Source of the DNA: Epilithonimonas arachidiradicis
GTDB lineage: Bacteria > Bacteroidota > Bacteroidia > Flavobacteriales > Weeksellaceae
Assembly (NCBI RefSeq): GCF_003610695.1
Contig: NZ_RAQH01000002.1
Location: 186,001-250,000 of the forward strand
DNA: 64,000 nt
Reading direction: 5' to 3'
The position numbers and the translations under genes are program-made. Under the pieces are notes generated by a model. That model was not told the DNA's origin. It did no database searches and saw nothing but the letters and a program-made list of their open reading frames with translations. How positions within the stretch are numbered: position 1 is the first letter of the stretch; the number at the start of each line of letters is the position of its first letter. Shown in pieces: positions 1-64,000 of this stretch.

Positions 1-294
1 GAATTCGGATATCCGCCTTTTGCTGTAGATAATTGTGAGGTTCAAAGTACGGAAGAGATAGTTAACTTGAATGATAAAATTAAAATATCTCAAAATAAGT
101 CTAATGGTATCCTTACTATTATGAGTTCTTTAAAAATTGACAGCTATGCAATCCTTGATATGTCTGGAAGAGTTTTGAAAAGTGAAAAAACAGATAATAA
201 AAATATTGATATTTCTTATTTTAATAAAGGTGTTTACATCATTAAAGTTGAAACCAAACAAGGGGTTGCAAATTTAAAATTTATCAAAAATTAA
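1..294 (+). CDS. C-terminal fragment of a T9SS-secreted protein (5' end outside window)
   Basis: The frame is open from base 1 to the TAA at 292-294, so this is the tail of a longer gene whose start lies upstream of the window. About the last 65 residues have the pattern of a type A T9SS C-terminal sorting domain: a short beta-rich segment, then YAILDMSGRVLKSEK, a serine/aspartate turn, FNKGVYIIKVET and a basic end FIKN. In this family the domain directs export through the type IX system and is usually cleaved. The function of the upstream part cannot be seen. Confidence 0.85.
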   Translation, partial: EFGYPPFAVDNCEVQSTEEIVNLNDKIKISQNKSNGILTIMSSLKIDSYAILDMSGRVLKSEKTDNKNIDISYFNKGVYIIKVETKQGVANLKFIKN

Positions 295-298
295 AATT

Positions 299-314
299 CG
301 ACTTAACGAAGTCG
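299..314. repeat. 16-bp palindrome CGACTTAACGAAGTCG
   Basis: A hairpin with a 6-bp stem lies between the T9SS fragment and the DinB-like gene. It has no following T-run, so it is not a classical terminator. The motif CTTCGTTAGG found at 16314 and 35379 is similar in sequence. Confidence 0.4.
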
Positions 315-320
315 CTAACT

Positions 321-824
321 ATGACAGAATTCGAAAAATATATACAACGTTACCTTGATTTAGTTCCTTCGGAACATTGGATTGAAGAAATGAAAATGGC
401 TTCTGATGAAACTTTACAAATCTATGAGTCGCTTTCCGAGGAACAAGGTGATTACGCTTATGCGGAAGGAAAGTGGAGTTTGAAAACATTGTTGCAACAT
501 CTTATCGATACAGAAAAAGTATTTGCTTATCGTGCACTCAGATTTTCCAGAAAAGACCAATCTTTGGTTTCGGGATTTGATGAAGAAGCTTGGGCAGATC
601 ATTCTTATGCAGATAGAAGAACTTTAAAAAGTTTGATAAAAGAATTCAAATTAACCAGAAAATTATCAATCAAGTTCTTTAAAAATCTTCCGGAAGAAGC
701 CCTGCAATTGATTGGAATTGTGAATGGAAATGACATCAAAGTGGAAACCATCGGGAAATTAACAGTTGGTCACAACATTCATCATTTGAATATTATTAAG
801 GAAAGGTATTTGCCAAATTTATAA
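321..824 (+). CDS. DinB-family (DinB_2) protein
   Basis: A 167-residue protein of the DinB/YfiT four-helix-bundle superfamily. Visible hallmarks are the first-helix segment, the motif WSLKTLLQHLIDTEKVFAYRA around residues 52-72 with the typical metal-ligand histidine, and the C-terminal GHNIHHLNIIKERYL with the usual HxxHL signature. Members bind a divalent metal and include thiol transferases and stress-induced proteins; the substrate cannot be named. It begins at an ATG 26 bp after the previous stop, and the next gene overlaps its stop by one base, suggesting translational coupling. Confidence 0.8.
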   Translation: MTEFEKYIQRYLDLVPSEHWIEEMKMASDETLQIYESLSEEQGDYAYAEGKWSLKTLLQHLIDTEKVFAYRALRFSRKDQSLVSGFDEEAWADHSYADRRTLKSLIKEFKLTRKLSIKFFKNLPEEALQLIGIVNGNDIKVETIGKLTVGHNIHHLNIIKERYLPNL

Positions 825-1150
825 TGAATTTCTCAGAAGAAATATTAAATACTGCATTGGAGATGTCAATGGAATTCGGTGAGAATTGGTTGAGGCCTAT
901 TCACGAAAGAATTCATAAAAAGTATCCTGATATTTCTTCTGAGGATTTGGATAAATTAAATTCTATTTGCAAAAAGGTTAATCAATTTGCCAATAATTAT
1001 ATTTACAAAGGCGGTTCGGTTATCAATGGAGAAATCGAATTTGTAAATTTTAATCAATTCAAAAAAGATATTTTGTTAAAATACAGTTGGATATCAGAAA
1101 ATAACTTGAGCTATTTATACAGTCAAAGTTGTTATTACGCAAGAAAATGA
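824..1150 (+). CDS. hypothetical protein, 108 aa
   Basis: I do not recognise the family. The ATG shares its first base with the stop codon of the DinB-like gene (TAATG), the usual sign of a coupled pair. The protein is soluble with no signal peptide or membrane segment; it is rich in helix-forming residues and aromatic residues (WLRPIHERIHKKYP near the start, LSYLYSQSCYYARK at the end). The stop is four bases from the convergent lnt stop, with no obvious terminator between. Confidence 0.6.
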   Translation: MNFSEEILNTALEMSMEFGENWLRPIHERIHKKYPDISSEDLDKLNSICKKVNQFANNYIYKGGSVINGEIEFVNFNQFKKDILLKYSWISENNLSYLYSQSCYYARK

Positions 1151-1154
1151 TTTC

Positions 1155-2804
1155 CTATTTTTTCCTACTCAAATACTTTCTCCCGGGAATAAAAAGTAGC
1201 AACGCACCAATTACGAAAAGACAAATTCTGGAAAGAAAATCGCCGCTTTTGGTATAAAACGTTTCTTTGTCAATCAGATTGACTTTTGCGGTTAATGCGC
1301 CTTTTGCACCGTAAGGTAATTCGTCTACAATATCGCCTCGGGAATTGATGTGCGCACTTGTTCCACTATTCGCTGCTCTTGCAATTTCTCGTCTGGTTTC
1401 TATCGCACGAAGCTTTGCATAAACCAGCAATTGCTTATGACCTTGCGAATAGCCCCACCAAGAATCGTTGGTTATAATGGTTAAAAGATTGGCTCCTTTC
1501 TTGACATAACCAGTCACGAATTCTCCATAAATACTTTCGTAGCAAATGATTGGCGCAATTACAGATTTGTTGTAAGGATTGGCAAAAACTTTTCGTTCGT
1601 TGGAAATTCCAAGAGAGCGCGTTGTTCCGCCTAAATCCAACATTGCATCGCCTAAAATTGGCTTAAAAACTTTGATGTAAGGAAAAATCTCAACGCCGGG
1701 AACGAGCATTGCTTTATGGTAAACTTCGGGTTGTTGATTCGGGATAATTTGGATTGCAGAATTATACTCGTCCAGCCAAATGCCTTGTCTGTCAAGAAAA
1801 CTCGCTGTTGATGGTTTTTCTTCGTCTTCTCTATAAACATAATAGCTGGAAATTCCGCCAGAGAAAACAGATTTCGGATGTTGGGAAAGGAATCCTTTGA
1901 TATTATTAATCAACAAACTATTATTAAAACCTCTTTCGCTGAAACCTCCAATTCCCGGGAGTGAAGTTTCCGGTGCAAGATATAAATCGATTTTTGATTT
2001 TTTATCGCTTTGTAAAACCGAATTTTCTGTAGCCAATTTTAGCAAATCACTTTCAATTGTCAAACTGTCTTTCTGATATTTTTCGGTATATGGATCCAAA
2101 GCTGGTTGAAGCATCGTCACATTAATTGTTCCGATTGGTTTTACAGAATAATTATAATATTTAACTAAAGAAATGACCATTGGAAGAATGATAAAACCTG
2201 CTGTCATCAAAACATTTTTAATCAAAGATTTTCTGATTCTTCCAGCTTCCCAAATTCTTATCGTATAAAATACCAGAACATTACAAATCAAAATCCAGAA
2301 ACTGCCGCCGGTGGCACCTAAAGTGTCATACCACTGAACAAACTGATGATATTCTGCAAAGACATTTCCGAGATTCAGCCAAGGCCAGGTAAATTCCCAA
2401 ATGAGATGAAGCTTTTCAAAACACATCCAAATCGCTACAAAAAAGACCAATCCGAAATAAGTTCCCTGACTTTTTTTATAAATATGATAAAACACAAAAA
2501 CCAACGCCATAAAAAATGAATTGGTCAAAACTGGAAACAAAACTGCCAAAAGAGATTTGCTTCCGTCAGGCAATTGCGAATTGTAAAGCCAGCCCGTCGT
2601 AACCCAATTCCAAATCAAAAATGTGAGGTATGAAAAACAAAAAACTGCCAATCTTTTCTTTTTGATATCGCTGAATTTTGCAATGTTGTGTTCCATCATC
2701 AAAAGCGGAACCCAAGCAAAAAATATAAAAAACGGAATCCCGTATGTCGGCCACGAAATGGCTAACAAAACGCCCGAAATTAAAGCAAGTAAAAGGTTTT
2801 TCAT
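1155..2804 (-). CDS. lnt: apolipoprotein N-acyltransferase
   Basis: Lnt performs the last step of lipoprotein maturation in the inner membrane: it moves an acyl chain from a phospholipid to the N-terminal cysteine of apolipoproteins. The first ~220 residues are multi-spanning hydrophobic helices, followed by a nitrilase domain. The nitrilase triad is visible: Glu in APETSLPG, Lys in YHKAMLVPG and Cys in IICYESIYG. A final hydrophobic segment ends in basic residues. The open frame extends to a TTG at 2828, but the ATG at 2804 (MKNLLLALISG) starts directly with the first membrane helix and is preferred, giving 549 aa. It follows gldG on the same strand, separated by an inverted-repeat element. 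Confidence 0.94.
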   Translation of the reverse strand: MKNLLLALISGVLLAISWPTYGIPFFIFFAWVPLLMMEHNIAKFSDIKKKRLAVFCFSYLTFLIWNWVTTGWLYNSQLPDGSKSLLAVLFPVLTNSFFMALVFVFYHIYKKSQGTYFGLVFFVAIWMCFEKLHLIWEFTWPWLNLGNVFAEYHQFVQWYDTLGATGGSFWILICNVLVFYTIRIWEAGRIRKSLIKNVLMTAGFIILPMVISLVKYYNYSVKPIGTINVTMLQPALDPYTEKYQKDSLTIESDLLKLATENSVLQSDKKSKIDLYLAPETSLPGIGGFSERGFNNSLLINNIKGFLSQHPKSVFSGGISSYYVYREDEEKPSTASFLDRQGIWLDEYNSAIQIIPNQQPEVYHKAMLVPGVEIFPYIKVFKPILGDAMLDLGGTTRSLGISNERKVFANPYNKSVIAPIICYESIYGEFVTGYVKKGANLLTIITNDSWWGYSQGHKQLLVYAKLRAIETRREIARAANSGTSAHINSRGDIVDELPYGAKGALTAKVNLIDKETFYTKSGDFLSRICLFVIGALLLFIPGRKYLSRKK

Positions 2805-2820
2805 TGTTTTAATATTTTCA

Positions 2821-2954
2821 AACCACAAAAGTCACAAAAGCTATCATCTTTTTAAATTTTTCAAATGTTCAAAAAAGAACATATTATTTAAATTATCTTT
2901 TTTGCTCTTTTACAAATTTTCTGTACTTGATTTTCTTTTGTGACTTTTGTGGTT
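2821..2954. repeat. inverted-repeat element, CTTTTGTGACTTTTGTGGTT type
   Basis: The ends are a perfect 20-bp inverted repeat (2821-2840 and 2935-2954) enclosing about 94 bp of A+T-rich sequence with no convincing gene. The element lies between gldG and lnt. Related elements are seen at 46313, 48774 and 50367. It could fold into a long hairpin in a gldG-lnt transcript. A MITE-like origin is inference; there are no visible target-site duplications. Confidence 0.75.
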
Positions 2955-2977
2955 CAATTATTAATTTTAAACATATA

Positions 2978-4636
2978 TTAAGAAAACATTTTCTTTCTCA
3001 AGAAATAAAATCCGGCTCCTAAAGCCCCTAGAATTCCTAACGGTAAAAGCAGATTAAACCATTGCCAATCGGATTTTTCTGAATCAATTCTTTGTCTGTC
3101 GAGCAATCTCACTTCAATTGTTCTGTCTCTTAGTTCCATTATATTGCTGTCGTCTAACAGGTAATCCAAAGCATTTCTCAAAAATTGTGCGTTGCCGTAA
3201 TGTTCTTTGGTCAGCAAATCTTCTCCCAAAGGAAGTGGTTGTCCTTTCCAGATTTGATTTCTGGCAATATCACCATCGGCAATCACGAGCATTTTATTCT
3301 CAGGACTTTGAGCTTTGAATCCAGGATAAGAATTCTTCTCGCTTCTTGTCGCATAAGCAGATTTGAATTTCCCTTCCAAAGCCACCGCAAAAATCTTCGG
3401 TGGAGTTGGGCGTTCCATTTCTCCGATGCTGTCTGTTCTTACGATTTCAGAAAGTGCAATGTAATTCGGAACAGTTTTGCTAGTGGTTCTTTCGCTGGAT
3501 TCGAAAAGAACTTTGGTTTTGATATTTGGTCTTCCCAGTGTATCAATCGAAGTCGGAAATTCGAATTTTACAGGATTGATGTTTTTGGTAATCGGATTTT
3601 TGGTTTCAGCGATTCCTAACGGGAAATAAGGCCAAAGGAAACTGCTATACTGTGGATTACCGGCAACTTCACCCGAAACAATTCTTACCAACGCCGATTT
3701 TTTCATATCCTTTACCAACGCCGGATTAATTCTCAATCCATAATTAAACATAAAATCAGTCAGATTAAGGTCAATCGGATAAGCCATTATTTTCTTGGCC
3801 TGGAAAAGGGTGTCCATTTCAGCATTGACTGCATCAATCATCCAAAGTGTTTTTCCGCCATTCATAATGTATTGGTCAAGAATCACCTTTTCATTATCAG
3901 TAAAAGCCTTTCTTGGTTTTGCAATAACCAGAGCGTCCATTTGTTTTAGTTTAGAAACATCTGCCAAAGACAATTCAGTTTTGTTTTCCGGAATGATGGG
4001 ACCAATATTGTAATTCTCCATTGCCAAATCCAAAAATCCACGGAATTCATCCGGACTCAATTCTTGCTGGTTCACCAAGAAACCAATATTCTTCGCCGTT
4101 TCTTCCGTCATTCCTTTGATAGTGGAAGCGAAGTTATATTCTAAGTTCTCAATGGATTTGTTCAGTTGTGTCGCTGCGTCAATTCCGGATTGCTGAACAA
4201 TCAATGGAACAGAAGTTCCATAACCATTGTATTTAATAGCAGCATAAGGAAACATCACGATTTCGGAGATCTTCCCGTCTTTCATATCAGGAAGAATCGA
4301 AGGCTGCATTCCCATTCCTTTCAATGTATCCTGCGGGATTTTCTCAGCAATCGGATCACGGAATTTATAATCGATTTTCGGATTGATTTTTCGGAACTCG
4401 TCCAGCATAAATTTAGTTTCGTTCGAAAGCTGTTTGAAAGAAGCCGGAAAATCGCCTTCCAGATAGACCTCAATCGTCATCGGTTTTTTTACATTTTCCA
4501 AAACTTTGATTGTTGATTCCGAAAGTGTGTAGCGTTTTTCAGCCGTCAAATCAAAACGTTTATAGACAAGTCCGCTCATCCCGATAATCAGGAGAACAGC
4601 TATGATAATCAAAGTGATTTTATTTTTTTTATTCAT
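2978..4636 (-). CDS. gldG: gliding motility ABC transporter component GldG
   Basis: A 552-residue protein of the GldG family (ABC_transp_aux type). It has an N-terminal membrane anchor (ITLIIIAVLLIIGMSGLVY), then a large extracytoplasmic part beginning with the characteristic LTAEKRYTLSESTIKVLENV. It closes with a second membrane helix (FNLLLPLGILGALGAGFYFL) and a basic tail. In Flavobacterium johnsoniae GldF and GldG work with the ATPase GldA and are needed for gliding. Here gldG follows gldF; gldA is not in the window. The 256-bp gap between the two genes is filled by a 21-bp tandem repeat. Confidence 0.93.
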   Translation of the reverse strand: MNKKNKITLIIIAVLLIIGMSGLVYKRFDLTAEKRYTLSESTIKVLENVKKPMTIEVYLEGDFPASFKQLSNETKFMLDEFRKINPKIDYKFRDPIAEKIPQDTLKGMGMQPSILPDMKDGKISEIVMFPYAAIKYNGYGTSVPLIVQQSGIDAATQLNKSIENLEYNFASTIKGMTEETAKNIGFLVNQQELSPDEFRGFLDLAMENYNIGPIIPENKTELSLADVSKLKQMDALVIAKPRKAFTDNEKVILDQYIMNGGKTLWMIDAVNAEMDTLFQAKKIMAYPIDLNLTDFMFNYGLRINPALVKDMKKSALVRIVSGEVAGNPQYSSFLWPYFPLGIAETKNPITKNINPVKFEFPTSIDTLGRPNIKTKVLFESSERTTSKTVPNYIALSEIVRTDSIGEMERPTPPKIFAVALEGKFKSAYATRSEKNSYPGFKAQSPENKMLVIADGDIARNQIWKGQPLPLGEDLLTKEHYGNAQFLRNALDYLLDDSNIMELRDRTIEVRLLDRQRIDSEKSDWQWFNLLLPLGILGALGAGFYFLRKKMFS

Positions 4637-4652
4637 CTTTATTTAGTTGTCA

Positions 4653-4892
4653 GTTGAAGGATTTTTTATTTTGATCTTCCACCCTTTTTGCATCAACTTC
4701 CATCCTTTTTGCCTCTTCGTCGAAGCTTTTAGGCTTTAAGTTGAGCCTATAAGGCTCGTTTTCTATCCTTTTAGAGTGGTTTTTGAACCAAATAGGCTGG
4801 TTTTCCACCCTTTTTGTGTCTTTATCGAGCCCTTTTGGCTGGATTTCCACCCTTTTTGGCTGGTTCTTAATACTTTTTTCTTGATTCTTTCC
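4653..4892 (-). repeat. 21-bp tandem repeat array between gldF and gldG
   Basis: On the minus strand nine successive units of exactly 21 nt run from about 4857 to 4669, with degenerate partial units at both ends. The consensus core is close to AAAAGGRTGGAAAACCAGCC. Translated, each unit is a heptad such as KRVENQP, KRIENEP, KRMEVDA or KRVEDQN. The array is open in the same frame as gldF from directly after the gldF stop to a TGA at 4650-4652, and an internal GTG gives a 66-codon open frame (4650-4850). I treat it as repeat DNA rather than a gene. Confidence 0.85.
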
Positions 4893-5621
4893 TTATTTCT
4901 TTTTCCAAACAAACCAGCTTGCCAATCCTAATCCTAAGAATATGACGAAAAGAAAATAGCAGACGTCTCTTGTGTCAATTTGGCCTCTTGTAAATACCAA
5001 AAAATGCTGGTAAAACCCTATATTCTGCAAAATATAATCTGCTCCTCCCATTAATTTATAACTTGCCAATTGCTCAATCCCAAAATAAAGAATGAAACAA
5101 AGGAAAACGCCCAACAGATAAGCCATAATTTGGTTCGATGACAGCGACGAAGCTAAAATCCCGACTGCGGAAAAAGCGGCAATCAGAATAATCAAACCGA
5201 TATAACTTCCGAAAGTCATACTTCCGTCTATATTGCCTTCCGGAACGCCCAAAACGTAAACAGTATAATAATAAACCAACGATGGCAACAAACATAAAAT
5301 GCCAACCAGCCAAACGGAAAGAAATTTCCCGCCAACGATTTCGGTAATTTTCACCGGTTGAGAAAACAGCCAAAATAAGGTTCCGGATTGTTCTTCCTCA
5401 GCCAAAGTTCTCATACTGATTGCGGGAATGATGAACATAAAAAGCCAAGGAGAGAGCACAAAGAAACTTTGCAGTGTCGCACTTCCAATCTCGAAAAGAT
5501 TAAAATTGTTCTCGAAGAAGAACAGGAATAATGCGGAAATAATACTGAAAGCAGCGATGATAAGCCACGCATTCCAGTTTCCGAAAAAATTCCAAAGTTC
5601 CTTTTTGAATATAGCTATCAT
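4893..5621 (-). CDS. gldF: gliding motility ABC transporter permease GldF
   Basis: A 242-residue ABC-2 type permease. It begins MIAIFKKELWNFFGNWNAWL and shows about six hydrophobic spans, with the conserved family segment FLLSPWLFMFIIPAISMRTLAEEEQ-like region followed by SGTLFWLFSQPVKITEIVGGKF. It should form the membrane channel part of the GldAFG complex needed for gliding and, in some flavobacteria, chitin use. The C-terminus WFVWKKK is directly followed by TAA and then by the in-frame 21-bp repeat array. It is co-oriented with gldG and lnt downstream. Confidence 0.92.
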   Translation of the reverse strand: MIAIFKKELWNFFGNWNAWLIIAAFSIISALFLFFFENNFNLFEIGSATLQSFFVLSPWLFMFIIPAISMRTLAEEEQSGTLFWLFSQPVKITEIVGGKFLSVWLVGILCLLPSLVYYYTVYVLGVPEGNIDGSMTFGSYIGLIILIAAFSAVGILASSLSSNQIMAYLLGVFLCFILYFGIEQLASYKLMGGADYILQNIGFYQHFLVFTRGQIDTRDVCYFLFVIFLGLGLASWFVWKKK

Positions 5622-5689
5622 AAATGGTTGTAGAGTTTGAGTGTATTAGAGTTTTAGGTTTTATTGTTAGACCGATGCTTTTGAATTCT

Positions 5690-6256
5690 TCAGTCTTTAC
5701 TCTTTGTTCTTTTATCTTTATTTTTATTCACCAGTTTTACAATCGAAGTTATCAGAATAATGATTCCAAAAAACCCGAGTAATAACTGCCACCAATATTG
5801 TATAACGGAATATTTGAGAATTACTGTAAAAACAACTGCGAATAAAATAAATGTTGCAATCTCATTGAATTGTCGAAGCTTGATATTCGGAATCGAGAGT
5901 GTGTTTCCGTTGAGGTTTTTCAGTTCTTTCACTCGTTTCCAGCACCAGAAATGGTAAACTCCAAGTCCAATAAGAAATGTCAGTTTCAAATGAAACCAAG
6001 GTGTTTTAAGTAATCCGGAATTAAGAAAAATCATAGTGAGTCCACTTAACAACATCAGAATTCCGGCGGGAACAGTGATTATATTCCAAAGTCTGACTGC
6101 CATAAAGCTGTATTGATTTCTGAGAATCTGCTGTTTCACTTCATCAAACTCATCAGTATCCTTATAATAGACAAATAATCTCACGAGATAGAAAATCCCG
6201 GCAAAATAACTTACCATAAAAATAATATGAATTGCCTTGATAATCGTGTAAAGCAT
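5690..6256 (-). CDS. hemJ: CopD/HemJ-family membrane protein (probable protoporphyrinogen oxidase HemJ)
   Basis: A 188-residue protein with about five hydrophobic spans. The opening TIIKAIHIIFMVSYFAGIFYLVR contains the conserved histidine of the HemJ (UPF0093) family, and the conserved basic HLKLTFLIGLGVYHFW follows in the third span. HemJ oxidises protoporphyrinogen IX in haem synthesis in many bacteria. The motif pattern supports HemJ over other CopD-like proteins, but the assignment is by family only. It ends in a lysine-rich tail. A second haem gene, hemL, lies at 18831. Confidence 0.75.
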   Translation of the reverse strand: MLYTIIKAIHIIFMVSYFAGIFYLVRLFVYYKDTDEFDEVKQQILRNQYSFMAVRLWNIITVPAGILMLLSGLTMIFLNSGLLKTPWFHLKLTFLIGLGVYHFWCWKRVKELKNLNGNTLSIPNIKLRQFNEIATFILFAVVFTVILKYSVIQYWWQLLLGFFGIIILITSIVKLVNKNKDKRTKSKD

Positions 6257-6402
6257 CTACGGATTTTTTGCAAAGATACTTTTATTTGCTTGAAGATAAA
6301 ATTTGAATTAAATCATCTGTATTAGGTTATTGATATTAAGTTTAGATTTTTATAATCATATTTTGATTTAAAATCTTTATATTGTGCCAAAATAATAATT
6401 CT

Positions 6403-8565
6403 ATGAAAACAAAATTACAATTGTTTGTCTTTTTAGTTTTCGGTATTTTGGGTTTCGCTCAATTAAGACCAATTGCTAAAGAAGTCAATGATTATCATTC
6501 GAAAAGAATCAATTTTCAATCAGTTAAACTTTTTGATCTTGATAATTCAGGAAAACAAACAGCTTATCAGCAAGCAGCCAGAGATCTGAAGGTTTTGAAT
6601 CTGGATGGAAATAAACTGTCAAATATTCTGCTAGAACGACCAGAAGCTATAGAATTCACTTTTCCTTTTGAGAATAAAGAATTGGTACTTGAAATGGTAA
6701 AAGTAGATATTTATTCCCCAGAATTTCAAGTTGAAACTAATAAAAGGAAAATTAATAATTATAAAAAGGGCGTTTTCTACAGAGGAATTATTAAAGGAGA
6801 TAACAAATCGGTAGTTGCTTTTAGTTTTTTTGATAATGATATTGTTGGGATTGCATCTGCGCCTCAAATAGGAAATGTGATATTAGGAAAGGCTAAAAAT
6901 TCTGACGATTTTGTGGTTTATAATGATCAAAAATTAACGGGAAGCAATCCTTTTATTTGTGCAGTAGATGAGTTGATGGAAAATGAAAAGCAGAAAGCTA
7001 GTTTTGATCCAAAAACTTCAAAAGCACCACAAGTGACTAATAATTGTGTAAGAGTTTACTATGAAATATGCAACCAGCCTTTTCAGCAAAATGGTTCCAG
7101 TGTAGTCAATACGGTTAACTGGATCTCAGCTGTGCATAATAATATCAATACGCTGTATGTCAATGATGGTGTAAAAATGTCTCTTAAAACTGTTAAGGTT
7201 TGGGAAACCGCAGATCCTTACACAGGAACATATAATCAGAATCTTACTGCATTCAGAGCTAATACACCAACTTTTGACGGAGACTTGGCACATCTTGTCA
7301 ACTACCCCGCGACAACCAGTGTTGCTTATCTTAATTCGTTATGCAGTTCCAATAAATATGCTTATTCTGGGATCAATATGACTTATAGTAATGTTCCAAC
7401 TTATTCCTGGACTATAATGGCAATGACACACGAGATGGGACACTCGCTAGGGTCTCCACATACGCATGCCTGTTTCTGGAACGGTAATAATACACCTATT
7501 GATTGGTGCGGTCCAACTGCCAGACCTGCAATTATTGATAGTGAGGGGTTAAATTGCTCATCCGATGTAATACCTGAAAATGGTGGAACAATAATGAGCT
7601 ACTGCCATCTGATGCCTGTAGGCGTTAATTTTTCTCTAGGTTTTGGGGAGCAGCCAGGCGCTTTGATAAGACAGACAGTTGATTCCAAAGCTTGTTTAGG
7701 GACAGATTGTATCAATGTTTGCGGTGTTACGATTACCGGTTTAGGAATTAGTAATACAACAAAAACAACCTTTACTGCTACTATCTCCGATATAACCTCA
7801 ACGCAATGGAAATACAAGGTGTCAAAAATGGATGGTACAGTTTTGAAATCTGAAAATACCAATGTGAAAACAATCACTATCACTGATCTTTTACCCGCAA
7901 CTTTTTATAAATTGGAGGTTGGAACAGATTGTTCAGGAGCTTATCAACTAAGTCAAATTATCTTAACGGATGATGACTGGTGTGGCAAAACCATTACGGA
8001 TTCTGGTGGTGTAGATGGAAATTATACCAATGGTGAAATTTGGACCAAGACTTTTTATCCAGATAATTCTAATCAAAAACTTAAAATTACTTTTCAGGAA
8101 TTTGATTTGGAACAAGGTTATGATTTTCTAATGATCAGAAATGGAACTGCAACTTCTCCAACTTTTTCTGGAGCGGCTAATTTAAGCGGAACATCACTTC
8201 CAGCTTCATATCAATCCACGCATTCAACAGGGGCTATCACTATTACGTTTCGTTCAGATTCCGAAGTTACGGCAAAAGGATTCAAAGCTTTATTGGGTTG
8301 CTCAACATTGGGTATTGATGAACTTACAGATTCTAAGGAACCAATGCTTTCTCCAAATCCTGTTAAAAATCAATTTATTTTGAAAGGAATACCAAATATT
8401 GTCAATGTTGAAGTTTATGATTTATCTGGAAAATTATTGAAAAAATTTGATCAGAAAAGTTTGGCAAAAAAATCATTTGATGTTTCCAAATTAAAATCAG
8501 GCTATTATATAGTGAAAATAAAAACCGATAAAGAGACTATCAGTAAGAAAATAGTAAAAGAATAA
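6403..8565 (+). CDS. T9SS-secreted metzincin metalloprotease with CUB-like domain (paralogue 1)
   Basis: A 720-residue secreted protein. A signal peptide (MKTKLQLFVFLVFGILGFAQ) is followed by a pro-region. The reprolysin-like catalytic domain carries HEMGHSLGSPH, with the first zinc-binding His at residue 343 and a Met-turn-like IMSYCHLM after it. A fibronectin-like segment, a CUB-like domain (starting WCGKTITDSGG, about 525-640) and a T9SS type A sorting domain (SPNPVKNQF to KKIVKE) complete it. The frame could begin at TTG 6382, but the ATG at 6403 begins the signal peptide. A hairpin terminator follows. It is closely related to the next gene. Confidence 0.92.
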   Translation: MKTKLQLFVFLVFGILGFAQLRPIAKEVNDYHSKRINFQSVKLFDLDNSGKQTAYQQAARDLKVLNLDGNKLSNILLERPEAIEFTFPFENKELVLEMVKVDIYSPEFQVETNKRKINNYKKGVFYRGIIKGDNKSVVAFSFFDNDIVGIASAPQIGNVILGKAKNSDDFVVYNDQKLTGSNPFICAVDELMENEKQKASFDPKTSKAPQVTNNCVRVYYEICNQPFQQNGSSVVNTVNWISAVHNNINTLYVNDGVKMSLKTVKVWETADPYTGTYNQNLTAFRANTPTFDGDLAHLVNYPATTSVAYLNSLCSSNKYAYSGINMTYSNVPTYSWTIMAMTHEMGHSLGSPHTHACFWNGNNTPIDWCGPTARPAIIDSEGLNCSSDVIPENGGTIMSYCHLMPVGVNFSLGFGEQPGALIRQTVDSKACLGTDCINVCGVTITGLGISNTTKTTFTATISDITSTQWKYKVSKMDGTVLKSENTNVKTITITDLLPATFYKLEVGTDCSGAYQLSQIILTDDDWCGKTITDSGGVDGNYTNGEIWTKTFYPDNSNQKLKITFQEFDLEQGYDFLMIRNGTATSPTFSGAANLSGTSLPASYQSTHSTGAITITFRSDSEVTAKGFKALLGCSTLGIDELTDSKEPMLSPNPVKNQFILKGIPNIVNVEVYDLSGKLLKKFDQKSLAKKSFDVSKLKSGYYIVKIKTDKETISKKIVKE

Positions 8566-8585
8566 TTGTTTTGCATTAGTAATTA

Positions 8586-8619
8586 AATAGCCGAAAATAA
8601 GTTTTTGGCTATTTTTTTT
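8586..8619 (+). terminator. rho-independent terminator
   Basis: A stem of AATAGCC/GGCTATT extended by A-T pairs is followed by eight T residues, 20 bp after the stop of the first metalloprotease. The two paralogous proteases are therefore probably separate transcripts. Confidence 0.8.
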
Positions 8620-8792
8620 GATTTTTAATCAATTTATGATTTGTTACTCTAAGCTATTTTTATTGTTATATGAAAATAAATCAAATTTGATTATAAATTT
8701 TAAATTAATATAAAACTGTTAAAATGTAATTTGAGGAGTTGATTCTGAAAAAAAAACCTTTTTTTTGTAGGATAAATTTAATTATTCTAATT

Positions 8793-10946
8793 ATGAAGAG
8801 AATTTTACAACTGCTATTTTCTGTATGTATTACGGTTTTTGGGTTTTCTCAAAGTCTCAAACCGATTGCGCAGAAAGTGGCAGCACAAAAATCAGCGAAA
8901 AAAACTTTCGCAAAATTTAGTCCTTTTACAAAAGATGTTGCATCAAAAAATGCTGCAACTTACAAAAATGAAGCGGAAGGTGTGACGGTAATGCAGTTGA
9001 AACCGACAGAATTACAGAGAATTGTAAACGAAAAACCAGAAACTATGGAAATGGATTTTCCGTTTGAAGATGGAGAGGTTACAGTAGAATTGGTTAAAAA
9101 TGAAATTTTCGCCGGAGGTTTTAAAGTAGGAACTGATAAAGGAGATGCTAATTATACACCTGGGGTTTATTATCAAGGTATCATCAAAGGGGATAATACG
9201 TCTGTTGTTGCCTTCAGTTTTTTTGATAATGATGTTGTTGGTGTAGCTTCTACAAATCAATTTGGAAATATCGTTGTGGGGAAAACTAAAAGTTCTCAAG
9301 ATTTTGTGTCTTACAGTGATTACAAGTTGAAATCTCAAAATCCGTTCTCTTGTAGCGCGGATGAACTTCCGGAAAATCAAACTAAGAAAATATCATTTGA
9401 TCCCAACAAGAAAAAAGCGTCCAAAGATGCTAACAGTTGTGTAAGAATTTATTTTGAAGTTGGTTATGGACCATATACACAGAATGGTTCTAATGTAGCT
9501 TCTACGGTGAATTGGGTCACGGCTTTGTTCAATAATATCAAAACACTCTATGATAATGAGAACGTAAAAGTAGCAATGAGTGAAACTTATGTTTGGACAA
9601 CTACAGATCCATATGCTGGCCAACCAGGAGTGATACTTAATCAATTCAGAACGACGAGAACTTCTTTTAATGGAGATCTTGCTCAGTTGATTAGGAATCC
9701 TGCAACGACGAGTGTTGCTTATGTTAATTCACTTTGTAGTATTTATAAATATTCTTATTGTGGTGTAAATAATCAAAACATTGCTGTTCCTACATATTCT
9801 TGGAATATCGAAGCTATGACACACGAGCTAGGACATAACCTTGGTTCTCCTCATACTCACGCCTGTGCTTGGAATGGTAATAATACAGCTATCGATGGTT
9901 GTGGACCAGCGTCAGGAAATGATGAAGGTTGTGATGGGCCACTTCCTACAACAACCAAAGGTACTATTATGAGTTACTGTCATCTTGTAGGTTCAGTAGG
10001 AATCAGCTTTGCTAACGGTTTTGGACAGCAGCCAGGAGACTTGATTAGAGAAACTATTGCAGGGAAACCTTGCCTTGGTTCAGACTGTATTGCTTCTTGT
10101 GATGTTACCGTTACTGGAGTTACAGTTAGTAATCTTGCAGCTAACACTGCTACTGCAACAATTGTAGATGCTACAGGAACAAATTGGAAGTATCGATTGA
10201 CTAAAACGACGGATGGAAGCGTAATAGCATCTGGGTCTACAACCAACAAAGTGTTGAACTTCACAAATCTTGAAGCTAACTCTTTTTACAAAATTGAAGT
10301 AGGAACAGATTGCGCTTCAACTTACCAACAAAGTCAGATTTTCATTACAGATGGTTCATGGTGTGGTAAAATAATTACAGATACAGGGGGCGAAAATGGA
10401 AATTATTCTAATAATGAAAAATGGACAAAGACTTTCTATCCGGATGTAGAAGGGCAAAAGCTAAAAATAACATTTACAGAGTTTGATCTTGAAAGTACGA
10501 CTGATTACTTAATGATTAGAAATGGATTAGCCAATTCTCCAGTCTTTTCAGGCGCAGCAAGATTAACAGGAACCACAATTCCGGACTCTTTTGAATCTAC
10601 TCATGCTTCGGGAGCTATCACCCTTATCTTCACTTCGGATGATGCTGGAACCAGAGCAGGTTTCAAAGCTAATTTTAACTGTACGGCATTAGCTGTAGAT
10701 GATGTGGTAAACTCTAAAGATATTGTATTATCTCCTAACCCGGTTAAAAATCAATTCACATTCAAAGGAATCAATAAAATGGTTTCTGTAGAATTGTATG
10801 ATATCTCTGGAAAATTACTTAAACAATTCGATACAGAAAGTTTGTCAAAAAATACCTTTGACGTTTCCAGATTGAAAACTGGTAATTACGTTGTGAAGGT
10901 TAAAACTGAGAACGACAGCTTTACTAAGAAATTAATCAAAGAATAA
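8793..10946 (+). CDS. T9SS-secreted metzincin metalloprotease with CUB-like domain (paralogue 2)
   Basis: A 717-residue protein with the same order as its upstream neighbour: signal peptide (MKRILQLLFSVCITVFGFSQ), pro-region, metzincin domain with HELGHNLGSPH (first zinc His at residue 344), CUB-like domain beginning WCGKIITDTGGE and a T9SS sorting domain. Shared stretches such as GIIKGDN, VAFSFFDND and PNPVKNQF show a tandem duplication. The open frame starts at TTG 8739; the ATG at 8793 is preferred because it begins the signal peptide. Differences concentrate in the pro-region and the loop after the zinc site, so specificity may have diverged (inference). Confidence 0.92.
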   Translation: MKRILQLLFSVCITVFGFSQSLKPIAQKVAAQKSAKKTFAKFSPFTKDVASKNAATYKNEAEGVTVMQLKPTELQRIVNEKPETMEMDFPFEDGEVTVELVKNEIFAGGFKVGTDKGDANYTPGVYYQGIIKGDNTSVVAFSFFDNDVVGVASTNQFGNIVVGKTKSSQDFVSYSDYKLKSQNPFSCSADELPENQTKKISFDPNKKKASKDANSCVRIYFEVGYGPYTQNGSNVASTVNWVTALFNNIKTLYDNENVKVAMSETYVWTTTDPYAGQPGVILNQFRTTRTSFNGDLAQLIRNPATTSVAYVNSLCSIYKYSYCGVNNQNIAVPTYSWNIEAMTHELGHNLGSPHTHACAWNGNNTAIDGCGPASGNDEGCDGPLPTTTKGTIMSYCHLVGSVGISFANGFGQQPGDLIRETIAGKPCLGSDCIASCDVTVTGVTVSNLAANTATATIVDATGTNWKYRLTKTTDGSVIASGSTTNKVLNFTNLEANSFYKIEVGTDCASTYQQSQIFITDGSWCGKIITDTGGENGNYSNNEKWTKTFYPDVEGQKLKITFTEFDLESTTDYLMIRNGLANSPVFSGAARLTGTTIPDSFESTHASGAITLIFTSDDAGTRAGFKANFNCTALAVDDVVNSKDIVLSPNPVKNQFTFKGINKMVSVELYDISGKLLKQFDTESLSKNTFDVSRLKTGNYVVKVKTENDSFTKKLIKE

Positions 10947-10965
10947 TATATCTTCAAATAAAAAT

Positions 10966-10993
10966 AAAACCGGCAAATATTGCCGGTTTTTTT
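10966..10993. terminator. bidirectional terminator between convergent genes
   Basis: An 11-bp stem AAAACCGGCAA/TTGCCGGTTTT with a 3-nt loop is flanked by A and T runs. It serves the protease on the plus strand and the SAM hydrolase gene on the minus strand, whose stop codon it touches. Confidence 0.88.
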
Positions 10994-11819
10994 ATACAAA
11001 TTCTACATAGATTTTCTCTCCGGTACTCATCCCGAATAGGGTAGAAGCACCATTCAGCACACTGCCTTTATAAATGGTGATTTCCAAGAGGTCAGCATCA
11101 TTGAAAATAACAGATGATTTCCCGTGGAATTCCGGTTCCCTGTTCCAATCCGTCACGACATCTGTATATTGCTCCATAATTTTTGACAATACAATATTTC
11201 GGAATCTTACCGTGAACTCCCCATTAATTGCTGCATGCTTTTCGAAAAATTTTCGGCTGATATTGGAAACCACATTCCCGAAGTTATCAATATACATCAC
11301 TTCACCAACAATCATTTTTTCAGCTTCGTTATAGATCGCTTTTGGGAAAGAGATATCTTTTATTGTTTTAATTTTTCTGCCAATCACTTCCGGTAATCCG
11401 CCTTTGTAAAGATGCATTGCTGCAGGAACAAAAATATCTGTCGATGGAAAAGAAACCTTGTCATCAAATCTGTTATTCAAAGTTATTTCATAGATAGCTT
11501 CTGGTTTAATGTCAAAAAACATCAGGTTAATGATTCCATTATCCGCACAAATGAAATAATGACCATCTATTTTGGTAATAATATTCTTCCTAGATTTATG
11601 ATGAAAGCTGTCCACAGAAATGATATGGATGCTTTCTTCCGGAAAAAATTTATAGGCATTTCTTACAATATAAGCAGTTTGCAAAAGGTTATAAGCCATT
11701 ATGTTATGAGTGATATCAACTACTTTTACATCCTCGCTCCAGCTGAGTATTTTACCTTTGATGCTTGCGACCCGATGATCCACAAGTCCGTAATCTGAAG
11801 TAAGCGTGATGACTGACAT
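10992..11819 (-). CDS. SAM hydrolase / SAM hydroxide adenosyltransferase family (DUF62)
   Basis: A 275-residue protein of the fluorinase/chlorinase/DUF62 family. It opens with the hallmark ITLTSDYGLVDHRVASIKG and contains the conserved core VVDITHNIMAYN. It also has DNGIINLMF and YIDNFGNVVSNI, all typical of the two-domain trimeric fold. Characterised DUF62 enzymes split S-adenosylmethionine to adenosine and methionine using hydroxide; the physiological reason is not clear. The gene is divergent from phoH, with about 100 bp between them. A TAAATTTG box on the minus strand at 11836-11843 may be its -7 element. Confidence 0.87.
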   Translation of the reverse strand: MSVITLTSDYGLVDHRVASIKGKILSWSEDVKVVDITHNIMAYNLLQTAYIVRNAYKFFPEESIHIISVDSFHHKSRKNIITKIDGHYFICADNGIINLMFFDIKPEAIYEITLNNRFDDKVSFPSTDIFVPAAMHLYKGGLPEVIGRKIKTIKDISFPKAIYNEAEKMIVGEVMYIDNFGNVVSNISRKFFEKHAAINGEFTVRFRNIVLSKIMEQYTDVVTDWNREPEFHGKSSVIFNDADLLEITIYKGSVLNGASTLFGMSTGEKIYVEFV

Positions 11820-11835
11820 TTGATAAGATTTGTTG

Positions 11836-11896
11836 CAAATTTAATATAATTCAATTTTTAAAGGCGCATAAGATGTCAAATCTATTCATATATTTG
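11836..11896. promoter_or_regulatory. divergent promoter region, SAM hydrolase / phoH
   Basis: Two sequences match the Bacteroidetes -7 consensus TAnnTTTG: TAAATTTG on the minus strand (11836-11843) facing the SAM hydrolase gene, and TATATTTG on the plus strand (11889-11896) 24 bp before the phoH ATG. Neither has a clear TTG at the expected -33 position. Confidence 0.45.
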
Positions 11897-11920
11897 TTAG
11901 ACTAACCACTAATATTATTT

Positions 11921-12868
11921 ATGTTCGAAATCAATTATGAACTAGAAGATATCAACACCAAGACATTTTACGGTGTTCAGAATCAGAATTTCAATCTGAT
12001 AAAATCCAGTTTTCCAACCCTTAAGATCACTGGCAGAGACAACTTCATCTTTGCAATGGGAAACAGGGAAACGCTGGATCTCTTCAAGCAAAAACTGGAC
12101 GATATAACAGCTTACATCTCTAAGCATAATTCTATAGAAATCAAACAGCTCGAATCGGTTTTAAAATTAAAAGACGATTCCGAAAAACAATTGGTATTCG
12201 ATCAGGATATCATTGTAAAAGGCGTTAATGGTAAAGCGATCAAAGCTAAAACCACAAATCTTAAGAAGTTGGTCAAAGTTTCTGAGAAGAAGGATATGGT
12301 TTTTGCGATTGGTCCTGCTGGAACAGGAAAGACTTATACGAGTGTTGCCTTGGCTGTAAGAGCGCTCCGTGATAAAGAAGTTAAAAGAATCATTTTAACC
12401 AGACCTGCAGTTGAAGCAGGTGAAAGTTTGGGATTCCTTCCCGGAGATCTGAAAGAGAAGCTTGATCCGTATTTGCAGCCGCTCTATGATGCACTTCGCG
12501 ATATGATCCCACACGAGAAGTTGGAAGGTTATATGGAAAAGAAAGTGATCGAGGTTGCACCTTTGGCTTTTATGAGAGGTAGAACCCTGGACGAAGCTTT
12601 TGTGATTCTGGATGAAGCGCAGAACACCACACATTCTCAAATGAAAATGTTCCTGACAAGAATGGGAATGAATGCTAAGTTTATCATCACAGGCGACCCG
12701 AGCCAAATCGATCTCCCGCCTAAACAACAATCTGGCCTCAAAGAATCGATGAGCATCCTGAAGGATATCAATGAGATCGGTTTTGTGTATCTTACAGAAG
12801 AAGATGTTGTAAGACATCCTGTTGTTAAAAAAATTATCGTGGCTTATAACAACAGCGAAAAAAAGTAA
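11921..12868 (+). CDS. phoH: PhoH-family ATPase
   Basis: A 315-residue PhoH-like protein with a P-loop NTPase domain. Walker A is GPAGTGKTYTS near residue 128 and Walker B is AFVILDEAQNTT near residue 222. The family segments RPAVEAGESLGFLPGDLKEK and TGDPSQIDLPPKQQSGL are also present. The N-terminal ~110 residues include the KH-like region typical of this form. PhoH2-type proteins are linked to RNA helicase/RNase activity, but the role of single PhoH proteins remains poorly defined. It starts with ATG and is monocistronic by appearance. Confidence 0.92.
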   Translation: MFEINYELEDINTKTFYGVQNQNFNLIKSSFPTLKITGRDNFIFAMGNRETLDLFKQKLDDITAYISKHNSIEIKQLESVLKLKDDSEKQLVFDQDIIVKGVNGKAIKAKTTNLKKLVKVSEKKDMVFAIGPAGTGKTYTSVALAVRALRDKEVKRIILTRPAVEAGESLGFLPGDLKEKLDPYLQPLYDALRDMIPHEKLEGYMEKKVIEVAPLAFMRGRTLDEAFVILDEAQNTTHSQMKMFLTRMGMNAKFIITGDPSQIDLPPKQQSGLKESMSILKDINEIGFVYLTEEDVVRHPVVKKIIVAYNNSEKK

Positions 12869-12927
12869 AGATTTAATATTTGGTACAAAACTTGGTAAGT
12901 TTTTTCTGAAATTAAATTTTTGAAACT

Positions 12928-13449
12928 ATGAAAAAGTTATTTTTAGCAGCAGCCATTGCTGTATTTGGTTTTACACAGGCCCAGGAAGGATTCAAATTAG
13001 GTGCTCACATTGGAGCTCCAACTACAGGTAATTCTCCTTTCACTTTAGGACTTGACGCGGCTTACAGATGGAATATCGCAAAAGGTTTTGATCTTGGCGT
13101 TGCAACAGGATATTCTCACTTTATAGGTAAAAGTTATGATTATCCAGGTGGATCGATAAAAGCAGATGATTTTGGTTTTATTCCGGTGGCAGTTTCTGGT
13201 AAATATTCATTTTCTGGAGCGCCTATTGGAGTTGGTCTTGATTTAGGATATGCAATCTCTACTGCAGAGCATGTGAACGGCGGCTTCTATGCACTTCCAA
13301 AATTTATGTATAATATGCCGACGGGTGAACTATACATTGGTTATCAAAGTATTGCAGGAGACAATAGAAGATATTATGATGACCGCCCGGTTGTAGGGAA
13401 GGAATCTGTCGGTGCAGTAATCGTAGGATATAATTTTTATTTGAAATAA
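12928..13449 (+). CDS. secreted outer-membrane beta-barrel-like protein, 173 aa
   Basis: The signal peptide MKKLFLAAAIAVFGFTQAQ leads to a glycine- and aromatic-rich chain of alternating hydrophobic residues ending GAVIVGYNFYLK, the aromatic end expected of an outer-membrane strand. The signal peptide resembles that of the next gene (MKKLIFTAAIAIFGLSNAQ), and both are small barrel-like proteins, so they may be diverged relatives. No specific function can be assigned. A strong terminator follows. Confidence 0.75.
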   Translation: MKKLFLAAAIAVFGFTQAQEGFKLGAHIGAPTTGNSPFTLGLDAAYRWNIAKGFDLGVATGYSHFIGKSYDYPGGSIKADDFGFIPVAVSGKYSFSGAPIGVGLDLGYAISTAEHVNGGFYALPKFMYNMPTGELYIGYQSIAGDNRRYYDDRPVVGKESVGAVIVGYNFYLK

Positions 13450-13469
13450 GTATTTCACAAAATAGATTT

Positions 13470-13501
13470 AAAAACTCCAGTCTTTTTAGGCTGGAGTTTT
13501 T
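13470..13501 (+). terminator. rho-independent terminator
   Basis: Stem AAAACTCCAG/CTGGAGTTTT with a 10-nt loop and flanking A and T runs, 20 bp after the barrel-like gene. Confidence 0.88.
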
Positions 13502-13641
13502 GATTTGTCTGAATCTTAAAAAGTGCTGAATTATGTTAATTGTAGAATTTTTACATTTTATTTTGAAGTTTGGAAAAAAATATTAATTTAGCAATGTTTT
13601 AAGTTAAATTAACAATTAATAACATTTTTAAAATTACAACT

Positions 13642-14199
13642 ATGAAAAAATTAATTTTTACAGCCGCAATTGCAATCTTTGGATTGTCCAATGCACAAAC
13701 TTTTGGTTTAAAGGCTGGTGCCAATGTTTCAAGTGTTTCAAATTCTGATGATAGTAAAGCTAAATTTGGCTTTTATGCTGGTGCTTTTGTTAATGTTCCA
13801 TTAGCGGAAAGTTTTAGTCTTCAGCCAGAGGTACTTTACAATGGAAAAGGTGTGAAGTATGATGGGCCTGGTGATGGATCTACTAATTTAGATTATATTT
13901 CAGTACCTGTTATGTTCCAGTATAAAGCAACGCCTCAGTTTTATTTAGAAGCTGGTCCGGAATTTAGTTTTTTAATTAGTGCAAAAGATAAGTGGGATGG
14001 TGGTTCAGAAGATGCAAAAGACTTTATAAACGGATTTGATTTAGGGATTGGTTTGGGAGCTGGATATGATTTTACACCAAACTTTGGAGCTAATATCAGA
14101 TATGTTGCTGGTGTTACAGATATTGCAAAAGAAAATGAAGACGACGCCCTTAGAAACGGAGTTTTCCAATTTGGTTTAACTTACAAGTTTGGAAAATAA
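13642..14199 (+). CDS. outer-membrane beta-barrel (PorT-like / porin family) protein
   Basis: A 185-residue protein with signal peptide MKKLIFTAAIAIFGLSNAQ. The start of the mature protein, FGLKAGANVSSVS, and the repeated pattern of strands (SLQPEVLYNGKGVKYDG, LDYISVPVMFQYKA, FYLEAGPEFSFLISAK) are typical of the PorT/outer-membrane-beta-barrel family common in Bacteroidetes. The chain ends GVFQFGLTYKFGK, with an aromatic-rich last strand. The 190-bp upstream gap is A+T-rich and contains the preceding terminator. Function is unknown beyond location. Confidence 0.82.
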   Translation: MKKLIFTAAIAIFGLSNAQTFGLKAGANVSSVSNSDDSKAKFGFYAGAFVNVPLAESFSLQPEVLYNGKGVKYDGPGDGSTNLDYISVPVMFQYKATPQFYLEAGPEFSFLISAKDKWDGGSEDAKDFINGFDLGIGLGAGYDFTPNFGANIRYVAGVTDIAKENEDDALRNGVFQFGLTYKFGK

Positions 14200-14220
14200 T
14201 TTTATTTAAAATAAATAATT

Positions 14221-14249
14221 CAAACCACTCAAATCTGAGTGGTTTTTTT
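14221..14249 (+). terminator. rho-independent terminator
   Basis: Stem AACCACTCA/TGAGTGGTT with a short loop and seven T residues, 22 bp after the PorT-like gene. Confidence 0.88.
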
Positions 14250-14324
14250 ATGGAATTTTTATAACCGCAGATTTTTTGAGGTCATCAAAAAAACGTAATT
14301 TCGCAAGAAAGCAAATCCAATATA

Positions 14325-15176
14325 ATGAGCAAATCAATAGAAGAGCTGAAAAGCCTTTCAACGCAGATCAGAAGAGATATTCTGAGAATGGTTCACGCTG
14401 TAAACAGTGGTCACCCGGGAGGATCTCTTGGTTGTACAGAATATTTTGTAGCACTTTACGGGGAAGTTATGAACTACAAATTACCTTTTTCTATGGAAGG
14501 TAAGAACGAAGATTTATTTTTCCTTTCAAACGGACATATTTCTCCGGTGTTTTATAGCACACTGGCGAGATTTGGATTTTTTCCAGTTGCAGAATTAGCA
14601 ACGTTTAGAAAATTAAACTCAAGATTACAAGGCCACCCAACGACACACGAAGGTTTACCGGGAATCAGAGTGGCTTCAGGTTCGTTAGGTCAAGGTTTGT
14701 CAGTTGCTTTAGGAGCCGCTCAGGGTAAAAAATTAGACGGAGATAATTCTTTGGTTTACACACTTCATGGTGATGGTGAGTTGCAGGAAGGTCAAAACTG
14801 GGAAGCACTGATGTATGCATCTGCCAAGAAAGTGGATAACATCATCGCAACAATAGATTATAACGGAAGACAGATTGATGGAGATACAGATGATGTATTG
14901 TCTTTGGGAGATTTGAGAAGAAAATTAGAAGCTTTCGGATGGTTGGTTCTTGAAGAGAAAAACGGAAACGATTTGGAGGCGGTTATTGCTATTCTCAACA
15001 AAGCAAAAGCAGAAACCGGAAACGGAAAACCTGTTGCGATTCTTCTTCATACAGAGATGGGAAGTGGAGTAGATTTTATGGTGGGAAGTCACGCTTGGCA
15101 CGGAAAAGCGCCTAATGATGAGCAGTTGGCAACAGCTTTCAAACAACTATATTTAGAAGCACCAGCAGATTATTAA
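14325..15176 (+). CDS. transketolase, N-terminal (thiamine-binding) subunit
   Basis: A 283-residue thiamine-diphosphate-binding half of transketolase. The conserved HPGGSLGCTEYFVALYG, the HGDGELQEGQNWEA metal/ThDP motif and HAWHGKAPND near the end are all present. Transketolase moves two-carbon ketol units in the pentose phosphate pathway. In many bacteria the enzyme is encoded by two adjacent genes, so this is not a broken gene. The partner lies 119 bp downstream, the gap holding an inverted-repeat element. Confidence 0.92.
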   Translation: MSKSIEELKSLSTQIRRDILRMVHAVNSGHPGGSLGCTEYFVALYGEVMNYKLPFSMEGKNEDLFFLSNGHISPVFYSTLARFGFFPVAELATFRKLNSRLQGHPTTHEGLPGIRVASGSLGQGLSVALGAAQGKKLDGDNSLVYTLHGDGELQEGQNWEALMYASAKKVDNIIATIDYNGRQIDGDTDDVLSLGDLRRKLEAFGWLVLEEKNGNDLEAVIAILNKAKAETGNGKPVAILLHTEMGSGVDFMVGSHAWHGKAPNDEQLATAFKQLYLEAPADY

Positions 15177-15272
15177 TTATCAATGATAAATTATTAATGA
15201 TTAATGATTCTTTTTCACGTAAAGTAAAATACAGTAAAAATCATTTATCAACTATTATTTATCAATTATAAT
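15176..15272. repeat. 34-bp-arm inverted repeat between the transketolase genes
   Basis: Two A+T-rich arms (15176-15209 and 15239-15272) are complementary at about 27 of 34 positions around a 29-nt spacer. The left arm begins at the stop codon of the first subunit gene. The arms are built from repeated TGATAAAT/AATGATT words. It could fold in the shared transcript and adjust expression of the second gene, or be an inserted repeat; I cannot tell which. Confidence 0.65.
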
Positions 15273-15295
15273 ATTCATCCATCAATTATAATAAA

Positions 15296-16249
15296 ATGAA
15301 ATATACATATACAGAAAAAAAAGATACACGTTCCGGTTTTGGAGCAGGATTGGCAGAGTTAGCTGATACTAATCCAAATGTTGTAGCACTTTGCGCAGAC
15401 CTAATCGGATCGCTTAAAATGGAGAAATTCATAGAGAAAGCACCGGAAAGATTTTTCCAGACAGGTATTGCTGAGGCTAATATGATGGGCTTGGCTGCAG
15501 GTTTGACAATCAATGGGAAAATTCCTTTTGCTGGGACTTTCGCCAACTTTGCAACTTCTCGAGTTTACGATCAGATTCGTCAGTCGATTGCATATTCTGG
15601 AAAGAATGTGAAAATTGCTGCTTCTCACGCTGGAGTTACTTTGGGCGAAGATGGCGCAACGCATCAGGTTTTGGAAGATATCGGGATGATGAAAATGCTT
15701 CCTGGGATGACGGTAATCAATCCTTGTGATTATAACCAGACAAAAGCGGCGACTTTAGCTGCTGCTGCACACGAAGGTCCCGTTTATTTGAGATTCGGAC
15801 GTCCTGTGGTACCGGTTTTCATTCCGGAAGATATGCCTTTCGAGATTGGAAAAGGAATTCTTTTGCAAGAAGGAACAGACGTTACGATTGTTGCAACCGG
15901 ACATTTAGTTTGGGAGTCTTTGTTAGCGGCAGATGAGTTGGAAAAAGAAGGTATTTCAGTTGAAATCATCAACATCCACACCATCAAACCTTTGGATGAA
16001 GAAATCATCTTGAAATCTGTAGAGAAAACAGGTAGAATTGTTTCTGCAGAAGAACATAATTATCTTGGCGGACTTGGAGAATCTGTTGCTGGAATGTTGT
16101 CTAGAAGAAGACCAACGCCTCAGGAGTTTGTAGCGGTACACGATACTTTCGGGGAATCCGGAACGCCTGCAGAATTGATGAAAAAATATCAAATCGATGC
16201 AGAAGCTGTTGTAAAAGCAGTGAAAAGAATCATCGAAAGAACAAAATAG
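15296..16249 (+). CDS. transketolase, C-terminal (pyrimidine-binding and C-terminal domain) subunit
   Basis: A 317-residue protein starting MKYTYTEKKDTRSGFGAGLAEL. It contains the pyrimidine-binding domain with FFQTGIAEANMMGLAAGL (its catalytic glutamate lies in GIAEANM). It also has SHAGVTLGEDGATHQ, the family's substrate-binding region, and a C-terminal domain with VSAEEHNYLGGLGESVA. It pairs with the preceding subunit to make the full transketolase. A terminator hairpin follows. Confidence 0.92.
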   Translation: MKYTYTEKKDTRSGFGAGLAELADTNPNVVALCADLIGSLKMEKFIEKAPERFFQTGIAEANMMGLAAGLTINGKIPFAGTFANFATSRVYDQIRQSIAYSGKNVKIAASHAGVTLGEDGATHQVLEDIGMMKMLPGMTVINPCDYNQTKAATLAAAAHEGPVYLRFGRPVVPVFIPEDMPFEIGKGILLQEGTDVTIVATGHLVWESLLAADELEKEGISVEIINIHTIKPLDEEIILKSVEKTGRIVSAEEHNYLGGLGESVAGMLSRRRPTPQEFVAVHDTFGESGTPAELMKKYQIDAEAVVKAVKRIIERTK

Positions 16250-16271
16250 ATTTTCACAATTTATAAATAGC

Positions 16272-16298
16272 AAATCCACCATTTTTGGTGGATTTTTT
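16272..16298 (+). terminator. rho-independent terminator
   Basis: Stem AAATCCACC/GGTGGATTT with a 5-nt loop and a T-run, after the transketolase genes. Confidence 0.88.
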
Positions 16299-16302
16299 GT
16301 TT

Positions 16303-16450
16303 GACTAAGTCGACTTCGTTAGGTTTGGGCGCCTTTATCCGCTCTCCGTTCCCGCTTTTTTCTGTCATTGCGAACAACATGAAACAATCTGTAGAAATTT
16401 TGTAAAGTCGCAATAACAGAAAAAGAGCTCCACTCAGGTCGGGGCGCAAG
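16303..16450 (+). repeat. nested hairpin repeat, copy 1
   Basis: The outer segment begins CTTCGTTAGGTTTGGGCGCC and ends GGTCGGGGCGC. In the middle a near-perfect hairpin (16354-16373 with 16408-16428) has GCTTTTTTCTGTCATTGCGA as its left arm. The stem begins with a T-run and ends with an A-run. Its internal sequence, GTCATTGCGAACAACATGAA, resembles the core of copy 2. It fills the gap between the transketolase terminator and the ACC deaminase-like gene. Confidence 0.65.
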
Positions 16451-16524
16451 AGATTCGTTGGTTAATATTATTATAAAATAAGTTTTGTCATAGAAGCTTT
16501 CACTGGAAATATTTATTTTTGACA

Positions 16525-17433
16525 ATGCTTCAGATTCCGGAACATAACATCCCCATTGTTGAAATCAAAACTGATTTTGATGTTCAGATTTTTATCAAGA
16601 GAGAAGACTTGATTCATCCGAAAATTTCCGGAAACAAATTTTGGAAACTCTTTTTCAATGTCAATCAATACTTAGAAAATAAACCAGAGAATCCTTTATT
16701 GATTACTTTCGGAGGTGCATTTTCAAATCATATTGCGTCGGTTGCTGCTTTTGGAAAACAATTTAATATTCCCACAATTGGCATTATCCGAGGAAATGAA
16801 TTGGAGAATAACTGGCAAGACAATCCAACACTTTCCGAAGCTTCCAAAAACGGAATGCAGTTCTTCTTTGTACCAAGAGAAGATTATCAAAATAAAGAAA
16901 AATTAACTCAAAAATTTTCAGAGAAATATCCCAATTCATTGATTATTCCAGAAGGTGGAAGTAATGAAATGGCAGTTGAAGGCGTCCAATATATGTTGGG
17001 AAATGACACCAAAGATTTTGATTATCTTTGCACGGCTGTTGGAACTGGCGGAACAATTGCTGGGATTTCCAGGTTTGCAGAAGAACATCAGAAAGTAATT
17101 GGAATCAAGGTTGTAAAGGATGATTCGCTGGGGAAAATGATCCAAGAATGGAGTAGAAGAAACAATTTTGAATTGATTGATGCGGATGAAAAGCGATACG
17201 GAAAAATAACTGATGAGAATATTCGTTTTATAAATTGGTTTTATAACGAATACCATATTCCGCTTGACCCAATCTATACAGGAAAGATTATGCAGAAGAT
17301 TTTTGATTTGGCAGAGAAAAGTTTCTTTCCGAAAGGTTCAAAGATTCTGGCGTTTCATACTGGTGGATTACAGGGAATCAAAGGAGCAAATCAGTTTTTG
17401 AAAAGTAAAGGAAGGGAACTAATTGCGGAATAA
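16525..17433 (+). CDS. 1-aminocyclopropane-1-carboxylate deaminase / D-cysteine desulfhydrase family protein
   Basis: A 302-residue PLP enzyme of the tryptophan synthase beta fold. The PLP lysine is in HPKISGNKFWKL. The conserved FGGAFSNHIASVAAFG follows, then the phosphate-binding loop in CTAVGTGGTIAGISRF and the closing FHTGGLQG. Members release ammonia from ACC or sulfide from D-cysteine; which substrate applies cannot be read with confidence. The frame opens at TTG 16519, but ATG 16525 is preferred. The gene sits between two copies of the nested hairpin repeat. Confidence 0.85.
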   Translation: MLQIPEHNIPIVEIKTDFDVQIFIKREDLIHPKISGNKFWKLFFNVNQYLENKPENPLLITFGGAFSNHIASVAAFGKQFNIPTIGIIRGNELENNWQDNPTLSEASKNGMQFFFVPREDYQNKEKLTQKFSEKYPNSLIIPEGGSNEMAVEGVQYMLGNDTKDFDYLCTAVGTGGTIAGISRFAEEHQKVIGIKVVKDDSLGKMIQEWSRRNNFELIDADEKRYGKITDENIRFINWFYNEYHIPLDPIYTGKIMQKIFDLAEKSFFPKGSKILAFHTGGLQGIKGANQFLKSKGRELIAE

Positions 17434-17436
17434 AAC

Positions 17437-17464
17437 CTCTTCAGAGTTTCAAACTGAAGGGGTT
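17437..17464 (+). terminator. hairpin after ACC deaminase-like gene, weak terminator
   Basis: Stem AACCTCTTCAG/CTGAAGGGGTT with one G-T pair directly after the stop. It lacks a strong T-run, so termination efficiency is doubtful. Confidence 0.4.
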
Positions 17465-17511
17465 GATTAAGTTTTCAAATTTTGTTTTGATGACAAAAGT
17501 TGAAAAGAATT

Positions 17512-17636
17512 AGAAACCCATAGCCCTGATAGTAGCGGCATCCTTTTTTGGCATTGCGGTGAAAAATTCTAAGGATTGCCTTCACTTTCGTTCGCAATGA
17601 CAAAAAAGATATAGCGGATAGCGGGATTAGCTCCTT
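17512..17636 (-). repeat. nested hairpin repeat, copy 2
   Basis: The central hairpin has arms 17543-17558 and 17593-17608 (CTTTTTTGGCATTGCG against its complement, one mismatch). The outer segments carry TAGCGGCATCC and, on the other side, ATAGCGGATAGCGGGATTAG. Read on the minus strand, the order (CCGCTATCCGCTATATC, T-run, cargo, A-run, GGATGCCGCT) agrees with the copy at 46121. It fills the gap before the glucosaminidase gene. Confidence 0.7.
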
Positions 17637-17670
17637 AAAAATAAAGAATAAATATTTTAAAATATTGAAA

Positions 17671-18735
17671 ATGAAAAAATTATTGGCGATTGGTTTTGTT
17701 TGTGTTTTAGGATTTGCAAAAACACAAACCTGGAAAACGGAAGACCAATATATCCAGAAATTCGCACCTTATGCGGTGGAAGAAATGGAGAAATACAAAA
17801 TCCCAGCGAGTATCACACTGGCTCAGGGACTTTTGGAAACCGGCGGCGGACAAAGCCGATTGGCGCTGGAAGGGAAAAATCATTTTGGGATCAAGTGTAA
17901 AGAAGAATGGACAGGGAAAACAATGAAACACACAGACGATGCCCCGAATGAATGTTTCCGTGTTTATGAAGACCCGAAACAGTCTTATGAAGATCATTCG
18001 ATTTTTCTGGCAACTCGAAAATATTACACCAAGTTGTTTGACCTAGACCCAAAAGATTACAGAGCTTGGGCTCACGGTCTAAAAAAAGCGGGATATGCAA
18101 CCAATCCTCGATATGCATACATCCTGATTGATAAAATCGAGCGATACAAATTGTATGAATTTGATAATACTACAAAGGATGAGGTTTATTATGCGATTTT
18201 GAAATTGTATCCCAACTTGAATAGTGATGCGGTTTTTATGGCGCAATTGAGTCAGGAAAAACAAAATGAAAAAGTTGCTCCGCCAACAGTGAAAGTAGAT
18301 TACACACAAGGTTCTTATGCGAAAAAGCAAGCGGAAGTTTCTGAAATTGTAGATGCAAAAACCAAGGCTAATCTTCTCAAGAATATCTTGGTGAAAAATC
18401 ATCCGAACAACAATCTGAAATTCTTTGTAATGCCAGTGGATGCTGATGCAGAAGATATTGCTAAAAAATTCTGGATTAGTGAAAAGCGCCTGTTGAAATA
18501 CAACGAATTGCAAAGCTCTAAGCTTCAGAAGAACGATATTATTTTCCTTGAAAGTAAAAGTTCATCCGGAAATATTGCTACTTACAAAGCTGGAATTGGC
18601 GAAACAATGCACGATATTGCTCAGAAATTCGGAATCAAACTGAAGAAACTGTACTCCAAAAACAGAATGGAGGCTGGCGAAGAGCCAAGAGCAGGACAAA
18701 TAATTTATTTGCAAAGTAAAAAACCTAGGTCTTAG
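17671..18735 (+). CDS. secreted N-acetylglucosaminidase (GH73-type) with LysM domains
   Basis: A 354-residue cell-wall hydrolase. After a signal peptide (MKKLLAIGFVCVLGFAKTQ) a glucosaminidase domain covers about residues 25-165, with ASITLAQGLLETGGGQS holding the probable catalytic glutamate and HFGIKCKEEW after it. The C-terminal ~110 residues contain two LysM-like repeats (FFVMPVDADAEDIAKKF and YKAGIGETMHDIAQKFGI), which bind peptidoglycan. It should cleave GlcNAc-MurNAc linkages in the periplasm. The frame begins at TTG 17665; ATG 17671 starts the signal peptide. Confidence 0.88.
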   Translation: MKKLLAIGFVCVLGFAKTQTWKTEDQYIQKFAPYAVEEMEKYKIPASITLAQGLLETGGGQSRLALEGKNHFGIKCKEEWTGKTMKHTDDAPNECFRVYEDPKQSYEDHSIFLATRKYYTKLFDLDPKDYRAWAHGLKKAGYATNPRYAYILIDKIERYKLYEFDNTTKDEVYYAILKLYPNLNSDAVFMAQLSQEKQNEKVAPPTVKVDYTQGSYAKKQAEVSEIVDAKTKANLLKNILVKNHPNNNLKFFVMPVDADAEDIAKKFWISEKRLLKYNELQSSKLQKNDIIFLESKSSSGNIATYKAGIGETMHDIAQKFGIKLKKLYSKNRMEAGEEPRAGQIIYLQSKKPRS

Positions 18736-18830
18736 TTGGAAGATAGAAGTCTGAGGTCCGAAGACAAAAAACATAATATTTAAAACATCCGGCTTCCGTC
18801 ATCGGACTTCGGACAAAATAAACAACAATA

Positions 18831-20111
18831 ATGTTATACCAAAGAAGTTCAGCGCTTTTTGAAGAAGCGTACCAATATATTCCGGGCGGTGTTAATTCGC
18901 CGGTTCGTGCCTTCAAATCTGTGGGAGGTGTTCCTATTTTTATGAAATCTGCAAAAGGCGCATACCTTACAGACGAAGATAATAGAACTTACATCGATTA
19001 TATCAATTCGTGGGGACCGGCAATCTTAGGACACACGCATCCCGAAGTTTTGGAAGCTCTGAAGCTACAGGCTGAGAAAGGTTTTTCTTTCGGTGCACCG
19101 ACGAAATTGGAAACGGAGATTGCAAAATTTATCATAGAAAATGTTCCCAACGTTGACCAAATCAGAATGGTTTCTTCAGGAACCGAAGCTTGTATGAGCG
19201 CAATTCGTCTGGCGAGAGGTTACACAGAAAGAGAAAAAATCATCAAGTTCGAAGGTTGTTATCACGGACATTCGGATTCGTTTTTGATTCAGGCAGGAAG
19301 TGGAATGGCGACTTTTGGAAGTCCGAATTCTCCAGGCGTTACACAAGGCACAGCAAAAGATACTTTGCTTGCGGAATACAATAATATCGAACAGGTAGAA
19401 GAACTTTTCAGAAATAACCCTGAACAGATTGCGGCGATTATCGTAGAACCGATTGCCGGAAATATGGGTTGTATTCTACCAGAAAATCAGTTCCTTCAAA
19501 ACCTTAGAAGAATCTGTGATGAGAATGGTGCATTATTGATTTTTGATGAGGTAATGACAGGTTTTCGTTTGGCTTTTGGCGGTGCACAGGAAGCTTTGGG
19601 CGTGAAGGCAGATTTGGTAACTTACGGAAAAGTGATTGGTGGCGGTTTGCCGGTTGGAGCTTTTGCGGGACCAAACGAAATTATGAACTGGCTTTCGCCA
19701 AGAGGGCGCGTTTACCAGGCCGGAACTTTGAGTGGAAATCCTCTCGCAATGAGAGCAGGACTCAAAACTTTACAATTGATAAAAGAAGATGCTGATTTCT
19801 ATAAAAAATTAGATAAAACAACCGAAACCTTAGATTTCGAAATCGGAAAAATCCTGAATGAAAAAGGAATCCGACACAGAATCAATAGAAAAGGAAGTAT
19901 GATGTCGATTTTCTTTGATGTGACTTCTGCAAGTAATTTTAATGAAGTGAATAATTCCAATATTGGTTTGTTCAACAATCTGTTTCATCAGGTTTTGGAA
20001 CAGGGGATTTATCTTCCGCCAAGTGGCTATGAAACTTGGTTTATTTCGTCTGCGATTGGCGATACAGAGATTGATAAAACGCTGGAAGCCTTCAGGAAGT
20101 TTCAGTATTAG
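18831..20111 (+). CDS. hemL: glutamate-1-semialdehyde 2,1-aminomutase
   Basis: A 426-residue class III PLP aminotransferase that converts glutamate-1-semialdehyde to 5-aminolevulinate in C5 haem synthesis. It begins with the typical [23 protein letters not shown] split by conserved [10 protein letters not shown]. The PLP lysine lies in [17 protein letters not shown], and [11 protein letters not shown] holds the PLP-contacting aspartate. Length is normal. The 3' end ([13 protein letters not shown]) and the terminator recur in degenerate form 1 kb downstream at 21083-21160. Confidence 0.95.
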
Positions 20112-20152
20112 ATAAATGAAAACCTTTCCGATTTGGAGAGGTTTTTTATTTA
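20068..20152 (+). repeat. direct repeat, copy A (intact hemL 3' end and terminator)
   Basis: The last 13 codons of hemL and its terminator (stem AAAACCTTTCC/GGAGAGGTTTTTT) recur at 21081-21163. The longest identical run is AGGAAGTTTCAGTATTAGAT followed by AAA. The hairpin also serves as the hemL terminator and, by its A/T flanks, possibly the GLPGLI gene on the other strand. Confidence 0.8.
20119..20149. terminator. hemL terminator
   Basis: Stem of AAAACCTTTCC paired with GGAGAGGTTTT around GATTT, followed by T residues. It also lies just past the stop of the convergent GLPGLI gene. Confidence 0.75.
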
Positions 20153-20934
20153 TAAATTACTTTATGATTTAACTCAATTGGATTATTGTCTTGTAAAATA
20201 TTATTTTGAAATTCTTTATTTTTCACAGAAATATCCACTGTTTTACCAGTCGGGTCGGTGAATGTAACTGTTTTCCACCCTCTTGAATTTAAATTAAATG
20301 GGTCATTAAAATATGATTTTGCAAGTGCTTCATATTTTGTCCAATCAATTTTTATTGTTTTTGTGCGTGCATCAAATAGATTCCCGCCTTTTTTGACTTC
20401 TATCAAATTAAATGAATAGTCATTGTTTGAATCTTGAATAGAAACAATCAATCCTGGTAAACCGTTGAAAATATATGGACCATCACTGAAAGGTAATTCC
20501 GTAGTAAACCAGGCAATCCAGTTTCTTCCTCCATAATTGGTTTCCGCTTTTTGAGATTGATATTTTCCAATCATTTTTTGTTCGGAAGTTATTTTCCAAT
20601 CTAAAATTTCCTCAATGGGAAGAAGATAATCTGTTCGCAAATAAGTAATTACTTTTTCAACTCTTTTTTGACTTAGATTCTTTTTGACATAGAATTGGTT
20701 TTCAACGCCCATTTTAAATATTTCCTTTCCATTATTCAACTTTGATGAATCTGCTTGTTTTTCTACTGAATCTCTAAAAATTGAAATATTATCTTTTAAA
20801 TCCAAGATCATTTTATCGGAATTAACTTCATCTGGATTTTCTGAATTCAGTTTGTATTTTGTTTCGTAAATAAAACTCAATTTTTGTGAGAAGCAAAAGG
20901 TAGAAATTCCAAGAAAAAAAATTATAAATTTCAT
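20146..20934 (-). CDS. GLPGLI family protein
   Basis: A 262-residue secreted protein with signal peptide MKFIIFFLGISTFCFSQ. The signature FNGLPGLIVSIQDSNNDYSF near residue 155 names the Bacteroidetes GLPGLI family (Por-related, function unknown). The segment WIAWFTTELPFSDGPYIF before it is also typical, as is YLRTDYLLPIEEILDWKI. There is no T9SS sorting domain. The gene lies entirely between two copies of the hemL 3' end, suggesting it came with, or separated, that duplication. Confidence 0.88.
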   Translation of the reverse strand: MKFIIFFLGISTFCFSQKLSFIYETKYKLNSENPDEVNSDKMILDLKDNISIFRDSVEKQADSSKLNNGKEIFKMGVENQFYVKKNLSQKRVEKVITYLRTDYLLPIEEILDWKITSEQKMIGKYQSQKAETNYGGRNWIAWFTTELPFSDGPYIFNGLPGLIVSIQDSNNDYSFNLIEVKKGGNLFDARTKTIKIDWTKYEALAKSYFNDPFNLNSRGWKTVTFTDPTGKTVDISVKNKEFQNNILQDNNPIELNHKVIYK

Positions 20935-21024
20935 TTGTGAAAGGGGATGTTTAAATTTTCTGCTAATAAAATGATAAACGAAGTTTTAATATTTATATTT
21001 TTTAAAAGTGAAACAAAACCTTTT

Positions 21025-21049
21025 GGTAAGAGCATCTTGCTCGTAATCA
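21025..21049 (+). other. tRNA-like fragment (D-arm to anticodon loop), doubtful
   Basis: GGTAAGAGCA followed by TCTTGCTCGTAATCA resembles the D-arm end and anticodon loop of a tRNA-Thr(CGT), but the anticodon stem does not pair and no acceptor or T arm is present. It may be chance or a remnant. Confidence 0.15.
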
Positions 21050-21080
21050 TTTCTAAAAAATAGGGCACGCCAGAGAAAAG

Positions 21081-21163
21081 ATTAATAAAATGCTGGATGC
21101 TTAGGAAGTTTCAGTATTAGATAAAGAAAAACCTTTCCGATTTTGGGAAGGTTTTATTTGTGG
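21081..21163 (+). pseudogene. degenerate copy of hemL 3' end and terminator
   Basis: ATTAATAAAATGCTGGATGC then AGGAAGTTTCAGTATTAG matches the last codons of hemL ([13 protein letters not shown]) with substitutions and a 2-nt deletion. It is followed by a diverged copy of the hemL terminator (AAAACCTTTCCGATTTTGGG onward). No open hemL-like frame precedes it. It marks either a duplication or the original hemL end displaced by an insertion of about 1 kb. Confidence 0.75.
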
Positions 21164-21190
21164 ATTATTTTCAACTATATTTTGCTAATA

Positions 21191-22093
21191 TTATATCACC
21201 TGTAGTTTCTCTTTGCATAACTTTATGAACAACTCTCCAAATTCGGTTAAATAATAATCAATGTCAGAATGAACGTCAATTTCTAAATCAACAGTTGTAT
21301 GAGTTTCATACTCATCTCTTTCATTTGGAATTTTTAAAGTTTGAGAATTAGCATAAAACTCTTTCTCCTCTTTAATTAAACCTAATCTTAATAAATTTGA
21401 TAATTCAAATTTTTCAACGCTTCCTGTAGGAATAGTTTCCAATTTGTCTAGCGAAAATTTTAAAAGTGTTTCTTTGTGCTTATATACATTGAGTCTACTA
21501 TTAATTGCAGATTTTTCTCGATATAGCTTTGTTAATTCATAATTTATATAACCATCATTATCGTCGAACATAATGATTTTTCTATCAATATCATTTAATT
21601 CTTTTTTAAGCTCTTGCTCGATTTTTTCTCTATTTTTATAATAATGATTTAATTCTTCTGTTATTTTTGATAATCTATTATCTTTTTCGTCAAAAACATT
21701 TTCTAATATTTGAAACTCTTTTGTTGAAATTTGACTTAAAATATAAGGGAAAACGTGGTTTTGAATATTTTGTTCTGAATCAACAAGATTTGAGAGAAGT
21801 ATTGCCCATTTATCTGTTAAGAAATCATCTTCTTCAAGACTAGAATACTCTAATATTGGGCAAAGTAATTTTAGTGATATTTGTTTTGGAGAAATATTGT
21901 TTTTAGCACATATTTCTTTTGCTTTAACTAAAGTTTTTATTTGATTTTTAAATCTCCAAAGTGAGATTTGGTCTTTCAATAAAAGCCCTGTTTCTTCAAC
22001 GGAAGGAATAATTAGTTTATCAACAAAATCTTTAGCAATGTCAACGCCTTTCTCTAATAAACTTGAAGTAATATTTATTTTGTTATCGCTCAT
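21191..22093 (-). CDS. Abi-alpha / DUF4393 domain protein
   Basis: A 300-residue protein of the abortive-infection alpha (DUF4393) family. The family core is visible: DFVDKLIIPSVEETGLLLKD, then LWRFKNQIKTLVKAKEIC, then ISLKLLCPILEYSSLEEDDF with DKWAILLSNLVDS, and a helix-rich region to about residue 210. The last 80 residues contain a predicted winged-helix-like segment. Some family members are annotated as phage-abortive; evidence for the whole family is thin. The gene is A+T-richer than its neighbours by eye and stands alone beside the hemL end duplication. No partner defence gene is seen. Confidence 0.78.
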   Translation of the reverse strand: MSDNKINITSSLLEKGVDIAKDFVDKLIIPSVEETGLLLKDQISLWRFKNQIKTLVKAKEICAKNNISPKQISLKLLCPILEYSSLEEDDFLTDKWAILLSNLVDSEQNIQNHVFPYILSQISTKEFQILENVFDEKDNRLSKITEELNHYYKNREKIEQELKKELNDIDRKIIMFDDNDGYINYELTKLYREKSAINSRLNVYKHKETLLKFSLDKLETIPTGSVEKFELSNLLRLGLIKEEKEFYANSQTLKIPNERDEYETHTTVDLEIDVHSDIDYYLTEFGELFIKLCKEKLQVI

Positions 22094-22158
22094 TTTTTAG
22101 CTTTTTTGTGATTTTAATTCTTAGTCCGGTTTGCGTTCAAACAATTTGATTTGAATTA

Positions 22159-23376
22159 TTAATTCTCCTTATTCATATCCTTAACCAACCCAACAGCAAA
22201 ATAACCAATAATCGCAACAGCCAGAACAATACAAATCCACATAAACAAAGGTGTCTGCCAAAAGGTTTTTGCTTCTTCTTTAGATTTTGATTGTTCTAGT
22301 TTTTCTAAGTTTGAAATGGCTGTGACAGGATAATTTTGATTAACATCAATTCCGGAATTGATTAAATCGTATTGTGGCGCAGACCAAGTAGAATCAATTT
22401 TCAAGGTATAGTTTTCATTCGCTTTTAAATCCGTCAGAATGCTGACAGGCTTCTGGAAAAGGTTTATTTTCGTAATGTCTAAAGCCGGATTGTCTTGATT
22501 ATCAATTTCTATGATGAATTCTTTGGCAAAAAAACTTTGTACATCAAATTGGTTTTTACTTTTTGAGTTGAGTTGAAACGCAGAAATGTTTTCGACATAA
22601 TTCTCTGTCGATTTTTTATAAACTCTGTTTTTATTAATCAAAATCCTTGCATCACGCAGATAATAACTTGGCGCAGAAATCTCGAAACCGATTCCGTCAA
22701 TCACTTGCGGATTTGGAAAAGTAATCGTGATTCTGGTTTGTTTTAATTTTTTATCAGTTTCAATTTTTTGAGTGAAATTTTGTAATTCAATTTTCGATTG
22801 ATGGACAGAATGATTTTCTTCCAAACTCGCACCCAGAATATTGATAGGCAAAGAGTTTTTATCGATGAAATCAAATCTCAGAAACTTGTAATTGTTCAAA
22901 GGAAAAGCAAAATCACGTTCCACAAAGTTTTCCCCGGCGTCATTCAGTCCGATTACTTTTTGATTACCGACCAAACCAAACCATTCTTTCTGGTCGTTGC
23001 TGCCGCTGATATTGTACTTTTTTTCGACATCCGTATTAGCGATTTTCAAGGTAAGATGATCGATATTCAATGCATTTTCATTGGAGATGATGATGGAAGT
23101 CGCTACATTCGGAATAGCAGTTTTTGAAATGATGGTAAAATCCTTTGAACTGGAATTGCTGGATTTACCTTCATAAAAAACATAAGGAACTTCATTATTT
23201 TTAGAATCAAAAATTCTTAAAAAATCAATATTATTCTGAGACGCAGATCGAACTTCCGGAGTTAGCAAAATCTGATGAAGTCCGCTTTCAGAGACTTTAT
23301 TTATTTTTCCCTGATAGCTTTGAGCTAAGGAAAAACTCGCTATCAGAATTGATATTAGACTAATTAATTTCTTCAT
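22159..23376 (-). CDS. DUF3999 family membrane-anchored protein
   Basis: A 405-residue protein with signal peptide MKKLISLISILIASFSLAQS, a long beta-rich extracytoplasmic part and a C-terminal membrane helix (PLFMWICIVLAVAIIGYFAVGL). This order, together with the preceding DUF2339 gene, identifies the DUF3999 family. The frame runs back to 23445, but the ATG at 23376 starts the signal peptide. It overlaps the end of the DUF2339 gene by 17 bases, so the two are translationally coupled. Function is unknown. Confidence 0.8.
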   Translation of the reverse strand: MKKLISLISILIASFSLAQSYQGKINKVSESGLHQILLTPEVRSASQNNIDFLRIFDSKNNEVPYVFYEGKSSNSSSKDFTIISKTAIPNVATSIIISNENALNIDHLTLKIANTDVEKKYNISGSNDQKEWFGLVGNQKVIGLNDAGENFVERDFAFPLNNYKFLRFDFIDKNSLPINILGASLEENHSVHQSKIELQNFTQKIETDKKLKQTRITITFPNPQVIDGIGFEISAPSYYLRDARILINKNRVYKKSTENYVENISAFQLNSKSKNQFDVQSFFAKEFIIEIDNQDNPALDITKINLFQKPVSILTDLKANENYTLKIDSTWSAPQYDLINSGIDVNQNYPVTAISNLEKLEQSKSKEEAKTFWQTPLFMWICIVLAVAIIGYFAVGLVKDMNKEN

Positions 23377-25921
23377 CGGTTGGGTTTTTAGTTTCTGTTT
23401 GGTCTTCCAAGTTTTCAATTTTATCCGAAGGGATTTTGGTTTCATCTACGACCAGTCTTTTAATCTTTTGATAAACGAACGAAATAATCAAAATCAATAC
23501 ACCTAACAAAATAAAGGCGATGATTTTTCCTGTTTCCGAAACGTTTTTGATATCGTAAACAAATAACTTGATAATCGTGATTCCGAGCAAAGCTAACGCA
23601 ATAATACGCAATGGCTGGTTTTGTTTTTTGATACCGATAATCAGAAAAACAAAAGATAAAACGCCCCAAAGAATCGGATAACCGATTTTGATGATTTGAA
23701 GTTTTATCGCTTCGAATTTGTCATCGATGAACATTTCTTTTTCATAGCTGTAACCCGTTTTATTGAAAGGATATTTCGCTAATTCTGTAGGTGAAATAAT
23801 GTCTTTGGTAAACATCAATCCATGAATCATCACTTCATTACTCAAAACATAGACGATGCAAAATGCGAAAATCCATAATGCCGATTTATGATTCAAAAGT
23901 TTGGAGAAAAGACTTTCGTTTCTGAATTTAACTAAAACAAGTCCGAAATAAGCCAGGCAAATCAATAAAATATAATGAATGAAATAGGCTGATTTGGAAG
24001 ATAGATTGAGAACAAAATTTTCCGTCATTTCATTGTAAGTCAGCTTGTAGAAATAGGCAATGTAAATGATGATGTTAACGGTAGCCAAAACAATCGTGAA
24101 ACTGTTCCAGCCTTTGTCTTTTAGCTTCAAAACAAAATAACTCAATCCGACGCTGAACAGAAAATGATACAAAACCGAATAAGACAACGCCGAATAATAA
24201 TTGCTGATGTATTCGTTAGCTTGATAACTGATTTCCAGCATTCCGGTAAAATAGCCGACCAAAATACTGACGCCTAAAATAATATTCCTGTAAGAAGAAG
24301 GATGGAATTCAAAACCGAAAATATTAGTTTTTTCTTTCTCTTTCCTCAATAAAATATAAGTGAAAATCAATGAAGCGAGTGATACAATTCCTGTGATGAA
24401 CATTCGGTTGAGGAAAGGTTTCAGTTCCATCAGGTTTCCGGAATAATATTTTTCCCAATCCATAATTAAACTTCCGAACATCAAAATCTGAACGATGATT
24501 GCGCCTAATTTGAAGGTTACAATTTTTGATTTTTGAGAAAGCCAGAACAATAAAACGGCTTCTCCAGCCCAGAATAAAGTGATGTAATTGCCTTGAAACT
24601 GAATCGGAATGGCTAATGTCATGAAGGTTAAAGTCAGTCCTAACAACAGATAAATCGCATTTTTGTCCAACCCAAATTTTCTATATAAAAATATCGCATA
24701 AACCAAATTGTACAAAGCCAAAACAACGGTAAACAAACCTTTGAATTCCGGTTTCCAGTTTTCGATAATACTGATTCCCATTCCGAAATAGAAGAACGTA
24801 TTAGCGACCATTATGAAATATTCCAGTTTCGTAAAAGAACCTTTGTTTCTAAGGTTGTTGATAACCGTTGCCACACTGAAAATAATGTAAAATATGGTAG
24901 CAAAAAACGAGGCACCACGATACGGTAATTTATCGTCGTAGAAGCCTTTGCCAAACCAAGCAGAATACAGCAGACAACTGAAAATGAAAGCCAGCAAAGT
25001 AACGAGATTCCATTTTTTAAAATAAGCGATTAAGAGCATTCCGACATTCAGAATCGCAATATATGTGAACAGAACTTTGTAGTTGCCTTCGCCCGTGCTG
25101 ACCATAAAAGGAACGGCAAAACCGCCAATCAAAGACAAAACTGCCAATTCTTTCCGGTTATAAGAAACTGAAACGAACACACTGAAAATGGTAATAACGA
25201 CCATAATAATGAACGCCACAGTCTGGCTGAAGAGATGATAATCGTGGAACGCAATTCCAATTGTGAGGTAAAAAATACTAATTGCTCCAGCCACAAAAAC
25301 AGAACTGAAAGCGGTGTAATTTTTCCTCAATCGATGAGCAACGCCCATCACAAGCGCACCAGCCAAAATCCCAATTCCGACACGTGCCGGTTCATTGATC
25401 CAATCTTTATCAATCGCATATTTGACAAAGAAACTGATGCCGAGAACCAAAATCAGAATTCCAATTTTATTGATGAGGTTTTCTCCGATGAATTTCTCGA
25501 TGTCAGGATTGTTTTCTCTGAAGTTTTCCAGCCAAGATTTTTTAGGTGGTACAACTTCTCTTATCGTATTTTCTGATGAGAAAGCCACTTTTTGTTCCAC
25601 TTTTGGAAGTTCGTCTTCAACCGGCGGAATTGTATTTTCAATAGTTTCCGGCTGTTTTTCTTCGATGATTTCTTCTTCGATTATCGGAGGAGTTTCAACA
25701 ATAGGAATTGGAGTTATTTCTTCTGGTTTTATTTCTTCCTTGATAATTGGAATCTCTGGTCCTTCTTGTTTTACAGGTGGAAGTTGGATTCCTGATTTCA
25801 AAGAATCGATTTTCTCCTGAAGTTTTCTGATTGAATCCTGAGTGGCTTGATGATTAGAGTTGACTTTGTTGTGAATGATGATAACAAAAACTATAACAAC
25901 TAGTAATAAAAATATTTCCAT
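23360..25921 (-). CDS. DUF2339 multi-spanning membrane protein
   Basis: An 853-residue protein with one N-terminal helix, a coiled coil, and a proline/glutamate-rich linker (repeats of PIPIVETPP type, about residues 40-110). About two dozen hydrophobic spans follow. The segment ENLINKIGILILVLGISFFVKYAID starts the DUF2339 core. Such proteins are widespread in Bacteroidetes and Proteobacteria with no proven function. The overlapping DUF3999 gene downstream suggests a complex of membrane and periplasmic parts (inference). Confidence 0.85.
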   Translation of the reverse strand: MEIFLLLVVIVFVIIIHNKVNSNHQATQDSIRKLQEKIDSLKSGIQLPPVKQEGPEIPIIKEEIKPEEITPIPIVETPPIIEEEIIEEKQPETIENTIPPVEDELPKVEQKVAFSSENTIREVVPPKKSWLENFRENNPDIEKFIGENLINKIGILILVLGISFFVKYAIDKDWINEPARVGIGILAGALVMGVAHRLRKNYTAFSSVFVAGAISIFYLTIGIAFHDYHLFSQTVAFIIMVVITIFSVFVSVSYNRKELAVLSLIGGFAVPFMVSTGEGNYKVLFTYIAILNVGMLLIAYFKKWNLVTLLAFIFSCLLYSAWFGKGFYDDKLPYRGASFFATIFYIIFSVATVINNLRNKGSFTKLEYFIMVANTFFYFGMGISIIENWKPEFKGLFTVVLALYNLVYAIFLYRKFGLDKNAIYLLLGLTLTFMTLAIPIQFQGNYITLFWAGEAVLLFWLSQKSKIVTFKLGAIIVQILMFGSLIMDWEKYYSGNLMELKPFLNRMFITGIVSLASLIFTYILLRKEKEKTNIFGFEFHPSSYRNIILGVSILVGYFTGMLEISYQANEYISNYYSALSYSVLYHFLFSVGLSYFVLKLKDKGWNSFTIVLATVNIIIYIAYFYKLTYNEMTENFVLNLSSKSAYFIHYILLICLAYFGLVLVKFRNESLFSKLLNHKSALWIFAFCIVYVLSNEVMIHGLMFTKDIISPTELAKYPFNKTGYSYEKEMFIDDKFEAIKLQIIKIGYPILWGVLSFVFLIIGIKKQNQPLRIIALALLGITIIKLFVYDIKNVSETGKIIAFILLGVLILIISFVYQKIKRLVVDETKIPSDKIENLEDQTETKNPTDEEIN

Positions 25922-26005
25922 AAATGTGCTTCTGTTAACAAATATAAAAAAATACGCTTGATTTTGGAATTATAAGGAAATATGAGAGCAATCTTTGATT
26001 AAAAT

Positions 26006-26044
26006 AAAAAGAGACTTAACAAATTTTTGCTAAGTCTCTTTTTT
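26006..26044 (-). terminator. rho-independent terminator
   Basis: A 12-bp stem AAAGAGACTTA/TAAGTCTCTTT around a 12-nt loop lies 16 bases beyond the stop of the T9SS Asp-box protein; flanking A and T runs let it act in both directions. Confidence 0.85.
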
Positions 26045-26059
26045 GATATGAAGAAATTT

Positions 26060-28390
26060 TTACTTCTTGATGATTTTTTTCGAAATAGATTTTCCGTTTT
26101 CCAATGTTGCATTCAGGATGTAAACACCTTTCGGAAGATTGGTTAAATCAAGTGTTTTTAATGTCGATTTCAACACAGTTTTTCCTGTAAAATCTACAAT
26201 CATAGCTTCTTTCACGTTGTCATTAGAAATCGTAATGTAATCAGAGGTTGGGTTTGGATAGATGATAAATTCAGCTTTTGATAAAGAATTATTGCCAGTT
26301 CCCAAAGTTTCCAGACTGATTTGATATTTCACCAATCCTAAATCCGATGTGCTGAAATAGATGTCCGCTTTTTCGTCTTCCAGAAAATCTATGGCTGAAG
26401 ATTCTGAAAAAAGATGCCCCAGACTTTCAGGCGAAATTTCGCTCCAAGTTTGTCCTAAATTAGTTGAATAAACAATTCTAACCTGTGACGGCGGATACGC
26501 ATAACCTTCGCCGCTTCCGTTCATAAAATTGGAAGATGCTACGATAACCCCATCTTTGTACGGCGAAAATTCTGCTTTGTTGATGACATTGCCACTGTAG
26601 ATTTGAGTCCATTTTGCACCGGCATCATTGGAGATGAAAATCCCCTGAGTTGTGGACAATAGCAATTGGTCTTTATTAAAAGGATTTTTGCTAATGTCAT
26701 AAATGAAGTCTACATCTTTTTCCAAAACGTTCAGTCCGCTTTCCGAAGGTGTCCAGTTTTGTCCGCTGTCTGTGGTTCTGTAAACCTCATTATTCTGGGA
26801 TAGAATCACATTATTTTCGTTAACTTCATCAATGCTGATTGCGAAAACAGTCCCGAAAGCAGGAAGCATCACTTCCTCGCTGGTAATTCCGCTCATATCG
26901 GTAAAATCGAATTTCCTAACCGTCTCATTGAAAGCCACCCAGGAATGATTGGTATTCGATTTTGATGTCGCAATTTTCATAATATTCAGTCCATAATCGC
27001 TGTAACCTGTAGAATAATCTGCACCGTGATTATTACTTACAGCAAACGTTGAACCCATAAAACCACTGCTGCTGATATATACTCTTCCAGCAACCAATGG
27101 GTCAGCAAAAAGGCCATTGTTAGAGAAATTTGGAAAGAAGTTGATAGCCTGAAGATTAATTCCTGTTTCTTCACCAGTTTGGAAATCCTGATGAATAAAT
27201 CCTCTTCTCAGACCGTAATACAAATGTTTTTCTGTGTTTTTATGAAAGCTGACTTTCTCCGTATTATTTCCAAAAGGATTTTTGAATCTTGATAAGGTAA
27301 TTCCGCCATCCAAAGAATGAAAAGGATAGAAATTGGAACTGATGATTACTTCATTGCTATTAGAAGGATTGTAAGTCGCATTCAGTCCGTAATAATATTT
27401 ATTTTCTAGGTCATTATTAGGATAAACATAATTGGCCCAAGAGTTTCCACCATCTTTTGAAATCACGAGTTCATTTTCTTCAAGAATCATTATTTCATCA
27501 TTATTTTTAGGATTGATAACAATTTTCTGAATGCTGTTCGTAGAAAGTCCAGTCCAAGTGATTGGCACAATACTCCAGTTATCGCCGCCGTCTGTGGATC
27601 GGTAAAGATTCTCGGTCTGAGTTTCTGTAAGATAAAACGTTCCCAAAAACATTTTTTGAGGGTTTGTCGGGTCAAATGTTATGGCAGAATAATTCTGTCC
27701 TGCAATTTTTTCTGTCCAGGTATTTCCGGAATTGTCTGATACAAATAATCCACCGTTTTTTTCTCCAGGAGAAAACCCTCTTGCTAAAAACAATTTGTCA
27801 GGATTTCTTGGGTGGATTGCGACATTATTCACGTGAACGCCATCATTGGTAGAACTTGTATAAACTTTTTGCCAGTCATCTCCGCCATTTTTGCTGTAAA
27901 AAACATCCGTCACAAGACCAAAATTGTACATATACGTTGTGTGTAAAAGAATATTTTCGTAGTTATTTCCGGTAATCGAGTAGGACATTATCAGATTTCC
28001 AGACTGATTTCCATTTGGTGAATCGACTTTTTTGATGACATTGCCATTCTCCGGGTCGATGATAATCACCTGATTGTAAGCTGTCCCTTCCGAGGTTAAA
28101 ATAAAACTCAGGTATTTCTGGTCAGCGGTCCATCTTAATTCCTTTATTGTTCCAAAACTTAGATTAATTGGAAAAGAGTAAAGCACTTCCCAATTTTTTC
28201 CATTATCAGAACTTTTCACAATGTGATTGGTTACCGTATTAGCATACAAAACATCAGGCTTGATTGGGTCATAAGTCACATCAAAGACCTGCCCATAATT
28301 TGGCGAAGTTAAAAATGACAACTGAGCCGTCAACATTGTAGAAAGACCGGAGCAAATTGCCAATAAAAATAAAGTCAATATTTTCTTCAT
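26060..28390 (-). CDS. T9SS-sorted protein with Asp-box (BNR/VPS10-type) repeats
   Basis: A 776-residue surface or secreted protein. The signal peptide ends near CSGLSTMLTAQ. At least eight Asp-box motifs of the form S-x-D-x-G-x-x-W recur (SSDNGKNW, SKNGGDDW, VSDNSGNTW, STDGGDNW, SKDGGNSW, TTDSGQNW, SNDAGAKW, STNLGQTW), the mark of sialidase/sortilin-type beta-propellers. Catalytic sialidase residues are not evident. The C-terminal ~75 residues are a T9SS type A sorting domain (IYPNPTSDYIT to KKIIKK). A 24-bp box 58 bp upstream of its ATG is shared with the gene at 30299-31783. Confidence 0.88.
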   Translation of the reverse strand: MKKILTLFLLAICSGLSTMLTAQLSFLTSPNYGQVFDVTYDPIKPDVLYANTVTNHIVKSSDNGKNWEVLYSFPINLSFGTIKELRWTADQKYLSFILTSEGTAYNQVIIIDPENGNVIKKVDSPNGNQSGNLIMSYSITGNNYENILLHTTYMYNFGLVTDVFYSKNGGDDWQKVYTSSTNDGVHVNNVAIHPRNPDKLFLARGFSPGEKNGGLFVSDNSGNTWTEKIAGQNYSAITFDPTNPQKMFLGTFYLTETQTENLYRSTDGGDNWSIVPITWTGLSTNSIQKIVINPKNNDEIMILEENELVISKDGGNSWANYVYPNNDLENKYYYGLNATYNPSNSNEVIISSNFYPFHSLDGGITLSRFKNPFGNNTEKVSFHKNTEKHLYYGLRRGFIHQDFQTGEETGINLQAINFFPNFSNNGLFADPLVAGRVYISSSGFMGSTFAVSNNHGADYSTGYSDYGLNIMKIATSKSNTNHSWVAFNETVRKFDFTDMSGITSEEVMLPAFGTVFAISIDEVNENNVILSQNNEVYRTTDSGQNWTPSESGLNVLEKDVDFIYDISKNPFNKDQLLLSTTQGIFISNDAGAKWTQIYSGNVINKAEFSPYKDGVIVASSNFMNGSGEGYAYPPSQVRIVYSTNLGQTWSEISPESLGHLFSESSAIDFLEDEKADIYFSTSDLGLVKYQISLETLGTGNNSLSKAEFIIYPNPTSDYITISNDNVKEAMIVDFTGKTVLKSTLKTLDLTNLPKGVYILNATLENGKSISKKIIKK

Positions 28391-28448
28391 ATTTCAAAAA
28401 TTTATTGATGTAAAATTGATGATAAATCAAAAAAAATGGATCAATAAT

Positions 28449-28490
28449 GGCGTGACATTGCGTGACATCAATCTAATTTCTGCGTGACGT
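28449..28490 (-). promoter_or_regulatory. candidate activator site upstream of T9SS Asp-box gene (box A)
   Basis: On the plus strand GGCGTGACATT and GCGTGACATCAAT run together as a 10-bp-spaced direct repeat of GCGTGACA (28450-28457, 28460-28467), with a third copy GCGTGACG at 28482-28489. The first two copies agree with the box at 31841-31864 at 22 of 24 positions and sit at the same distance (58 versus 57 bp) from the start codon. Confidence 0.6.
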
Positions 28491-28498
28491 AGGTTTGT

Positions 28499-30127
28499 CT
28501 ATATCGCTGAAATGTAGTCGTATAGGTTAATTTTGTCAGGAAGATTGAGTTTTTTACTGATTCTTTCCTTTCTTTTTCTGCAGGATTCCGGACTGATGTT
28601 GAGAATGGATGCAATTTCTTTATGACTGAGATTCATATAAACATAACAGATGAATCTGATTTCGGAAGAACTCAAATCCGGATGTCTTTCTTTGAGTGTG
28701 GTGATGAAATTCTGATTGACGCCCTCAAAATGTTTGAAAAAACTGTCCCACTGATTATTATTCTTAAGCTGAATTTTTAAATCCTTGATAGAATTGACCA
28801 GTTTCGTATTATTAGAAATCTCAGGTTGATTGACAATCGCTTCAATAATTTCTTCCACCACGTCATTTCTGCTGGAGATGGTTAAAGCTTGTGAAGTGAG
28901 CTGGCGGTTTTGTTGTTCGATTTCGTTTTTAAGACGTTCTTTTTCTAATAAAGATAAAGTTTCCTGTTCTTTCAGTTGTTGAGTCAGAATCAGATTGTCG
29001 CTTTGCTTTTTTTCAAATTCCAGTTGCGTGATTTTTTTCTGCTGTCTGTATTTTATCGAGTTATTGTAAAGGAAAAGCAGAACCAACAAAATAATGATAA
29101 CGGCAGAAGCGATAATAATGTAGAAAATTTTTCTTTCATCTTTCAAACGCTGATGGCTTTCTTTGAGCTCAAACTGATAATTCTGCATTTCGAACTTGAT
29201 TTTTCCATTATTGAACAGCGCAGAATTATTAATTCTTGAAATCGAATCATTCGCAATAATCACAGAATCTTTGTATTTGAGAGACTCATCATAATTTTTG
29301 GTTTCCGCATTGATTTTTGAAAGATAATTGTAAACTTCCTCTCTGTTATTGATGTTCGGAGAGAGTTTTCTTGCCTGTAAAGCCAAAGATTTTGCCTGAG
29401 TAAAGTCTCCTTTTTTCTCATTAATTTGCGCTTTTATCAGCAGAATAAAAACCAGATTTTCGGTTTGGTTATCAGCTTCCAGTTTAGGAATCAGATTATC
29501 GATGATAGCTTCAGATTCTTCAAATTTTTTCTTGAGATAAAGATTTTCTGCCAAAGCCATTTTGTTCATTACATTGACTTTCGGATCATCTTTTGTCAGT
29601 ATTTCCGCTTCCTGAATGTACTTATAGGCTTCATTGATTTTATTCAATTTATTCAAAACCAACCCGAGATTCACTGCATAAGCGCCGGCTTTTTCATTTC
29701 GGTTGTTTTCTTTAGCAGTTTGATAGGCTTTTAGGAAATATTCGTAAGCTTTTTTATTATTCTTTTCCTGAAAGTAAAGAATCGCAATATTGTTGACAAC
29801 CGTCATCACGTGCTTCTTGTCCGGCATATTGGTTGCGATATCATAAGCTTCGAGATAATATTTCAAAGCTTCGCCAAAGTCGGTCATCAGATAATAATTG
29901 AGACCAATGTTGTTGGTTGCGCGAAAGTTGGATTTGTCCCATTTCTTTTGTTCTGAGACAGATTTTACCCGAATCAACATTTCCAGAGATTTGGTATGTT
30001 CCTTTCGAAACATCTTCTGAATGGCTGAATCGATGATGACTTCACATTCTTTTTCGGACTGCCCGGATATTGTTGTAGGCAGAATAAAAAATATAATTAT
30101 TGGGATTATTTTCAGAAATAGTTTCAT
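28499..30127 (-). CDS. TPR-containing membrane regulator with LuxR-type HTH
   Basis: A 542-residue one-component regulator. A signal-anchor-like N-terminus (LKIIPIIIFFILPTTISGQS) is followed by TPR repeats to about residue 300. A membrane helix (IFYIIIASAVIIILLVLLFLY), a glutamine/glutamate-rich coiled coil and a C-terminal HTH come next; the HTH carries HPDLSSSEIRFICYVYMNLS, then HKEIASILNISPESCRKRKERI. The layout implies TPRs outside and DNA binding inside the cell. It lies between two T9SS genes that share an upstream box, so it is the natural candidate to bind it (inference). The frame extends to 30178; ATG 30127 starts the signal segment. Confidence 0.85.
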   Translation of the reverse strand: MKLFLKIIPIIIFFILPTTISGQSEKECEVIIDSAIQKMFRKEHTKSLEMLIRVKSVSEQKKWDKSNFRATNNIGLNYYLMTDFGEALKYYLEAYDIATNMPDKKHVMTVVNNIAILYFQEKNNKKAYEYFLKAYQTAKENNRNEKAGAYAVNLGLVLNKLNKINEAYKYIQEAEILTKDDPKVNVMNKMALAENLYLKKKFEESEAIIDNLIPKLEADNQTENLVFILLIKAQINEKKGDFTQAKSLALQARKLSPNINNREEVYNYLSKINAETKNYDESLKYKDSVIIANDSISRINNSALFNNGKIKFEMQNYQFELKESHQRLKDERKIFYIIIASAVIIILLVLLFLYNNSIKYRQQKKITQLEFEKKQSDNLILTQQLKEQETLSLLEKERLKNEIEQQNRQLTSQALTISSRNDVVEEIIEAIVNQPEISNNTKLVNSIKDLKIQLKNNNQWDSFFKHFEGVNQNFITTLKERHPDLSSSEIRFICYVYMNLSHKEIASILNISPESCRKRKERISKKLNLPDKINLYDYISAI

Positions 30128-30209
30128 CTTCTCGTCAAATCGATAACGAAATATAGATATAATTAACCGTAAAAACAAAAAGATGAGATTAGGAATGATA
30201 TAAGCTAAA

Positions 30210-30292
30210 GTCTTCGACTTCGCTCACACTGACATTTGTTTGAAATAATGTTAAGTATTAGAGTTGTCACACTGAGCGGAGTCGAAGTGTCT
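30210..30292. repeat. facing pair of GAGCGRAGTCGAAG repeats
   Basis: Two copies of the dispersed sequence GTCACACTGAGCGGAGTCGAA (consensus) face each other: 30210-30235 on the minus strand and 30266-30286 on the plus strand, about 30 bp apart, so the RNA could form a long stem. It lies between the T9SS FG-GAP gene and the TPR-LuxR gene. Confidence 0.7.
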
Positions 30293-30298
30293 TTATAG

Positions 30299-31783
30299 TT
30301 ATTGTTTAATCAATTTCTGAATCGATGAATTTCTGTCTGAGAATTTTATTTTCAGAATATAAATTCCTTTTGGAAGATTTGAAATATTGATTTTTAATTC
30401 TCTCGATTCCGAAATTCGTTTTCCGGATTGGTCCAGAATTTCAACTGAATTAATTTCTTTCTGACTTGTAATATTGATGAAATCTTTAGCTGGATTGGGA
30501 TAGATTTTTATATTGTTTTTAGAAAGATTATTTTCATTAGTTGCAAGATTTGTCGAAGTGAAAATATAAGCAGAACCCGCATCATTGAGTTCATTTTCTT
30601 CATTATTATCCCAATTGTCTCTTGCTGCACCAATTAGGATTTCATTATCACTCATTGCCAAACTCCAACCGTAGAAATCTTCTGCAACATCGTTTTCGGG
30701 CTTTAGTTCCTGGTCAAATTCCCATTGGTTCTGGCTGTTCTTTTTATAAAGCAAAGTTCTTCCTGCTTCTGCGCCGTAAAGATGTGGACTGCTGATGAGA
30801 AGTTGATCGTTTTTCAATTCGCACATCCAGGCAAAATAAGTGTGTTCAGAAGATTCATAACTTGGGATTTTTTGAGTTTCTTCCCAGTTTCCATCATCAT
30901 TTAATTTGAAAATATAAGCCATCGACGGATTTCCTGTGTTAACTTCGGTGTAAGCACCAACAACTAACTCATTACCAGAAACACTCACCGAATTTCCAAA
31001 ATAAGAATTTTCGAAATTGTCTGATGAAGTTAAACTTTGATGGAAAATCCAATCTCCGGAATTGTTCTTTTTATAGATGTAAATTTTCCCTGCATTGTTA
31101 TTAACGCCACTTGCGCCAATCACAAGATAATCGCCGTAAAGACTGACGCCAATCCCAAAATTTCCAAAATCTACACTTTCCGGCGAAGTGATTTTCTGTG
31201 CTTCTATCCAGTCATTACCACTTTTTTCGTAAATATAAACAGCACCATTCCAACTGCTGAATCCTGGAGCGCCAGCAACAATCGTATTCCCGTCAACAGC
31301 AATAGAAGTAGGATTAACGCCCAACAACGCATCATTATCATAATCAGATGCTGTCAGTTTGTTTGTGAAATTCCATTGATTGTTAGCATCTAAATTGTAA
31401 ACATACAAAGCACCTGCTCGGATTATATTTTCGATATCCGCTCTTCCTGCAGAAATCACAAGAAAATCATTTCCAAACTTTATACTTCCTCCAAATTCCG
31501 CCATTTCGAAACTATCCGGAGCCGTGATTTTTTGATTGAAATTCCAGTTGTTTCCGCTTTTTTGATGAATATAAACAGCACCTTTTGCAATGTCTTCTCT
31601 GGAAGCGCCAACCGCCAAAAATTGATTGTTAATCGCAACCGACGTCCCGAATTCTGCCCGGCTTTCCCTTGTAGAAGCTGTGATTTTTTTGGATTGATAT
31701 TGTCCAAAGGCCAATGTCAAACTGAAAACAGGCATTGATAAAATTCCTCTGTTTAAAATTCCCGAGAATAGATACTTTTCCAT
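30299..31783 (-). CDS. T9SS-sorted protein with FG-GAP-like beta-propeller repeats
   Basis: A 494-residue surface or secreted protein. After a signal-like start (IPVFSLTLAFGQ-type hydrophobic end near residue 28) there are about seven repeats of ~55 residues with the pattern FGxSVxxxGNxLVVGA...AYIYxxxxxxW, as in integrin-alpha/FG-GAP propellers. The last ~75 residues form a T9SS type A sorting domain (IYPNPAKDFINI to QKLIKQ). The 24-bp box seen upstream of the Asp-box gene also lies upstream of this gene. Ligand is unknown. Confidence 0.87.
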   Translation of the reverse strand: MEKYLFSGILNRGILSMPVFSLTLAFGQYQSKKITASTRESRAEFGTSVAINNQFLAVGASREDIAKGAVYIHQKSGNNWNFNQKITAPDSFEMAEFGGSIKFGNDFLVISAGRADIENIIRAGALYVYNLDANNQWNFTNKLTASDYDNDALLGVNPTSIAVDGNTIVAGAPGFSSWNGAVYIYEKSGNDWIEAQKITSPESVDFGNFGIGVSLYGDYLVIGASGVNNNAGKIYIYKKNNSGDWIFHQSLTSSDNFENSYFGNSVSVSGNELVVGAYTEVNTGNPSMAYIFKLNDDGNWEETQKIPSYESSEHTYFAWMCELKNDQLLISSPHLYGAEAGRTLLYKKNSQNQWEFDQELKPENDVAEDFYGWSLAMSDNEILIGAARDNWDNNEENELNDAGSAYIFTSTNLATNENNLSKNNIKIYPNPAKDFINITSQKEINSVEILDQSGKRISESRELKINISNLPKGIYILKIKFSDRNSSIQKLIKQ

Positions 31784-31840
31784 ATATAATTTTTTTGTTG
31801 AGTGAAGTTATATAGTATAAACCCGAAAGCTTTAATTTAA

Positions 31841-31864
31841 GGCGTGACATTGTGTGACAACAAT
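31841..31864 (-). promoter_or_regulatory. candidate activator site upstream of T9SS FG-GAP gene (box B)
   Basis: GGCGTGACATTGTGTGACA followed by ACAAT on the plus strand, 57 bp from the ATG at 31783. It contains two GTGACA words 10 bp apart and matches box A at 28449-28472 in 22 of 24 positions, while the sequence between box and ATG is not conserved. Confidence 0.6.
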
Positions 31865-31879
31865 TGTCCATTTCTGTGA

Positions 31880-31910
31880 AAACGAAAAACTTTCCGAAAT
31901 GGAAAGTTTG
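31880..31910 (-). terminator. terminator of NTF2-like gene
   Basis: Stem AAACTTTCC/GGAAAGTTT with a 5-nt loop; on the minus strand it is followed by a T-rich tract. Confidence 0.65.
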
Positions 31911-31964
31911 AAAATAGAGTAGGATAACACGTCAAGAGTAATTCAATTAATTTAGAAGTCAATC

Positions 31965-32279
31965 TTAAACAATTTTCAAAGATTGGATCAATCCGTCTTC
32001 AAACTCATAATGGTATTTCATCATAATCGGACTTCCCGGAAAATTTCCCGAAACTTCAGTGGTCAAAGTCTGTTCGGTTTCCGAATATTCCAAAGGTTTC
32101 ATTGTCGCACGGTAATCCGTGTTGGCTTTGTCTATCCATTGTTCGATTTCTTTTCTGCCTGTATGCGTTTTGCCCTCATCAAAAACTACGGCTGTTTCCG
32201 TAAAACATTGAGCATAAGCATTGCTGTCAAACGCGTTTTGTGTTTTTATTAATTCTTGTACTACTTTAGGTAAGTTCAT
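31965..32279 (-). CDS. SnoaL-like / NTF2-superfamily protein
   Basis: A 104-residue protein with the cone-shaped SnoaL/NTF2 fold pattern: an N-terminal helix (VVQELIKTQNAFDSNAYAQC), FTETAVVFDEGKTHTGRKEI and HYEFEDGLIQSLKIV at the end. Such proteins bind or convert small hydrophobic molecules, and many have no known role. It follows the SDR gene by 19 bp on the same strand and so probably shares its transcript. Confidence 0.8.
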   Translation of the reverse strand: MNLPKVVQELIKTQNAFDSNAYAQCFTETAVVFDEGKTHTGRKEIEQWIDKANTDYRATMKPLEYSETEQTLTTEVSGNFPGSPIMMKYHYEFEDGLIQSLKIV

Positions 32280-32298
32280 AATTTTAAATTTTTAAAGG

Positions 32299-33096
32299 TT
32301 ATGAAACGGTTGGCACTGTGCCACCATCAATGACGAAATTGGTTCCTGTTAAGTAATTAGCTCTTGGTGAAACCAAAAAGCCTACTAATTCTGCAACTTC
32401 TTCGGATTCTGCTGGTCGGCCAAAAGGAATTCCGCCCAGTGCGTTCATCACACCTTGCTGCGCTTCTTCTACGGTGCTGTTGGCATTTCTTGCAATTTCG
32501 CCTAACCACGCTTTTGATGCAGTCGTGTTAATCCAACCCGGAGAAACAGTCAATACACGAACGCCTTTCGGTGTCACTTCGTTGGATAAGCTTTTACTGT
32601 AATTGATTAAGGCCGCTTTCGACGCCGCATAAGGCAAAGTCGAATCATACAAAGGCAATTTACCCTGGATAGAGGCGATGTGGATGATGACGCCGGATTT
32701 TCTCTCAATCATTTGGGGTAAAAATCCTCTGTCCAATCTCACAGGAGCGAGTAAGTTTGCTTGTAAAGTTGATTCCCAATCTTCATCACTTAAAGCCACA
32801 AAACCTCCGGCTGGCGTTACGGATGAACCTAGATTGTTAACCAAAATATCCAGTCTTCCATAAGTCGAAAGCACTTCGCTGATGACTTTTTGTGAGTCTT
32901 CTGCTTTGCTCAAATCTGAGGCGATAAAATACAGGTTGTTGTTTCCTTCTTCCGGAGCATTTCTTGCTGTAATGATAACGGTTGCGCCTGCTTGTAAAAG
33001 TCTCTCTGCAATGGCTCTTCCGGCGCCTTTTGTACCACCTGTTACCAAAGCAATTTTGCCGGATAACTCATTGTTGAAATTAAATTGTTGTTCCAT
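32299..33096 (-). CDS. SDR family oxidoreductase
   Basis: A 265-residue short-chain dehydrogenase/reductase. The NAD(P) motif is VTGGTKGAGRAIAE near residue 17, followed by LVNNLGSS, and the active-site YAASK near residue 165 with a serine in HIASIQG ahead of it. It ends TNFVIDGGTVPTVS as classical SDRs do. Substrate unknown. The frame runs on to 33195 but ATG 33096 gives the normal length and leaves a promoter region. It is divergent from an HxlR-family regulator, which probably controls it. Confidence 0.87.
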   Translation of the reverse strand: MEQQFNFNNELSGKIALVTGGTKGAGRAIAERLLQAGATVIITARNAPEEGNNNLYFIASDLSKAEDSQKVISEVLSTYGRLDILVNNLGSSVTPAGGFVALSDEDWESTLQANLLAPVRLDRGFLPQMIERKSGVIIHIASIQGKLPLYDSTLPYAASKAALINYSKSLSNEVTPKGVRVLTVSPGWINTTASKAWLGEIARNANSTVEEAQQGVMNALGGIPFGRPAESEEVAELVGFLVSPRANYLTGTNFVIDGGTVPTVS

Positions 33097-33166
33097 TTGT
33101 TTAAATTTTATAGGACAAAATTGGGGCATAAAAACAGTTGGTGCAAGTACGGAAATACGATTCATA

Positions 33167-33218
33167 TAGGGATAAATTTTTCCCCTATTGTACAAATCGG
33201 AACATAGGTTTAGTTTTG
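33167..33218 (+). promoter_or_regulatory. SDR/HxlR intergenic promoter and inverted repeats
   Basis: For the HxlR gene a TTG (33188-33190) and TAGTTTTG (33211-33218), 20 bp apart, match the Bacteroidetes -33/-7 consensus. The -7 box ends only 4 bp before the ATG, so the mRNA may be leaderless. Inverted repeats ATAGGG-N11-CCCTAT and CCTAT-N15-ATAGG overlap this promoter and are candidate HxlR operators. Confidence 0.6.
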
Positions 33219-33222
33219 TAAT

Positions 33223-33594
33223 ATGTATGAAAGAAAAATTATTCCTAATCTGAACTGTGGCCTTGATTTGATAGGTGAAGTTCTTTATGGCAAATGGAAA
33301 ATACGTCTGCTATGGTTTATCCATCAGGGACATCAACGGCCTAGTGAGTTGCAGCGGAAAATACCGGATGCGTCCCGCCGGGTTCTGAATATCCAGCTAA
33401 AGGAGTTGGAAGACCACGACCTCGTGAGCAAAATCATCTATCCTGTGGTTCCTCCAAAAGTAGAGTACAACCTCACGGAATTTGGGAAAACGCTGATTCC
33501 TGTAATTTCAGCGATTGGAGAATGGGGCGATGCGAATGAAAAGCACCTGAGAGAAGTGATTTTGAAAAGATTGAATGTTGAGAATGAAAATTAA
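33223..33594 (+). CDS. HxlR-family transcriptional regulator
   Basis: A 123-residue winged-helix protein of the HxlR/YodB family. It contains LYGKWKIRLLWFIHQGHQRP, SELQRKIPDASRRVLNIQLK and the wing with VVPPKVEYNLTEFGKTLIPV. A cysteine at residue 12 (LNCGLDLIG) lies where YodB/HxlR-type sensors carry their redox cysteine. It is transcribed divergently from the SDR gene; the layout suggests control of the SDR and NTF2-like genes in response to electrophiles or oxidants (inference). Confidence 0.87.
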   Translation: MYERKIIPNLNCGLDLIGEVLYGKWKIRLLWFIHQGHQRPSELQRKIPDASRRVLNIQLKELEDHDLVSKIIYPVVPPKVEYNLTEFGKTLIPVISAIGEWGDANEKHLREVILKRLNVENEN

Positions 33595-33638
33595 ATTCGT
33601 TTTTCTCTGAAGTAATTCAATTGTTAGAAAAACGGATT
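33593..33638. terminator. bidirectional terminator
   Basis: Stem ATTCGTTTTTCT/AGAAAAACGGAT around 19 nt between the convergent HxlR and ene-reductase genes. The A/T-rich stem itself supplies T-tracts on both strands. Confidence 0.55.
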
Positions 33639-33642
33639 TAGT

Positions 33643-34704
33643 TTATTTAGCAGGCTTTGCTCTCAGATATTGATGCGGGTAAAAACAATCATCACCGCTT
33701 TCCCAGGATGATTGAACTGCGAAATACGGATTTCTCAAGATTTCCCTAGCCAGGAAAATTAAATCACCTTGTCCGTTTTGAAGAATTTCTTCCGCTTGTT
33801 CTGCTGACGTGATAAGACCAACAGCTCCGGTTTTGACATCCGAATTCTTTTTCACATCTTCTGCTAAAGGAACCTGGTAACCTGGTCTCAAAGGAATGGT
33901 TACACCATTAATATTGCCACCACTGGAAACATCTACCAAATCTACATTCTTAGCTTTCAAAGCTTTTGATAATTCTACACTGTCGGAGATTTCCCAACCA
34001 TTTTCTGCATATTCGGTTCCGGAGATTCTTACGAAAAGCGCTTGGTTTTCTGTGATTTCGGAATTAACTGCATCTACAATTTCCATTAAGAATCTTGCTC
34101 TGTTTTCAAAACTTCCACCATATTCATCGGTTCTTGTATTGGAAAGTGGCGATAGAAATTGATGAATCAAATAACCGTGCGCACCGTGAATTTCCAAAAC
34201 ATCAAATCCAGCTTCAACCGCTCTTTTAGCTGCTTTTCTGAAATCTTCTACCAATGTTTTGATTTCGTCAACAGATAATTCGTGGGGAATTCTTTCAGAA
34301 TGATGAAACGGAATCGGGCTTGGCGCAATGGTTTCCCAACCTTCTTCCAAACTCATTTGTCGGTTGGTTTCAGCGGAAACAGAACCTTTTCGCCCAGCGT
34401 GAGCCAACTGAATCCCGATTTTACTTTCCGAATTCTGATGAACAAAGTCAACGATTTTTTTCAAAGCCAAAGCTTGTTCGTCATTCCAGATTCCGAGACA
34501 TTTGTCCGAGATTCTTCCGCGTGGTTCAACACCTGTTGCTTCTACGACGATAAGACCAGCGCCACCTTGAGCACGGCTCCCGTAATGAACAAAGTGAAAA
34601 TCATTCGCAACGCCTTCTTCTGCAGAATACATACACATTGGCGACATTACGATTCGGTTTTTCAGTTCTACATTTCTAAACGTTATAGGTGTGAAAAGTT
34701 TCAT
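33643..34704 (-). CDS. NADH:flavin oxidoreductase, Old Yellow Enzyme family (YqjM/NamA type)
   Basis: A 353-residue FMN ene-reductase. The start KLFTPITFRNVELKNRIVMS is followed by PMCMYSAEEGVAND, with the YqjM-type cysteine, HAGRKG and HGAHGYLIHQFLSPLSNTRT. The FMN phosphate-binding end (VGLITSAEQAEEIL...DLIFLAREILRNPYF) is also present. These enzymes reduce activated C=C bonds with NAD(P)H and are often induced by electrophiles, which fits the adjacent HxlR gene. Length is normal. Confidence 0.91.
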   Translation of the reverse strand: MKLFTPITFRNVELKNRIVMSPMCMYSAEEGVANDFHFVHYGSRAQGGAGLIVVEATGVEPRGRISDKCLGIWNDEQALALKKIVDFVHQNSESKIGIQLAHAGRKGSVSAETNRQMSLEEGWETIAPSPIPFHHSERIPHELSVDEIKTLVEDFRKAAKRAVEAGFDVLEIHGAHGYLIHQFLSPLSNTRTDEYGGSFENRARFLMEIVDAVNSEITENQALFVRISGTEYAENGWEISDSVELSKALKAKNVDLVDVSSGGNINGVTIPLRPGYQVPLAEDVKKNSDVKTGAVGLITSAEQAEEILQNGQGDLIFLAREILRNPYFAVQSSWESGDDCFYPHQYLRAKPAK

Positions 34705-34728
34705 TTTTAGAATTTTATTATTTTGAAT

Positions 34729-34789
34729 GGCTTCGAGAGCCTCAGTCTGACAACTTTTATTAATTAGATGTCACATTGAGTTTGTCGAA
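34729..34789. repeat. facing pair of TCGAAG-type repeats
   Basis: Two diverged copies of the GAGCGGAGTCGAAG repeat face each other (34729-34754 and 34770-34789), giving a hairpin between the ene-reductase gene and the small secreted protein. It is the same arrangement as at 30210-30292. Confidence 0.6.
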
Positions 34790-34806
34790 GTGTTTTATTT
34801 ATAATT

Positions 34807-35259
34807 TTAATTATTGAAATAGAACGGGAATTTCAGTGTGTTTCCGTAATTCGTCCACGTTCCTTCGAATTTCAATTGGTTTTTGTCTGATGATTCTTTG
34901 ATAGATAATTCTCCGGAGAAAATTCCGTTGTGTTTTCCGTTTCCTTTTTCCGACAGTTTCAAATCGTAGATTTTGGATTGGTCTTTTGAATTTTGAGTTT
35001 TTTCTGTGTCAAAAGTTATAGTTCCTTCGAAGTAGGCTTTTGTTCCTTCTACATCCGAGAAGCCAAAAACTTTGTAAGTGTCTTTTTCCTGATTTTCTTT
35101 AGAAATAGTTTCGAAAAGAACTTTCAAATTGGCTGAATTATCGATTTTACCGATGAAATATTCGTTGTTGTTTTTGATTAATTTCTCAACTTCTTGTGCG
35201 TTGAAAATTGTAAATCCGAAAATAAAGACTAAAAGAAAAATTACTTTTTTCATAACCAT
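34807..35259 (-). CDS. small secreted protein, 150 aa
   Basis: Signal peptide MKKVIFLLVFIFGFTIFNAQ, then a charged beta-rich domain ending FEGTWTNYGNTLKFPFYFNN. I do not recognise a family. Two ATG codons are available (35259 and 35253); the second begins the signal peptide directly. Its upstream region carries copy 5 of the nested hairpin repeat. Confidence 0.65.
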   Translation of the reverse strand: MVMKKVIFLLVFIFGFTIFNAQEVEKLIKNNNEYFIGKIDNSANLKVLFETISKENQEKDTYKVFGFSDVEGTKAYFEGTITFDTEKTQNSKDQSKIYDLKLSEKGNGKHNGIFSGELSIKESSDKNQLKFEGTWTNYGNTLKFPFYFNN

Positions 35260-35272
35260 AAATTTTAAATTA

Positions 35273-35420
35273 TTGAATCACTCGCAACCTGACTTGAGCG
35301 GAAATCCTTTTTTGCCAACCTCCAAATTCTATCTTAATATGAAATCGTCTGCAAAAAAGATTGACTACGTCGAACCACTTCGTTAGGTTTGGGAGCCCTT
35401 CGACTTCGCTCAGGATAAAC
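35273..35420 (-). repeat. nested hairpin repeat, copy 5, with a TCGAAG-type repeat
   Basis: A perfect 9-bp stem CTTTTTTGC/GCAAAAAAG (35307-35315, 35351-35359) encloses 35 bp of cargo. The stretch 35273-35312 read on the minus strand matches copy 3 (41044-41083) at 36 of 40 positions. The outer sequence CTTCGTTAGGTTTGGGAGCC matches copy 1, and a GAGCGAAGTCGAAG repeat follows at 35397-35420. It occupies most of the 273-bp gene-free gap. Confidence 0.75.
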
Positions 35421-35532
35421 TTCAGACGGATTAAATTGCCCAAATAAAAAATATTTACTGTCTCGCAAATTGTTTTGATCAAGCAGATGGAAATGAATCA
35501 GCAAAATTTAGTCAATCAGCGTGAAAAATTAA

Positions 35533-35988
35533 TTAAACTCCAAATTGTGTCAAGTGATGATCAAGGTGTTTGGACATCATATTGTTCCATTCGGTTGCAG
35601 TGAGTTTTCCGAAGTTGAAACTTTCTTTCCCCTCGAAAGCGTCTGCACCTAATTGCTGGGTTTTCTGGATGAAACCTATAATTCTTTTTTTCTCTTCCTC
35701 GAAGCTTTTATTATCTGTAATGACAAACATTGCAGCGGTGGGAGAGTTGTGTTTATACGGCGTCTCGTTTACAACTTTTGGCTTTACAAATTTTGTCAGA
35801 ACCCATTTTATCAAACGATTGGGTTTCTTGTGTTTCTCCTGTTCGTAAATCAATTCGTAGGTTACATTGCAATGTGCCAGCATTTTGTCCACGGACATCA
35901 CGCCCCATTTCGGGAAAGAATCTTCCGTGAGTGCGTTAATTCTCTTGATGAAATGGCTTGTGTCCGCCTGGTCGAATATATTCTTCAT
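35533..35988 (-). CDS. DUF1569 (DinB-like) protein
   Basis: A 151-residue protein of the DUF1569 family, related to DinB four-helix bundles. Diagnostic features are FPKWGVMSVDKMLAHCNVTYE and the C-terminal HLDHHLTQFGV with clustered metal-ligand histidines. Function is not established. It is the third of the window's four DinB-superfamily-like entries by fold, if DUF1572 and the gene at 321 are counted. It starts three bases after the TPR gene stop on the same strand, so it belongs to that operon. Confidence 0.8.
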   Translation of the reverse strand: MKNIFDQADTSHFIKRINALTEDSFPKWGVMSVDKMLAHCNVTYELIYEQEKHKKPNRLIKWVLTKFVKPKVVNETPYKHNSPTAAMFVITDNKSFEEEKKRIIGFIQKTQQLGADAFEGKESFNFGKLTATEWNNMMSKHLDHHLTQFGV

Positions 35989-35991
35989 AGT

Positions 35992-37113
35992 TTAGGTCGT
36001 GATTTTATTAATTTGATTGAGCTTTTCTAATAATAATTGGTTGCGCTTTTTGTGCTTGATGAATTTAAGAAGAAACCAAATAAATAAGATTGAAGAAATT
36101 ACGATAATTAGGGTACTTATGATTCTCAACCTGTTCTTTTGTTCCTCGATTTTTTTGTTGTTTTCCTGATTCAGGACATCGATGCTTTTGTTGAGAGAAG
36201 CGAGTTCACTTTGTTCTCTGGCAAATTTGGTTTCGATGTACAGTTTGTTGTACACTTCATAATTGTTCCAATCTTGAAGTGCGAGATAATTGTCAGAAAA
36301 ACCTTTGTAAATCCCTTCACTCAACACCAAATCGCCGACTTTTTTGGACAGATTGACCGATTTTTTCAAAAGCTCTATCGCTTCCTGATGTTTTCCCAAA
36401 GCCGTGAAATTCTCAGACAAACCTTTGTAGGCAAAAGCCTCCAAACTCTCTGCGTGAACAGATTTGGCAACTTCAGCAGATTGTTTGAAATATTTTTCTG
36501 CCTCATTGTATCGCTTCAAATAAAAATAACAATAGCCAATGTTGTACAGGAAAACACTGGAGTTGGCGATGGCATTATCATAATTTCCAACTTTTTTTAC
36601 ATACTCCAAGCCGATGAGCAGCTTTTCCAATGCCAGCTCGTTGTTGTCCTGAGATTTATAAACCAAACCTCGCAAAGCAGAGTTGAGACCGAGATAATAC
36701 GTTTTGAATTTCCCGTCCGGAAGCTGGTTGCAAATCTGATAAGATTCGTCCAGGATTTCCAACGTCTTGCTGTTGAGTCCCATCTGCTGATATTGTATGG
36801 ACGTTGCATTCAGGATTTTTACTTTTTGTTCCGGGTTGGTCACATTTTTACTCAGTTCCTTCATCTTCAGAACCCAATCCAGAGATTTGTCGAATTCCCT
36901 TTTGGAAATGTAGGAATGCGACATCAGTTTATAGAGCTTGATGAGATTGTCCGGATTTTTCTCATTTTTCAGCATTTGTTGCGTGATTTTCTGAGAGTTA
37001 TCAGGATTTTGGTAAATGTCCGACAACGCTTTTTTATACAATTGCTCATTGTACTGGGATTTGAAAATTCCGGTAAACGAGAAAATAATTAATATGAAAA
37101 TGGAGCGTTTCAT
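35992..37113 (-). CDS. TPR protein with membrane helix, no DNA-binding domain
   Basis: A 373-residue protein with signal peptide (SIFILIIFSFTGIFKSQ), about seven TPR-like repeats to residue ~290 and a coiled segment. A membrane helix (ISTLIIVISSILFIWFLLKFI) and a short basic cytoplasmic tail end it. It resembles the first three quarters of the adjacent TPR-AraC regulator but stops after the membrane helix. The start overlaps the stop of that regulator by four bases (ATGA), so the two are coupled. A co-sensor or decoy role is inference. Confidence 0.78.
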   Translation of the reverse strand: MKRSIFILIIFSFTGIFKSQYNEQLYKKALSDIYQNPDNSQKITQQMLKNEKNPDNLIKLYKLMSHSYISKREFDKSLDWVLKMKELSKNVTNPEQKVKILNATSIQYQQMGLNSKTLEILDESYQICNQLPDGKFKTYYLGLNSALRGLVYKSQDNNELALEKLLIGLEYVKKVGNYDNAIANSSVFLYNIGYCYFYLKRYNEAEKYFKQSAEVAKSVHAESLEAFAYKGLSENFTALGKHQEAIELLKKSVNLSKKVGDLVLSEGIYKGFSDNYLALQDWNNYEVYNKLYIETKFAREQSELASLNKSIDVLNQENNKKIEEQKNRLRIISTLIIVISSILFIWFLLKFIKHKKRNQLLLEKLNQINKITT

Positions 37114-38678
37114 TGTTTATTCTGAGTCAATTGCTGGATGTAAGTGTTTGGCGAAATCCCGGTTACGGATTTGAAAACTGTAGTAAATGCGCTGTGGGAA
37201 GAGAAACCTGCTTTCTCCGCCAGATAGCTTACTTTATAATTAAGATAAGCAGAATCGGTTTTCAAAAGATAAGCGATATAATTGATTCTTAGTTCGTTGA
37301 TGTAATTGTTATAATTCTTTTCTTTGTATCGGTTGATGACGTCGGACAGATATTTCGTGTTCGTGTCCAATTGTCCGGCGAGCATTGCCAGTGACATATC
37401 GCGGTTCAGGAACATTTCCGATTTTTCAAATTCTTCCAAACGCGCCAGAATATCCATTTCTTTTTCCTTGGAAATCAGCGGTGTTTTTTTGGAAATGTCA
37501 GGTTCTATTTTTTCGGATTTTGGTTCGATAACAGTTTTACTTTCATCAATTTTCTTAATGAAATCCTGTTGTTTTGAATAAAAATCGATTTGCTTCTGGA
37601 TAGATTTTGCTTTTCTTTTTTCGAAAAGATTCATAAGAACAATCGCTAAAATGCCAACGAAACACACGATCGCAATAATCAGAATATTGTTTATAAAATT
37701 GCGGTCAGCATTTTCTATTCTTTTGGCTTCGTATTGTTCATTCAGCTTTACCAGGTTTCGAATGGCGTCTTTTTTATTTTTGTCTAATTTATCGGTTTGC
37801 TCCTTATATATAGAGTAATATTTTTGATACAAATCTTCGTTTTTCAGCGCCAGATAATTTTTGGACAAATCCTCATAAATTCTGTATCTCAATGCATCAT
37901 AAGCTTTATTTTGAATTAATTCCAAAGCCTGATTCAGGTTTTCGGTTGATTTGACGTAATCTTTTTTCAGGAAATTAATTCTACCAAAATTATCAAGATT
38001 GAAAGCTCTTAGAAATACATATTGAGGCGTTTTCTCCAGCTTTTTCTGAATTTCATTAACCAATTTTTCAGCTTTATCAATTTGATTTTGAGAAATATAA
38101 ATGAATGTCTGATAAATCTGATTTTCTATCGAAATGATAAAATCTTCATCCGTATTTTTTAGCTGAGAATTACTCTGATTCAGATTTTCTTCTGCTTCTT
38201 TCCATTTTTTCTGAACCATTAGGTTAGATGCATTCAGCTGATAAATGTAAGCGGAGAGATTTTCCGGATAATGCTGAGACTTGATTTTAGAAGCTTTGTC
38301 AACAAGGTTCTGCGAAATTCTGATGGATTGCTTGTAAAGTCTGAGCGACTGATATTGCTGAGCCAAAGCAAAATCCGAATAGAAGGAATTGTTTTCATTC
38401 CTGTTTTTATTCAGATTGTCGATGGATTGATCAATGGATTTTGCATAATCACCTTTGAAGTTGTAGGCTCTTGACAGGATGATTTGAACACGCTGTTTGA
38501 TGAGTTCCGGCTCTTTGTTGACATCAATATTCTGAAGAATCTGGAAAGCATTGTCAGGGTTTTCGTAAAGACTTTGATAAGCTTTGTCAAGGAGCTTCAA
38601 TGTTTCTGGATTGCTTTGCGCCGAAGTCAAAATGACACCGGAAACAACCATCAACCACAAAAAAAATACCCTGAACAT
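37110..38678 (-). CDS. TPR-containing membrane regulator with AraC-type DNA-binding domain
   Basis: A 522-residue regulator. Signal segment (FLWLMVVSGVILTSAQ), TPR repeats to about residue 320 and a membrane helix (IINNILIIAIVCFVGILAIVLM-like region) come first. A basic linker and a C-terminal AraC domain follow, the latter with NYINELRINYIAYLLKT and AEKAGFSSHSAFTTVFKSVT then GISPNTYIQ. This is the AraC counterpart of the TPR-LuxR proteins at 28499 and 60163. It is coupled to the TPR-only gene downstream. Its target is unknown; the divergent T9SS gene at 38932 is a candidate by position only. Confidence 0.85.
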   Translation of the reverse strand: MFRVFFLWLMVVSGVILTSAQSNPETLKLLDKAYQSLYENPDNAFQILQNIDVNKEPELIKQRVQIILSRAYNFKGDYAKSIDQSIDNLNKNRNENNSFYSDFALAQQYQSLRLYKQSIRISQNLVDKASKIKSQHYPENLSAYIYQLNASNLMVQKKWKEAEENLNQSNSQLKNTDEDFIISIENQIYQTFIYISQNQIDKAEKLVNEIQKKLEKTPQYVFLRAFNLDNFGRINFLKKDYVKSTENLNQALELIQNKAYDALRYRIYEDLSKNYLALKNEDLYQKYYSIYKEQTDKLDKNKKDAIRNLVKLNEQYEAKRIENADRNFINNILIIAIVCFVGILAIVLMNLFEKRKAKSIQKQIDFYSKQQDFIKKIDESKTVIEPKSEKIEPDISKKTPLISKEKEMDILARLEEFEKSEMFLNRDMSLAMLAGQLDTNTKYLSDVINRYKEKNYNNYINELRINYIAYLLKTDSAYLNYKVSYLAEKAGFSSHSAFTTVFKSVTGISPNTYIQQLTQNKQ

Positions 38679-38682
38679 ACTA

Positions 38683-38690
38683 CAAAAATA
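38683..38690 (-). promoter_or_regulatory. candidate -7 box of the TPR-AraC gene
   Basis: TATTTTTG on the minus strand matches TAnnTTTG and ends 4 bp before the ATG, again predicting a very short or absent leader. No TTG is seen at the -33 position. Confidence 0.4.
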
Positions 38691-38931
38691 GTTTTTTTAT
38701 TTGTGAATTGTATGATTTTTAATAATTCTTTAGTGAAAAATTCATGGTTATTGTTGTTTTGTTAAATATTTGAAAATCAGGTGTTTTTAGAATTAATATT
38801 TTAAAAATTCACGAATTCAAAAAGGCAAACTTTAGGAATTGTTAGTTTTAAGACATAACATTGTAAACAAGTTTTTGAAACAAGAAGTCAATAACTGCTG
38901 AAGAAAAATTACTATTAATATTTTTATTATT

Positions 38932-40929
38932 ATGAAAAAAGTTTACTTGCTTTTACTAGGCGCAATGACAATGTCTGGAATTAATGCCCAGCAAATAGAA
39001 CTGAAAGTTCTGGACGGAATGGGGTCACGTCTGTATGACATCAATGACAATGGAAAAGGAATCCATTCCGGAGCCTATTTTGATTTTGCTACCGGAGATA
39101 CAACACCCACAGAAGGCGGACAAGCTACAAACAGAATCAACAACGCCGGCGATGTTGCGGGATTGATGGCTTATACAAGTTCTGAAGGCGAAGAACTGGG
39201 ACAAGCAGCATATAAGAAAAACGGAACCTGGACGGCAATTGGCTATTTCCCTGGCGATGTTCCGAGTAATAGCTGGTTCAGCAGCGCTAATGCGATCTCC
39301 GGAAACAGCAAATATGTAACAGGGCAAATCTCCACAAGTGTTGAAAATAGTTATGCCTACATCTACGATACAGAAGCGGGAACGATTAAAAAACTGGACG
39401 GCGATGGTTCTTTTGAATATGGAAGAGGCGAAGGCATCAACAGCTCGGGAATTGTAGCTGGTTTTGTTAACAAATATTCTATCAATGGAAGTACGTATTG
39501 GATTCCGGTTTATTACACACCGGATGGCGTGGTGCATTATATCGGAGACTTGGGATATGGAGAAGCTGCTGATATCAATGACGCCGGGCAAGTTGTAGGT
39601 GTGAAAGATAACAAGCCTTTCATCTATGACATCAATACCAATGTTTATAAAGAGTTCAATATTCCTGCAGGTTTTGATACTGCAACATTTACATCCATCT
39701 CAGAAAACGGTATTGCTGTAGGATATGCAGGTTATGCAGGCAGCAGAGAAGTGATCATCTATCATCCTTCATTAAGTTCGAATCCTGTTTTCCTGAAAGA
39801 TATTTTGACGAGCCAAAACGTAGCGGTTACAACTTTCGATGGAAAATTGGGAACTGCAATGGGAATTTCTGCTAATGGAAACTACATTGCTGGATTTGAT
39901 AATTCTATTCCGCCGTTTTTCGCAGCAGGTTGGGCCATTAATCTCAATAATCTTTTATTAAACGACAACGATTGCTCAATCACTTGTCCTGAGAATATCG
40001 AAACAACTCTTGCAAGTGCTTCAGAAACATCAGCAGTTGTAACTTATACATTGTCGGTTACTTGCGGTTCATCTTCTTCGTCAGGATTGCAGACCGTTTT
40101 AGTTTCTGGTTATGAATCTGGTTCTCAGTTCCCGATTGGTGTGACCAATGTCGTTCACAATTTGGTAGATGCAGACGGGAAAATCGTTTACGTATGTTCG
40201 TTCCAGGTTACAGTGAATGATGTTTATTGTTCTACAACGCCACAATATGGAGTAGATTCTATTACTAAGGTTCAGTTTGCGGGAATCGATAATGCATCAG
40301 ATCCATATTCTAGCCAGGCTAACGAATATTATCTGGACAAAGTGGGCGAAGTTTACCAAGGCAGCGAATATCCAATTGCTATAGAAGCTAACACTAATAC
40401 TGGTTATGATTATGCAACAGTTTTCGTAGACTGGAACCAAAACGGAATCTTCACAGACGCAGGAGAAATCTATGAAGTTGGAGCAATGACTTCTGACGGA
40501 ATGGATGGCGCACAGATTACAGGTAACATCGCAGTTCCGGCTAATGCAACAGTAGGAAAAGCAAGAATGAGAGTGATGTTGAACTGGGATGCATCTATCA
40601 CGACGCCTTGCGATAACTCAATCTACGGTTATGGTCAGGCAGAAGATTACACATTAGATGTGAAAGAATCTCTTGGCGTGAATGACATCAATTCAAAATC
40701 GATCAGCTACTATCCAAACCCGGTAAAAGACATCCTGACTCTTGTAAGCGATAAAAATGTAACCAACGTTTCAGTTTACAATATCGAAGGTAAGTTGGTA
40801 AGAAACTTCGCAAGTCTGGATGAGTCAAAAGTTCAGTTGGATCTGTCAACATTAATCACAGGAACTTACGTTGTGAAAGCAACAACTAAAGATGGAAAAA
40901 CCAAAACATTTAAGGTGATCAAAAAATAA
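38932..40929 (+). CDS. T9SS-sorted protein with HAF-type repeats and GEVED domain
   Basis: A 665-residue secreted protein. Signal peptide MKKVYLLLLGAMTMSGINAQ is followed by HAF-like repeats (DINDNGKGIHSG, INNAGDVAGLM, INSSGIVAGF, INDAGQVVGV, ISENGIAVGYA) over residues ~30-330. A cysteine-bearing linker precedes a GEVED domain (ATVFVDWNQNGIFTDAGEIYE to GQAEDYTLDV), and a T9SS sorting domain (YYPNPVKDILTL to KTFKVIKK) ends the chain. Such proteins are exported across the outer membrane; the ligand is unknown. A strong terminator follows. Confidence 0.88.
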   Translation: MKKVYLLLLGAMTMSGINAQQIELKVLDGMGSRLYDINDNGKGIHSGAYFDFATGDTTPTEGGQATNRINNAGDVAGLMAYTSSEGEELGQAAYKKNGTWTAIGYFPGDVPSNSWFSSANAISGNSKYVTGQISTSVENSYAYIYDTEAGTIKKLDGDGSFEYGRGEGINSSGIVAGFVNKYSINGSTYWIPVYYTPDGVVHYIGDLGYGEAADINDAGQVVGVKDNKPFIYDINTNVYKEFNIPAGFDTATFTSISENGIAVGYAGYAGSREVIIYHPSLSSNPVFLKDILTSQNVAVTTFDGKLGTAMGISANGNYIAGFDNSIPPFFAAGWAINLNNLLLNDNDCSITCPENIETTLASASETSAVVTYTLSVTCGSSSSSGLQTVLVSGYESGSQFPIGVTNVVHNLVDADGKIVYVCSFQVTVNDVYCSTTPQYGVDSITKVQFAGIDNASDPYSSQANEYYLDKVGEVYQGSEYPIAIEANTNTGYDYATVFVDWNQNGIFTDAGEIYEVGAMTSDGMDGAQITGNIAVPANATVGKARMRVMLNWDASITTPCDNSIYGYGQAEDYTLDVKESLGVNDINSKSISYYPNPVKDILTLVSDKNVTNVSVYNIEGKLVRNFASLDESKVQLDLSTLITGTYVVKATTKDGKTKTFKVIKK

Positions 40930-40949
40930 ATCTTCATCATAATTAGGAG

Positions 40950-40987
40950 AAAAACCCGCATCAATATTGATGTGGGTTTTCTTTTTA
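40950..40987 (+). terminator. rho-independent terminator
   Basis: Stem AAAACCCGCATCAA/TTGATGTGGGTTTT with a 2-nt loop and T-rich tail, after the GEVED-domain gene. Confidence 0.88.
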
Positions 40988-40989
40988 TT

Positions 40990-41083
40990 GGGGCAGCTTA
41001 ATCCGTCTTCCGCTCCCAATCTTTTCACTCCACTTCGTTGCGTAAAAAGGATTCCCGCTCAAGCCTGGCTGCGAGTGATTCAA
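40990..41083 (+). repeat. nested hairpin repeat, copy 3
   Basis: Outer GGGGCAGCTTAATCCGTCTT, inner CCAATCTTTTC, short cargo, then GTAAAAAGGATTCCCGCTC and GGCTGCGAGTG. The right half matches copy 5. It fills part of the 312-bp gene-free gap before pyrG. The rest of that gap (41095-41155) carries CTTTGTGACTTTT and TGCGACTTTGCC, a weak half-copy of the CTTTG family, and then the pyrG promoter. Confidence 0.7.
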
Positions 41084-41195
41084 CTTTTCTGTATGATGCA
41101 GACTTTGTGACTTTTCAACAATGATTTACTTTAAATTTTTGCGACTTTGCCATATTTATTTATTCGTTAACAAAAACCTAATTCTTTTCTTAAAA

Positions 41196-41226
41196 TTGTT
41201 TTTTAGGTTCAGATACTTTAACTTTG
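41196..41226 (+). promoter_or_regulatory. pyrG promoter
   Basis: TTG (41196-41198) and TAACTTTG (41219-41226) are separated by 20 bp and match the Bacteroidetes -33/-7 consensus; the ATG lies 16 bp after the -7 box. Confidence 0.7.
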
Positions 41227-41241
41227 CACAAACCTAATCTA

Positions 41242-42852
41242 ATGAGTAAAAAAGAAACGAAATACATCTTTGTAACAGGAGGTGTAACATCGTCACTTGG
41301 TAAAGGTATTGTTTCCGCTTCTTTGGGGCTTCTTCTTAAATCCCGCGGTTTCAAAGTTACCATCCAAAAGCTTGACCCTTATATCAACATCGACCCCGGA
41401 ACGCTTAATCCCTATGAACACGGCGAATGTTATGTGACCGAAGACGGCGCAGAAACAGACCTTGACCTTGGACATTATGAGCGATTCCTGGATTCTCCAA
41501 CATCACAGAATAACAATGTCACAACCGGAAGAATCTACCAGACCGTTATCGAGAAAGAGCGTAAAGGTGATTTCCTGGGGAAAACTGTGCAGGTGATTCC
41601 ACATATTACCAACGAAATCAAACGCAGAATCAAGATGCTTTCCAAAAAGGATTATGACATCATCATTACGGAAATCGGCGGAACTGTAGGTGATATCGAG
41701 TCGCTTCCTTATATAGAAAGTGTTCGCCAGTTGCAATGGGAATTGGGTAAGAACAATTCTATGGTCATCCATTTGACATTGTTGCCTTATTTATCGTCAA
41801 GTGGAGAACTGAAGACAAAACCTTCCCAGCATTCTGTTCGTCAATTGATGGAAAGCGGGATTCAGGCGGATGTTTTGGTTTGCAGAACGGAACACACCAT
41901 TCCGAAAGATTTGCGTTCCAAGCTGGCGCAGTTCTGTAATGTAGGACTGGAAAACGTCATCGAATGTATTGATATGGACACGATTTACGAAGTACCTTTA
42001 TATCTGCAGAAACAGAATTTTGATGAAGTTGTTCTTAAGGAACTTAATCTTCCTGCAGGCAAAGATATCAATCTGAAAGACTGGAAATCATTTCTTAAAA
42101 AATATAAAAACCCAAAACGAAGCGTAGAAATTGCTTTGGTAGGAAAGTATGTGTCGCTTCAAGATTCTTATAAATCCATTGCCGAGGCATTCATCCACGC
42201 CGGTGCGGATATGGAGACGGAAGTTAAGGTGCGTTGGGTTTACAGTGGTGACATCGAAACTGAAGGTGCAGAAAAACTTTTGAAAGGCGTTGACGGAATC
42301 CTTGTCGCTCCAGGTTTTGGCGACAGAGGTATAGAAGGAAAGATCCAAGCGGCGAAATATGCAAGAGAGAACAAGGTTCCACTACTGGGAATCTGTTTGG
42401 GGATGCAGATTATGACGATAGAATTTGCCAGAAATGTATTAGGATTAGCTAAAGCCAACAGTATGGAATTCGATACTTCTACGCCAGATCCGGTAATATC
42501 TCTAATGGAGGAGCAGAAAAATGTGGTGGAAAAAGGCGGAACAATGCGTCTTGGTGCTTGGAAGTGTGCTTTGAAATCAGGCTCAAGATTGTCAGAAATC
42601 TATGGCGCAAAAACTATTTCGGAACGTCACCGCCACAGATATGAGTTCAACAGTGAGTACAAAAAAGACTTCGAAGACAAAGGACTCGTTCCGACGGGAC
42701 TAAATCCGGAAACCGGTTTGGTAGAAACTTTGGAACTGAAAGATCACCCGTTCTACATTGGTGTTCAGTATCACCCGGAATACAAGAGTACGGTTGCTAC
42801 GCCGCATCCACTTTTTAAAGCGTTCATTAATGCTGCAATAAAAGGAAAGTAA
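41242..42852 (+). CDS. pyrG: CTP synthase
   Basis: A 536-residue CTP synthase converting UTP to CTP with ATP and glutamine. The synthase domain starts KYIFVTGGVTSSLGKGIVSA and contains DPYINIDPGTLNPYEHGE. The C-terminal glutaminase domain carries the catalytic cysteine in LLGICLGMQ and histidine/glutamate in YHPEYKS. The open frame begins at TTG 41224, inside the -7 box; ATG 41242 gives the usual N-terminus. A bidirectional terminator follows. Confidence 0.97.
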   Translation: MSKKETKYIFVTGGVTSSLGKGIVSASLGLLLKSRGFKVTIQKLDPYINIDPGTLNPYEHGECYVTEDGAETDLDLGHYERFLDSPTSQNNNVTTGRIYQTVIEKERKGDFLGKTVQVIPHITNEIKRRIKMLSKKDYDIIITEIGGTVGDIESLPYIESVRQLQWELGKNNSMVIHLTLLPYLSSSGELKTKPSQHSVRQLMESGIQADVLVCRTEHTIPKDLRSKLAQFCNVGLENVIECIDMDTIYEVPLYLQKQNFDEVVLKELNLPAGKDINLKDWKSFLKKYKNPKRSVEIALVGKYVSLQDSYKSIAEAFIHAGADMETEVKVRWVYSGDIETEGAEKLLKGVDGILVAPGFGDRGIEGKIQAAKYARENKVPLLGICLGMQIMTIEFARNVLGLAKANSMEFDTSTPDPVISLMEEQKNVVEKGGTMRLGAWKCALKSGSRLSEIYGAKTISERHRHRYEFNSEYKKDFEDKGLVPTGLNPETGLVETLELKDHPFYIGVQYHPEYKSTVATPHPLFKAFINAAIKGK

Positions 42853-42871
42853 GATTTACTTATTAATAAAA

Positions 42872-42910
42872 TAAAACAGCTGCGATTTTGTTCGCAGCTG
42901 TTTTATTTTT
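42872..42910. terminator. bidirectional terminator
   Basis: A 13-bp stem AAAACAGCTGCGA/TCGCAGCTGTTTT with a short loop between the convergent pyrG and SDR genes, flanked by A and T runs. Confidence 0.9.
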
Positions 42911-42930
42911 AACTATTGGTTTCAAAAAAT

Positions 42931-43674
42931 CTACTTTCTTGAAAATGTGGTGTAGCCGCCGTCCACCAATAGCTCGGTTCCACTAATGTAACTGGCATCG
43001 TCTGACGCTAAAAATAATACAGTTTTTGCAATTTCGCTTGGATCACCCAATCTTTTCAAAGCAATTATTTCAGAAAAATGGTCTCGGATTTCACTTGTTG
43101 TTACTTTTTCCAGGCCTTCAGTTTTAGTTGCTCCGGGACTTACAATATTGACTCTGATTTTTCTCTCGGCCAATTCGTTGGCTGCGATTTGAGCAATCTT
43201 GTTTAATGCGCCTTTCGTTGCAGAATAGACGCTGGAACCCAGATTGGCTGCCGTAGCCACGGTAGATGAGGTGAAAATGACTGAAGCGCCGTCTTGTAGA
43301 TAAGGCAATAGTTTTTGTAATGTGAAATATGGCCCTTTCACATTGGTATTGAACTGTGCATCAAAATCAGCTTCCGTTGATTCTCCAATGGGTGCAAATA
43401 CAGCGATTCCTGCATTCAGAAAGAGAACGTCTATTTTATTTCCGCTTTCCGCAACTGCTTTTTCTAATAAAGTAATGCCTTCCAGATTTGATGTGTCAGA
43501 AACTAATGTTTTTAAGTTGGAACTGTTAATTGTTGCTGCAGCCTTTTCCAGATTTTCTGCGCTTCTTCCGGTAATCCAGACATTAGCTCCTGCGTTGATG
43601 AATGCTTGTGCGGTTGCGAAACCTATGCCGGTACTTCCGCCGGTGATAATCACGTTTTTGTTTGTGAAATTCAT
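42931..43674 (-). CDS. SDR family oxidoreductase
   Basis: A 247-residue classical SDR. The cofactor motif is ITGGSTGIGFATAQ near residue 9, followed by LFLNAGIAVF. A TSS segment lies before the active-site YSATKG near residue 150, and the end is ISGTELLVDGGYTTF. Arg in WITGRSAENL suggests NADP preference (inference). The frame runs back to 43830, but ATG 43674 is the standard SDR start and leaves the regulatory region free. It is divergent from a second HxlR-family gene. Confidence 0.88.
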   Translation of the reverse strand: MNFTNKNVIITGGSTGIGFATAQAFINAGANVWITGRSAENLEKAAATINSSNLKTLVSDTSNLEGITLLEKAVAESGNKIDVLFLNAGIAVFAPIGESTEADFDAQFNTNVKGPYFTLQKLLPYLQDGASVIFTSSTVATAANLGSSVYSATKGALNKIAQIAANELAERKIRVNIVSPGATKTEGLEKVTTSEIRDHFSEIIALKRLGDPSEIAKTVLFLASDDASYISGTELLVDGGYTTFSRK

Positions 43675-43699
43675 TTTGATAAATTTTAATATTGAGATA

Positions 43700-43775
43700 C
43701 AAAGGTATATCATAAGAATATATTTTAGTAACTTTGTAACTAAAAGTAACAGTAACATTTGAGTAACAAAGTAAC
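43700..43775. promoter_or_regulatory. SDR/HxlR regulatory region with six GTAAC direct repeats
   Basis: GTAAC occurs at 43728, 43736, 43746, 43752, 43763 and 43771 within 48 bp, the first and last pairs both spaced 8 bp. TAACTTTG at 43729-43736 matches the plus-strand -7 consensus, and TACCTTTG on the minus strand (43700-43707) matches it for the SDR. The repeats are a candidate operator for the HxlR protein, overlapping its own promoter. Confidence 0.6.
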
Positions 43776-43776
43776 T

Positions 43777-44127
43777 ATGGATTGTAAAGATTTTAAAGAC
43801 GAGCACAAAAAAGAGATTATGGCGGTTCACGATGCAATGGACGTTCTGAGCGGCAAATGGAAGATTTCAATTATTTCCTCTATCTGTTATTATAACAAAA
43901 GACGGTTTTCTGATATTCTGAATGATGTAGAAGGCATATCCAACAGGATGTTGAGCAAAGAATTAAAAGACTTGGAAATGAATAAGCTTTTGGAAAGAAC
44001 CGTTCTGCATACAAAGCCAATTTCTGTTCAGTATCAACTTACAGATTATGGATTGAAACTGAAAAACATCATCAATAACCTGTCGGAATGGGGGGCAGAA
44101 CATAGAAAAGTTATTATTGGCAAATAA
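43777..44127 (+). CDS. HxlR-family transcriptional regulator
   Basis: A 116-residue winged-helix protein: VLSGKWKISIISSICYYNKR, RFSDILNDVEGISNRMLSKE and the wing TKPISVQYQLTDYGLKLKNI. A cysteine at residue 3 fits the redox-sensor position of the family. The frame begins at TTG 43759; ATG 43777 directly follows the GTAAC cluster. It probably represses or activates the divergent SDR gene and itself. Confidence 0.87.
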   Translation: MDCKDFKDEHKKEIMAVHDAMDVLSGKWKISIISSICYYNKRRFSDILNDVEGISNRMLSKELKDLEMNKLLERTVLHTKPISVQYQLTDYGLKLKNIINNLSEWGAEHRKVIIGK

Positions 44128-44199
44128 TCGATTGCTATATTAATAAAAAGTAATTCCTATCCTTAACCGTCTTTATTACAAAATCTGAAAAATAAAACC

Positions 44200-44207
44200 T
44201 ATTTTTG
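44200..44207 (+). promoter_or_regulatory. candidate -7 box of yidC
   Basis: TATTTTTG matches TAnnTTTG and would give a leader of about 85 nt before yidC. No TTG stands at the -33 position. Confidence 0.4.
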
Positions 44208-44298
44208 CAGACCAAAATGATGTAGGTTTCTAAACTGTCTGTCTGAGATTATTGAAGACTTCAAATTAAAAGCCTTAAACCTTAAACTTAATTCTATA

Positions 44299-46086
44299 AT
44301 GCAACAGAATAACGGATTAGACAAAAATCAGCTGATTAGCTTCGCGGTTTTTTCTATGATTCTTATCGGTTTTATGTTCTATTTCCAGAACAGAAATGCA
44401 AAAGCTGAACAGGAACAACTCGCTGCGCAAGCCAAAAAAACTGAGCAGACTACAAAAGCAAAAGCTCAGGTTACTAATCTTAATGCGAATACAGTAACAC
44501 CGACTTCAGTTCAGAAAGTTAATCTTCAGAATGATGAATTGGCTTTGGAATTTTCCAGTGTTGGAGGACAATTAAGCTCTGTTAAACTGAATAAATTTCA
44601 GGCTTTTGGTGGAAAACCATTGTATCTTTTCAATAATAACAATTCCACCTATGGCTTCCAGTTTACGGATAAGTCCGGTAAAGTTTTCAATACAAAAGAT
44701 TTAGTTTTTGCACCACAAGTTTCCGGGAATTCTGTGACTTTGAGTTCAAAAATTGGAAATGCTGTTGTACAATTCGTTTATACACTTAAGCCAAAATATA
44801 CGTTAGATTTTCAGGTAAAAACACAAGGTTTAGCTAATATCGTTAATGATGGAAAAGCTAATTTTGTCTGGAATTACAATGTAAGAGGTGCAGAAAAAGG
44901 ACGTTCGCAGGAAGAGACTCACACCGAGTTTGCTTATGCGTTCAACAATTATAAAGACTACGATTACGATGCCCGTTCCGATATGGATGAGCCGGACGAA
45001 ACCCTGAATTGGATTGGTGTAAAGCAACAGTTTTTCGCAGCAGTTCTTGAAGCTAAAAATGGATTGACCAAATCAAAAGGTAATCAGGAAGCGATCCCAG
45101 AAGGGGAGTTTTTGAAGAAATTCAATTATGACGGACAGGTTAATTTGGCTGGCAATGAATTGAATCAGGATTTTACCTGGTATTTTATGCCACTAGATAT
45201 GGACTTGCTGAAGTCTTACGACAAAAACTTTGACGAGATTCTGCCGTTAGGCTGGTCTTTCATCGGCTCGCTGAACCGCCACGTATTTATGCCGATGTAC
45301 AATTTGTTATCGTCTTGGGGATTGGCAGCAGGCTGGGCGATTTTCTGGATGACCATTATCGTGAAACTGATTTTGTCTCCGGTAATGTTCAAACAGCACA
45401 AACTAAGTGCGATGATGAAGGTGATTCGTCCGGAAATTGATGAGGTGAATGCTAAATTCAAGGATGCGGACCCGATGAAAAAGCAACAGGAAACAATGGC
45501 GGTCTACCGGAAAGCCGGCGTGAATCAAATGGCAGGATGTTTACCGGCGTTGGTTCAGATTCCGTTGTTCTACGCACTTTTCCGTTTCTTCCCGAATATG
45601 TTAGACCTTAGAGGGAAAAGCTTCTGGTTCGTTCCGGATTTGACAGCTTATGACGATATCATCAGTTGGGGAACCAACATTCCGTTGCTGGGAAATCACC
45701 TGAGTGTATTTGCTTTGGCTTGTACCATTGTGATTTTGATTTACACGATTATGACTTCAGGAAACATTCAGCAGCCACAACAGGAAGGGATGCCGAATAT
45801 GAAAGTCTTGATGTACATCTTCCCAATCACGTTCTTGTTCTTCCTTAACAGTTCTGCATCAGGTTTATCTTGGTATTATTTTGTATCCAATGCGATTAAC
45901 ATCGTGATTATCTTGGTGATTAAATATTTCATCTTAGATGAGAAGAAAATCCACGCTCAGATCCAGGAAAACAAAAAGAAAGAACCGAAGAAAGAAGGAA
46001 CTTTCCAGAAACGGATGAGAGAGATGATGGAGAAAGCGCAAGAGCAACAGCGTTTACAGGAACAAGCTAGAAACAAAAAGAAATAA
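44299..46086 (+). CDS. yidC: membrane protein insertase YidC
   Basis: A 595-residue YidC/Oxa1 protein that inserts proteins into the inner membrane, alone or with Sec. An N-terminal helix (LISFAVFSMILIGFMFYFQNR) leads to a large periplasmic beta domain (about 75-330). The conserved five-helix insertase domain follows, including GWAIFWMTIIVKLILSPVM, QMAGCLPALVQIPLFYALF and SSASGLSWYYFVSNAINI. The basic, glutamine-rich C-terminal tail is typical of this group. A terminator follows. Confidence 0.96.
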   Translation: MQQNNGLDKNQLISFAVFSMILIGFMFYFQNRNAKAEQEQLAAQAKKTEQTTKAKAQVTNLNANTVTPTSVQKVNLQNDELALEFSSVGGQLSSVKLNKFQAFGGKPLYLFNNNNSTYGFQFTDKSGKVFNTKDLVFAPQVSGNSVTLSSKIGNAVVQFVYTLKPKYTLDFQVKTQGLANIVNDGKANFVWNYNVRGAEKGRSQEETHTEFAYAFNNYKDYDYDARSDMDEPDETLNWIGVKQQFFAAVLEAKNGLTKSKGNQEAIPEGEFLKKFNYDGQVNLAGNELNQDFTWYFMPLDMDLLKSYDKNFDEILPLGWSFIGSLNRHVFMPMYNLLSSWGLAAGWAIFWMTIIVKLILSPVMFKQHKLSAMMKVIRPEIDEVNAKFKDADPMKKQQETMAVYRKAGVNQMAGCLPALVQIPLFYALFRFFPNMLDLRGKSFWFVPDLTAYDDIISWGTNIPLLGNHLSVFALACTIVILIYTIMTSGNIQQPQQEGMPNMKVLMYIFPITFLFFLNSSASGLSWYYFVSNAINIVIILVIKYFILDEKKIHAQIQENKKKEPKKEGTFQKRMREMMEKAQEQQRLQEQARNKKK

Positions 46087-46092
46087 ACATCT

Positions 46093-46119
46093 AAAGCGGT
46101 AATTTTTACCGCTTTTTTT
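46093..46119 (+). terminator. yidC terminator
   Basis: Stem AAAGCGGTAA/TTACCGCTTT with a 3-nt loop and seven T residues. Confidence 0.88.
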
Positions 46120-46120
46120 A

Positions 46121-46262
46121 TTGGGGCGTATCCCTTTGTAAGATTGGCTTTTTGCAAAAAGCCAATCTTACAAGCGGGCCGTGCTTTCCGCTATATCTTT
46201 TTCTGCCAAGCTTTTGCCAATCCAGAAAAAGGATGCCGCTGCAATCACTTACGCGCTGACGC
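46121..46262 (+). repeat. nested hairpin repeat, copy 4, with 38-bp perfect palindrome
   Basis: Outer GGGGCGTATCCC and ACTTACGCGCTGACGCC enclose two hairpins. The left one (46136-46173) is a perfect 38-bp palindrome, half-site TTGTAAGATTGGCTTTTTG, with no unpaired loop. The right one has stem TCTTTTTCTG/CAGAAAAAGGA and cargo GCCAAGCTTTTGCCAATC. CGCTATATCTTTTT and AAAAAGGATGCCGCT agree with copy 2. It lies in the 370-bp gene-free gap after yidC. Confidence 0.75.
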
Positions 46263-46312
46263 CTTTATTCAACATTTGTCTAAAAAATATAATTTATCAT
46301 AATTATTTGTCT

Positions 46313-46395
46313 TACTTTGATGAGTTTTACGTCTTTGCGAACCTTAAAATATTTTCCATAATTTCAAAAAAATCTTTGCGGACTTTGCGTTAAAA
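46313..46395 (+). repeat. half-copy of the CTTTG inverted-repeat family
   Basis: CTTTGATGAGTTTTACGTCT and CTTTGCGGACTTTGCGTT align along their length with the right half of the element at 48849-48930. The left arm is absent. It completes the gene-free gap before the TrmH-family gene; I see nothing else there. Confidence 0.6.
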
Positions 46396-46456
46396 ATTTA
46401 CAATTTATACAAAGAAAAATCCCGAAATTTGCAACCATCAATTTAAATCCAAAACC

Positions 46457-47116
46457 TTGAACTTAGAATCTACCTACGAATATCTCCAACAATTCCTAAC
46501 TGCGGAACGTTTCCAAAAAATCGAACATTACTCCAAAGAAAGTTCAGATTTTGTTCTGCCGGTAATGGAAGACATTTACCAGTTCAGAAATGCGGCTGCC
46601 ATTGTTCGTTCTGTGGAAGCTTGTGGATTTCATAAAGTGGTGGCGATGGAAAAAGAGAATTTCTTTGAACCGAATCTAAAAGTCACAAAAGGCGCTGATA
46701 CTTGGGTTGAGGTGGAGAAAATGCCAAGAACAATAGAATCTCTTCAGAACATCAAAAACCGAGGTTATAAGATAGTCGCTGTTTCAGCCGAAAACAATGC
46801 GAAAATGCTCCCAGATTATAAAATCGAAGAACCTTTGGCTTTAGTTTTCGGAACAGAGTGGGAGGGAACAACGGATGAATTATTGGACTTTGCTGATGAA
46901 ACTTTAGCAATTCCAATGTTTGGATTTACAAAAAGTTTCAACGTGTCTGTTGCGGCCGCCATTTGTATGTATGAACTTAAACAAAAATTGCTAAAATCTG
47001 ATATCGATTATAAATTGTCCGAAGAAAAATTGCTACAGATGAAAATCCGCTGGGCAAAAAACTCGATTCCAAGTGGTGATATGATTTTGGAAAAGTATTT
47101 GAGAGAGAATCAATAA
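46457..47116 (+). CDS. TrmH-family (SpoU) RNA methyltransferase
   Basis: A 219-residue SPOUT methyltransferase. The AdoMet knot motifs are visible: YQFRNAAAIVRSVEACGFH (motif 1, Asn and Arg), ALVFGTEWEGTTDELLDFAD (motif 2, with the glutamate) and IPMFGFTKSFNVSVAAAICMYEL (motif 3). It should methylate a tRNA or rRNA ribose; the exact site is not read from sequence. No ATG precedes the conserved domain in frame, so translation most likely starts at TTG 46457. Confidence 0.85.
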   Translation: MNLESTYEYLQQFLTAERFQKIEHYSKESSDFVLPVMEDIYQFRNAAAIVRSVEACGFHKVVAMEKENFFEPNLKVTKGADTWVEVEKMPRTIESLQNIKNRGYKIVAVSAENNAKMLPDYKIEEPLALVFGTEWEGTTDELLDFADETLAIPMFGFTKSFNVSVAAAICMYELKQKLLKSDIDYKLSEEKLLQMKIRWAKNSIPSGDMILEKYLRENQ

Positions 47117-47162
47117 TCTTAGTATATTTGATTATAAAATACTCATTATGACAATTTATAAT
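47099..47162 (+). promoter_or_regulatory. toxin-antitoxin promoter and operator
   Basis: TTG (47099-47101) and TATATTTG (47123-47130), 21 bp apart, form a Bacteroidetes-type promoter. A perfect inverted repeat ATTATAAA (47131-47138) and TTTATAAT (47155-47162) spans the antitoxin start codon and is a plausible site for autoregulation. Confidence 0.6.
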
Positions 47163-47363
47163 GTTTCTATACCGGATAATAAAGATTCTTTTTTTCGAGA
47201 ATTCTTAGAGCTTATTGGAGCAAAGTACGAGAAAAAGCAAGATACTTTTGAGCTGTCTGACGAGCAAAAGAAAATATTGGATAACCAAGATGATTTTGCG
47301 TTGTCGGATTATGAAGATAATGACAGTTTTGTAGCAGAGTTAAAGAAAGAATATGGCATTTAA
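47148..47363 (+). CDS. antitoxin of type II toxin-antitoxin pair
   Basis: A 71-residue acidic protein (many D and E; ELSDEQKKILDNQDDFALSD in the middle, then LKKEYGI) upstream of and overlapping a RelE/ParE-type toxin gene by 11 bases. This size, order and overlap are typical of small Bacteroidetes antitoxins (DUF2683-like). The N-terminal part should bind DNA or form a dimer and the C-terminal part wrap the toxin; that is family knowledge rather than seen. Confidence 0.8.
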   Translation: MTIYNVSIPDNKDSFFREFLELIGAKYEKKQDTFELSDEQKKILDNQDDFALSDYEDNDSFVAELKKEYGI

Positions 47364-47643
47364 AGTCATTGTTTCTCCTGTTGCAAAATCGAATGTAAGA
47401 GAAGCTGCGTCTTATTACAAAAGAGAAGTATCTAACAAAGTAGCTCAAAAATTTGTTGAAGATTATGGGCAAACCATTCAAAGAATAAGACAAAATCCAT
47501 ATTTTCAAATCTATTATAAAGATTTTAGAGGATTGACGATGCGTAAATTTCCCTATATTGTTTTCTATCAAGTTTCCGTAGATACAATCTTAGTAAAAGC
47601 AGTTTTCAATGGACTTCAGGATACTAAGAAAAGACCAAAATAA
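47353..47643 (+). CDS. RelE/ParE-superfamily toxin
   Basis: A 96-residue basic protein with the ParE/RelE fold pattern: an N-terminal strand (FKVIVSPVAKSNVREAASYY), two helices with FVEDYGQTIQRIRQNPYFQI, and the closing strands GLTMRKFPYIVFYQV and TILVKAVFNGLQDTKKRP. Family members inhibit gyrase or cleave mRNA; the motif FPYIVFYQV is closer to plasmid-stabilisation ParE-like proteins. Its target is not known. It is coupled to the antitoxin by overlap. Confidence 0.82.
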   Translation: MAFKVIVSPVAKSNVREAASYYKREVSNKVAQKFVEDYGQTIQRIRQNPYFQIYYKDFRGLTMRKFPYIVFYQVSVDTILVKAVFNGLQDTKKRPK

Positions 47644-47645
47644 TT

Positions 47646-48767
47646 TTAAGTAATTAATTCACAAACAATTTCCCCAATCTTCGGAGCCAGCGCAACACCC
47701 ATTCCCGAAAGTCTTATTGCACAAAATTGTTTTTCGGAGATTTGTTTCACAATCGGTGTTTTTTCTATTCCCATTGCCATAATTCCTGACCATCGCATTG
47801 CTATTTTAAAATCTTGATTAGGCAAAATAACTTCTTTTAGAAATTGTTTCAAATGATTTTGCAAAAAATCTGTGGTTTCAAAATTGGTTGTTTTTTCAGT
47901 TTCAAAATCCTGATTTCTAGCACCGCCTAAAAGAATTTGATTTCCTAAATTTCGGAAGTAATAAAAACCTTCATCGTAATGAAAAGTACCTTTTAGTTTA
48001 AGATTCTCGATAGGTTCAGTCAGAATAATTTGTCCTCTTGCAGGGATGATTTCTTCTGATTCTAAAAACTTTGTACTGAAAGCATTCGTGCAATAAATGA
48101 CTTTATCACATTTTAGAATAAGATTATCATCAATTGTTATTTTGATTTCATTCTCAGCTTCTGAAACTGATTCTACTTCTGTTCCGAAAAGAAATTCGAC
48201 TTTCAATTCGTGGCATTTTTCTAAAAGTTTGTTCAATAATTTTCCCGAATGTAGACTTCCTTCACAAAGATTCTCAACCAAATAGTCTGATTTTCCTAAT
48301 CCAAATTCTTCGATTTTTTCATTCGTGATTCTGAACGTATTTTCGGTTTTTATGATTGGAGCTAATTTTTCATTCACATCATCCAGTTTGTCCAAAGCTG
48401 ATTCAGTATTCAAAATCTCGTAACCGCCACACATTTCAAAATCAATTTCATCTTGAGTAAAATAATTCTGAATCTTCTGTAAACCTTCGAATCTCATTTT
48501 AACCAAATCCAAAGTTTTCTCCCAACCCATTTTTTCGGAATCGGAAATAATCTCTGTCAAACTTCCAAAACAAGCAAAACCAGCATTTCGGGTTGATGCG
48601 CCAGTTGGAACAGAATTTCGTTCAATAATTAAAACCGATTTTTCGGGATATTTTTCTTTGATAGAAATCGCAGCCCAAAGTCCTGTAAATCCTGAACCAA
48701 TGATTGTAATGTCACGTTTTCTGTAAAAAGTTTCGGTTTCCCAAATGCTTGGATTAATATTTCTCAT
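47646..48767 (-). CDS. FAD-dependent oxidoreductase (DAO family)
   Basis: A 373-residue glycine-oxidase/DAO-type flavoprotein. The dinucleotide motif ITIIGSGFTGLWAAISIKEK begins at about residue 21, GASTRNAGFACFG follows in the FAD contact region, and the C-terminal part holds the DAO-type RLSGMGVALAPKIGE. The substrate is probably an amine or amino acid (inference). The frame runs to 48782 but ATG 48767 is preferred. It is convergent with the toxin gene, only 2 bp apart. Confidence 0.83.
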   Translation of the reverse strand: MRNINPSIWETETFYRKRDITIIGSGFTGLWAAISIKEKYPEKSVLIIERNSVPTGASTRNAGFACFGSLTEIISDSEKMGWEKTLDLVKMRFEGLQKIQNYFTQDEIDFEMCGGYEILNTESALDKLDDVNEKLAPIIKTENTFRITNEKIEEFGLGKSDYLVENLCEGSLHSGKLLNKLLEKCHELKVEFLFGTEVESVSEAENEIKITIDDNLILKCDKVIYCTNAFSTKFLESEEIIPARGQIILTEPIENLKLKGTFHYDEGFYYFRNLGNQILLGGARNQDFETEKTTNFETTDFLQNHLKQFLKEVILPNQDFKIAMRWSGIMAMGIEKTPIVKQISEKQFCAIRLSGMGVALAPKIGEIVCELIT

Positions 48768-48773
48768 GTTTTT

Positions 48774-48930
48774 TGAACACAAAGTTCAGAATGTTTTTTA
48801 TTTATACTCATAAAGTTCACAAAGCCGCTTTGCTTATTAGATATTTTTCTTTGCTGAGTTTTATGCCTTTGTGAACTTAAAGATATTTTCAAGAAATTAG
48901 CAAATTCTTTGCGAGCTTTGTGTTCAATTA
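48774..48930. repeat. CTTTG inverted-repeat element, complete copy
   Basis: Outer arms TTGAACACAAAG (48774-48785) and CTTTGTGTTCAA (48915-48926) are perfectly complementary. A second nested pair, AAGTTCACAAAG and CTTTGTGAACTT, lies inside. Its right half is homologous to 46313-46395. It sits between the DUF1572 and FAD oxidoreductase genes. Confidence 0.75.
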
Positions 48931-48933
48931 AAA

Positions 48934-49518
48934 TCAAAGTTTATAATCATCTCTCACTTCGTTACTTTTTGCAAAGCAGACCGACGAAGAATTTTCCTGA
49001 TTCGAACCAAATTTTGAATGCATCTCCTGATTGAAATCTGCCGACTTATTTCGGGCAATCGAAAGCGTTTTCCAATCATTATTTTTCATCATTTTAGCAA
49101 TGTATACAATTTGTCCAATGTGATAAGGATAATGCGCTAACTGACGAAAAATCGCATCCAAGACCGAATGCGCTTCGCCTCTGATATAAATTGTAGAGTT
49201 GATATTTTCGTTCGTGATTTGGTTTAAAGCTTCGAAAAGACAATTCCAGCCTTTTTCCCAATATTGCAGAATTTCAGCTTTTGTTTTGAAAGAATTGATA
49301 AATTCCGAATCTCGGTTTCGCCAATCTTTTTCGCCATCTTCGGTAAAGAAATTAGTCCAGCGAGACAACATATTTCCAGCAACGTGATTGATGATAATTG
49401 CGATAGAATTACTTTCCTCGTTGTATTGCCAAAACAATTGTTCTTCAGAAAGCTGAGCGAACGATTTGTCACCCAATTCTTTATAATAGAGAAATCGCTT
49501 AATGAATAAGTCTTTCAT
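48934..49518 (-). CDS. DUF1572 (DinB superfamily) protein
   Basis: A 194-residue DinB-like protein of the DUF1572 type. Diagnostic are SNSIAIIINHVAGNMLSRWT with its conserved His, and FRQLAHYPYHIGQIVYIAKM, which holds the two further metal-ligand histidines. The function is not established. The C-terminal ~35 residues are polar and variable. It is preceded by a hairpin terminator belonging to rsmE. Confidence 0.84.
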   Translation of the reverse strand: MKDLFIKRFLYYKELGDKSFAQLSEEQLFWQYNEESNSIAIIINHVAGNMLSRWTNFFTEDGEKDWRNRDSEFINSFKTKAEILQYWEKGWNCLFEALNQITNENINSTIYIRGEAHSVLDAIFRQLAHYPYHIGQIVYIAKMMKNNDWKTLSIARNKSADFNQEMHSKFGSNQENSSSVCFAKSNEVRDDYKL

Positions 49519-49542
49519 TTTGAAAATTTTACTTAATAAATA

Positions 49543-49575
49543 TAAAAATTCCTCTCAAATATTTGAAAGGAATTA
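49543..49575 (-). terminator. rsmE terminator
   Basis: Stem AATTCCTCTCAAAT/ATTTGAAAGGAATT with one mismatch and, on the minus strand, a T-rich tail. Confidence 0.75.
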
Positions 49576-49599
49576 TAAATTTTAAAGCTTTAATTATAA

Positions 49600-50349
49600 T
49601 CAAAACATTTTATCATAATTCCAAGCAGCAACAAAAATTCCGGCAGTTTCAGTTCGTAATCTTTGATTTCCTAATGAAACAGCTTTGATGCCTTTCTCCG
49701 CTAAAATCTGAATTTCTTTATCAGAAAAATCGCCTTCTGGCCCAATCAGGAAAGTAATTTGGTTGCTTGTTGTTGATTGTTGGTTGATGGCATTGTCACG
49801 CGTGTCATCCTGAGCGGAGTCGAACGGTCGAAGCGCATTCAGATTAATTCTTTCCAGATTTTCGTTACAATGTGCCACAAAAGTATTTTCTGGGTTTAGG
49901 TTTTTCATAAAGTCAGAAAATTTGGTCAAATCATTAACTTTTGGAAAATGAAATCTAAGACTTTGCTTCGAAGCAGAAATAGCTTGTTTCCTCAGTTTAT
50001 CAATACTGATATTCTTACGTTCGGTTTTTTCTGTAAGGATAAAACTGATTTCTGAGATGCCCATTTCCACAGCTTTTTCAACAAAAAATTCGATTCGGTC
50101 AATGTTCTTCGTTGGTGCAATCGCGATATGAAGTTTTGGAGAAAAATCAGGAAGATTTTCTTTGATTTCGGAAACGTCTAATGATACTTTTTTACCTTCG
50201 AAAACAAGATTTCCTTTTGCCAGATTTCCATTGCCGTCGGTTACGAAAATCTCTTCGCCTTCTCGCATTCTGAGAACTTTTGTGATGTGCTGTTGTTCAT
50301 CAGAATCAATCATTAAATCAGGGAAAATCTGTCCAAAGAAAAGTTTCAT
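49600..50349 (-). CDS. rsmE: 16S rRNA (uracil1498-N3)-methyltransferase with in-frame repeat insertion
   Basis: A 249-residue RsmE that methylates U1498 of 16S rRNA. It has the N-terminal PUA-like domain (DEQQHITKVLRMREGEEIFV), the RKNISIDKLRKQAISASKQS segment and the SPOUT motifs FLIGPEGDFSDKE and VSLGNQRLRTETAG. Between them about 20 extra residues (RPFDSAQDDTRDNAIN and a Ser/Thr/Gln-rich stretch) replace the usual short linker. The inserted DNA (49804-49824) is a copy of the GAGCGGAGTCGAA dispersed repeat. The motifs on both sides are intact, so the protein is likely functional. Confidence 0.9.
   Translation of the reverse strand: MKLFFGQIFPDLMIDSDEQQHITKVLRMREGEEIFVTDGNGNLAKGNLVFEGKKVSLDVSEIKENLPDFSPKLHIAIAPTKNIDRIEFFVEKAVEMGISEISFILTEKTERKNISIDKLRKQAISASKQSLRFHFPKVNDLTKFSDFMKNLNPENTFVAHCNENLERINLNALRPFDSAQDDTRDNAINQQSTTSNQITFLIGPEGDFSDKEIQILAEKGIKAVSLGNQRLRTETAGIFVAAWNYDKMF
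49804..49824 (+). repeat. dispersed GAGCGGAGTCGAA repeat inside rsmE
   Basis: Matches 30266-30286 at 19 of 21 positions. It is read in frame on the minus strand as FDSAQDD. Confidence 0.75.
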
Positions 50350-50366
50350 TTTATATTGATTTTATA

Positions 50367-50472
50367 TTGAACCACATAGGCACATAAGTTTTTTCGGGAT
50401 AAAAAAGTCTAAATAGCCATTTTTACTTTTCTATTTCAAAATTCTTACAGCTATTGTGTCTATGTGGTTTTG
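50367..50472. repeat. inverted-repeat element, AACCACATAG type
   Basis: Left arm AACCACATAGGCACATAAG (50369-50387) and right arm CTATTGTGTCTATGTGGTT (50451-50469) are largely complementary around about 63 bp. The ends have the same AACCACA...TGTGGTT form as the element at 2821-2954. It lies between the DUF808 and rsmE genes. Confidence 0.68.
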
Positions 50473-50486
50473 CTATTTCACATTGT

Positions 50487-51368
50487 TTATTTTTTAGCAG
50501 GTTTTACAATTGAAATTATTTTCTTGCCAATTGTTGCCAATAAAACCGCAGCCAGACCAAAAACGATCCCCAATCCGAATTTCGAAAAGATATTTTCCGG
50601 AAGCAAATGGTGTATATAATCGATATTATGAAGAAAAATTTCCCCGGAAACCAACAACAAAGCAATAGTTCCAACAACGCCAAGAATTTTGATGACAATT
50701 GGTAAAGCCTTAATCAAAACTTGTCCAAGACCTGAGAAAAATCCTTTGTTCCCTGACTTTTTCATTAGGAAAAAACCGGCATCATCCATTCTGACAATCA
50801 AAGCAACAATTCCGTAAACGCCTACTGTTGCTATGATTGCAACGAAAGAAACACTCAGAATCTGAGTCAAAAGAGGATGTTGTTTCTCAATTACGGTTCC
50901 TAATGCGATAATCACAATTTCCAAAGACAAAATAAAATCGGTTTTGATGGCCGAACTGATTTTTGATTTTTCTGATTTCTCATCTTCTTCTGGTAAAGTG
51001 CTTTCTTCTACAACCTCGTGTCCTTTTTTATTTCTGTGAAAAAGAAATTCGATGATTTTTTCAACACCTTCGTAAGCCAAATAAATTCCACCAATAATCA
51101 AAATATAAGTGATTGCTGGCTCATAAAGCCATTTGAGTAAAAATATAATTGGGATGATAATCAGCTTATTGATAAAAGAACCTTTGGTAATTGCCCAAAG
51201 AACAGGAATCTCGCGAGACGATAAAAATCCGGTTGCTTTTTCTGCATTTACTGCAAGGTCATCTCCGAGGATTCCGGCAGTTTTTTTAGTTGCTAATTTG
51301 CTGGTTACTGCGATGTCGTCCATCAACGCACCGATATCGTCTAAGATTGCAAAGAATCCTGAAGCCAT
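50487..51368 (-). CDS. DUF808 (YedI-type) inner-membrane protein
   Basis: A 293-residue multi-spanning protein. The family start MASGFFAILDDIGALMDDIA is followed by TKKTAGILGDDLAVNAEKAT, and FLFHRNKKGHEV marks the cytoplasmic loop; about seven hydrophobic spans follow to the C-terminal basic tail. No function is established for this family (sometimes called YedI). The frame begins at 51389, but ATG 51368 is the conserved start. Confidence 0.85.
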   Translation of the reverse strand: MASGFFAILDDIGALMDDIAVTSKLATKKTAGILGDDLAVNAEKATGFLSSREIPVLWAITKGSFINKLIIIPIIFLLKWLYEPAITYILIIGGIYLAYEGVEKIIEFLFHRNKKGHEVVEESTLPEEDEKSEKSKISSAIKTDFILSLEIVIIALGTVIEKQHPLLTQILSVSFVAIIATVGVYGIVALIVRMDDAGFFLMKKSGNKGFFSGLGQVLIKALPIVIKILGVVGTIALLLVSGEIFLHNIDYIHHLLPENIFSKFGLGIVFGLAAVLLATIGKKIISIVKPAKK

Positions 51369-51443
51369 AACTTTTTTATTTTGATACAAAAATAAGTTTT
51401 AAACTTTAAAATTCAATGCTTAAAGTTAATTGGTGGATTATTT

Positions 51444-51860
51444 TTATTTGATGTTTTGAAACGCGATTTCATTCTCGCTGATTAAAGCAACGCCGGTTTT
51501 CATCGTCGTGTAAATATCTGTGTCACATTCGCGTAAAGAACACATATAGATTTCTTCTACCCAAGTGTTGTTAATAAAAATCAGATTGAGATATTCCTGT
51601 TTTCTCAGGTTGTTTTTGATCGAAAGATAGTCGCCTTCTTTTGGCTCGTAAGCAAAGCTGAAAACATTTTCAGAATTGATGGTTTCCAAAATTTCCTCTT
51701 TGATATCCTGAAGATAACCTGTCTCGGAACTGATTAAATCAAAATCCTCAGATTCTACCGAAGCTTCAGTTTTACCGGTGATGGCTTCCAAAATCCAATA
51801 ATATTTAGATTTTTTTTTGGCTTGTTTTTCGAGGATTTTTTCTTCTAGTAGTAGTTTCAT
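51444..51860 (-). CDS. hypothetical protein, 138 aa
   Basis: I do not recognise the family. The protein is soluble and acidic, with a basic N-terminal helix (LLLEEKILEKQAKKKSKYYW) and a beta-rich C-terminal half (YLNLIFINNTWVEEIYMCSL, then TTMKTGVALISENEIAF). No signal peptide. It is co-oriented with the next two unknown genes but separated from them by 75 bp. Confidence 0.6.
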   Translation of the reverse strand: MKLLLEEKILEKQAKKKSKYYWILEAITGKTEASVESEDFDLISSETGYLQDIKEEILETINSENVFSFAYEPKEGDYLSIKNNLRKQEYLNLIFINNTWVEEIYMCSLRECDTDIYTTMKTGVALISENEIAFQNIK

Positions 51861-51935
51861 AGTGATTTATTTGGCTAGTGTGAGTGTGTCGCAGGTGTTG
51901 TTAATAATTGCGGTAGCATTTGGGAAAATATTTAA

Positions 51936-52709
51936 TTATTCTTCCTCATCGTCCAGATTTGCTTCAGTAGGTTTTGTAAATTTAATTCCTTCATTGTCCC
52001 ACTTGGTAATATTGCCAGAAGAGTCCATAAAATTAAATTCTACTTCATAAGCCATATTATTATCGTACTTGAATGCACCTGAACACATACCGTGACCAAC
52101 CGATAACTTATTGTCTTTTGGCAATATATAATATGTTGTGATGTTATTTGTTACTAAGTTTTTGAATTTGGTTTTGACTAACAATTGTGAAGAATCATTA
52201 GCAAGAAATGAAAAAATGACGTTTACCTCTGGTCCGCATCCGTAAGAAATATAAGACTTTTTTAATTCATAAGGTTTCTTAGTAATAATAGGTTTCTCAA
52301 TATCTACATCGGGGGTAACTTTGTAAATTATAGGTTTTGATGAAATATTATAATTGTAGAATTTATTTATTGTTTCGTATTTCGGAAGATTGTCAATTTT
52401 CAAAATATATTCTTTGCCAATTTCTAATGGAAATTCAGGTTTTAAAACGGCTTGAGTCAACTGAAAATCTCCAACTAGTGTTTCAGTTACCTTTAGATTA
52501 ATTTTTTGATTTCCGCTTTGCAGATATACTTTGTAATCTTTATTTAATAAAGTGATAATTTTTTGGCTTGATGCAAAACCTTCAATTAGGAAAATTGAAT
52601 TTTTATTAATTTCTGTTTTAGTGGGAAATACATTTATTCCACTATTTCCACATTTGGAATAAATTAGAGTATTTAAAAAGATTCCAAAAATAGTAAGGAT
52701 TGATTTCAT
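51936..52709 (-). CDS. secreted hypothetical protein, 257 aa
   Basis: A signal peptide (ILTIFGIFLNTLIYSKCG) followed by a largely beta-structured mature protein with Ig-like spacing of hydrophobic strands, for example EIGKEYILKIDNLP and YEVEFNFMDSSGNITKW. It ends with a strongly acidic tail LDDEEE. Three cysteines (KCGNSG, GCGPE, GMCSG) may pair. The cysteine near the signal cleavage region could also be a lipobox, but the -3 position is not typical. No family recognised. Confidence 0.6.
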   Translation of the reverse strand: MKSILTIFGIFLNTLIYSKCGNSGINVFPTKTEINKNSIFLIEGFASSQKIITLLNKDYKVYLQSGNQKINLKVTETLVGDFQLTQAVLKPEFPLEIGKEYILKIDNLPKYETINKFYNYNISSKPIIYKVTPDVDIEKPIITKKPYELKKSYISYGCGPEVNVIFSFLANDSSQLLVKTKFKNLVTNNITTYYILPKDNKLSVGHGMCSGAFKYDNNMAYEVEFNFMDSSGNITKWDNEGIKFTKPTEANLDDEEE

Positions 52710-52771
52710 AATTTGAGATGTTTTTTGAAATATAAGAAATTAGGAAAGAATATTTCTACAAACCATATTTC

Positions 52772-53119
52772 TTATTTATGCCAGTTATGCCCACAGAATC
52801 TGCATTGTTTTGCCAAAGGTGTTCTTGCTAATTTTCCACACTCAGGACAATTATTTAAAAATATTTTGTCGGGATTTTGTTCTAAAATTCTTTTTGCTAC
52901 TTGAATTTGAAAGTTATCATAACCATTTAGCAAAAGTTGTAGTATCTCTTGGTCTTCAGTAATCCATCCGTGTTTCAAATAGATGTTTCTTATTTGAGGT
53001 TTATCGAAATCATCTCCTCGGATTATACACGAATTTGTATGTTTTATTGCAATTTGTTCTTCCCGATTAAGGAGATGTGAAAAATAATTAATAATATATT
53101 TTGCTTTTTCAATGTCCAT
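52772..53119 (-). CDS. small protein with C-terminal zinc ribbon
   Basis: A 115-residue protein whose last 25 residues hold a C4 zinc-ribbon, CPECGK and CRFCGH spaced 15 residues apart, ending HNWHK. The N-terminal 85 residues are helical and charged, with LNRE and HSC-like features and no membrane segment. The family is not recognised; it may be a nucleic-acid-binding or protein-binding adaptor (inference). Confidence 0.6.
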   Translation of the reverse strand: MDIEKAKYIINYFSHLLNREEQIAIKHTNSCIIRGDDFDKPQIRNIYLKHGWITEDQEILQLLLNGYDNFQIQVAKRILEQNPDKIFLNNCPECGKLARTPLAKQCRFCGHNWHK

Positions 53120-53154
53120 AACTGCAACTTTAGATTGATGAAAATAAACTGAAT

Positions 53155-54171
53155 TTACAAATCATATTTCGCTGTAGCTGTCGTCCTAATATCCGTAAAC
53201 TCGCCACGTTCGTATTTCAGTTTGGCAACCATTGCAATCATTGCGGCATTGTCTGTCGTGTATTCGAATTTTGGGATGAAGATCTTCCAGCCGAGTTTTT
53301 CACGATTGTCTTCCATTGCGTTTCTAAGTCCGGAATTGGCAGAAACACCGCCGGCAATCGCAATATCGTTTATATTGAGTTCTTTCGCCGCTTTTTCCAG
53401 TTTATCCATCAGGATTTCGATGATCGATTTTTGAACAGAAGCACAAAGATCATTGATATTATCCTTGATGAAATCTGGATTCTTTCTCACCTCTTTCTGA
53501 ATAAAATATAAAACCGAAGTTTTAATCCCACTGAAAGAATAATCATAACCTTCCATTTTCGGTTTGTTGAATTTGAAAGCGTCGGGATTTCCTTCTTTTG
53601 CTAATCTATCCACAATTGGCCCGGCAGGATAATCGAGGTCGAAGATTTTTCCGATTTTGTCAAACGCTTCACCTGCAGCATCGTCAATGGTTTTCCCAAT
53701 AATTTCCATATCGAAATAATCTTTAACCAAAACTATCATTGTATGACCACCGGAAACCGTCAAACATAAAAACGGAAAAGTGGGCGGCGTAGGATTGGCA
53801 TCATCAATAAAATGTGCCAAAATATGAGCCTGTAAATGATTGACTTCTATCAGCGGAACGTCCAAACTCATTGCCAGAGATTTCGCAAAAGAGGTTCCTA
53901 CCAACAGTGAACCCAAAAGTCCCGGACCTCTGGTAAAACCAATCGCGCAAATCTCATTTTGTTGTATATTTGCTTTCGAGAATGCTTTTTCTACGACAGG
54001 GATGATGTTTTGCTGATGCGCTCTGGAAGCCAACTCGGGGACAACGCCACCATATTCGTTATGGATTTCCTGATTGGCAGCCACATTGGAAAGGATTTTG
54101 CTACCGCTGATAACGGCTGCAGAAGTGTCGTCACAAGAAGATTCTATACCTAAAATAATTGATGCACTCAT
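53155..54171 (-). CDS. tsaD: tRNA N6-adenosine threonylcarbamoyltransferase TsaD
   Basis: A 338-residue Kae1/Qri7/TsaD protein, catalysing the transfer of threonylcarbamoyl to A37 of ANN-decoding tRNAs with TsaB and TsaE. The start ILGIESSCDDTSAAVI, the metal-binding HLQAH in EVNHLQAHILAHF, the SGGHTMIVLV loop and AIAGGVSANSGLR are all present. The frame extends to 54219, but ATG 54171 is the conserved start. The tamB start lies only five bases away on the other strand. Confidence 0.95.
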   Translation of the reverse strand: MSASIILGIESSCDDTSAAVISGSKILSNVAANQEIHNEYGGVVPELASRAHQQNIIPVVEKAFSKANIQQNEICAIGFTRGPGLLGSLLVGTSFAKSLAMSLDVPLIEVNHLQAHILAHFIDDANPTPPTFPFLCLTVSGGHTMIVLVKDYFDMEIIGKTIDDAAGEAFDKIGKIFDLDYPAGPIVDRLAKEGNPDAFKFNKPKMEGYDYSFSGIKTSVLYFIQKEVRKNPDFIKDNINDLCASVQKSIIEILMDKLEKAAKELNINDIAIAGGVSANSGLRNAMEDNREKLGWKIFIPKFEYTTDNAAMIAMVAKLKYERGEFTDIRTTATAKYDL

Positions 54172-54176
54172 AATAG

Positions 54177-57100
54177 ATGGCAAAGTTAGAAAATAAAAAT
54201 ACAAATAACGAAGAACCACATACTGACAAGCCTGCCAGCCAGAAAAAACGTCCTCTTTTTCTAAGAATTCTCAGCACCGTTTCTTACGGCATTATTGCGT
54301 TGGTAGCTTTGATATTGATTATTATCAACCTTCCTATTACCAAAAGATACATTGCCAACCAAGCCATCGACTTTCTGAACAAAGACCTGAAAATGGGAAT
54401 GTCTATCGATGACATCGATGTCAATTTTTTCGGTGATGTGACCATCAAAGGTCTGCACTTGAAAGATTACAAAGGCTACGAATTTGTCAAAGCAAAAGAG
54501 ATGCGCGTGGCTTCTGACTGGTTTGCTTTGGCTTTCAATACGAGAGATATAAAATTCAATCAAGCGACAATCATTGAGCCAACCATCCGGGTGATTACTT
54601 ATAAAGGTGATAGCATCAGTAATTTTATCCGGTATGTGGATAATTTTGATGATGAAAAACCACGTGATCCGAAAAGAAAACCTTTTAAAATGGGAATGAA
54701 ATTCGATATCATCAATGGGATTGCAAGTATCGTCAATGAAAATAGTCCGGGCGAAGCTGGAAGATGGCTGGATGCAAGAAACGTCAACCTGAATGTCACT
54801 TCTCTAAAAGTAGAAGGTGCTGATGTTTTTGCGGATATCAGAAATTTCAATTTTATCACAAAACGCTACGGCAAAGAACATATCGTCGATACTTTTTCTA
54901 CCAATTTTGAACTGACTAAAAAACATTTGAAGTTAGGGAATCTGACCTTCAATACCAATTATTCTCTTTTGCAAGGTGAAGCGATTCTGAATCTTGACCC
55001 AAAGACCAAATTTGCAGATTTTGGAAATAAGGTGAATTGGGATTTGAGAATGGTTCCGGGAAGCCAGATCAGTGGTTATGATTTGAGTTATTTCGTTCCG
55101 GATTGGGACAATTATACGCCAATCAATATCTCAGGAACGATGAACGGACCGTTAAATGATTTTACTTTGAATAATTTCTTAATTCGTTCCCAGGAAATCA
55201 ATCTGAATACCAAAAAGATGACTATTTCTAGTGTTTTGGACAAGAAGTTTTTCATTGAAAGTAAAGATGTTTCTGCAGACTTCACTTACAAAGGTCTGAA
55301 AGCCTCGCTTCCGAAATTCATTTCTTCGAAGTTGGGGAATATTGCGGATGATTTTGGAAGGTTAAAATATAATGGTTCCGTAAAAGTGAATCCAAAGCAG
55401 ATTTTCGCAACCGGAAATGTCATTACAGGAATTGGACAGGCGAAGATGAAAGACTTCAATCTTGTTGATTACAGTACAAAACGTCCAAAATACAGAGGCT
55501 ACGTAGATGTCAAAGATTTGAATGTAACCGCTTTGACCAAAAATAAACAAGTTGGATTGATTTCAGGAAAATTCAATGTTCAGGGTGAAGGTTTTGATGT
55601 CAATACAATGTATGTGAAAACCACTTCAGATGTCAATCATATCGATTTGATGGGTAAAAGCCTTAATAATATTGCAATCGATGGTGTTCTGAACAAAAGG
55701 AGATTCACAGGAAATGTTAACGCCAACGATGCGAATGTCAAAGGGAATTTCAAAGGAATTGTGGACTTCAGTACCAAAAGATTATTTGCGGATTTTGATG
55801 CTAATATTCAATATGTTAATCTGAAATATTTCGGTATTTCGGCTGGTGATACCAATTCTGTCAGCGGTCATCTTGTTGGGAAAGTTTCTATGACCAATCT
55901 GAATGACGTTAATCTCGATACCAGTATCAAAGGATTGACTCTCAATTCAAGTTCTCAGAAATTACAAATCCCGGATTCTAAAATCAAGGCTTACTTCGAA
56001 AATGGAAACAGAATTGTTTCAGTAGATGCGCCTGGAGCTGTTACGGGAAGAATTTCTGGTAGGTTTGATTTGGAAGATATCGGAAATATGGTGATGAATA
56101 GTGTCAATAAAATCTTAGTTGGTAATCCTCCGAAGAAAACTTACAACGGTCAGAGTTTCGACTTTGATTTTGATGTGAAGCAAGGTTTGGTGTCATTCTT
56201 TGTTCCGGATTTGGAATTGCCTAATGGTGCCAAAGTCGCTGGAAATTATGTCGGAGCAACCAATGATTTAATCCTAAATGCTGACGCTGCTCAAATCAAA
56301 TATGTGATGACCGGCAAAAAAGAGTTGACCGAAGCTGAACAATTCTTGGCGGAAACCGATGCAACTTATCAGCCAAATCTTAATAAAGTGAAGGACAGCG
56401 CAATGGTTGACAGTCTTAGTTTGAGAGTCAATACGGCGGATCTTAATCAGCAATTGCTGGCAAGTATCAAAAGAGGTCAATATGGCAATAATGTTTTGCA
56501 AGATGTGAAATTGACGGCCAATAATGAGAATATGCAGGTTTTACACATCGGAACAGTTTTCAAACTGGGAAGTTTGGAAGACGAAACCTCAAAACAGATG
56601 AAGGAATATGCGGTTAACATCAATCAGACGACCAATGCTGCCCAGGATTATGTGTTCCGTTTTGAACCGACTACTGTTAAGCTGAATGATGTAGCGTGGA
56701 GCGTAGACACAAGCCCGGAACTCAATCATTCGATTACATATAGGAAGAAGGAAAAAGACTTCATTATAGAAAATCTGAGAATCTATTCCGATGAAAGTGA
56801 ACTGCTGGTAAAGAATGCGGAGTTCAAATCCGGAAAAGAATTCACGGCTGATGCTGAGGTTAAAAACCTGGATATTTCTAAGCTTCTGGCTTTTAGTAAG
56901 GATAAAAATGCCTTGGATATCAAAGGAACCGCCAACGGAACCATTCAGGTTAAGAAATCCGGAAACAATCTGGAACCTTTGGTTGACTTGGATGTCAATG
57001 ATATTTTCATGAATGGTAAAGCGATGGGAAATCTTGAAACAAGAATTACCAAAAGCGAAAAACCTAATGTTTTTGACGTAAGCATCCAGGCATTATCCTC

Positions 57101-58835
57101 TGAACTGTTAGGCCAGAATACGTTGGATGTTGCAGGAACTGTAGATAACACAGGAGAATCTATGGTTTTGGCTTTGGATGCTAAAATGAATGAATTCGAT
57201 CTTGGCTTTGCCCAGCAATTTGTGAAAGAGATTTTTGGAAACTTCCGGGGAAAAGCCACTGGAGATCTTAAAATCTCAGGCCCGATGAATGATATAGATT
57301 ACAGTGGTGATATTGCTTTGAAAGGATTTGGGCTAAAGCTGATGTTCACCGGTGTCGATTACTCTTTTGATGATACTGTTATTAATCTGTCAAAAGGTTT
57401 AGCCCTGTTAAATAACATCGGAATCAAAGACGGAAGAGAGAATTCTAAAGGTAATATTTCTGGTTCCATTCAGTTTGAAACGTTGTCTTCTCTGGGTGTC
57501 AACCTGATTATGCGTGCGGATAATCTTTTGGTACTTAATTCAACTCAGGATGATAATGATCTTTTCTGGGGAAGGGTTACCGGAGAAGGCGATGTCTATG
57601 TCAGCGGTCCGGTTTCCGGCCTGGAAATTTCTACGCCCAATGATGGTCTCAGAGTTTTGAACAACAGTACATTTACTTTCAATAGTGCCTCCACAGCTAA
57701 TGTCGAGGAATTCAAGATTCTGAGATTCTTAAAGCGTGATGATGAAGGTAAGATCTCTGTTGAGAAAAAGAAAAGATCAGGTGCTAATATGTTGATTGAC
57801 TTTGATGTAACCATTGATAAAGGCTCTCTGGTAAACGTTTTGGTTGGTGATGATGTCGGTAATATCTCTGTAAGAGGCGATGCGCGTCATTTGAAATTCA
57901 AAATGGCAAGAAGCGGTAATATTACAATGGACGGTACGTACACTGTTGATAACGGAACTTTCGTTTCCAAATCGATTTTGAATAGAACCTTCCAGATCGC
58001 CAGAAACAGCAGTATCCAATGGAGCGGAAGTCCAATGACGCCCGATCTTGATATCACTGCCAATTATACAAGAACGGTGACCAACGCAGGAGAATATCTT
58101 GGAATGAGTCTTACACAGCCAATTAATGTGGTTCTGACCACAAAAATTGCCGGAACATTGACTAAGCCCGAGATCTCTTTTGGTGTCGCAGCACCAGATG
58201 GCTCATCGCAGGTGAGGGAAACTCTGGCAACCAAGATGAGTAATGAGGATGAACGTATTATCCAGTTTGGATCTGTCTTAGTTCTTAACAATTTTAACGT
58301 CGTTAATTCCGGAGGATTAAAATTTGATGTTTCTCAAACGGCAGTTAGTACGGGTTATAGTATGGCATTCAAGCAATTAGGGTCGGTTCTTAATACCATC
58401 AGTAGTGCGTTCCAAATCAATCTGGATTACATCAGCGGGGACCCCAACTCTAATACTTCGGATAGAGCTAATACCAATGTGAGTCTGGCCTTGTCTCCGA
58501 GAATTAATTTCAAAACCGGATTAGGAGTTCCTATTTCCAGAACTGAAAATACCAATTCTAATTATCTTTCTGTAGAAGGAATCGTGGAGTATGACTGGAG
58601 TAGAAATAACAATGGCAGCAGGTTGCTGAGAGCTTATTCCAAGCCTTCCAATATCGGACTTCTGACAACTGCGGGCGGAGCAGGCGCTAACCAAAGTTAT
58701 GGTGTAGGTGTGGTTTATAGTAAAAGTTTCAATACTTTCCGAGGATTGTTCAAAAAGCGAGAAAAGTTAAAATCTGACACAATCTCTATAGAGACAAATA
58801 AAATTGATTCTGTAAAAAACAAGCCTAATAAATGA
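54177..58835 (+). CDS. tamB: translocation/assembly module protein TamB
   Basis: A 1552-residue AsmA/TamB-type protein. A basic cytoplasmic N-terminus precedes one membrane helix (TVSYGIIALVALILIIINLP, about residues 33-52). A very long periplasmic chain of repeating beta strands follows. The C-terminal ~300 residues carry the DUF490/TamB core (GNISVRGDARHLKFKMARSG, then ITANYTRTVTN, IAGTLTKPEISFGVA and a basic serine-rich end). It helps move proteins or lipids to the outer membrane. The last ~40 residues are variable. It is divergent from tsaD. Confidence 0.92.
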   Translation: MAKLENKNTNNEEPHTDKPASQKKRPLFLRILSTVSYGIIALVALILIIINLPITKRYIANQAIDFLNKDLKMGMSIDDIDVNFFGDVTIKGLHLKDYKGYEFVKAKEMRVASDWFALAFNTRDIKFNQATIIEPTIRVITYKGDSISNFIRYVDNFDDEKPRDPKRKPFKMGMKFDIINGIASIVNENSPGEAGRWLDARNVNLNVTSLKVEGADVFADIRNFNFITKRYGKEHIVDTFSTNFELTKKHLKLGNLTFNTNYSLLQGEAILNLDPKTKFADFGNKVNWDLRMVPGSQISGYDLSYFVPDWDNYTPINISGTMNGPLNDFTLNNFLIRSQEINLNTKKMTISSVLDKKFFIESKDVSADFTYKGLKASLPKFISSKLGNIADDFGRLKYNGSVKVNPKQIFATGNVITGIGQAKMKDFNLVDYSTKRPKYRGYVDVKDLNVTALTKNKQVGLISGKFNVQGEGFDVNTMYVKTTSDVNHIDLMGKSLNNIAIDGVLNKRRFTGNVNANDANVKGNFKGIVDFSTKRLFADFDANIQYVNLKYFGISAGDTNSVSGHLVGKVSMTNLNDVNLDTSIKGLTLNSSSQKLQIPDSKIKAYFENGNRIVSVDAPGAVTGRISGRFDLEDIGNMVMNSVNKILVGNPPKKTYNGQSFDFDFDVKQGLVSFFVPDLELPNGAKVAGNYVGATNDLILNADAAQIKYVMTGKKELTEAEQFLAETDATYQPNLNKVKDSAMVDSLSLRVNTADLNQQLLASIKRGQYGNNVLQDVKLTANNENMQVLHIGTVFKLGSLEDETSKQMKEYAVNINQTTNAAQDYVFRFEPTTVKLNDVAWSVDTSPELNHSITYRKKEKDFIIENLRIYSDESELLVKNAEFKSGKEFTADAEVKNLDISKLLAFSKDKNALDIKGTANGTIQVKKSGNNLEPLVDLDVNDIFMNGKAMGNLETRITKSEKPNVFDVSIQALSSELLGQNTLDVAGTVDNTGESMVLALDAKMNEFDLGFAQQFVKEIFGNFRGKATGDLKISGPMNDIDYSGDIALKGFGLKLMFTGVDYSFDDTVINLSKGLALLNNIGIKDGRENSKGNISGSIQFETLSSLGVNLIMRADNLLVLNSTQDDNDLFWGRVTGEGDVYVSGPVSGLEISTPNDGLRVLNNSTFTFNSASTANVEEFKILRFLKRDDEGKISVEKKKRSGANMLIDFDVTIDKGSLVNVLVGDDVGNISVRGDARHLKFKMARSGNITMDGTYTVDNGTFVSKSILNRTFQIARNSSIQWSGSPMTPDLDITANYTRTVTNAGEYLGMSLTQPINVVLTTKIAGTLTKPEISFGVAAPDGSSQVRETLATKMSNEDERIIQFGSVLVLNNFNVVNSGGLKFDVSQTAVSTGYSMAFKQLGSVLNTISSAFQINLDYISGDPNSNTSDRANTNVSLALSPRINFKTGLGVPISRTENTNSNYLSVEGIVEYDWSRNNNGSRLLRAYSKPSNIGLLTTAGGAGANQSYGVGVVYSKSFNTFRGLFKKREKLKSDTISIETNKIDSVKNKPNK

Positions 58836-58863
58836 TAATTATCATAGTGAATTGAAGATTTTG

Positions 58864-58921
58864 TTAAAAGGTGTTAATCTTTTAATATTGGTTTTTATTT
58901 AAATAATTTTTTTTAAATTTG
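58864..58921 (+). promoter_or_regulatory. Lrp-gene promoter with inverted repeat
   Basis: Inverted repeat TTAAAAG-N8-CTTTTAA (58864-58885) is followed by TTG (58888-58890) and TAAATTTG (58914-58921), a Bacteroidetes -33/-7 pair with a 23-bp spacer at the long end of the range. The palindrome directly upstream of -33 is a candidate autoregulatory site. It lies 80-100 bp before the Lrp start. Confidence 0.5.
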
Positions 58922-58964
58922 CAAAAAAATTAGATATATTTTAAATAAACAATAAAATCATACA

Positions 58965-59435
58965 ATGAACTATCAATTAGACGATATCGATAAAAAGATC
59001 CTTGATTTCTTAGTTGAAAATACAAGAATGCCTTTTACAGAAATTGCTAAACAAATGGACGTTTCTGCAGGGACAATCCACGTAAGAGTTAAAAAAATGG
59101 AAGATGCCGGGATTATCTTAGGTTCTTCTCTTAACATCGATTACGGTAAGCTAGACTACAATTTCACAGCGTTTATCGGTATTTTACTTACAAAGTCAAA
59201 TCATACACAAGAGGTTCTGAAGCAGTTAGCTTTGATCCCGAATGTCGTAGAAGCAAGCGTAACATCTGGAAAATATAATATCTTCTGTAAAATGAAAGCA
59301 AAAAATACGGAAGATGCTAAAAGAATCATCTATCAGATTGATGACATCCAGGATGTGATGAGAACTGAAAGTATGATCTCTATGGAGGAGTACATCAGTG
59401 ACAAAAACCGTCTTATCAATGCGGTTAGCATATAG
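58965..59435 (+). CDS. Lrp/AsnC-family transcriptional regulator
   Basis: A 156-residue regulator. The HTH is in YQLDDIDKKILDFLVENTRM and FTEIAKQMDVSAGTIHVRVK, followed by the RAM/AsnC ligand-binding domain (DYNFTAFIGILLTKSNHTQE, VEASVTSGKYNIFCKMKAK, DDIQDVMRTESMISM). It is likely a response regulator to an amino acid and may bind its own promoter. Length is normal; a strong terminator follows. Confidence 0.92.
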   Translation: MNYQLDDIDKKILDFLVENTRMPFTEIAKQMDVSAGTIHVRVKKMEDAGIILGSSLNIDYGKLDYNFTAFIGILLTKSNHTQEVLKQLALIPNVVEASVTSGKYNIFCKMKAKNTEDAKRIIYQIDDIQDVMRTESMISMEEYISDKNRLINAVSI

Positions 59436-59460
59436 TTAGTTAATAGAGATTTCTATAGGA

Positions 59461-59488
59461 AAGAGCTTATTTTGTAAGCTCTTTTTTT
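59461..59488 (+). terminator. rho-independent terminator
   Basis: Stem AAGAGCTTA/TAAGCTCTT with a 5-nt loop and a T-run directly after the Lrp gene. Confidence 0.9.
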
Positions 59489-59501
59489 GTACTTTTATGC
59501 G

Positions 59502-59870
59502 ATGAATTCAGTGGATAGAAGTTATAAAAATAATAAGGATTATTACATCATTTTCGGACTTATACTCTTGGTCTTTATTTTAAGTATCAATACCGATCTA
59601 GCCGAATATTCCCAGCATCAGTCGCTTAATATCCCAAGAGGATTTTTCTACTACACTCTGGGTGTTGATTTTCTGGTTCTTTTCAGTTGGCTGTTGATTC
59701 TATTCTTTAGAAAGTTAGGTGTTGTTCTTTTTCCTGTTTTTGTATTGCTTCACTTCAGCCTGCATAATTACTTCCTGAGTACTTATCTGTATTCTGATAT
59801 TACTGTTTTATTCCTGTTTGTTGGTATTGGGCTAATTGCTGTCATTCCGCGCTGGAATATTTTGAAGTAA
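59502..59870 (+). CDS. small membrane protein, 122 aa
   Basis: A 122-residue protein with four hydrophobic spans (for example DYYIIFGLILLVFILSIN and FLVLFSWLLILFF). A loop with EYSQHQSLNIPRG separates the first two. I do not recognise a family. The frame starts at TTG 59487, which lies in the Lrp terminator; ATG 59502 is more likely. Confidence 0.6.
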   Translation: MNSVDRSYKNNKDYYIIFGLILLVFILSINTDLAEYSQHQSLNIPRGFFYYTLGVDFLVLFSWLLILFFRKLGVVLFPVFVLLHFSLHNYFLSTYLYSDITVLFLFVGIGLIAVIPRWNILK

Positions 59871-60162
59871 TTTGATGGAAGACTAAAAATAAAAAAGCCC
59901 CAGAAAACCCAGAGCGTAATTATCAGCATTTTGATATAATTCAATGAAAAATTTGGCTGATAGGAATCTGTTATTGTCAACAGCGTTTATGGTTCATCTT
60001 GTGTGCCTTCAGAATCTAAGGAACGAATAATTTTGTTATTGTTTTGCGAGGCAAAGATTGTTATTTAGCAGTATATCTTGCAAAAAACAAGCTACTACAT
60101 TAATACGCCAGATTTACAAATAGCTGATTGATAATATTTTGAGTATTGTGTTTTAACAGTTT
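59871..60162. other. 292-bp intergenic region, nothing recognised
   Basis: Between the small membrane protein and the convergent TPR-LuxR gene. I see no gene, tRNA or strong hairpin; A+T-rich throughout with no element of the repeat families found elsewhere in the window. Confidence 0.5.
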
Positions 60163-61623
60163 TTAAAAATCCATCATCCACTTATTGAGATCGATATCAG
60201 AGGAGATGCCGAGTTGTTTCCTCAATCTGTTTTTTCTGGTTTCAACACTTCGGACAGAGATATTGTTGTAATGTGCAATTTCCTTTGTTGTGAAATTAAG
60301 TTTTAGTAATGCACAGAATTGTAATTGCCCGGTTGTAAGTTCCGGATAATTGGTAATTAATTTATTATAGAAAAAAGGATAAACTTCTTTGAATCGGCTG
60401 AGGAAAGATGAATCGTTGCTTTTGGCCAATTCCAAAAGTTCAGCAAAAGCATCGTTCACTTTCAGTTCCAGATTGTTCAGTTCCTCTTCTTTTTCAATCA
60501 GATCATCCTCTATGTTTTCCTTTTGCTCCTTTTCTTCTTTATAGCTTTTAAAATACTTAATGGTAAAAAAGAAGAATACCACGGCAAGCAGGACAATACT
60601 TCCGATAAAGATATACAGATTCTGATACCAGCTTTCTTTTTCTTCTTCTATGATGCTATTCGAAACTTTGTTGGTTTCCAGTCTCTCTTTCTTACGAATG
60701 ATGTCAGCCAGTTCTCTCGATTTTTTGGTGTAATAAGAGTAGATTTTATCATCTCCCATCTGCTCATAGATAAGCGCTAAATCGTCGTAGATATACTGTA
60801 GACGGTAGATGTCATTTGCTTTTTCGAAGATGGGCAAAGCTCGTTTGTAATAGTGGATAGAGCTGTCGCTTTGATTCATCTCCAAATATGTGTTAGCCAA
60901 TCCGAACAATCCAAAAGCCTGGTTGATTGAGTCATTTTCCTGTTTGCCGAGTTCATAAGCTTTTCGGTTGTAATAAAGCGCTGGCTTGTAATCATCAAGA
61001 TCGATATATGTGTTGCCAATACTTGAATATTGTGATGAAAGCCAATTGTTCCGCTTAGTTTTGTTTTTGATTTTCTTAAAATACTCGATGCTTTGCAAAT
61101 CATACTTCAAGGTACTTTGCGGCTCGGCATATTGTAGATTAAGGATTTCCGATCTGCCTGCATAGATCTGGCCAAGTGAGCTGTAAAGATCATCGTTGTC
61201 TTTTATTTTTTTGCTAAACTGTTCTGCCTTTTCACTGGTTTTCAAAGCTTTTTCGAAAAAGCCAAGATAAGCGTAGGCTATTGTTTTGGCAATGTAGGCT
61301 TGTGAACAATGATAGTCATCGTTTTCTTTTTTAGCAAGATCATACAGCATATCAGCAGATACCAGGACTTTTTCTTGTTCACCGAGCCCAAGGTAAGAAC
61401 TGATATCAGACTTCAAAGATTTGGCTTTTCCAAGATAATAACCTATTTCTTCAGAAGCTTTATAGGTCTTGTTACTGATTTTAAGTGCCTCGTTGCGATC
61501 TGCCAAGCGGAAAGTTGCGGCAATTAAACTGTCGATTTTTTTAGGGGTATATTGCTGCGCATCCGCTTCCGATAGAAACGAAAATAAAAGAGAGAATATT
61601 AATAATTTTTTTTGAAAATCCAC
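60163..61623 (-). CDS. TPR-containing membrane regulator with LuxR-type HTH
   Basis: A 486-residue one-component regulator. Signal segment (KLLIFSLLFSFLSEADAQ), TPR repeats to about residue 330 and a membrane helix (LYIFIGSIVLLAVVFFFFTI) precede a charged coiled coil. The C-terminal HTH carries YPELTTGQLQFCALLKLNFT and KEIAHYNNISVRSVETRKNR. It has the same plan as the protein at 28499 but is shorter, and here the nearby genes give no clue to the regulon. It starts at the frame's first ATG, consistent with the signal segment. Confidence 0.85.
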   Translation of the reverse strand: MDFQKKLLIFSLLFSFLSEADAQQYTPKKIDSLIAATFRLADRNEALKISNKTYKASEEIGYYLGKAKSLKSDISSYLGLGEQEKVLVSADMLYDLAKKENDDYHCSQAYIAKTIAYAYLGFFEKALKTSEKAEQFSKKIKDNDDLYSSLGQIYAGRSEILNLQYAEPQSTLKYDLQSIEYFKKIKNKTKRNNWLSSQYSSIGNTYIDLDDYKPALYYNRKAYELGKQENDSINQAFGLFGLANTYLEMNQSDSSIHYYKRALPIFEKANDIYRLQYIYDDLALIYEQMGDDKIYSYYTKKSRELADIIRKKERLETNKVSNSIIEEEKESWYQNLYIFIGSIVLLAVVFFFFTIKYFKSYKEEKEQKENIEDDLIEKEEELNNLELKVNDAFAELLELAKSNDSSFLSRFKEVYPFFYNKLITNYPELTTGQLQFCALLKLNFTTKEIAHYNNISVRSVETRKNRLRKQLGISSDIDLNKWMMDF

Positions 61624-61732
61624 AGCTCAAACCGAACCCCAAAAGTATTAAAAATTCAAATATAATTAATACAATTGGTTATTTTATGAACAGTTTAGTA
61701 GCAAATTGGTAAGAAATACGTAATGACTCGTA

Positions 61733-62302
61733 TTATAATTTAAAATCTTGTTGGGTAACGATCAAAATTTCGGGGAAGAATTGATCAAAGCAGAGTTGTA
61801 AGTGTTGTTTGTTTTTCAGGAATACATCAAAAACCGGGATATCTTTGTCCAGATATTTGGCTTTGTTCAGAACATTCTGCATACTGAATTGGATGCCGCG
61901 ATCTGTTCTGTAGTTCGTAAGCCAATCATCTTGCTCCATTCTCACCAGCATTCTTTTATAACTTTCAGGCAGCCATTTTTCATTTTGCCACAGGGTTTTG
62001 TAGATTTTCGAAGAATGCTGTTTCAGTTCGTTCTCAGGATAATAATGCGCTACAAAATAATCAAAAGCCACATCAACAAAAGCACCCGAATATAATCTCA
62101 CCAAAGGACTGAAGATCTTCTTGGCTTCCGAAACAGCCGGGTGAGAATCTGTAAACGTATCGATGAATCTGTGCAGCCTGATACCTTCCTGGATTTCTAA
62201 TGGAAAATTTTCCCGCTCATTGTTTTTGATAAAATCTGCGATCATATTTCCAACGATTTGTCCGTCGGTATAGGATAGAATAGAATGAGCGAGATAATTC
62301 AA
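61733..62302 (-). CDS. acyl carrier protein phosphodiesterase (AcpH-like)
   Basis: A 189-residue protein of the AcpH (DUF479) family. The HD-type family residues lie in MNYLAHSILSYTDGQIVGNM, then IADFIKN, and the RLHRFIDTFTDSHPAVSEAK segment is strongly conserved. Characterised AcpH removes 4'-phosphopantetheine from holo-ACP. Its role in this group is not shown. It lies upstream of no co-oriented partner except radA on the same strand 37 bp away. Confidence 0.85.
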   Translation of the reverse strand: MNYLAHSILSYTDGQIVGNMIADFIKNNERENFPLEIQEGIRLHRFIDTFTDSHPAVSEAKKIFSPLVRLYSGAFVDVAFDYFVAHYYPENELKQHSSKIYKTLWQNEKWLPESYKRMLVRMEQDDWLTNYRTDRGIQFSMQNVLNKAKYLDKDIPVFDVFLKNKQHLQLCFDQFFPEILIVTQQDFKL

Positions 62303-62339
62303 TGTAAACTGATTTGGGTTATAACTTTCAGAAATAAAT

Positions 62340-63683
62340 TTAGAATAATAATTCTACAAAATCTTCAATTTTACTGATTTCTTCAATTTTGATTCCGAAT
62401 TTGCGCTTAGGAATTTTATTCAGATTTGAGACAAAAATCTTTTCGTAACCCAATTTTTCAGCTTCAGTAATTCTTTGTTCAATTTGGGCGACGGGACGGA
62501 TCTCGCCACTCAGTCCAATTTCTCCTGCAAAGCAATATTGTTCAGAAATGGCAATATCTTCATTACTCGACAAAATGGAGGCCACAACTGCTAAGTCCAA
62601 AGCTGGATCGTCTGTTTTAATTCCGCCTGTAATATTAAGGAAAACATCTTTCGCACCAAGTTGGAAACCTGCTCTTTTTTCCAAAACGGCCAATAGCATG
62701 TTGAGCCTTTTGGAATCAAATCCTGTCGAACTTCTTTGTGGCGTTCCGTAAACCGCCGTAGAAACCAACGCCTGGATTTCCAATAACATTGGACGATTAC
62801 CTTCCAAAGTCACTGCTACAGAGTTACCGGATAGTTCTTCGAATTTTTTAGTGATTAAAACTTCGGATGGATTTTTAATTTCTTTCAAACCTTGCGAAAT
62901 CATTTCATAAATCCCGATTTCCGCAGTAGATCCAAAACGGTTTTTATTCGCTCGAAGTAATCTGAATAGATGATTTCTATCGCCATCGAAATTCAGGACC
63001 ACATCTACCATATGCTCCAAAACTTTTGGTCCGGCAATTTGTCCATCTTTGGTAATGTGACCAACCAAGAACACAGGAATGTTATTTCCTTTGGCAAATT
63101 TGATAATCTCGTTGGAACATTCCCTGATTTGTGAAACCGTTCCGGGCGAACTTTCTATCAATTGGGATTGAAGCGTCTGTATGGAATCGATAATCATAAA
63201 ATCCGGCTGAAGTTTTTTGGCTTCGTGCAAGATTTTTTCAACATTCGTTTCAGTAAACAGGAAACAATTTGGATTTTTGACTTCGGCTAATCGGTCGGCT
63301 CTCATCTTGATTTGTGATGCGCTTTCTTCCCCAGAAACATAAAGAATTTTTTTCTTCATCTTCAAAGCCAACTGAAGAAGGAGTGTTGATTTTCCAATTC
63401 CGGGTTCGCCACCAATTAATGTGACCGAGCCCAGAACAATGCCGCCACCCAAAACGCGGTCCAGTTCTTCGGAAGGTGTTTTGATTCTTGGTTCTTCATT
63501 GGTTTCAACTTCGATGATATTAATAATGGAAGATTTGGATTTTGTTACAACAGATTTTGTTGATTTTTCTACAATTTCTTCCACAAGCGTATTCCATTCG
63601 CCACAGGTTTTGCATTGCCCGTGCCACTGGGAATATTGTGCGCCACAGTTCTGACAGAAATATTGAGTTTTGAGTTTTGCCAT
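62340..63683 (-). CDS. radA: DNA repair protein RadA
   Basis: A 447-residue RadA (Sms). It has the N-terminal C4 zinc finger (CQNCGAQYSQWHGQCKTCGE), the RecA-like ATPase with Walker A GGEPGIGKSTLL, and the KNRFG motif in LLRANKNRFGSTAEIG. The Lon-like C-terminal domain is recognisable in FLNITGGIKTDDPALDLAV. RadA drives branch migration in recombination. The frame extends to 63731, but ATG 63683 gives the conserved start MAKLKTQYFCQNCG. Confidence 0.95.
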   Translation of the reverse strand: MAKLKTQYFCQNCGAQYSQWHGQCKTCGEWNTLVEEIVEKSTKSVVTKSKSSIINIIEVETNEEPRIKTPSEELDRVLGGGIVLGSVTLIGGEPGIGKSTLLLQLALKMKKKILYVSGEESASQIKMRADRLAEVKNPNCFLFTETNVEKILHEAKKLQPDFMIIDSIQTLQSQLIESSPGTVSQIRECSNEIIKFAKGNNIPVFLVGHITKDGQIAGPKVLEHMVDVVLNFDGDRNHLFRLLRANKNRFGSTAEIGIYEMISQGLKEIKNPSEVLITKKFEELSGNSVAVTLEGNRPMLLEIQALVSTAVYGTPQRSSTGFDSKRLNMLLAVLEKRAGFQLGAKDVFLNITGGIKTDDPALDLAVVASILSSNEDIAISEQYCFAGEIGLSGEIRPVAQIEQRITEAEKLGYEKIFVSNLNKIPKRKFGIKIEEISKIEDFVELLF

Positions 63684-63826
63684 TCTGCTAAGTTCCAGAT
63701 TTTTTTTCGAAAAGAAAATATTAAAAAACAAGTTTTGTTGTAAATCATCAGCTCTTAATTTTCAAAAGCTTAATTTTGTTCACGATACATCATAATTGAT
63801 GATGTAAATAACTTAAATAATTAAAA

Positions 63827-64000
63827 ATGGCATTAGACAAAAATCAGGTTGTAACTTTAAAATATGTTCTGCATACGAATGATGAGAATGGAGAGAAGCT
63901 TTTTGTAGAAGAAACTTCTGTAGAAAATCCTTTGACTTTTCTTTATGGCGTAGGAATGATGATTCCAAAATTTGAAGAGGAAATCAAAAATCTGGCTATT
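63827..64000 (+). CDS. slyD: SlyD-type FKBP peptidyl-prolyl isomerase (3' end outside window)
   Basis: Begins at ATG 63827 and is open to the end of the window. The 58 visible residues include VVTLKYVLHTNDENGEKL, then TFLYGVGMMIPKFEEEI, the start of the FKBP domain with the SlyD-type short linker before the insert-in-flap region. SlyD-like enzymes are prolyl isomerase chaperones. The rest of the gene is not visible, so the metal-binding tail typical of SlyD cannot be checked. Confidence 0.82.
   Translation, partial: MALDKNQVVTLKYVLHTNDENGEKLFVEETSVENPLTFLYGVGMMIPKFEEEIKNLAI

Follow-up and report, generated by a model that had tools for sequence, protein, structure and literature searches.

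The window, by which is meant the whole 64,000-nucleotide stretch of Epilithonimonas arachidiradicis DNA analysed here, carries yidC on its plus strand (44299-46086, confirmed in Pfam by 60KD_IMP and YidC_periplas). This gene is followed by an intrinsic terminator with a T-run (46093-46119, plus strand) and then by a gene for a SpoU-type RNA methylase (46457-47116, plus strand). Between the two genes, beginning 16 bp past the T-run, lies a perfect palindrome at 46136-46173. An inverted-repeat search of the window gives two arms of 19 nt each (46136-46154 and 46155-46173), 100% complementary and with a spacer of 0. An earlier note on this DNA, made from its letters, had described a perfect 38-bp palindrome with no loop, lying within a repeat and 16 bp past the yidC terminator. 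The palindrome is indeed exact, its letters are those quoted, and its placement is correct. The term "loop-less" is valid for the DNA only, because the folded RNA has a loop: it is predicted to form a stem of 16-17 bp closed by 4 nt (-21.7 kcal/mol, z -8.2). Matches to microRNA and other Rfam families over the palindrome score under their cut-offs, and were set aside as chance matches to a hairpin. Further along the window is a small overlapping gene pair on the plus strand (47148-47363 and 47353-47643). Its second member matches ParE_toxin (PF05016); the other, which matches nothing in Pfam, may be the antitoxin.

By arithmetic, such a palindrome is expected by chance about 1e-6 times per 64 kb at the base composition of the window, which is negligible. 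A census covering the window together with 400 kb from contig C1 (464,000 bases in all) found six spacer-free perfect palindromes with arms of at least 11, and that at 46136-46173 is the longest. Flavo-1 hairpins account for two of the six, this one and another at positions 18222-18247 of locus L126. Among the others, L123 and L127 are terminator-like in appearance, and L129 lies in another A+T-rich stretch; inspection covered these five, and the sixth is L113. Inverted repeats with arms of 14-19 bp and short spacers exist elsewhere in the 464 kb (L118, for example, has 19 bp arms and a 1-nt spacer), and these are often terminator-like by eye. One perfect 18-bp inverted repeat in the window (42868-42909, with a 6-nt spacer and T/A-rich ends) is probably a bidirectional terminator.

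The palindrome is almost certainly the first hairpin of a full-length Flavo-1 element that occupies the gap between yidC and the methylase gene. The core of the element (46173-46261, minus strand) matches the Rfam family RF01705 over the entire model (positions 1-76 of 76) with 48.8 bits, above the gathering cut-off of 42 (E 1.7e-7). The whole extended element, here called "class A" (a label of our own), runs from 46124 to 46254 and was parsed alongside 33 relatives via common anchors. Its assignment to the minus strand comes from the Rfam match and from the G-U pattern discussed below. Read on the plus strand, it extends from GGGCGTATCCC to ...CACTTACGC.

Comparison of the class A copies resolves the element into conserved blocks that alternate with hairpins. 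A conserved block at the left, GGGCGTATCCC (46124-46134), is followed by hairpin 1, which is the palindrome (46136-46173). A second conserved block, GCGGGCCGTGCTTTCCGCTATATC (46174-46197), separates this from hairpin 2, whose sequence is likewise variable (TTTTTCTG...CAGAAAAA, 46198-46230). A conserved end block, GGATGCCGCTGCAATCACTTACGC (46231-46254), completes the element. The arrangement over 46124-46254 can be written as GGGCGTRTCCC-(hairpin 1)-GCGGGYCG...ATATC-(hairpin 2)-GGATGCCGCTGCAATCACTTACGC.

In its core sequence and fold, which score above a curated cut-off, in its many copies per genome, and in its occurrence in Bacteroidota, the element resembles the Flavo-1 RNA. It differs in that hairpin 1 and the GGGCGT block lie beyond the end of the model. 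The match to the 76-position model stops at 46173, the edge of the palindrome. Thus, the palindrome extends the element and is no part of RF01705 as the family is now defined. The earlier note had counted the surrounding element as copy 4 of a nested repeat; a loose check of this with Rfam gives two Flavo-1 copies in the window above the cut-off and one below it. The other copies are at 17518-17632 (plus strand, 61.7 bits) and at 16331-16450 (minus strand, a weak match of 30.8 bits, under the cut-off). The second hairpins of both contain a repeat of the TTGCG...CGCAA type (GTCATTGCGA...), which is a repeat nested in a repeat.

Flavo-1 matches were found in all 23 genomes of the genus and in none of 14 control genomes; 90 were scored in the genome studied here. 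The pattern defined by the two flanking blocks matches 10 elements in 8 of the 23 genus genomes and 17 elements in 15 of 296 family genomes. Two of the 13 matches in a scan of genome contigs (L103 and L109) look like chance and were left out. The genus is probably Epilithonimonas, for loci named Epilithonimonas lactis, caeni and hungarica have 100% identity over 1.6-3.1 kb with loci of its members G003, G015 and G009. Class A elements are present in Sphingobacterium too (L111, L112). The insert between GGGCGTRTCCC and GCGGGYCG is different in most of the elements found, and in most it forms an inverted repeat whose closing ends are TTG...CAA.

The literature has treated Flavo-1 briefly. Table 1 of PMC2864571 (2010) gives it as a probable RNA that probably does not regulate in cis, and the available part of a review (PMC9029176) lists it with no function given. 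A study of F. psychrophilum (PMC9723704) reports that several matches coincide with transcribed 5' regions, sense or antisense, and that many are outside transcribed regions. A variable extra hairpin is not described in the available text of papers on Flavo-1 or on palindromic repeats in Chryseobacterium and the Flavobacteriaceae. The parts of the element are ordinary, and the evolution of its stems is what is interesting.

The sequence of the palindrome is private. Allowing 3 mismatches, it was found in one of the 296 family genomes, its own, with no match elsewhere in the 296, and the orthologous site lacks it in each of the 22 other genus genomes examined. The search for further copies that the earlier note had proposed therefore returns this site only, and the recent origin that the note had entertained is plausible on these counts. 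The region 3' of yidC is variable across the genus. In the 23 genomes, a class A element lies there in three (the present genome, G004 and G015), a class B element (one without hairpin 1 and with TAGGAGC...GGGGCTA ends) in eight, and neither in twelve. In three genomes (G008, G012, G019) the next gene after yidC was not found, and about 330 bases were covered in each. In G004 and G015, a different repeat (CGTGCTGAAGTTTATCCTGAGC...) takes the place of the stretch that holds hairpin 1, while G005, G006 and G017 have a different near-perfect palindrome 3' of yidC, of the CCTTTCAGAGTTTCAAACTCTGAAAGG type. Another dispersed-looking repeat (TGTCASGCTGAGCGGAGTCGAAGCC) lies 3' of yidC at L022, L028 and L138 (in G011, G013 and G002). 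Its presence at the same place means that the gap 3' of yidC gathers several repeat families in the genus.

If sequence is so poorly kept, it is useful to ask what is. Here, 34 distinct class A elements were parsed by anchors from the relatives' loci and the window. Matches to the 3' block that failed the anchors (L009, L010, L073, L082, L084, L087, L090, L093 and L098) are outside the 34. One of these, L093, looks like a chance match within a gene; another, L073, also bears a TTTGCATTTTTGCC...GGCAAAAAATGCAA hairpin. Hairpin 1 opens with TTG or TTA and closes with CAA or TAA in 24 of the 34 parsed copies. At least 6 of its outer 8 positions are paired in 23 copies and 5 in two more. Outer pairing is weak or absent in nine, where no more than 4 of the 8 positions pair or the slot is too short; one of these, L091, would pair if shifted by one base.

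Exchanging arms between copies shows that the two arms of each hairpin belong together. With near-identical slots removed, 69.4% of the outer positions of hairpin 1 are paired versus 44.7% after swapping (n = 27); for hairpin 2 the figures are 82.3% and 53.9% (n = 29). None of 2000 shuffles reached the observed value for either hairpin. Each of the outer positions 4-9 displays two or more Watson-Crick pair types.

The most direct comparison is offered by five genomes that share an intergenic site (L011, L012, L015, L016 and L019), its orthology judged from the common upstream flank. The body of the element at this site is 90-100% identical. Hairpin 1 has 38-54% identity in seven of the ten pairs and 68, 72 and 97% in the others, the last being the closest pair; between random pairs of copies it averages 50%. 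Three other sites have preserved hairpin 1 better (79-96% identity), so its turnover is not equally fast everywhere. Perfect palindromes without a spacer fill other Flavo-1 slots as well, among them one of 26 bp in the same genome (L126) and one of 30 bp (L096). In class A stem-loops, then, the sequence is nearly free to vary and the arms must pair. That hairpin 1 has a slot, that its two arms change jointly, and that hairpins differ wholesale at an orthologous site are all direct observations.

The pairing might be maintained in RNA or in DNA. Isolated mismatches in the stems that appear as A-C on the plus strand are G-U on the minus, or Flavo-1, strand, and these G-U cases outnumber A-C there by 21 to 2 when every distinct hairpin is counted. 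After related hairpins are clustered the ratio is 12 to 2 (two-sided binomial, about 0.01). Such a bias suggests that selection acts on a minus-strand RNA or on single-stranded DNA, where G-T is tolerated too. In 32 of 33 copies, hairpin 1 has a lower predicted folding energy when read from the minus strand. The strand difference in energy is largely base composition, of course, since shuffle-corrected scores are much closer (means of -2.55 and -3.33), and it is not the main evidence. A promoter scan gave one weak consensus match and no convincing promoter on the minus strand. The placement of Flavo-1 in F. psychrophilum (PMC9723704) speaks against a simple RNA gene.

Several other readings must be weighed against these data. 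One accepts the palindrome as hairpin 1 of the repeat, and holds that the symmetry matters in DNA. Here, the element would be a small mobile repeat akin to a MITE or REP, with hairpins that a transposase or recombinase recognizes as single-stranded DNA, and RNA would be irrelevant. The many dispersed copies of Flavo-1, the differing occupancy of the yidC site, and an orientation in F. psychrophilum that is independent of transcripts (PMC9723704) all fit such an element; the bias toward G-U on one strand argues against it, with the reservation about G-T just made. No match to a Y1 (IS200-like, RAYT) transposase (PF01797) was found in the present genome, and 5 of the 14 controls have one. This reading is a serious candidate, though it falls short of an even chance. 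Its particular form as a REP or REPIN system with a RAYT shares the short, dispersed, extragenic and palindromic character of these elements, and was rejected because the genome lacks a Y1_Tnp match. The architecture of REP and REPIN elements also differs from that of Flavo-1.

The remaining readings take the palindrome on its own. As a transcription terminator or barrier it would offer a strong hairpin 16 bp past a terminator, but the stem leads into no T-tract in either direction (the junctions are ACAA-GCGGG on plus and ACAA-AGGGA on minus), yidC already has its own terminator, and hairpins occupy the same slot at unrelated places. An intrinsic terminator was rejected on the missing T-tract, the palindrome not being among the sites of the terminator scan, and a barrier role in general seems quite improbable. 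Perfect dyad symmetry near the end of a gene might also indicate an operator or insulator bound by a protein, as the earlier note had suggested. Such a site would hardly be confined to one of 296 genomes, absent from the orthologous position in relatives, and represented by other hairpins in its slot elsewhere. With the sequence unconserved in every relative searched, and symmetry alone kept, the suggestion finds no support; the protein site was rejected, and an operator is very improbable. A draft assembly in 15 contigs could, of course, contain an inverted chimera made in assembly or library construction. The palindrome exactly fills the expected slot and has the TTG...CAA ends, however, such slots hold other perfect palindromes, and 38 bp is well within a single sequencing read. 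As flanks, slot and gene order agree with the relatives, an artefact seems very improbable.

The best explanation overall, and probably the correct one, takes the palindrome as the recently perfected hairpin 1 of an extended Flavo-1 element, maintained for its pairing over its sequence. Within this, selection would act on how a product of the minus strand folds, with RNA the somewhat favored candidate over single-stranded DNA. The perfect, spacer-free form would come from a recent event, most simply a template switch in replication that used one arm to copy the other; this stands at about even chances. Two papers offer precedents. Template switching makes quasipalindromes in E. coli more perfect (PMC7202029), and has been proposed to create, and to maintain or mend, the stems of RNA (PMC8794818). 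The likeness to the E. coli case is that imperfect inverted repeats there become perfect in a single event. The difference is that the event here would be read from its product alone, with no ancestor-descendant pair found. At the yidC site the switch is not traceable, because no ancestral hairpin is preserved: in G004 and G015, the closest orthologous copies, the slot is taken by another repeat.

The persistence of the palindrome had seemed to call for an explanation on the ground that perfect palindromes of this length are unstable in bacteria with SbcCD. That premise fails here. A single profile search of the present genome for each subunit gave no match to SbcD (TIGR00619, matched by 13 of 14 controls) and none to SbcC (TIGR00618, matched by all 14). 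The inviability of palindromes concerns lengths well over 100 bp. The palindrome has the spacer-free perfect symmetry of the long palindromes that SbcCD cuts, but it has just 38 bp and lies in a genome in which the enzyme is undetected. Without detectable SbcCD, nothing obvious in the genome would remove it.

A broader and distinctly tentative proposal, one we regard as rather unlikely as it stands, is that class A stem-loops are rewritten whole, both arms at once and faster than the body of the element, giving each copy its private hairpin. Frequent switching of the replication template at the hairpin, where SbcCD is lacking, would be the driver, and selection on a minus-strand RNA would keep only those switches that preserve pairing. 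If this is true, the Flavo-1 family preserves in nature a history of hairpins replaced in single steps. The data as they stand extend a known and unexplained Rfam family past its present model, and bear on the old question of how RNA stems change sequence and yet keep pairing. With many copies, some of them orthologous, that have nearly wholly different stems on a body at least 90% identical, one can measure how fast arms are replaced and what part the loss of SbcCD plays.

Follow-up and report, generated by a model that had tools for sequence, protein, structure and literature searches.

The 16S rRNA m3U1498 methyltransferase RsmE encoded in the window, i.e. the whole stretch of 64,000 nucleotides that was analysed, has an enlarged loop that is read in frame from repeat DNA, and it is highly probable that this loop is a tolerated insertion that has accumulated mutationally. 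The rsmE gene (49600..50349, minus strand, 249 aa) matches PF04452 (E=6.2e-38) and PF20260 (4.2e-11); its product comprises a PUA-like and a SPOUT methyltransferase domain with the conserved GPEG and LR.ETA motifs, and its best relative in the PDB by sequence and fold is 3kw2 (fold match E=5e-22). It shares the fold, the motifs and the domain order of the RsmE family (PDB 3kw2, 4e8b, 5o96), but its loop is longer than that of its relatives, the insert-free ones having 230 aa, which corresponds to a net gain of 19 residues. At this turn, the P. gingivalis protein 3kw2 is also longer, by about 8 residues, and thus the turn is naturally variable. The original prediction of a repeat inside rsmE that is translated in frame as FDSAQDD was upheld, as rsmE is a real gene that is read through the repeat, and the motifs LIGPEGDFS and SLGNQRLRTETA are indeed preserved downstream of it.

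An alignment with congeners and other Weeksellaceae indicated that the enlarged loop ALRPFDSAQDDTRDNAINQQSTTSNQI (49756..49836, minus strand, codons 172-198, 27 codons) replaces 8 ancestral codons (DIPNLENY-like). The insert is composite. An inner TGTC-tagged, REP-like element TGTCATCCTGAGCGGAGTCGAACGG (49803..49827, plus strand), the stem of which is partly decayed and which is read as FDSAQDD, has an intact counterpart at the corresponding position of E. bovis rsmE. It is nested in the remnants of a second copy, whose left half GTCACGC (49795..49801, plus strand) and right half TCGAAGCGC (49828..49836, plus strand) were recognised from the intact outer element GTCACGCTGAGGTTCTCGAAGCGT in rsmE of E. 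mollis and E. caeni and from the clean nesting in E. bovis. The remainder of the loop (49756..49789, minus strand) is a degenerate heptamer minisatellite of the ATCAACC type, which is near-perfect in E. mollis (CAACCATCAACCATCAACC). The predicted length of the added loop, about 20 residues, was right, but the repeat makes up only about half of the loop and heptamers the rest.

The window is C2:186001-250000 of the genome G000, and the comparison rests on 24 Epilithonimonas genomes; E. mollis, E. caeni, E. hispanica, E. bovis, E. hominis and E. tenax are among the named congeners. The element consensus derived from genomic copies, TGTCA-nnCT-GAG(CGGAG, CTTG, TTTG, GCTC)TCGA-AGnnT, describes a unit of about 25 bp with a TGTC tag, a covarying stem of 5 bp followed by a G.A/A.G mismatch and one G-C pair, and a conserved GAG...TCGA core. 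Two variable stem positions change pairwise (CA/TG, GT/AC, GG/CC, TC/GA, GA/TC and CG/CG); the covariation score of 0.411 compares with 0.110 +/- 0.037 after shuffling (0 of 500 shuffles) and vanishes when the partner is slid, and 92% of the cells are paired in the true register only. Therefore, the hairpin is kept while the sequence of the stem varies. RNA folding of the rsmE segment (z=0.83) and of a single intergenic copy (z=0.90) was not better than that of shuffled sequences, and the nested form of E. bovis gave z=-1.39; an mRNA hairpin at the rsmE copy of the window is thus unsupported.

Close pairs are formed by 26 of the 46 copies found; in all 13 pairs the two copies are inverted, their TGTC tags lie on the inner side, and the start-to-start spacing is regular at 38-54 bases. 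The element is strongly depleted in genes: only 3 of the 44 copies that were checked against ORFs lie in real genes, with 90% of the DNA in ORFs (binomial p about 4e-37), and 2 of 8 copies are in genes in an unbiased 424-kb sample, 90% of which is ORF (p=3e-5). It should be noted that copy counts are underestimates, because copies with diverged cores are undercounted genome-wide. The element is thus short, dispersed, mainly extragenic (41/44 copies) and hairpin-forming, and it works like a REP. Four of its six frames are open and yield the peptides FDSAQDD or LREPQ, STPLSVT, LSGVE and AERSRS. A search of positions 29900-50600 of the window against Rfam found no family at the repeats; the Flavo-1 RNA (RF01705) was detected at 46173-46261 (minus strand) with 48.8 bits, above the gathering score.

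In the window, the exact 13-mer GAGCGGAGTCGAA occurs on the plus strand at 30274 and 49812, and with one mismatch on the minus strand at 30213 and 35399. With up to two mismatches there are 4 sites versus 0.75 expected by shuffling, and none of 100 shuffles reached 4; genome-wide, 36 exact copies contrast with 0 for the reversed control. The original prediction had placed one and the same repeat in rsmE and at four intergenic sites, 30210, 30266, 34729 and 35397. These coordinates fit the starts of elements, but the identity across the sites was overstated. The first two are full elements that face one another (30209..30234, minus strand, and GTCACACTGAGCGGAGTCGAAGTGT, 30266..30290, plus strand). 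The third is a member of the family, but with a different loop (GAGGCTCTCGA, 34728..34752, minus strand), and is paired with an element with the loop variant GAGTTTGTCGA (34770..34794, plus strand). The fourth belongs to a sister type (TTTATCCTGAGCGAAGTCGAAGGGCTCCC, 35394..35420, minus strand), which begins TTTATCCTGAG and lacks the GTCA tag. The sister type GTTTATCCTGAGYTTGTCGAAGGGCTCCC, likewise without the tag, is also present elsewhere in the window genome (C1:77161, 91390, 249549 and 337521, and C6:73168), and the locus L156 has a GTCA-type element with a nested copy that resembles it.

The three intragenic copies of the window genome are all in frame, and reside in rsmE, in hemD (uroporphyrinogen-III synthase) and in a glycosyltransferase gene. 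The same element is found in frame at one site near the N-terminus of HemD in six Epilithonimonas genomes (L205, i.e. G000:C1:86563-87255, and L206, L207, L210, L225 and L214), and in L214 a second element is nested in the first; no element was found in the other hemD orthologues where they were readable. Against part of the genus, the hemD element can be explained as an 18-nt insertion flanked by GGAAC and GAAGTG. The glycosyltransferase gene (L229, G000:C10:39415-40551) harbours a perfect element, GTCAGACTGAGCGGAGTCGAAGTCT, with zero net length change at the element versus relatives, which looks like a replacement of sequence and not an insertion. Five relatives together contribute about 20 more copies within ORFs of at least 120 aa, some of which are probably spurious ORFs or start regions. 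Clear intragenic in-frame copies were found in recF, in the genes for a beta-ketoacyl synthase, a copper ATPase and a sigma-54 regulator, and in a macroglobulin-like gene, which has five of them in E. hominis; the names copper ATPase and macroglobulin-like were read from the sequence without a family search. The macroglobulin-like genes L324, L257, L271 and L307 encode repeat-derived peptides (STPLSVT and RQAQDD types), five of them in E. hominis.

At the RsmE turn, an insert is present in 13 and absent from 11 of the 24 Epilithonimonas genomes. The 11 insert-free congeners and the outgroups, mainly Chryseobacterium, have LN-DIPNLENY-TFLIGPE or a close variant, while the other 13 are longer between LN and TFLIGPE. 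As the 8-codon loop is common to these congeners and the outgroups, the long loop has been acquired and the short loop is ancestral, which rules out an ancestral long loop. A loop common to all relatives with different underlying DNA was thus not seen, and neither is the loop specific to one strain, as had been considered, because 13 of the 24 species carry some insert. The interpretation that the repeat can create new protein sequence stands insofar as the loop was acquired and its DNA is recognisably repeat, but a role for the new sequence does not follow.

The inserts differ between species. In E. mollis and E. caeni, the intact element lies on the strand opposite to the gene and is followed by heptamers. 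The E. bovis insert has an intact inner element placed precisely within the loop of the outer one, GTCACGCT[TGTCATCCTGAGCGGAGTCGAAGGA]TCGAAGCG, and then a second inverted element. In the window species and G023 this nest is decayed and accompanied by heptamers; G004 and G015 have a facing pair of elements, and E. hispanica a facing pair in which the first element has a different stem (ATTCT-stem). One element each is found in G022 and G013, and only heptamer-type sequence in G011, G019 and G001, with AAGAATCAAGAGTCAA in the latter two. At least four forms of insert with distinct sequences and junctions can thus be told apart (the GCGC-stem element, the ATTCT-stem element of E. hispanica, the heptamers of G011, and AAGAATCAAGAGTCAA of G019 and G001), from which it follows that this turn has acquired inserts on four or more separate occasions. 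The number of independent insertions is nevertheless uncertain, because the near-identical left junction GCGCTTCGA and stem in E. bovis, the window species, G023, G015 and G022 would also fit one old insertion followed by loss or exchange. Heptamer tracts (CAACYAT)n occur in 23 of 24 congeners; the control with the reversed pattern was uninformative, since reversal of the heptamer yields one of its own rotations. Tracts of (CAACTAT)n are common in the genus, for example at G004:C7:798918-798986 and L377, and can land in coding loops, as in rsmE.

The enzyme itself appears to be intact. Across 41 aligned RsmEs, neither the GPEG nor the LRTETA motif varies, and pN/pS of the core is 0.04-0.09 between insert-bearing pairs. 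Pooled changes numbered 6 synonymous and 12 non-synonymous in the loop versus 129 and 34 in the core (Fisher p=1.2e-4), a result that is indicative, as three species pairs were treated as independent. Judged from these substitutions, the core is under strong purifying selection and the loop is relaxed. In the AlphaFold2 model (mean pLDDT 85), the sole stretch below 50 comprises residues 178-195, and the insert is thus predicted to be a disordered loop on an intact RsmE fold. Both lines of analysis are in favour of the earlier proposal that RsmE tolerates an added loop. Most likely, the extra residues would have no function and the enzyme would work normally.

Insert alleles appear to move between species by recombination, because at the rsmE locus the window species and G023 are 93-95% identical in comparison to 81-87% for rpoB, gyrB, hemD and the glycosyltransferase genes, and because E. 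mollis and E. caeni share an identical run of 32 nt over the insert in a gene that is otherwise roughly 80% identical. The rpoB+gyrB tree separates the window species from G023; thus, the comparison shows in part that the enlarged allele probably passed between these two by homologous recombination. A Fitch count on this tree yielded 7 changes in insert state, which is only a guide, because the alleles appear to recombine, and a tree-based count of independent insertions was not relied upon, since the topologies from rpoB+gyrB, from three genes and from rsmE contradict each other. The strong disagreement of the trees of rpoB (L328-L349) and gyrB (L351-L373) with that of rsmE points to frequent homologous exchange among Epilithonimonas species.

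The most likely explanation of these results is that the insertion is near-neutral, has been kept because it is in frame and surface-exposed, and has spread partly by interspecies recombination. A mobile-looking, REP-like hairpin element has arrived at a turn of RsmE that immediately precedes the strand running into the conserved GPEG motif; another copy is nested in it, and heptamer repeats are there as well. At other places in genes, insertions that were out of frame or fell in structured regions would have been purged, whereas the RsmE turn may accept almost any in-frame sequence, so that repeats would keep accumulating there. The repeated use of the same turn could also reflect a target preference instead of tolerance. 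Possible, but on the unlikely side, is a single ancient insertion in the Epilithonimonas ancestor followed by loss, or replacement by empty alleles via recombination, without any hot spot. The insert of E. bovis, which branches off first in the three-gene tree, the shared GCGCTTCGA junction and stem, the mobility of rsmE alleles and the disagreement of the rsmE and rpoB+gyrB trees would be in agreement with it. However, the empty alleles share the DIP..ENY turn with the outgroups, so that loss needs allele replacement and not deletion, and the four or more forms of insert and the 7 Fitch changes also argue against it. An adaptive insertion, in which the new loop alters activity, partner binding or rRNA contact, is very improbable: the inserts have been retained in 13 of 24 species, but sequence and length of the loop vary freely between species, amino acid changes in it are relaxed, it is disordered in the model, and unrelated repeats occupy the same turn.

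With respect to the mover, the inverted pairs of short hairpins are units like those of REPIN/RAYT systems (PMC3116915, PMC2817692, PMC6006769), their spacing is regular, and Y1_Tnp genes above the Pfam cut-off are present in 22 of 24 Epilithonimonas genomes. Mobilisation by a RAYT that has since been lost from the window genome is nevertheless improbable, as the window genome and G017 have copies of the element but no Y1_Tnp was found in them, none of 12 sampled RAYT genes of the genus has an element within flanks of up to 1.5 kb on each side, and copy number is uncorrelated with the number of Y1_Tnp genes (rho -0.006). By the same observations, a resident RAYT as the present mover is not supported, and a resident Y1/RAYT transposase is unlikely to act in the window genome today. 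Copy-replacement into genes by template switching or gene conversion, instead of insertion, is unlikely, albeit a little less so than RAYT mobilisation. It would agree with the glycosyltransferase element, with the replacement of at least 9 ancestral bases in the rsmE loop and with the 32-nt run of E. mollis and E. caeni, but no intermediates were found, insertion followed by deletion yields the same outcome, and hemD fits an insertion. A far-reaching combination, i.e. that the RsmE turn is a recurrent landing site for independent additions of TGTC hairpins, nested copies and heptamer satellites in many species and that the TGTC hairpin moves by transposase-independent copy-replacement, is doubtful, about as much as RAYT mobilisation; if it were true, rsmE of Epilithonimonas would record repeat movement, nesting and interspecies exchange.

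Among known elements, the CGTC REPs come close. Intragenic GTAG and CGTC REPs are short tagged stem-loops that are mostly intergenic, some being in frame in uvr, rec and other genes, and their dimers encode 20-30 residues (PMC3733652). The tag of CGTC REPs may be TGTC or CCTC, and they have no linked transposase, stems of 8-9 bp, CCA-like tails, and dimers mostly with the tags outside (HH) (PMC3733652). The Epilithonimonas element also has a TGTC tag (GTCA is preceded by T in the listed copies), and no linked transposase gene was found when tyrosine transposases were looked at. In contrast, its stem has 5 bp plus G.A mismatches, all 13 pairs have the tags inside, and the stem is followed by mostly T-rich sequence without a CCA tail. 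An assignment to CGTC REPs with head-to-head dimers was withdrawn, because tags inside the pairs contradict the definition, and as stem length, tag orientation and tail all fail, the element was not assigned to this class. It differs from GTAG REP/RAYT systems in its TGTC tag, in the lack of a RAYT in the window genome and in its absence from the surroundings of the 12 genus RAYTs. No paper on the repeat or on its peptides turned up in a literature search, the coverage of which does not extend to most subscription journals.

In-frame palindromic repeats are already known, from the Rickettsia palindromic elements (RPE) and from the GTAG and CGTC REPs, and the Epilithonimonas case clearly adds another example of this kind; what is special about it is that one and the same RsmE loop has grown through different repeats in about half of the species of the genus. 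RPE, as outlined by Ogata et al. (2000) and in PMC2229807, are palindromic dispersed repeats of 105-146 bp in frame in conserved genes, and an RPE-bearing guanylate kinase is translated and active (PMC2229807, citing Ogata et al. and Abergel et al.). Measured against this outline, the element is likewise palindromic, dispersed and in frame within conserved genes, relatives without it being available for rsmE and hemD, but its unit is only about 25 bp, its host is not Rickettsia, and most copies are outside genes. Taken together, the original observation was confirmed in part and needed corrections, and its interpretation is supported once 13 of 24 species, a composite loop and in-frame copies in other genes are taken into account. 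For annotation, it is of importance that FDSAQDD-, LREPQ-, STPLSVT- and LSGVE-like peptides in Epilithonimonas genomes are repeat-derived and not conserved motifs. In-frame palindromic insertions, best known from Rickettsia, are thereby extended to a genus of Bacteroidota with 24 comparable species, and because sites of the same genes with and without a repeat can be set side by side, it offers a usable natural experiment on how repeats enter proteins, how they are tolerated, and how REP-like elements spread without an identifiable transposase.
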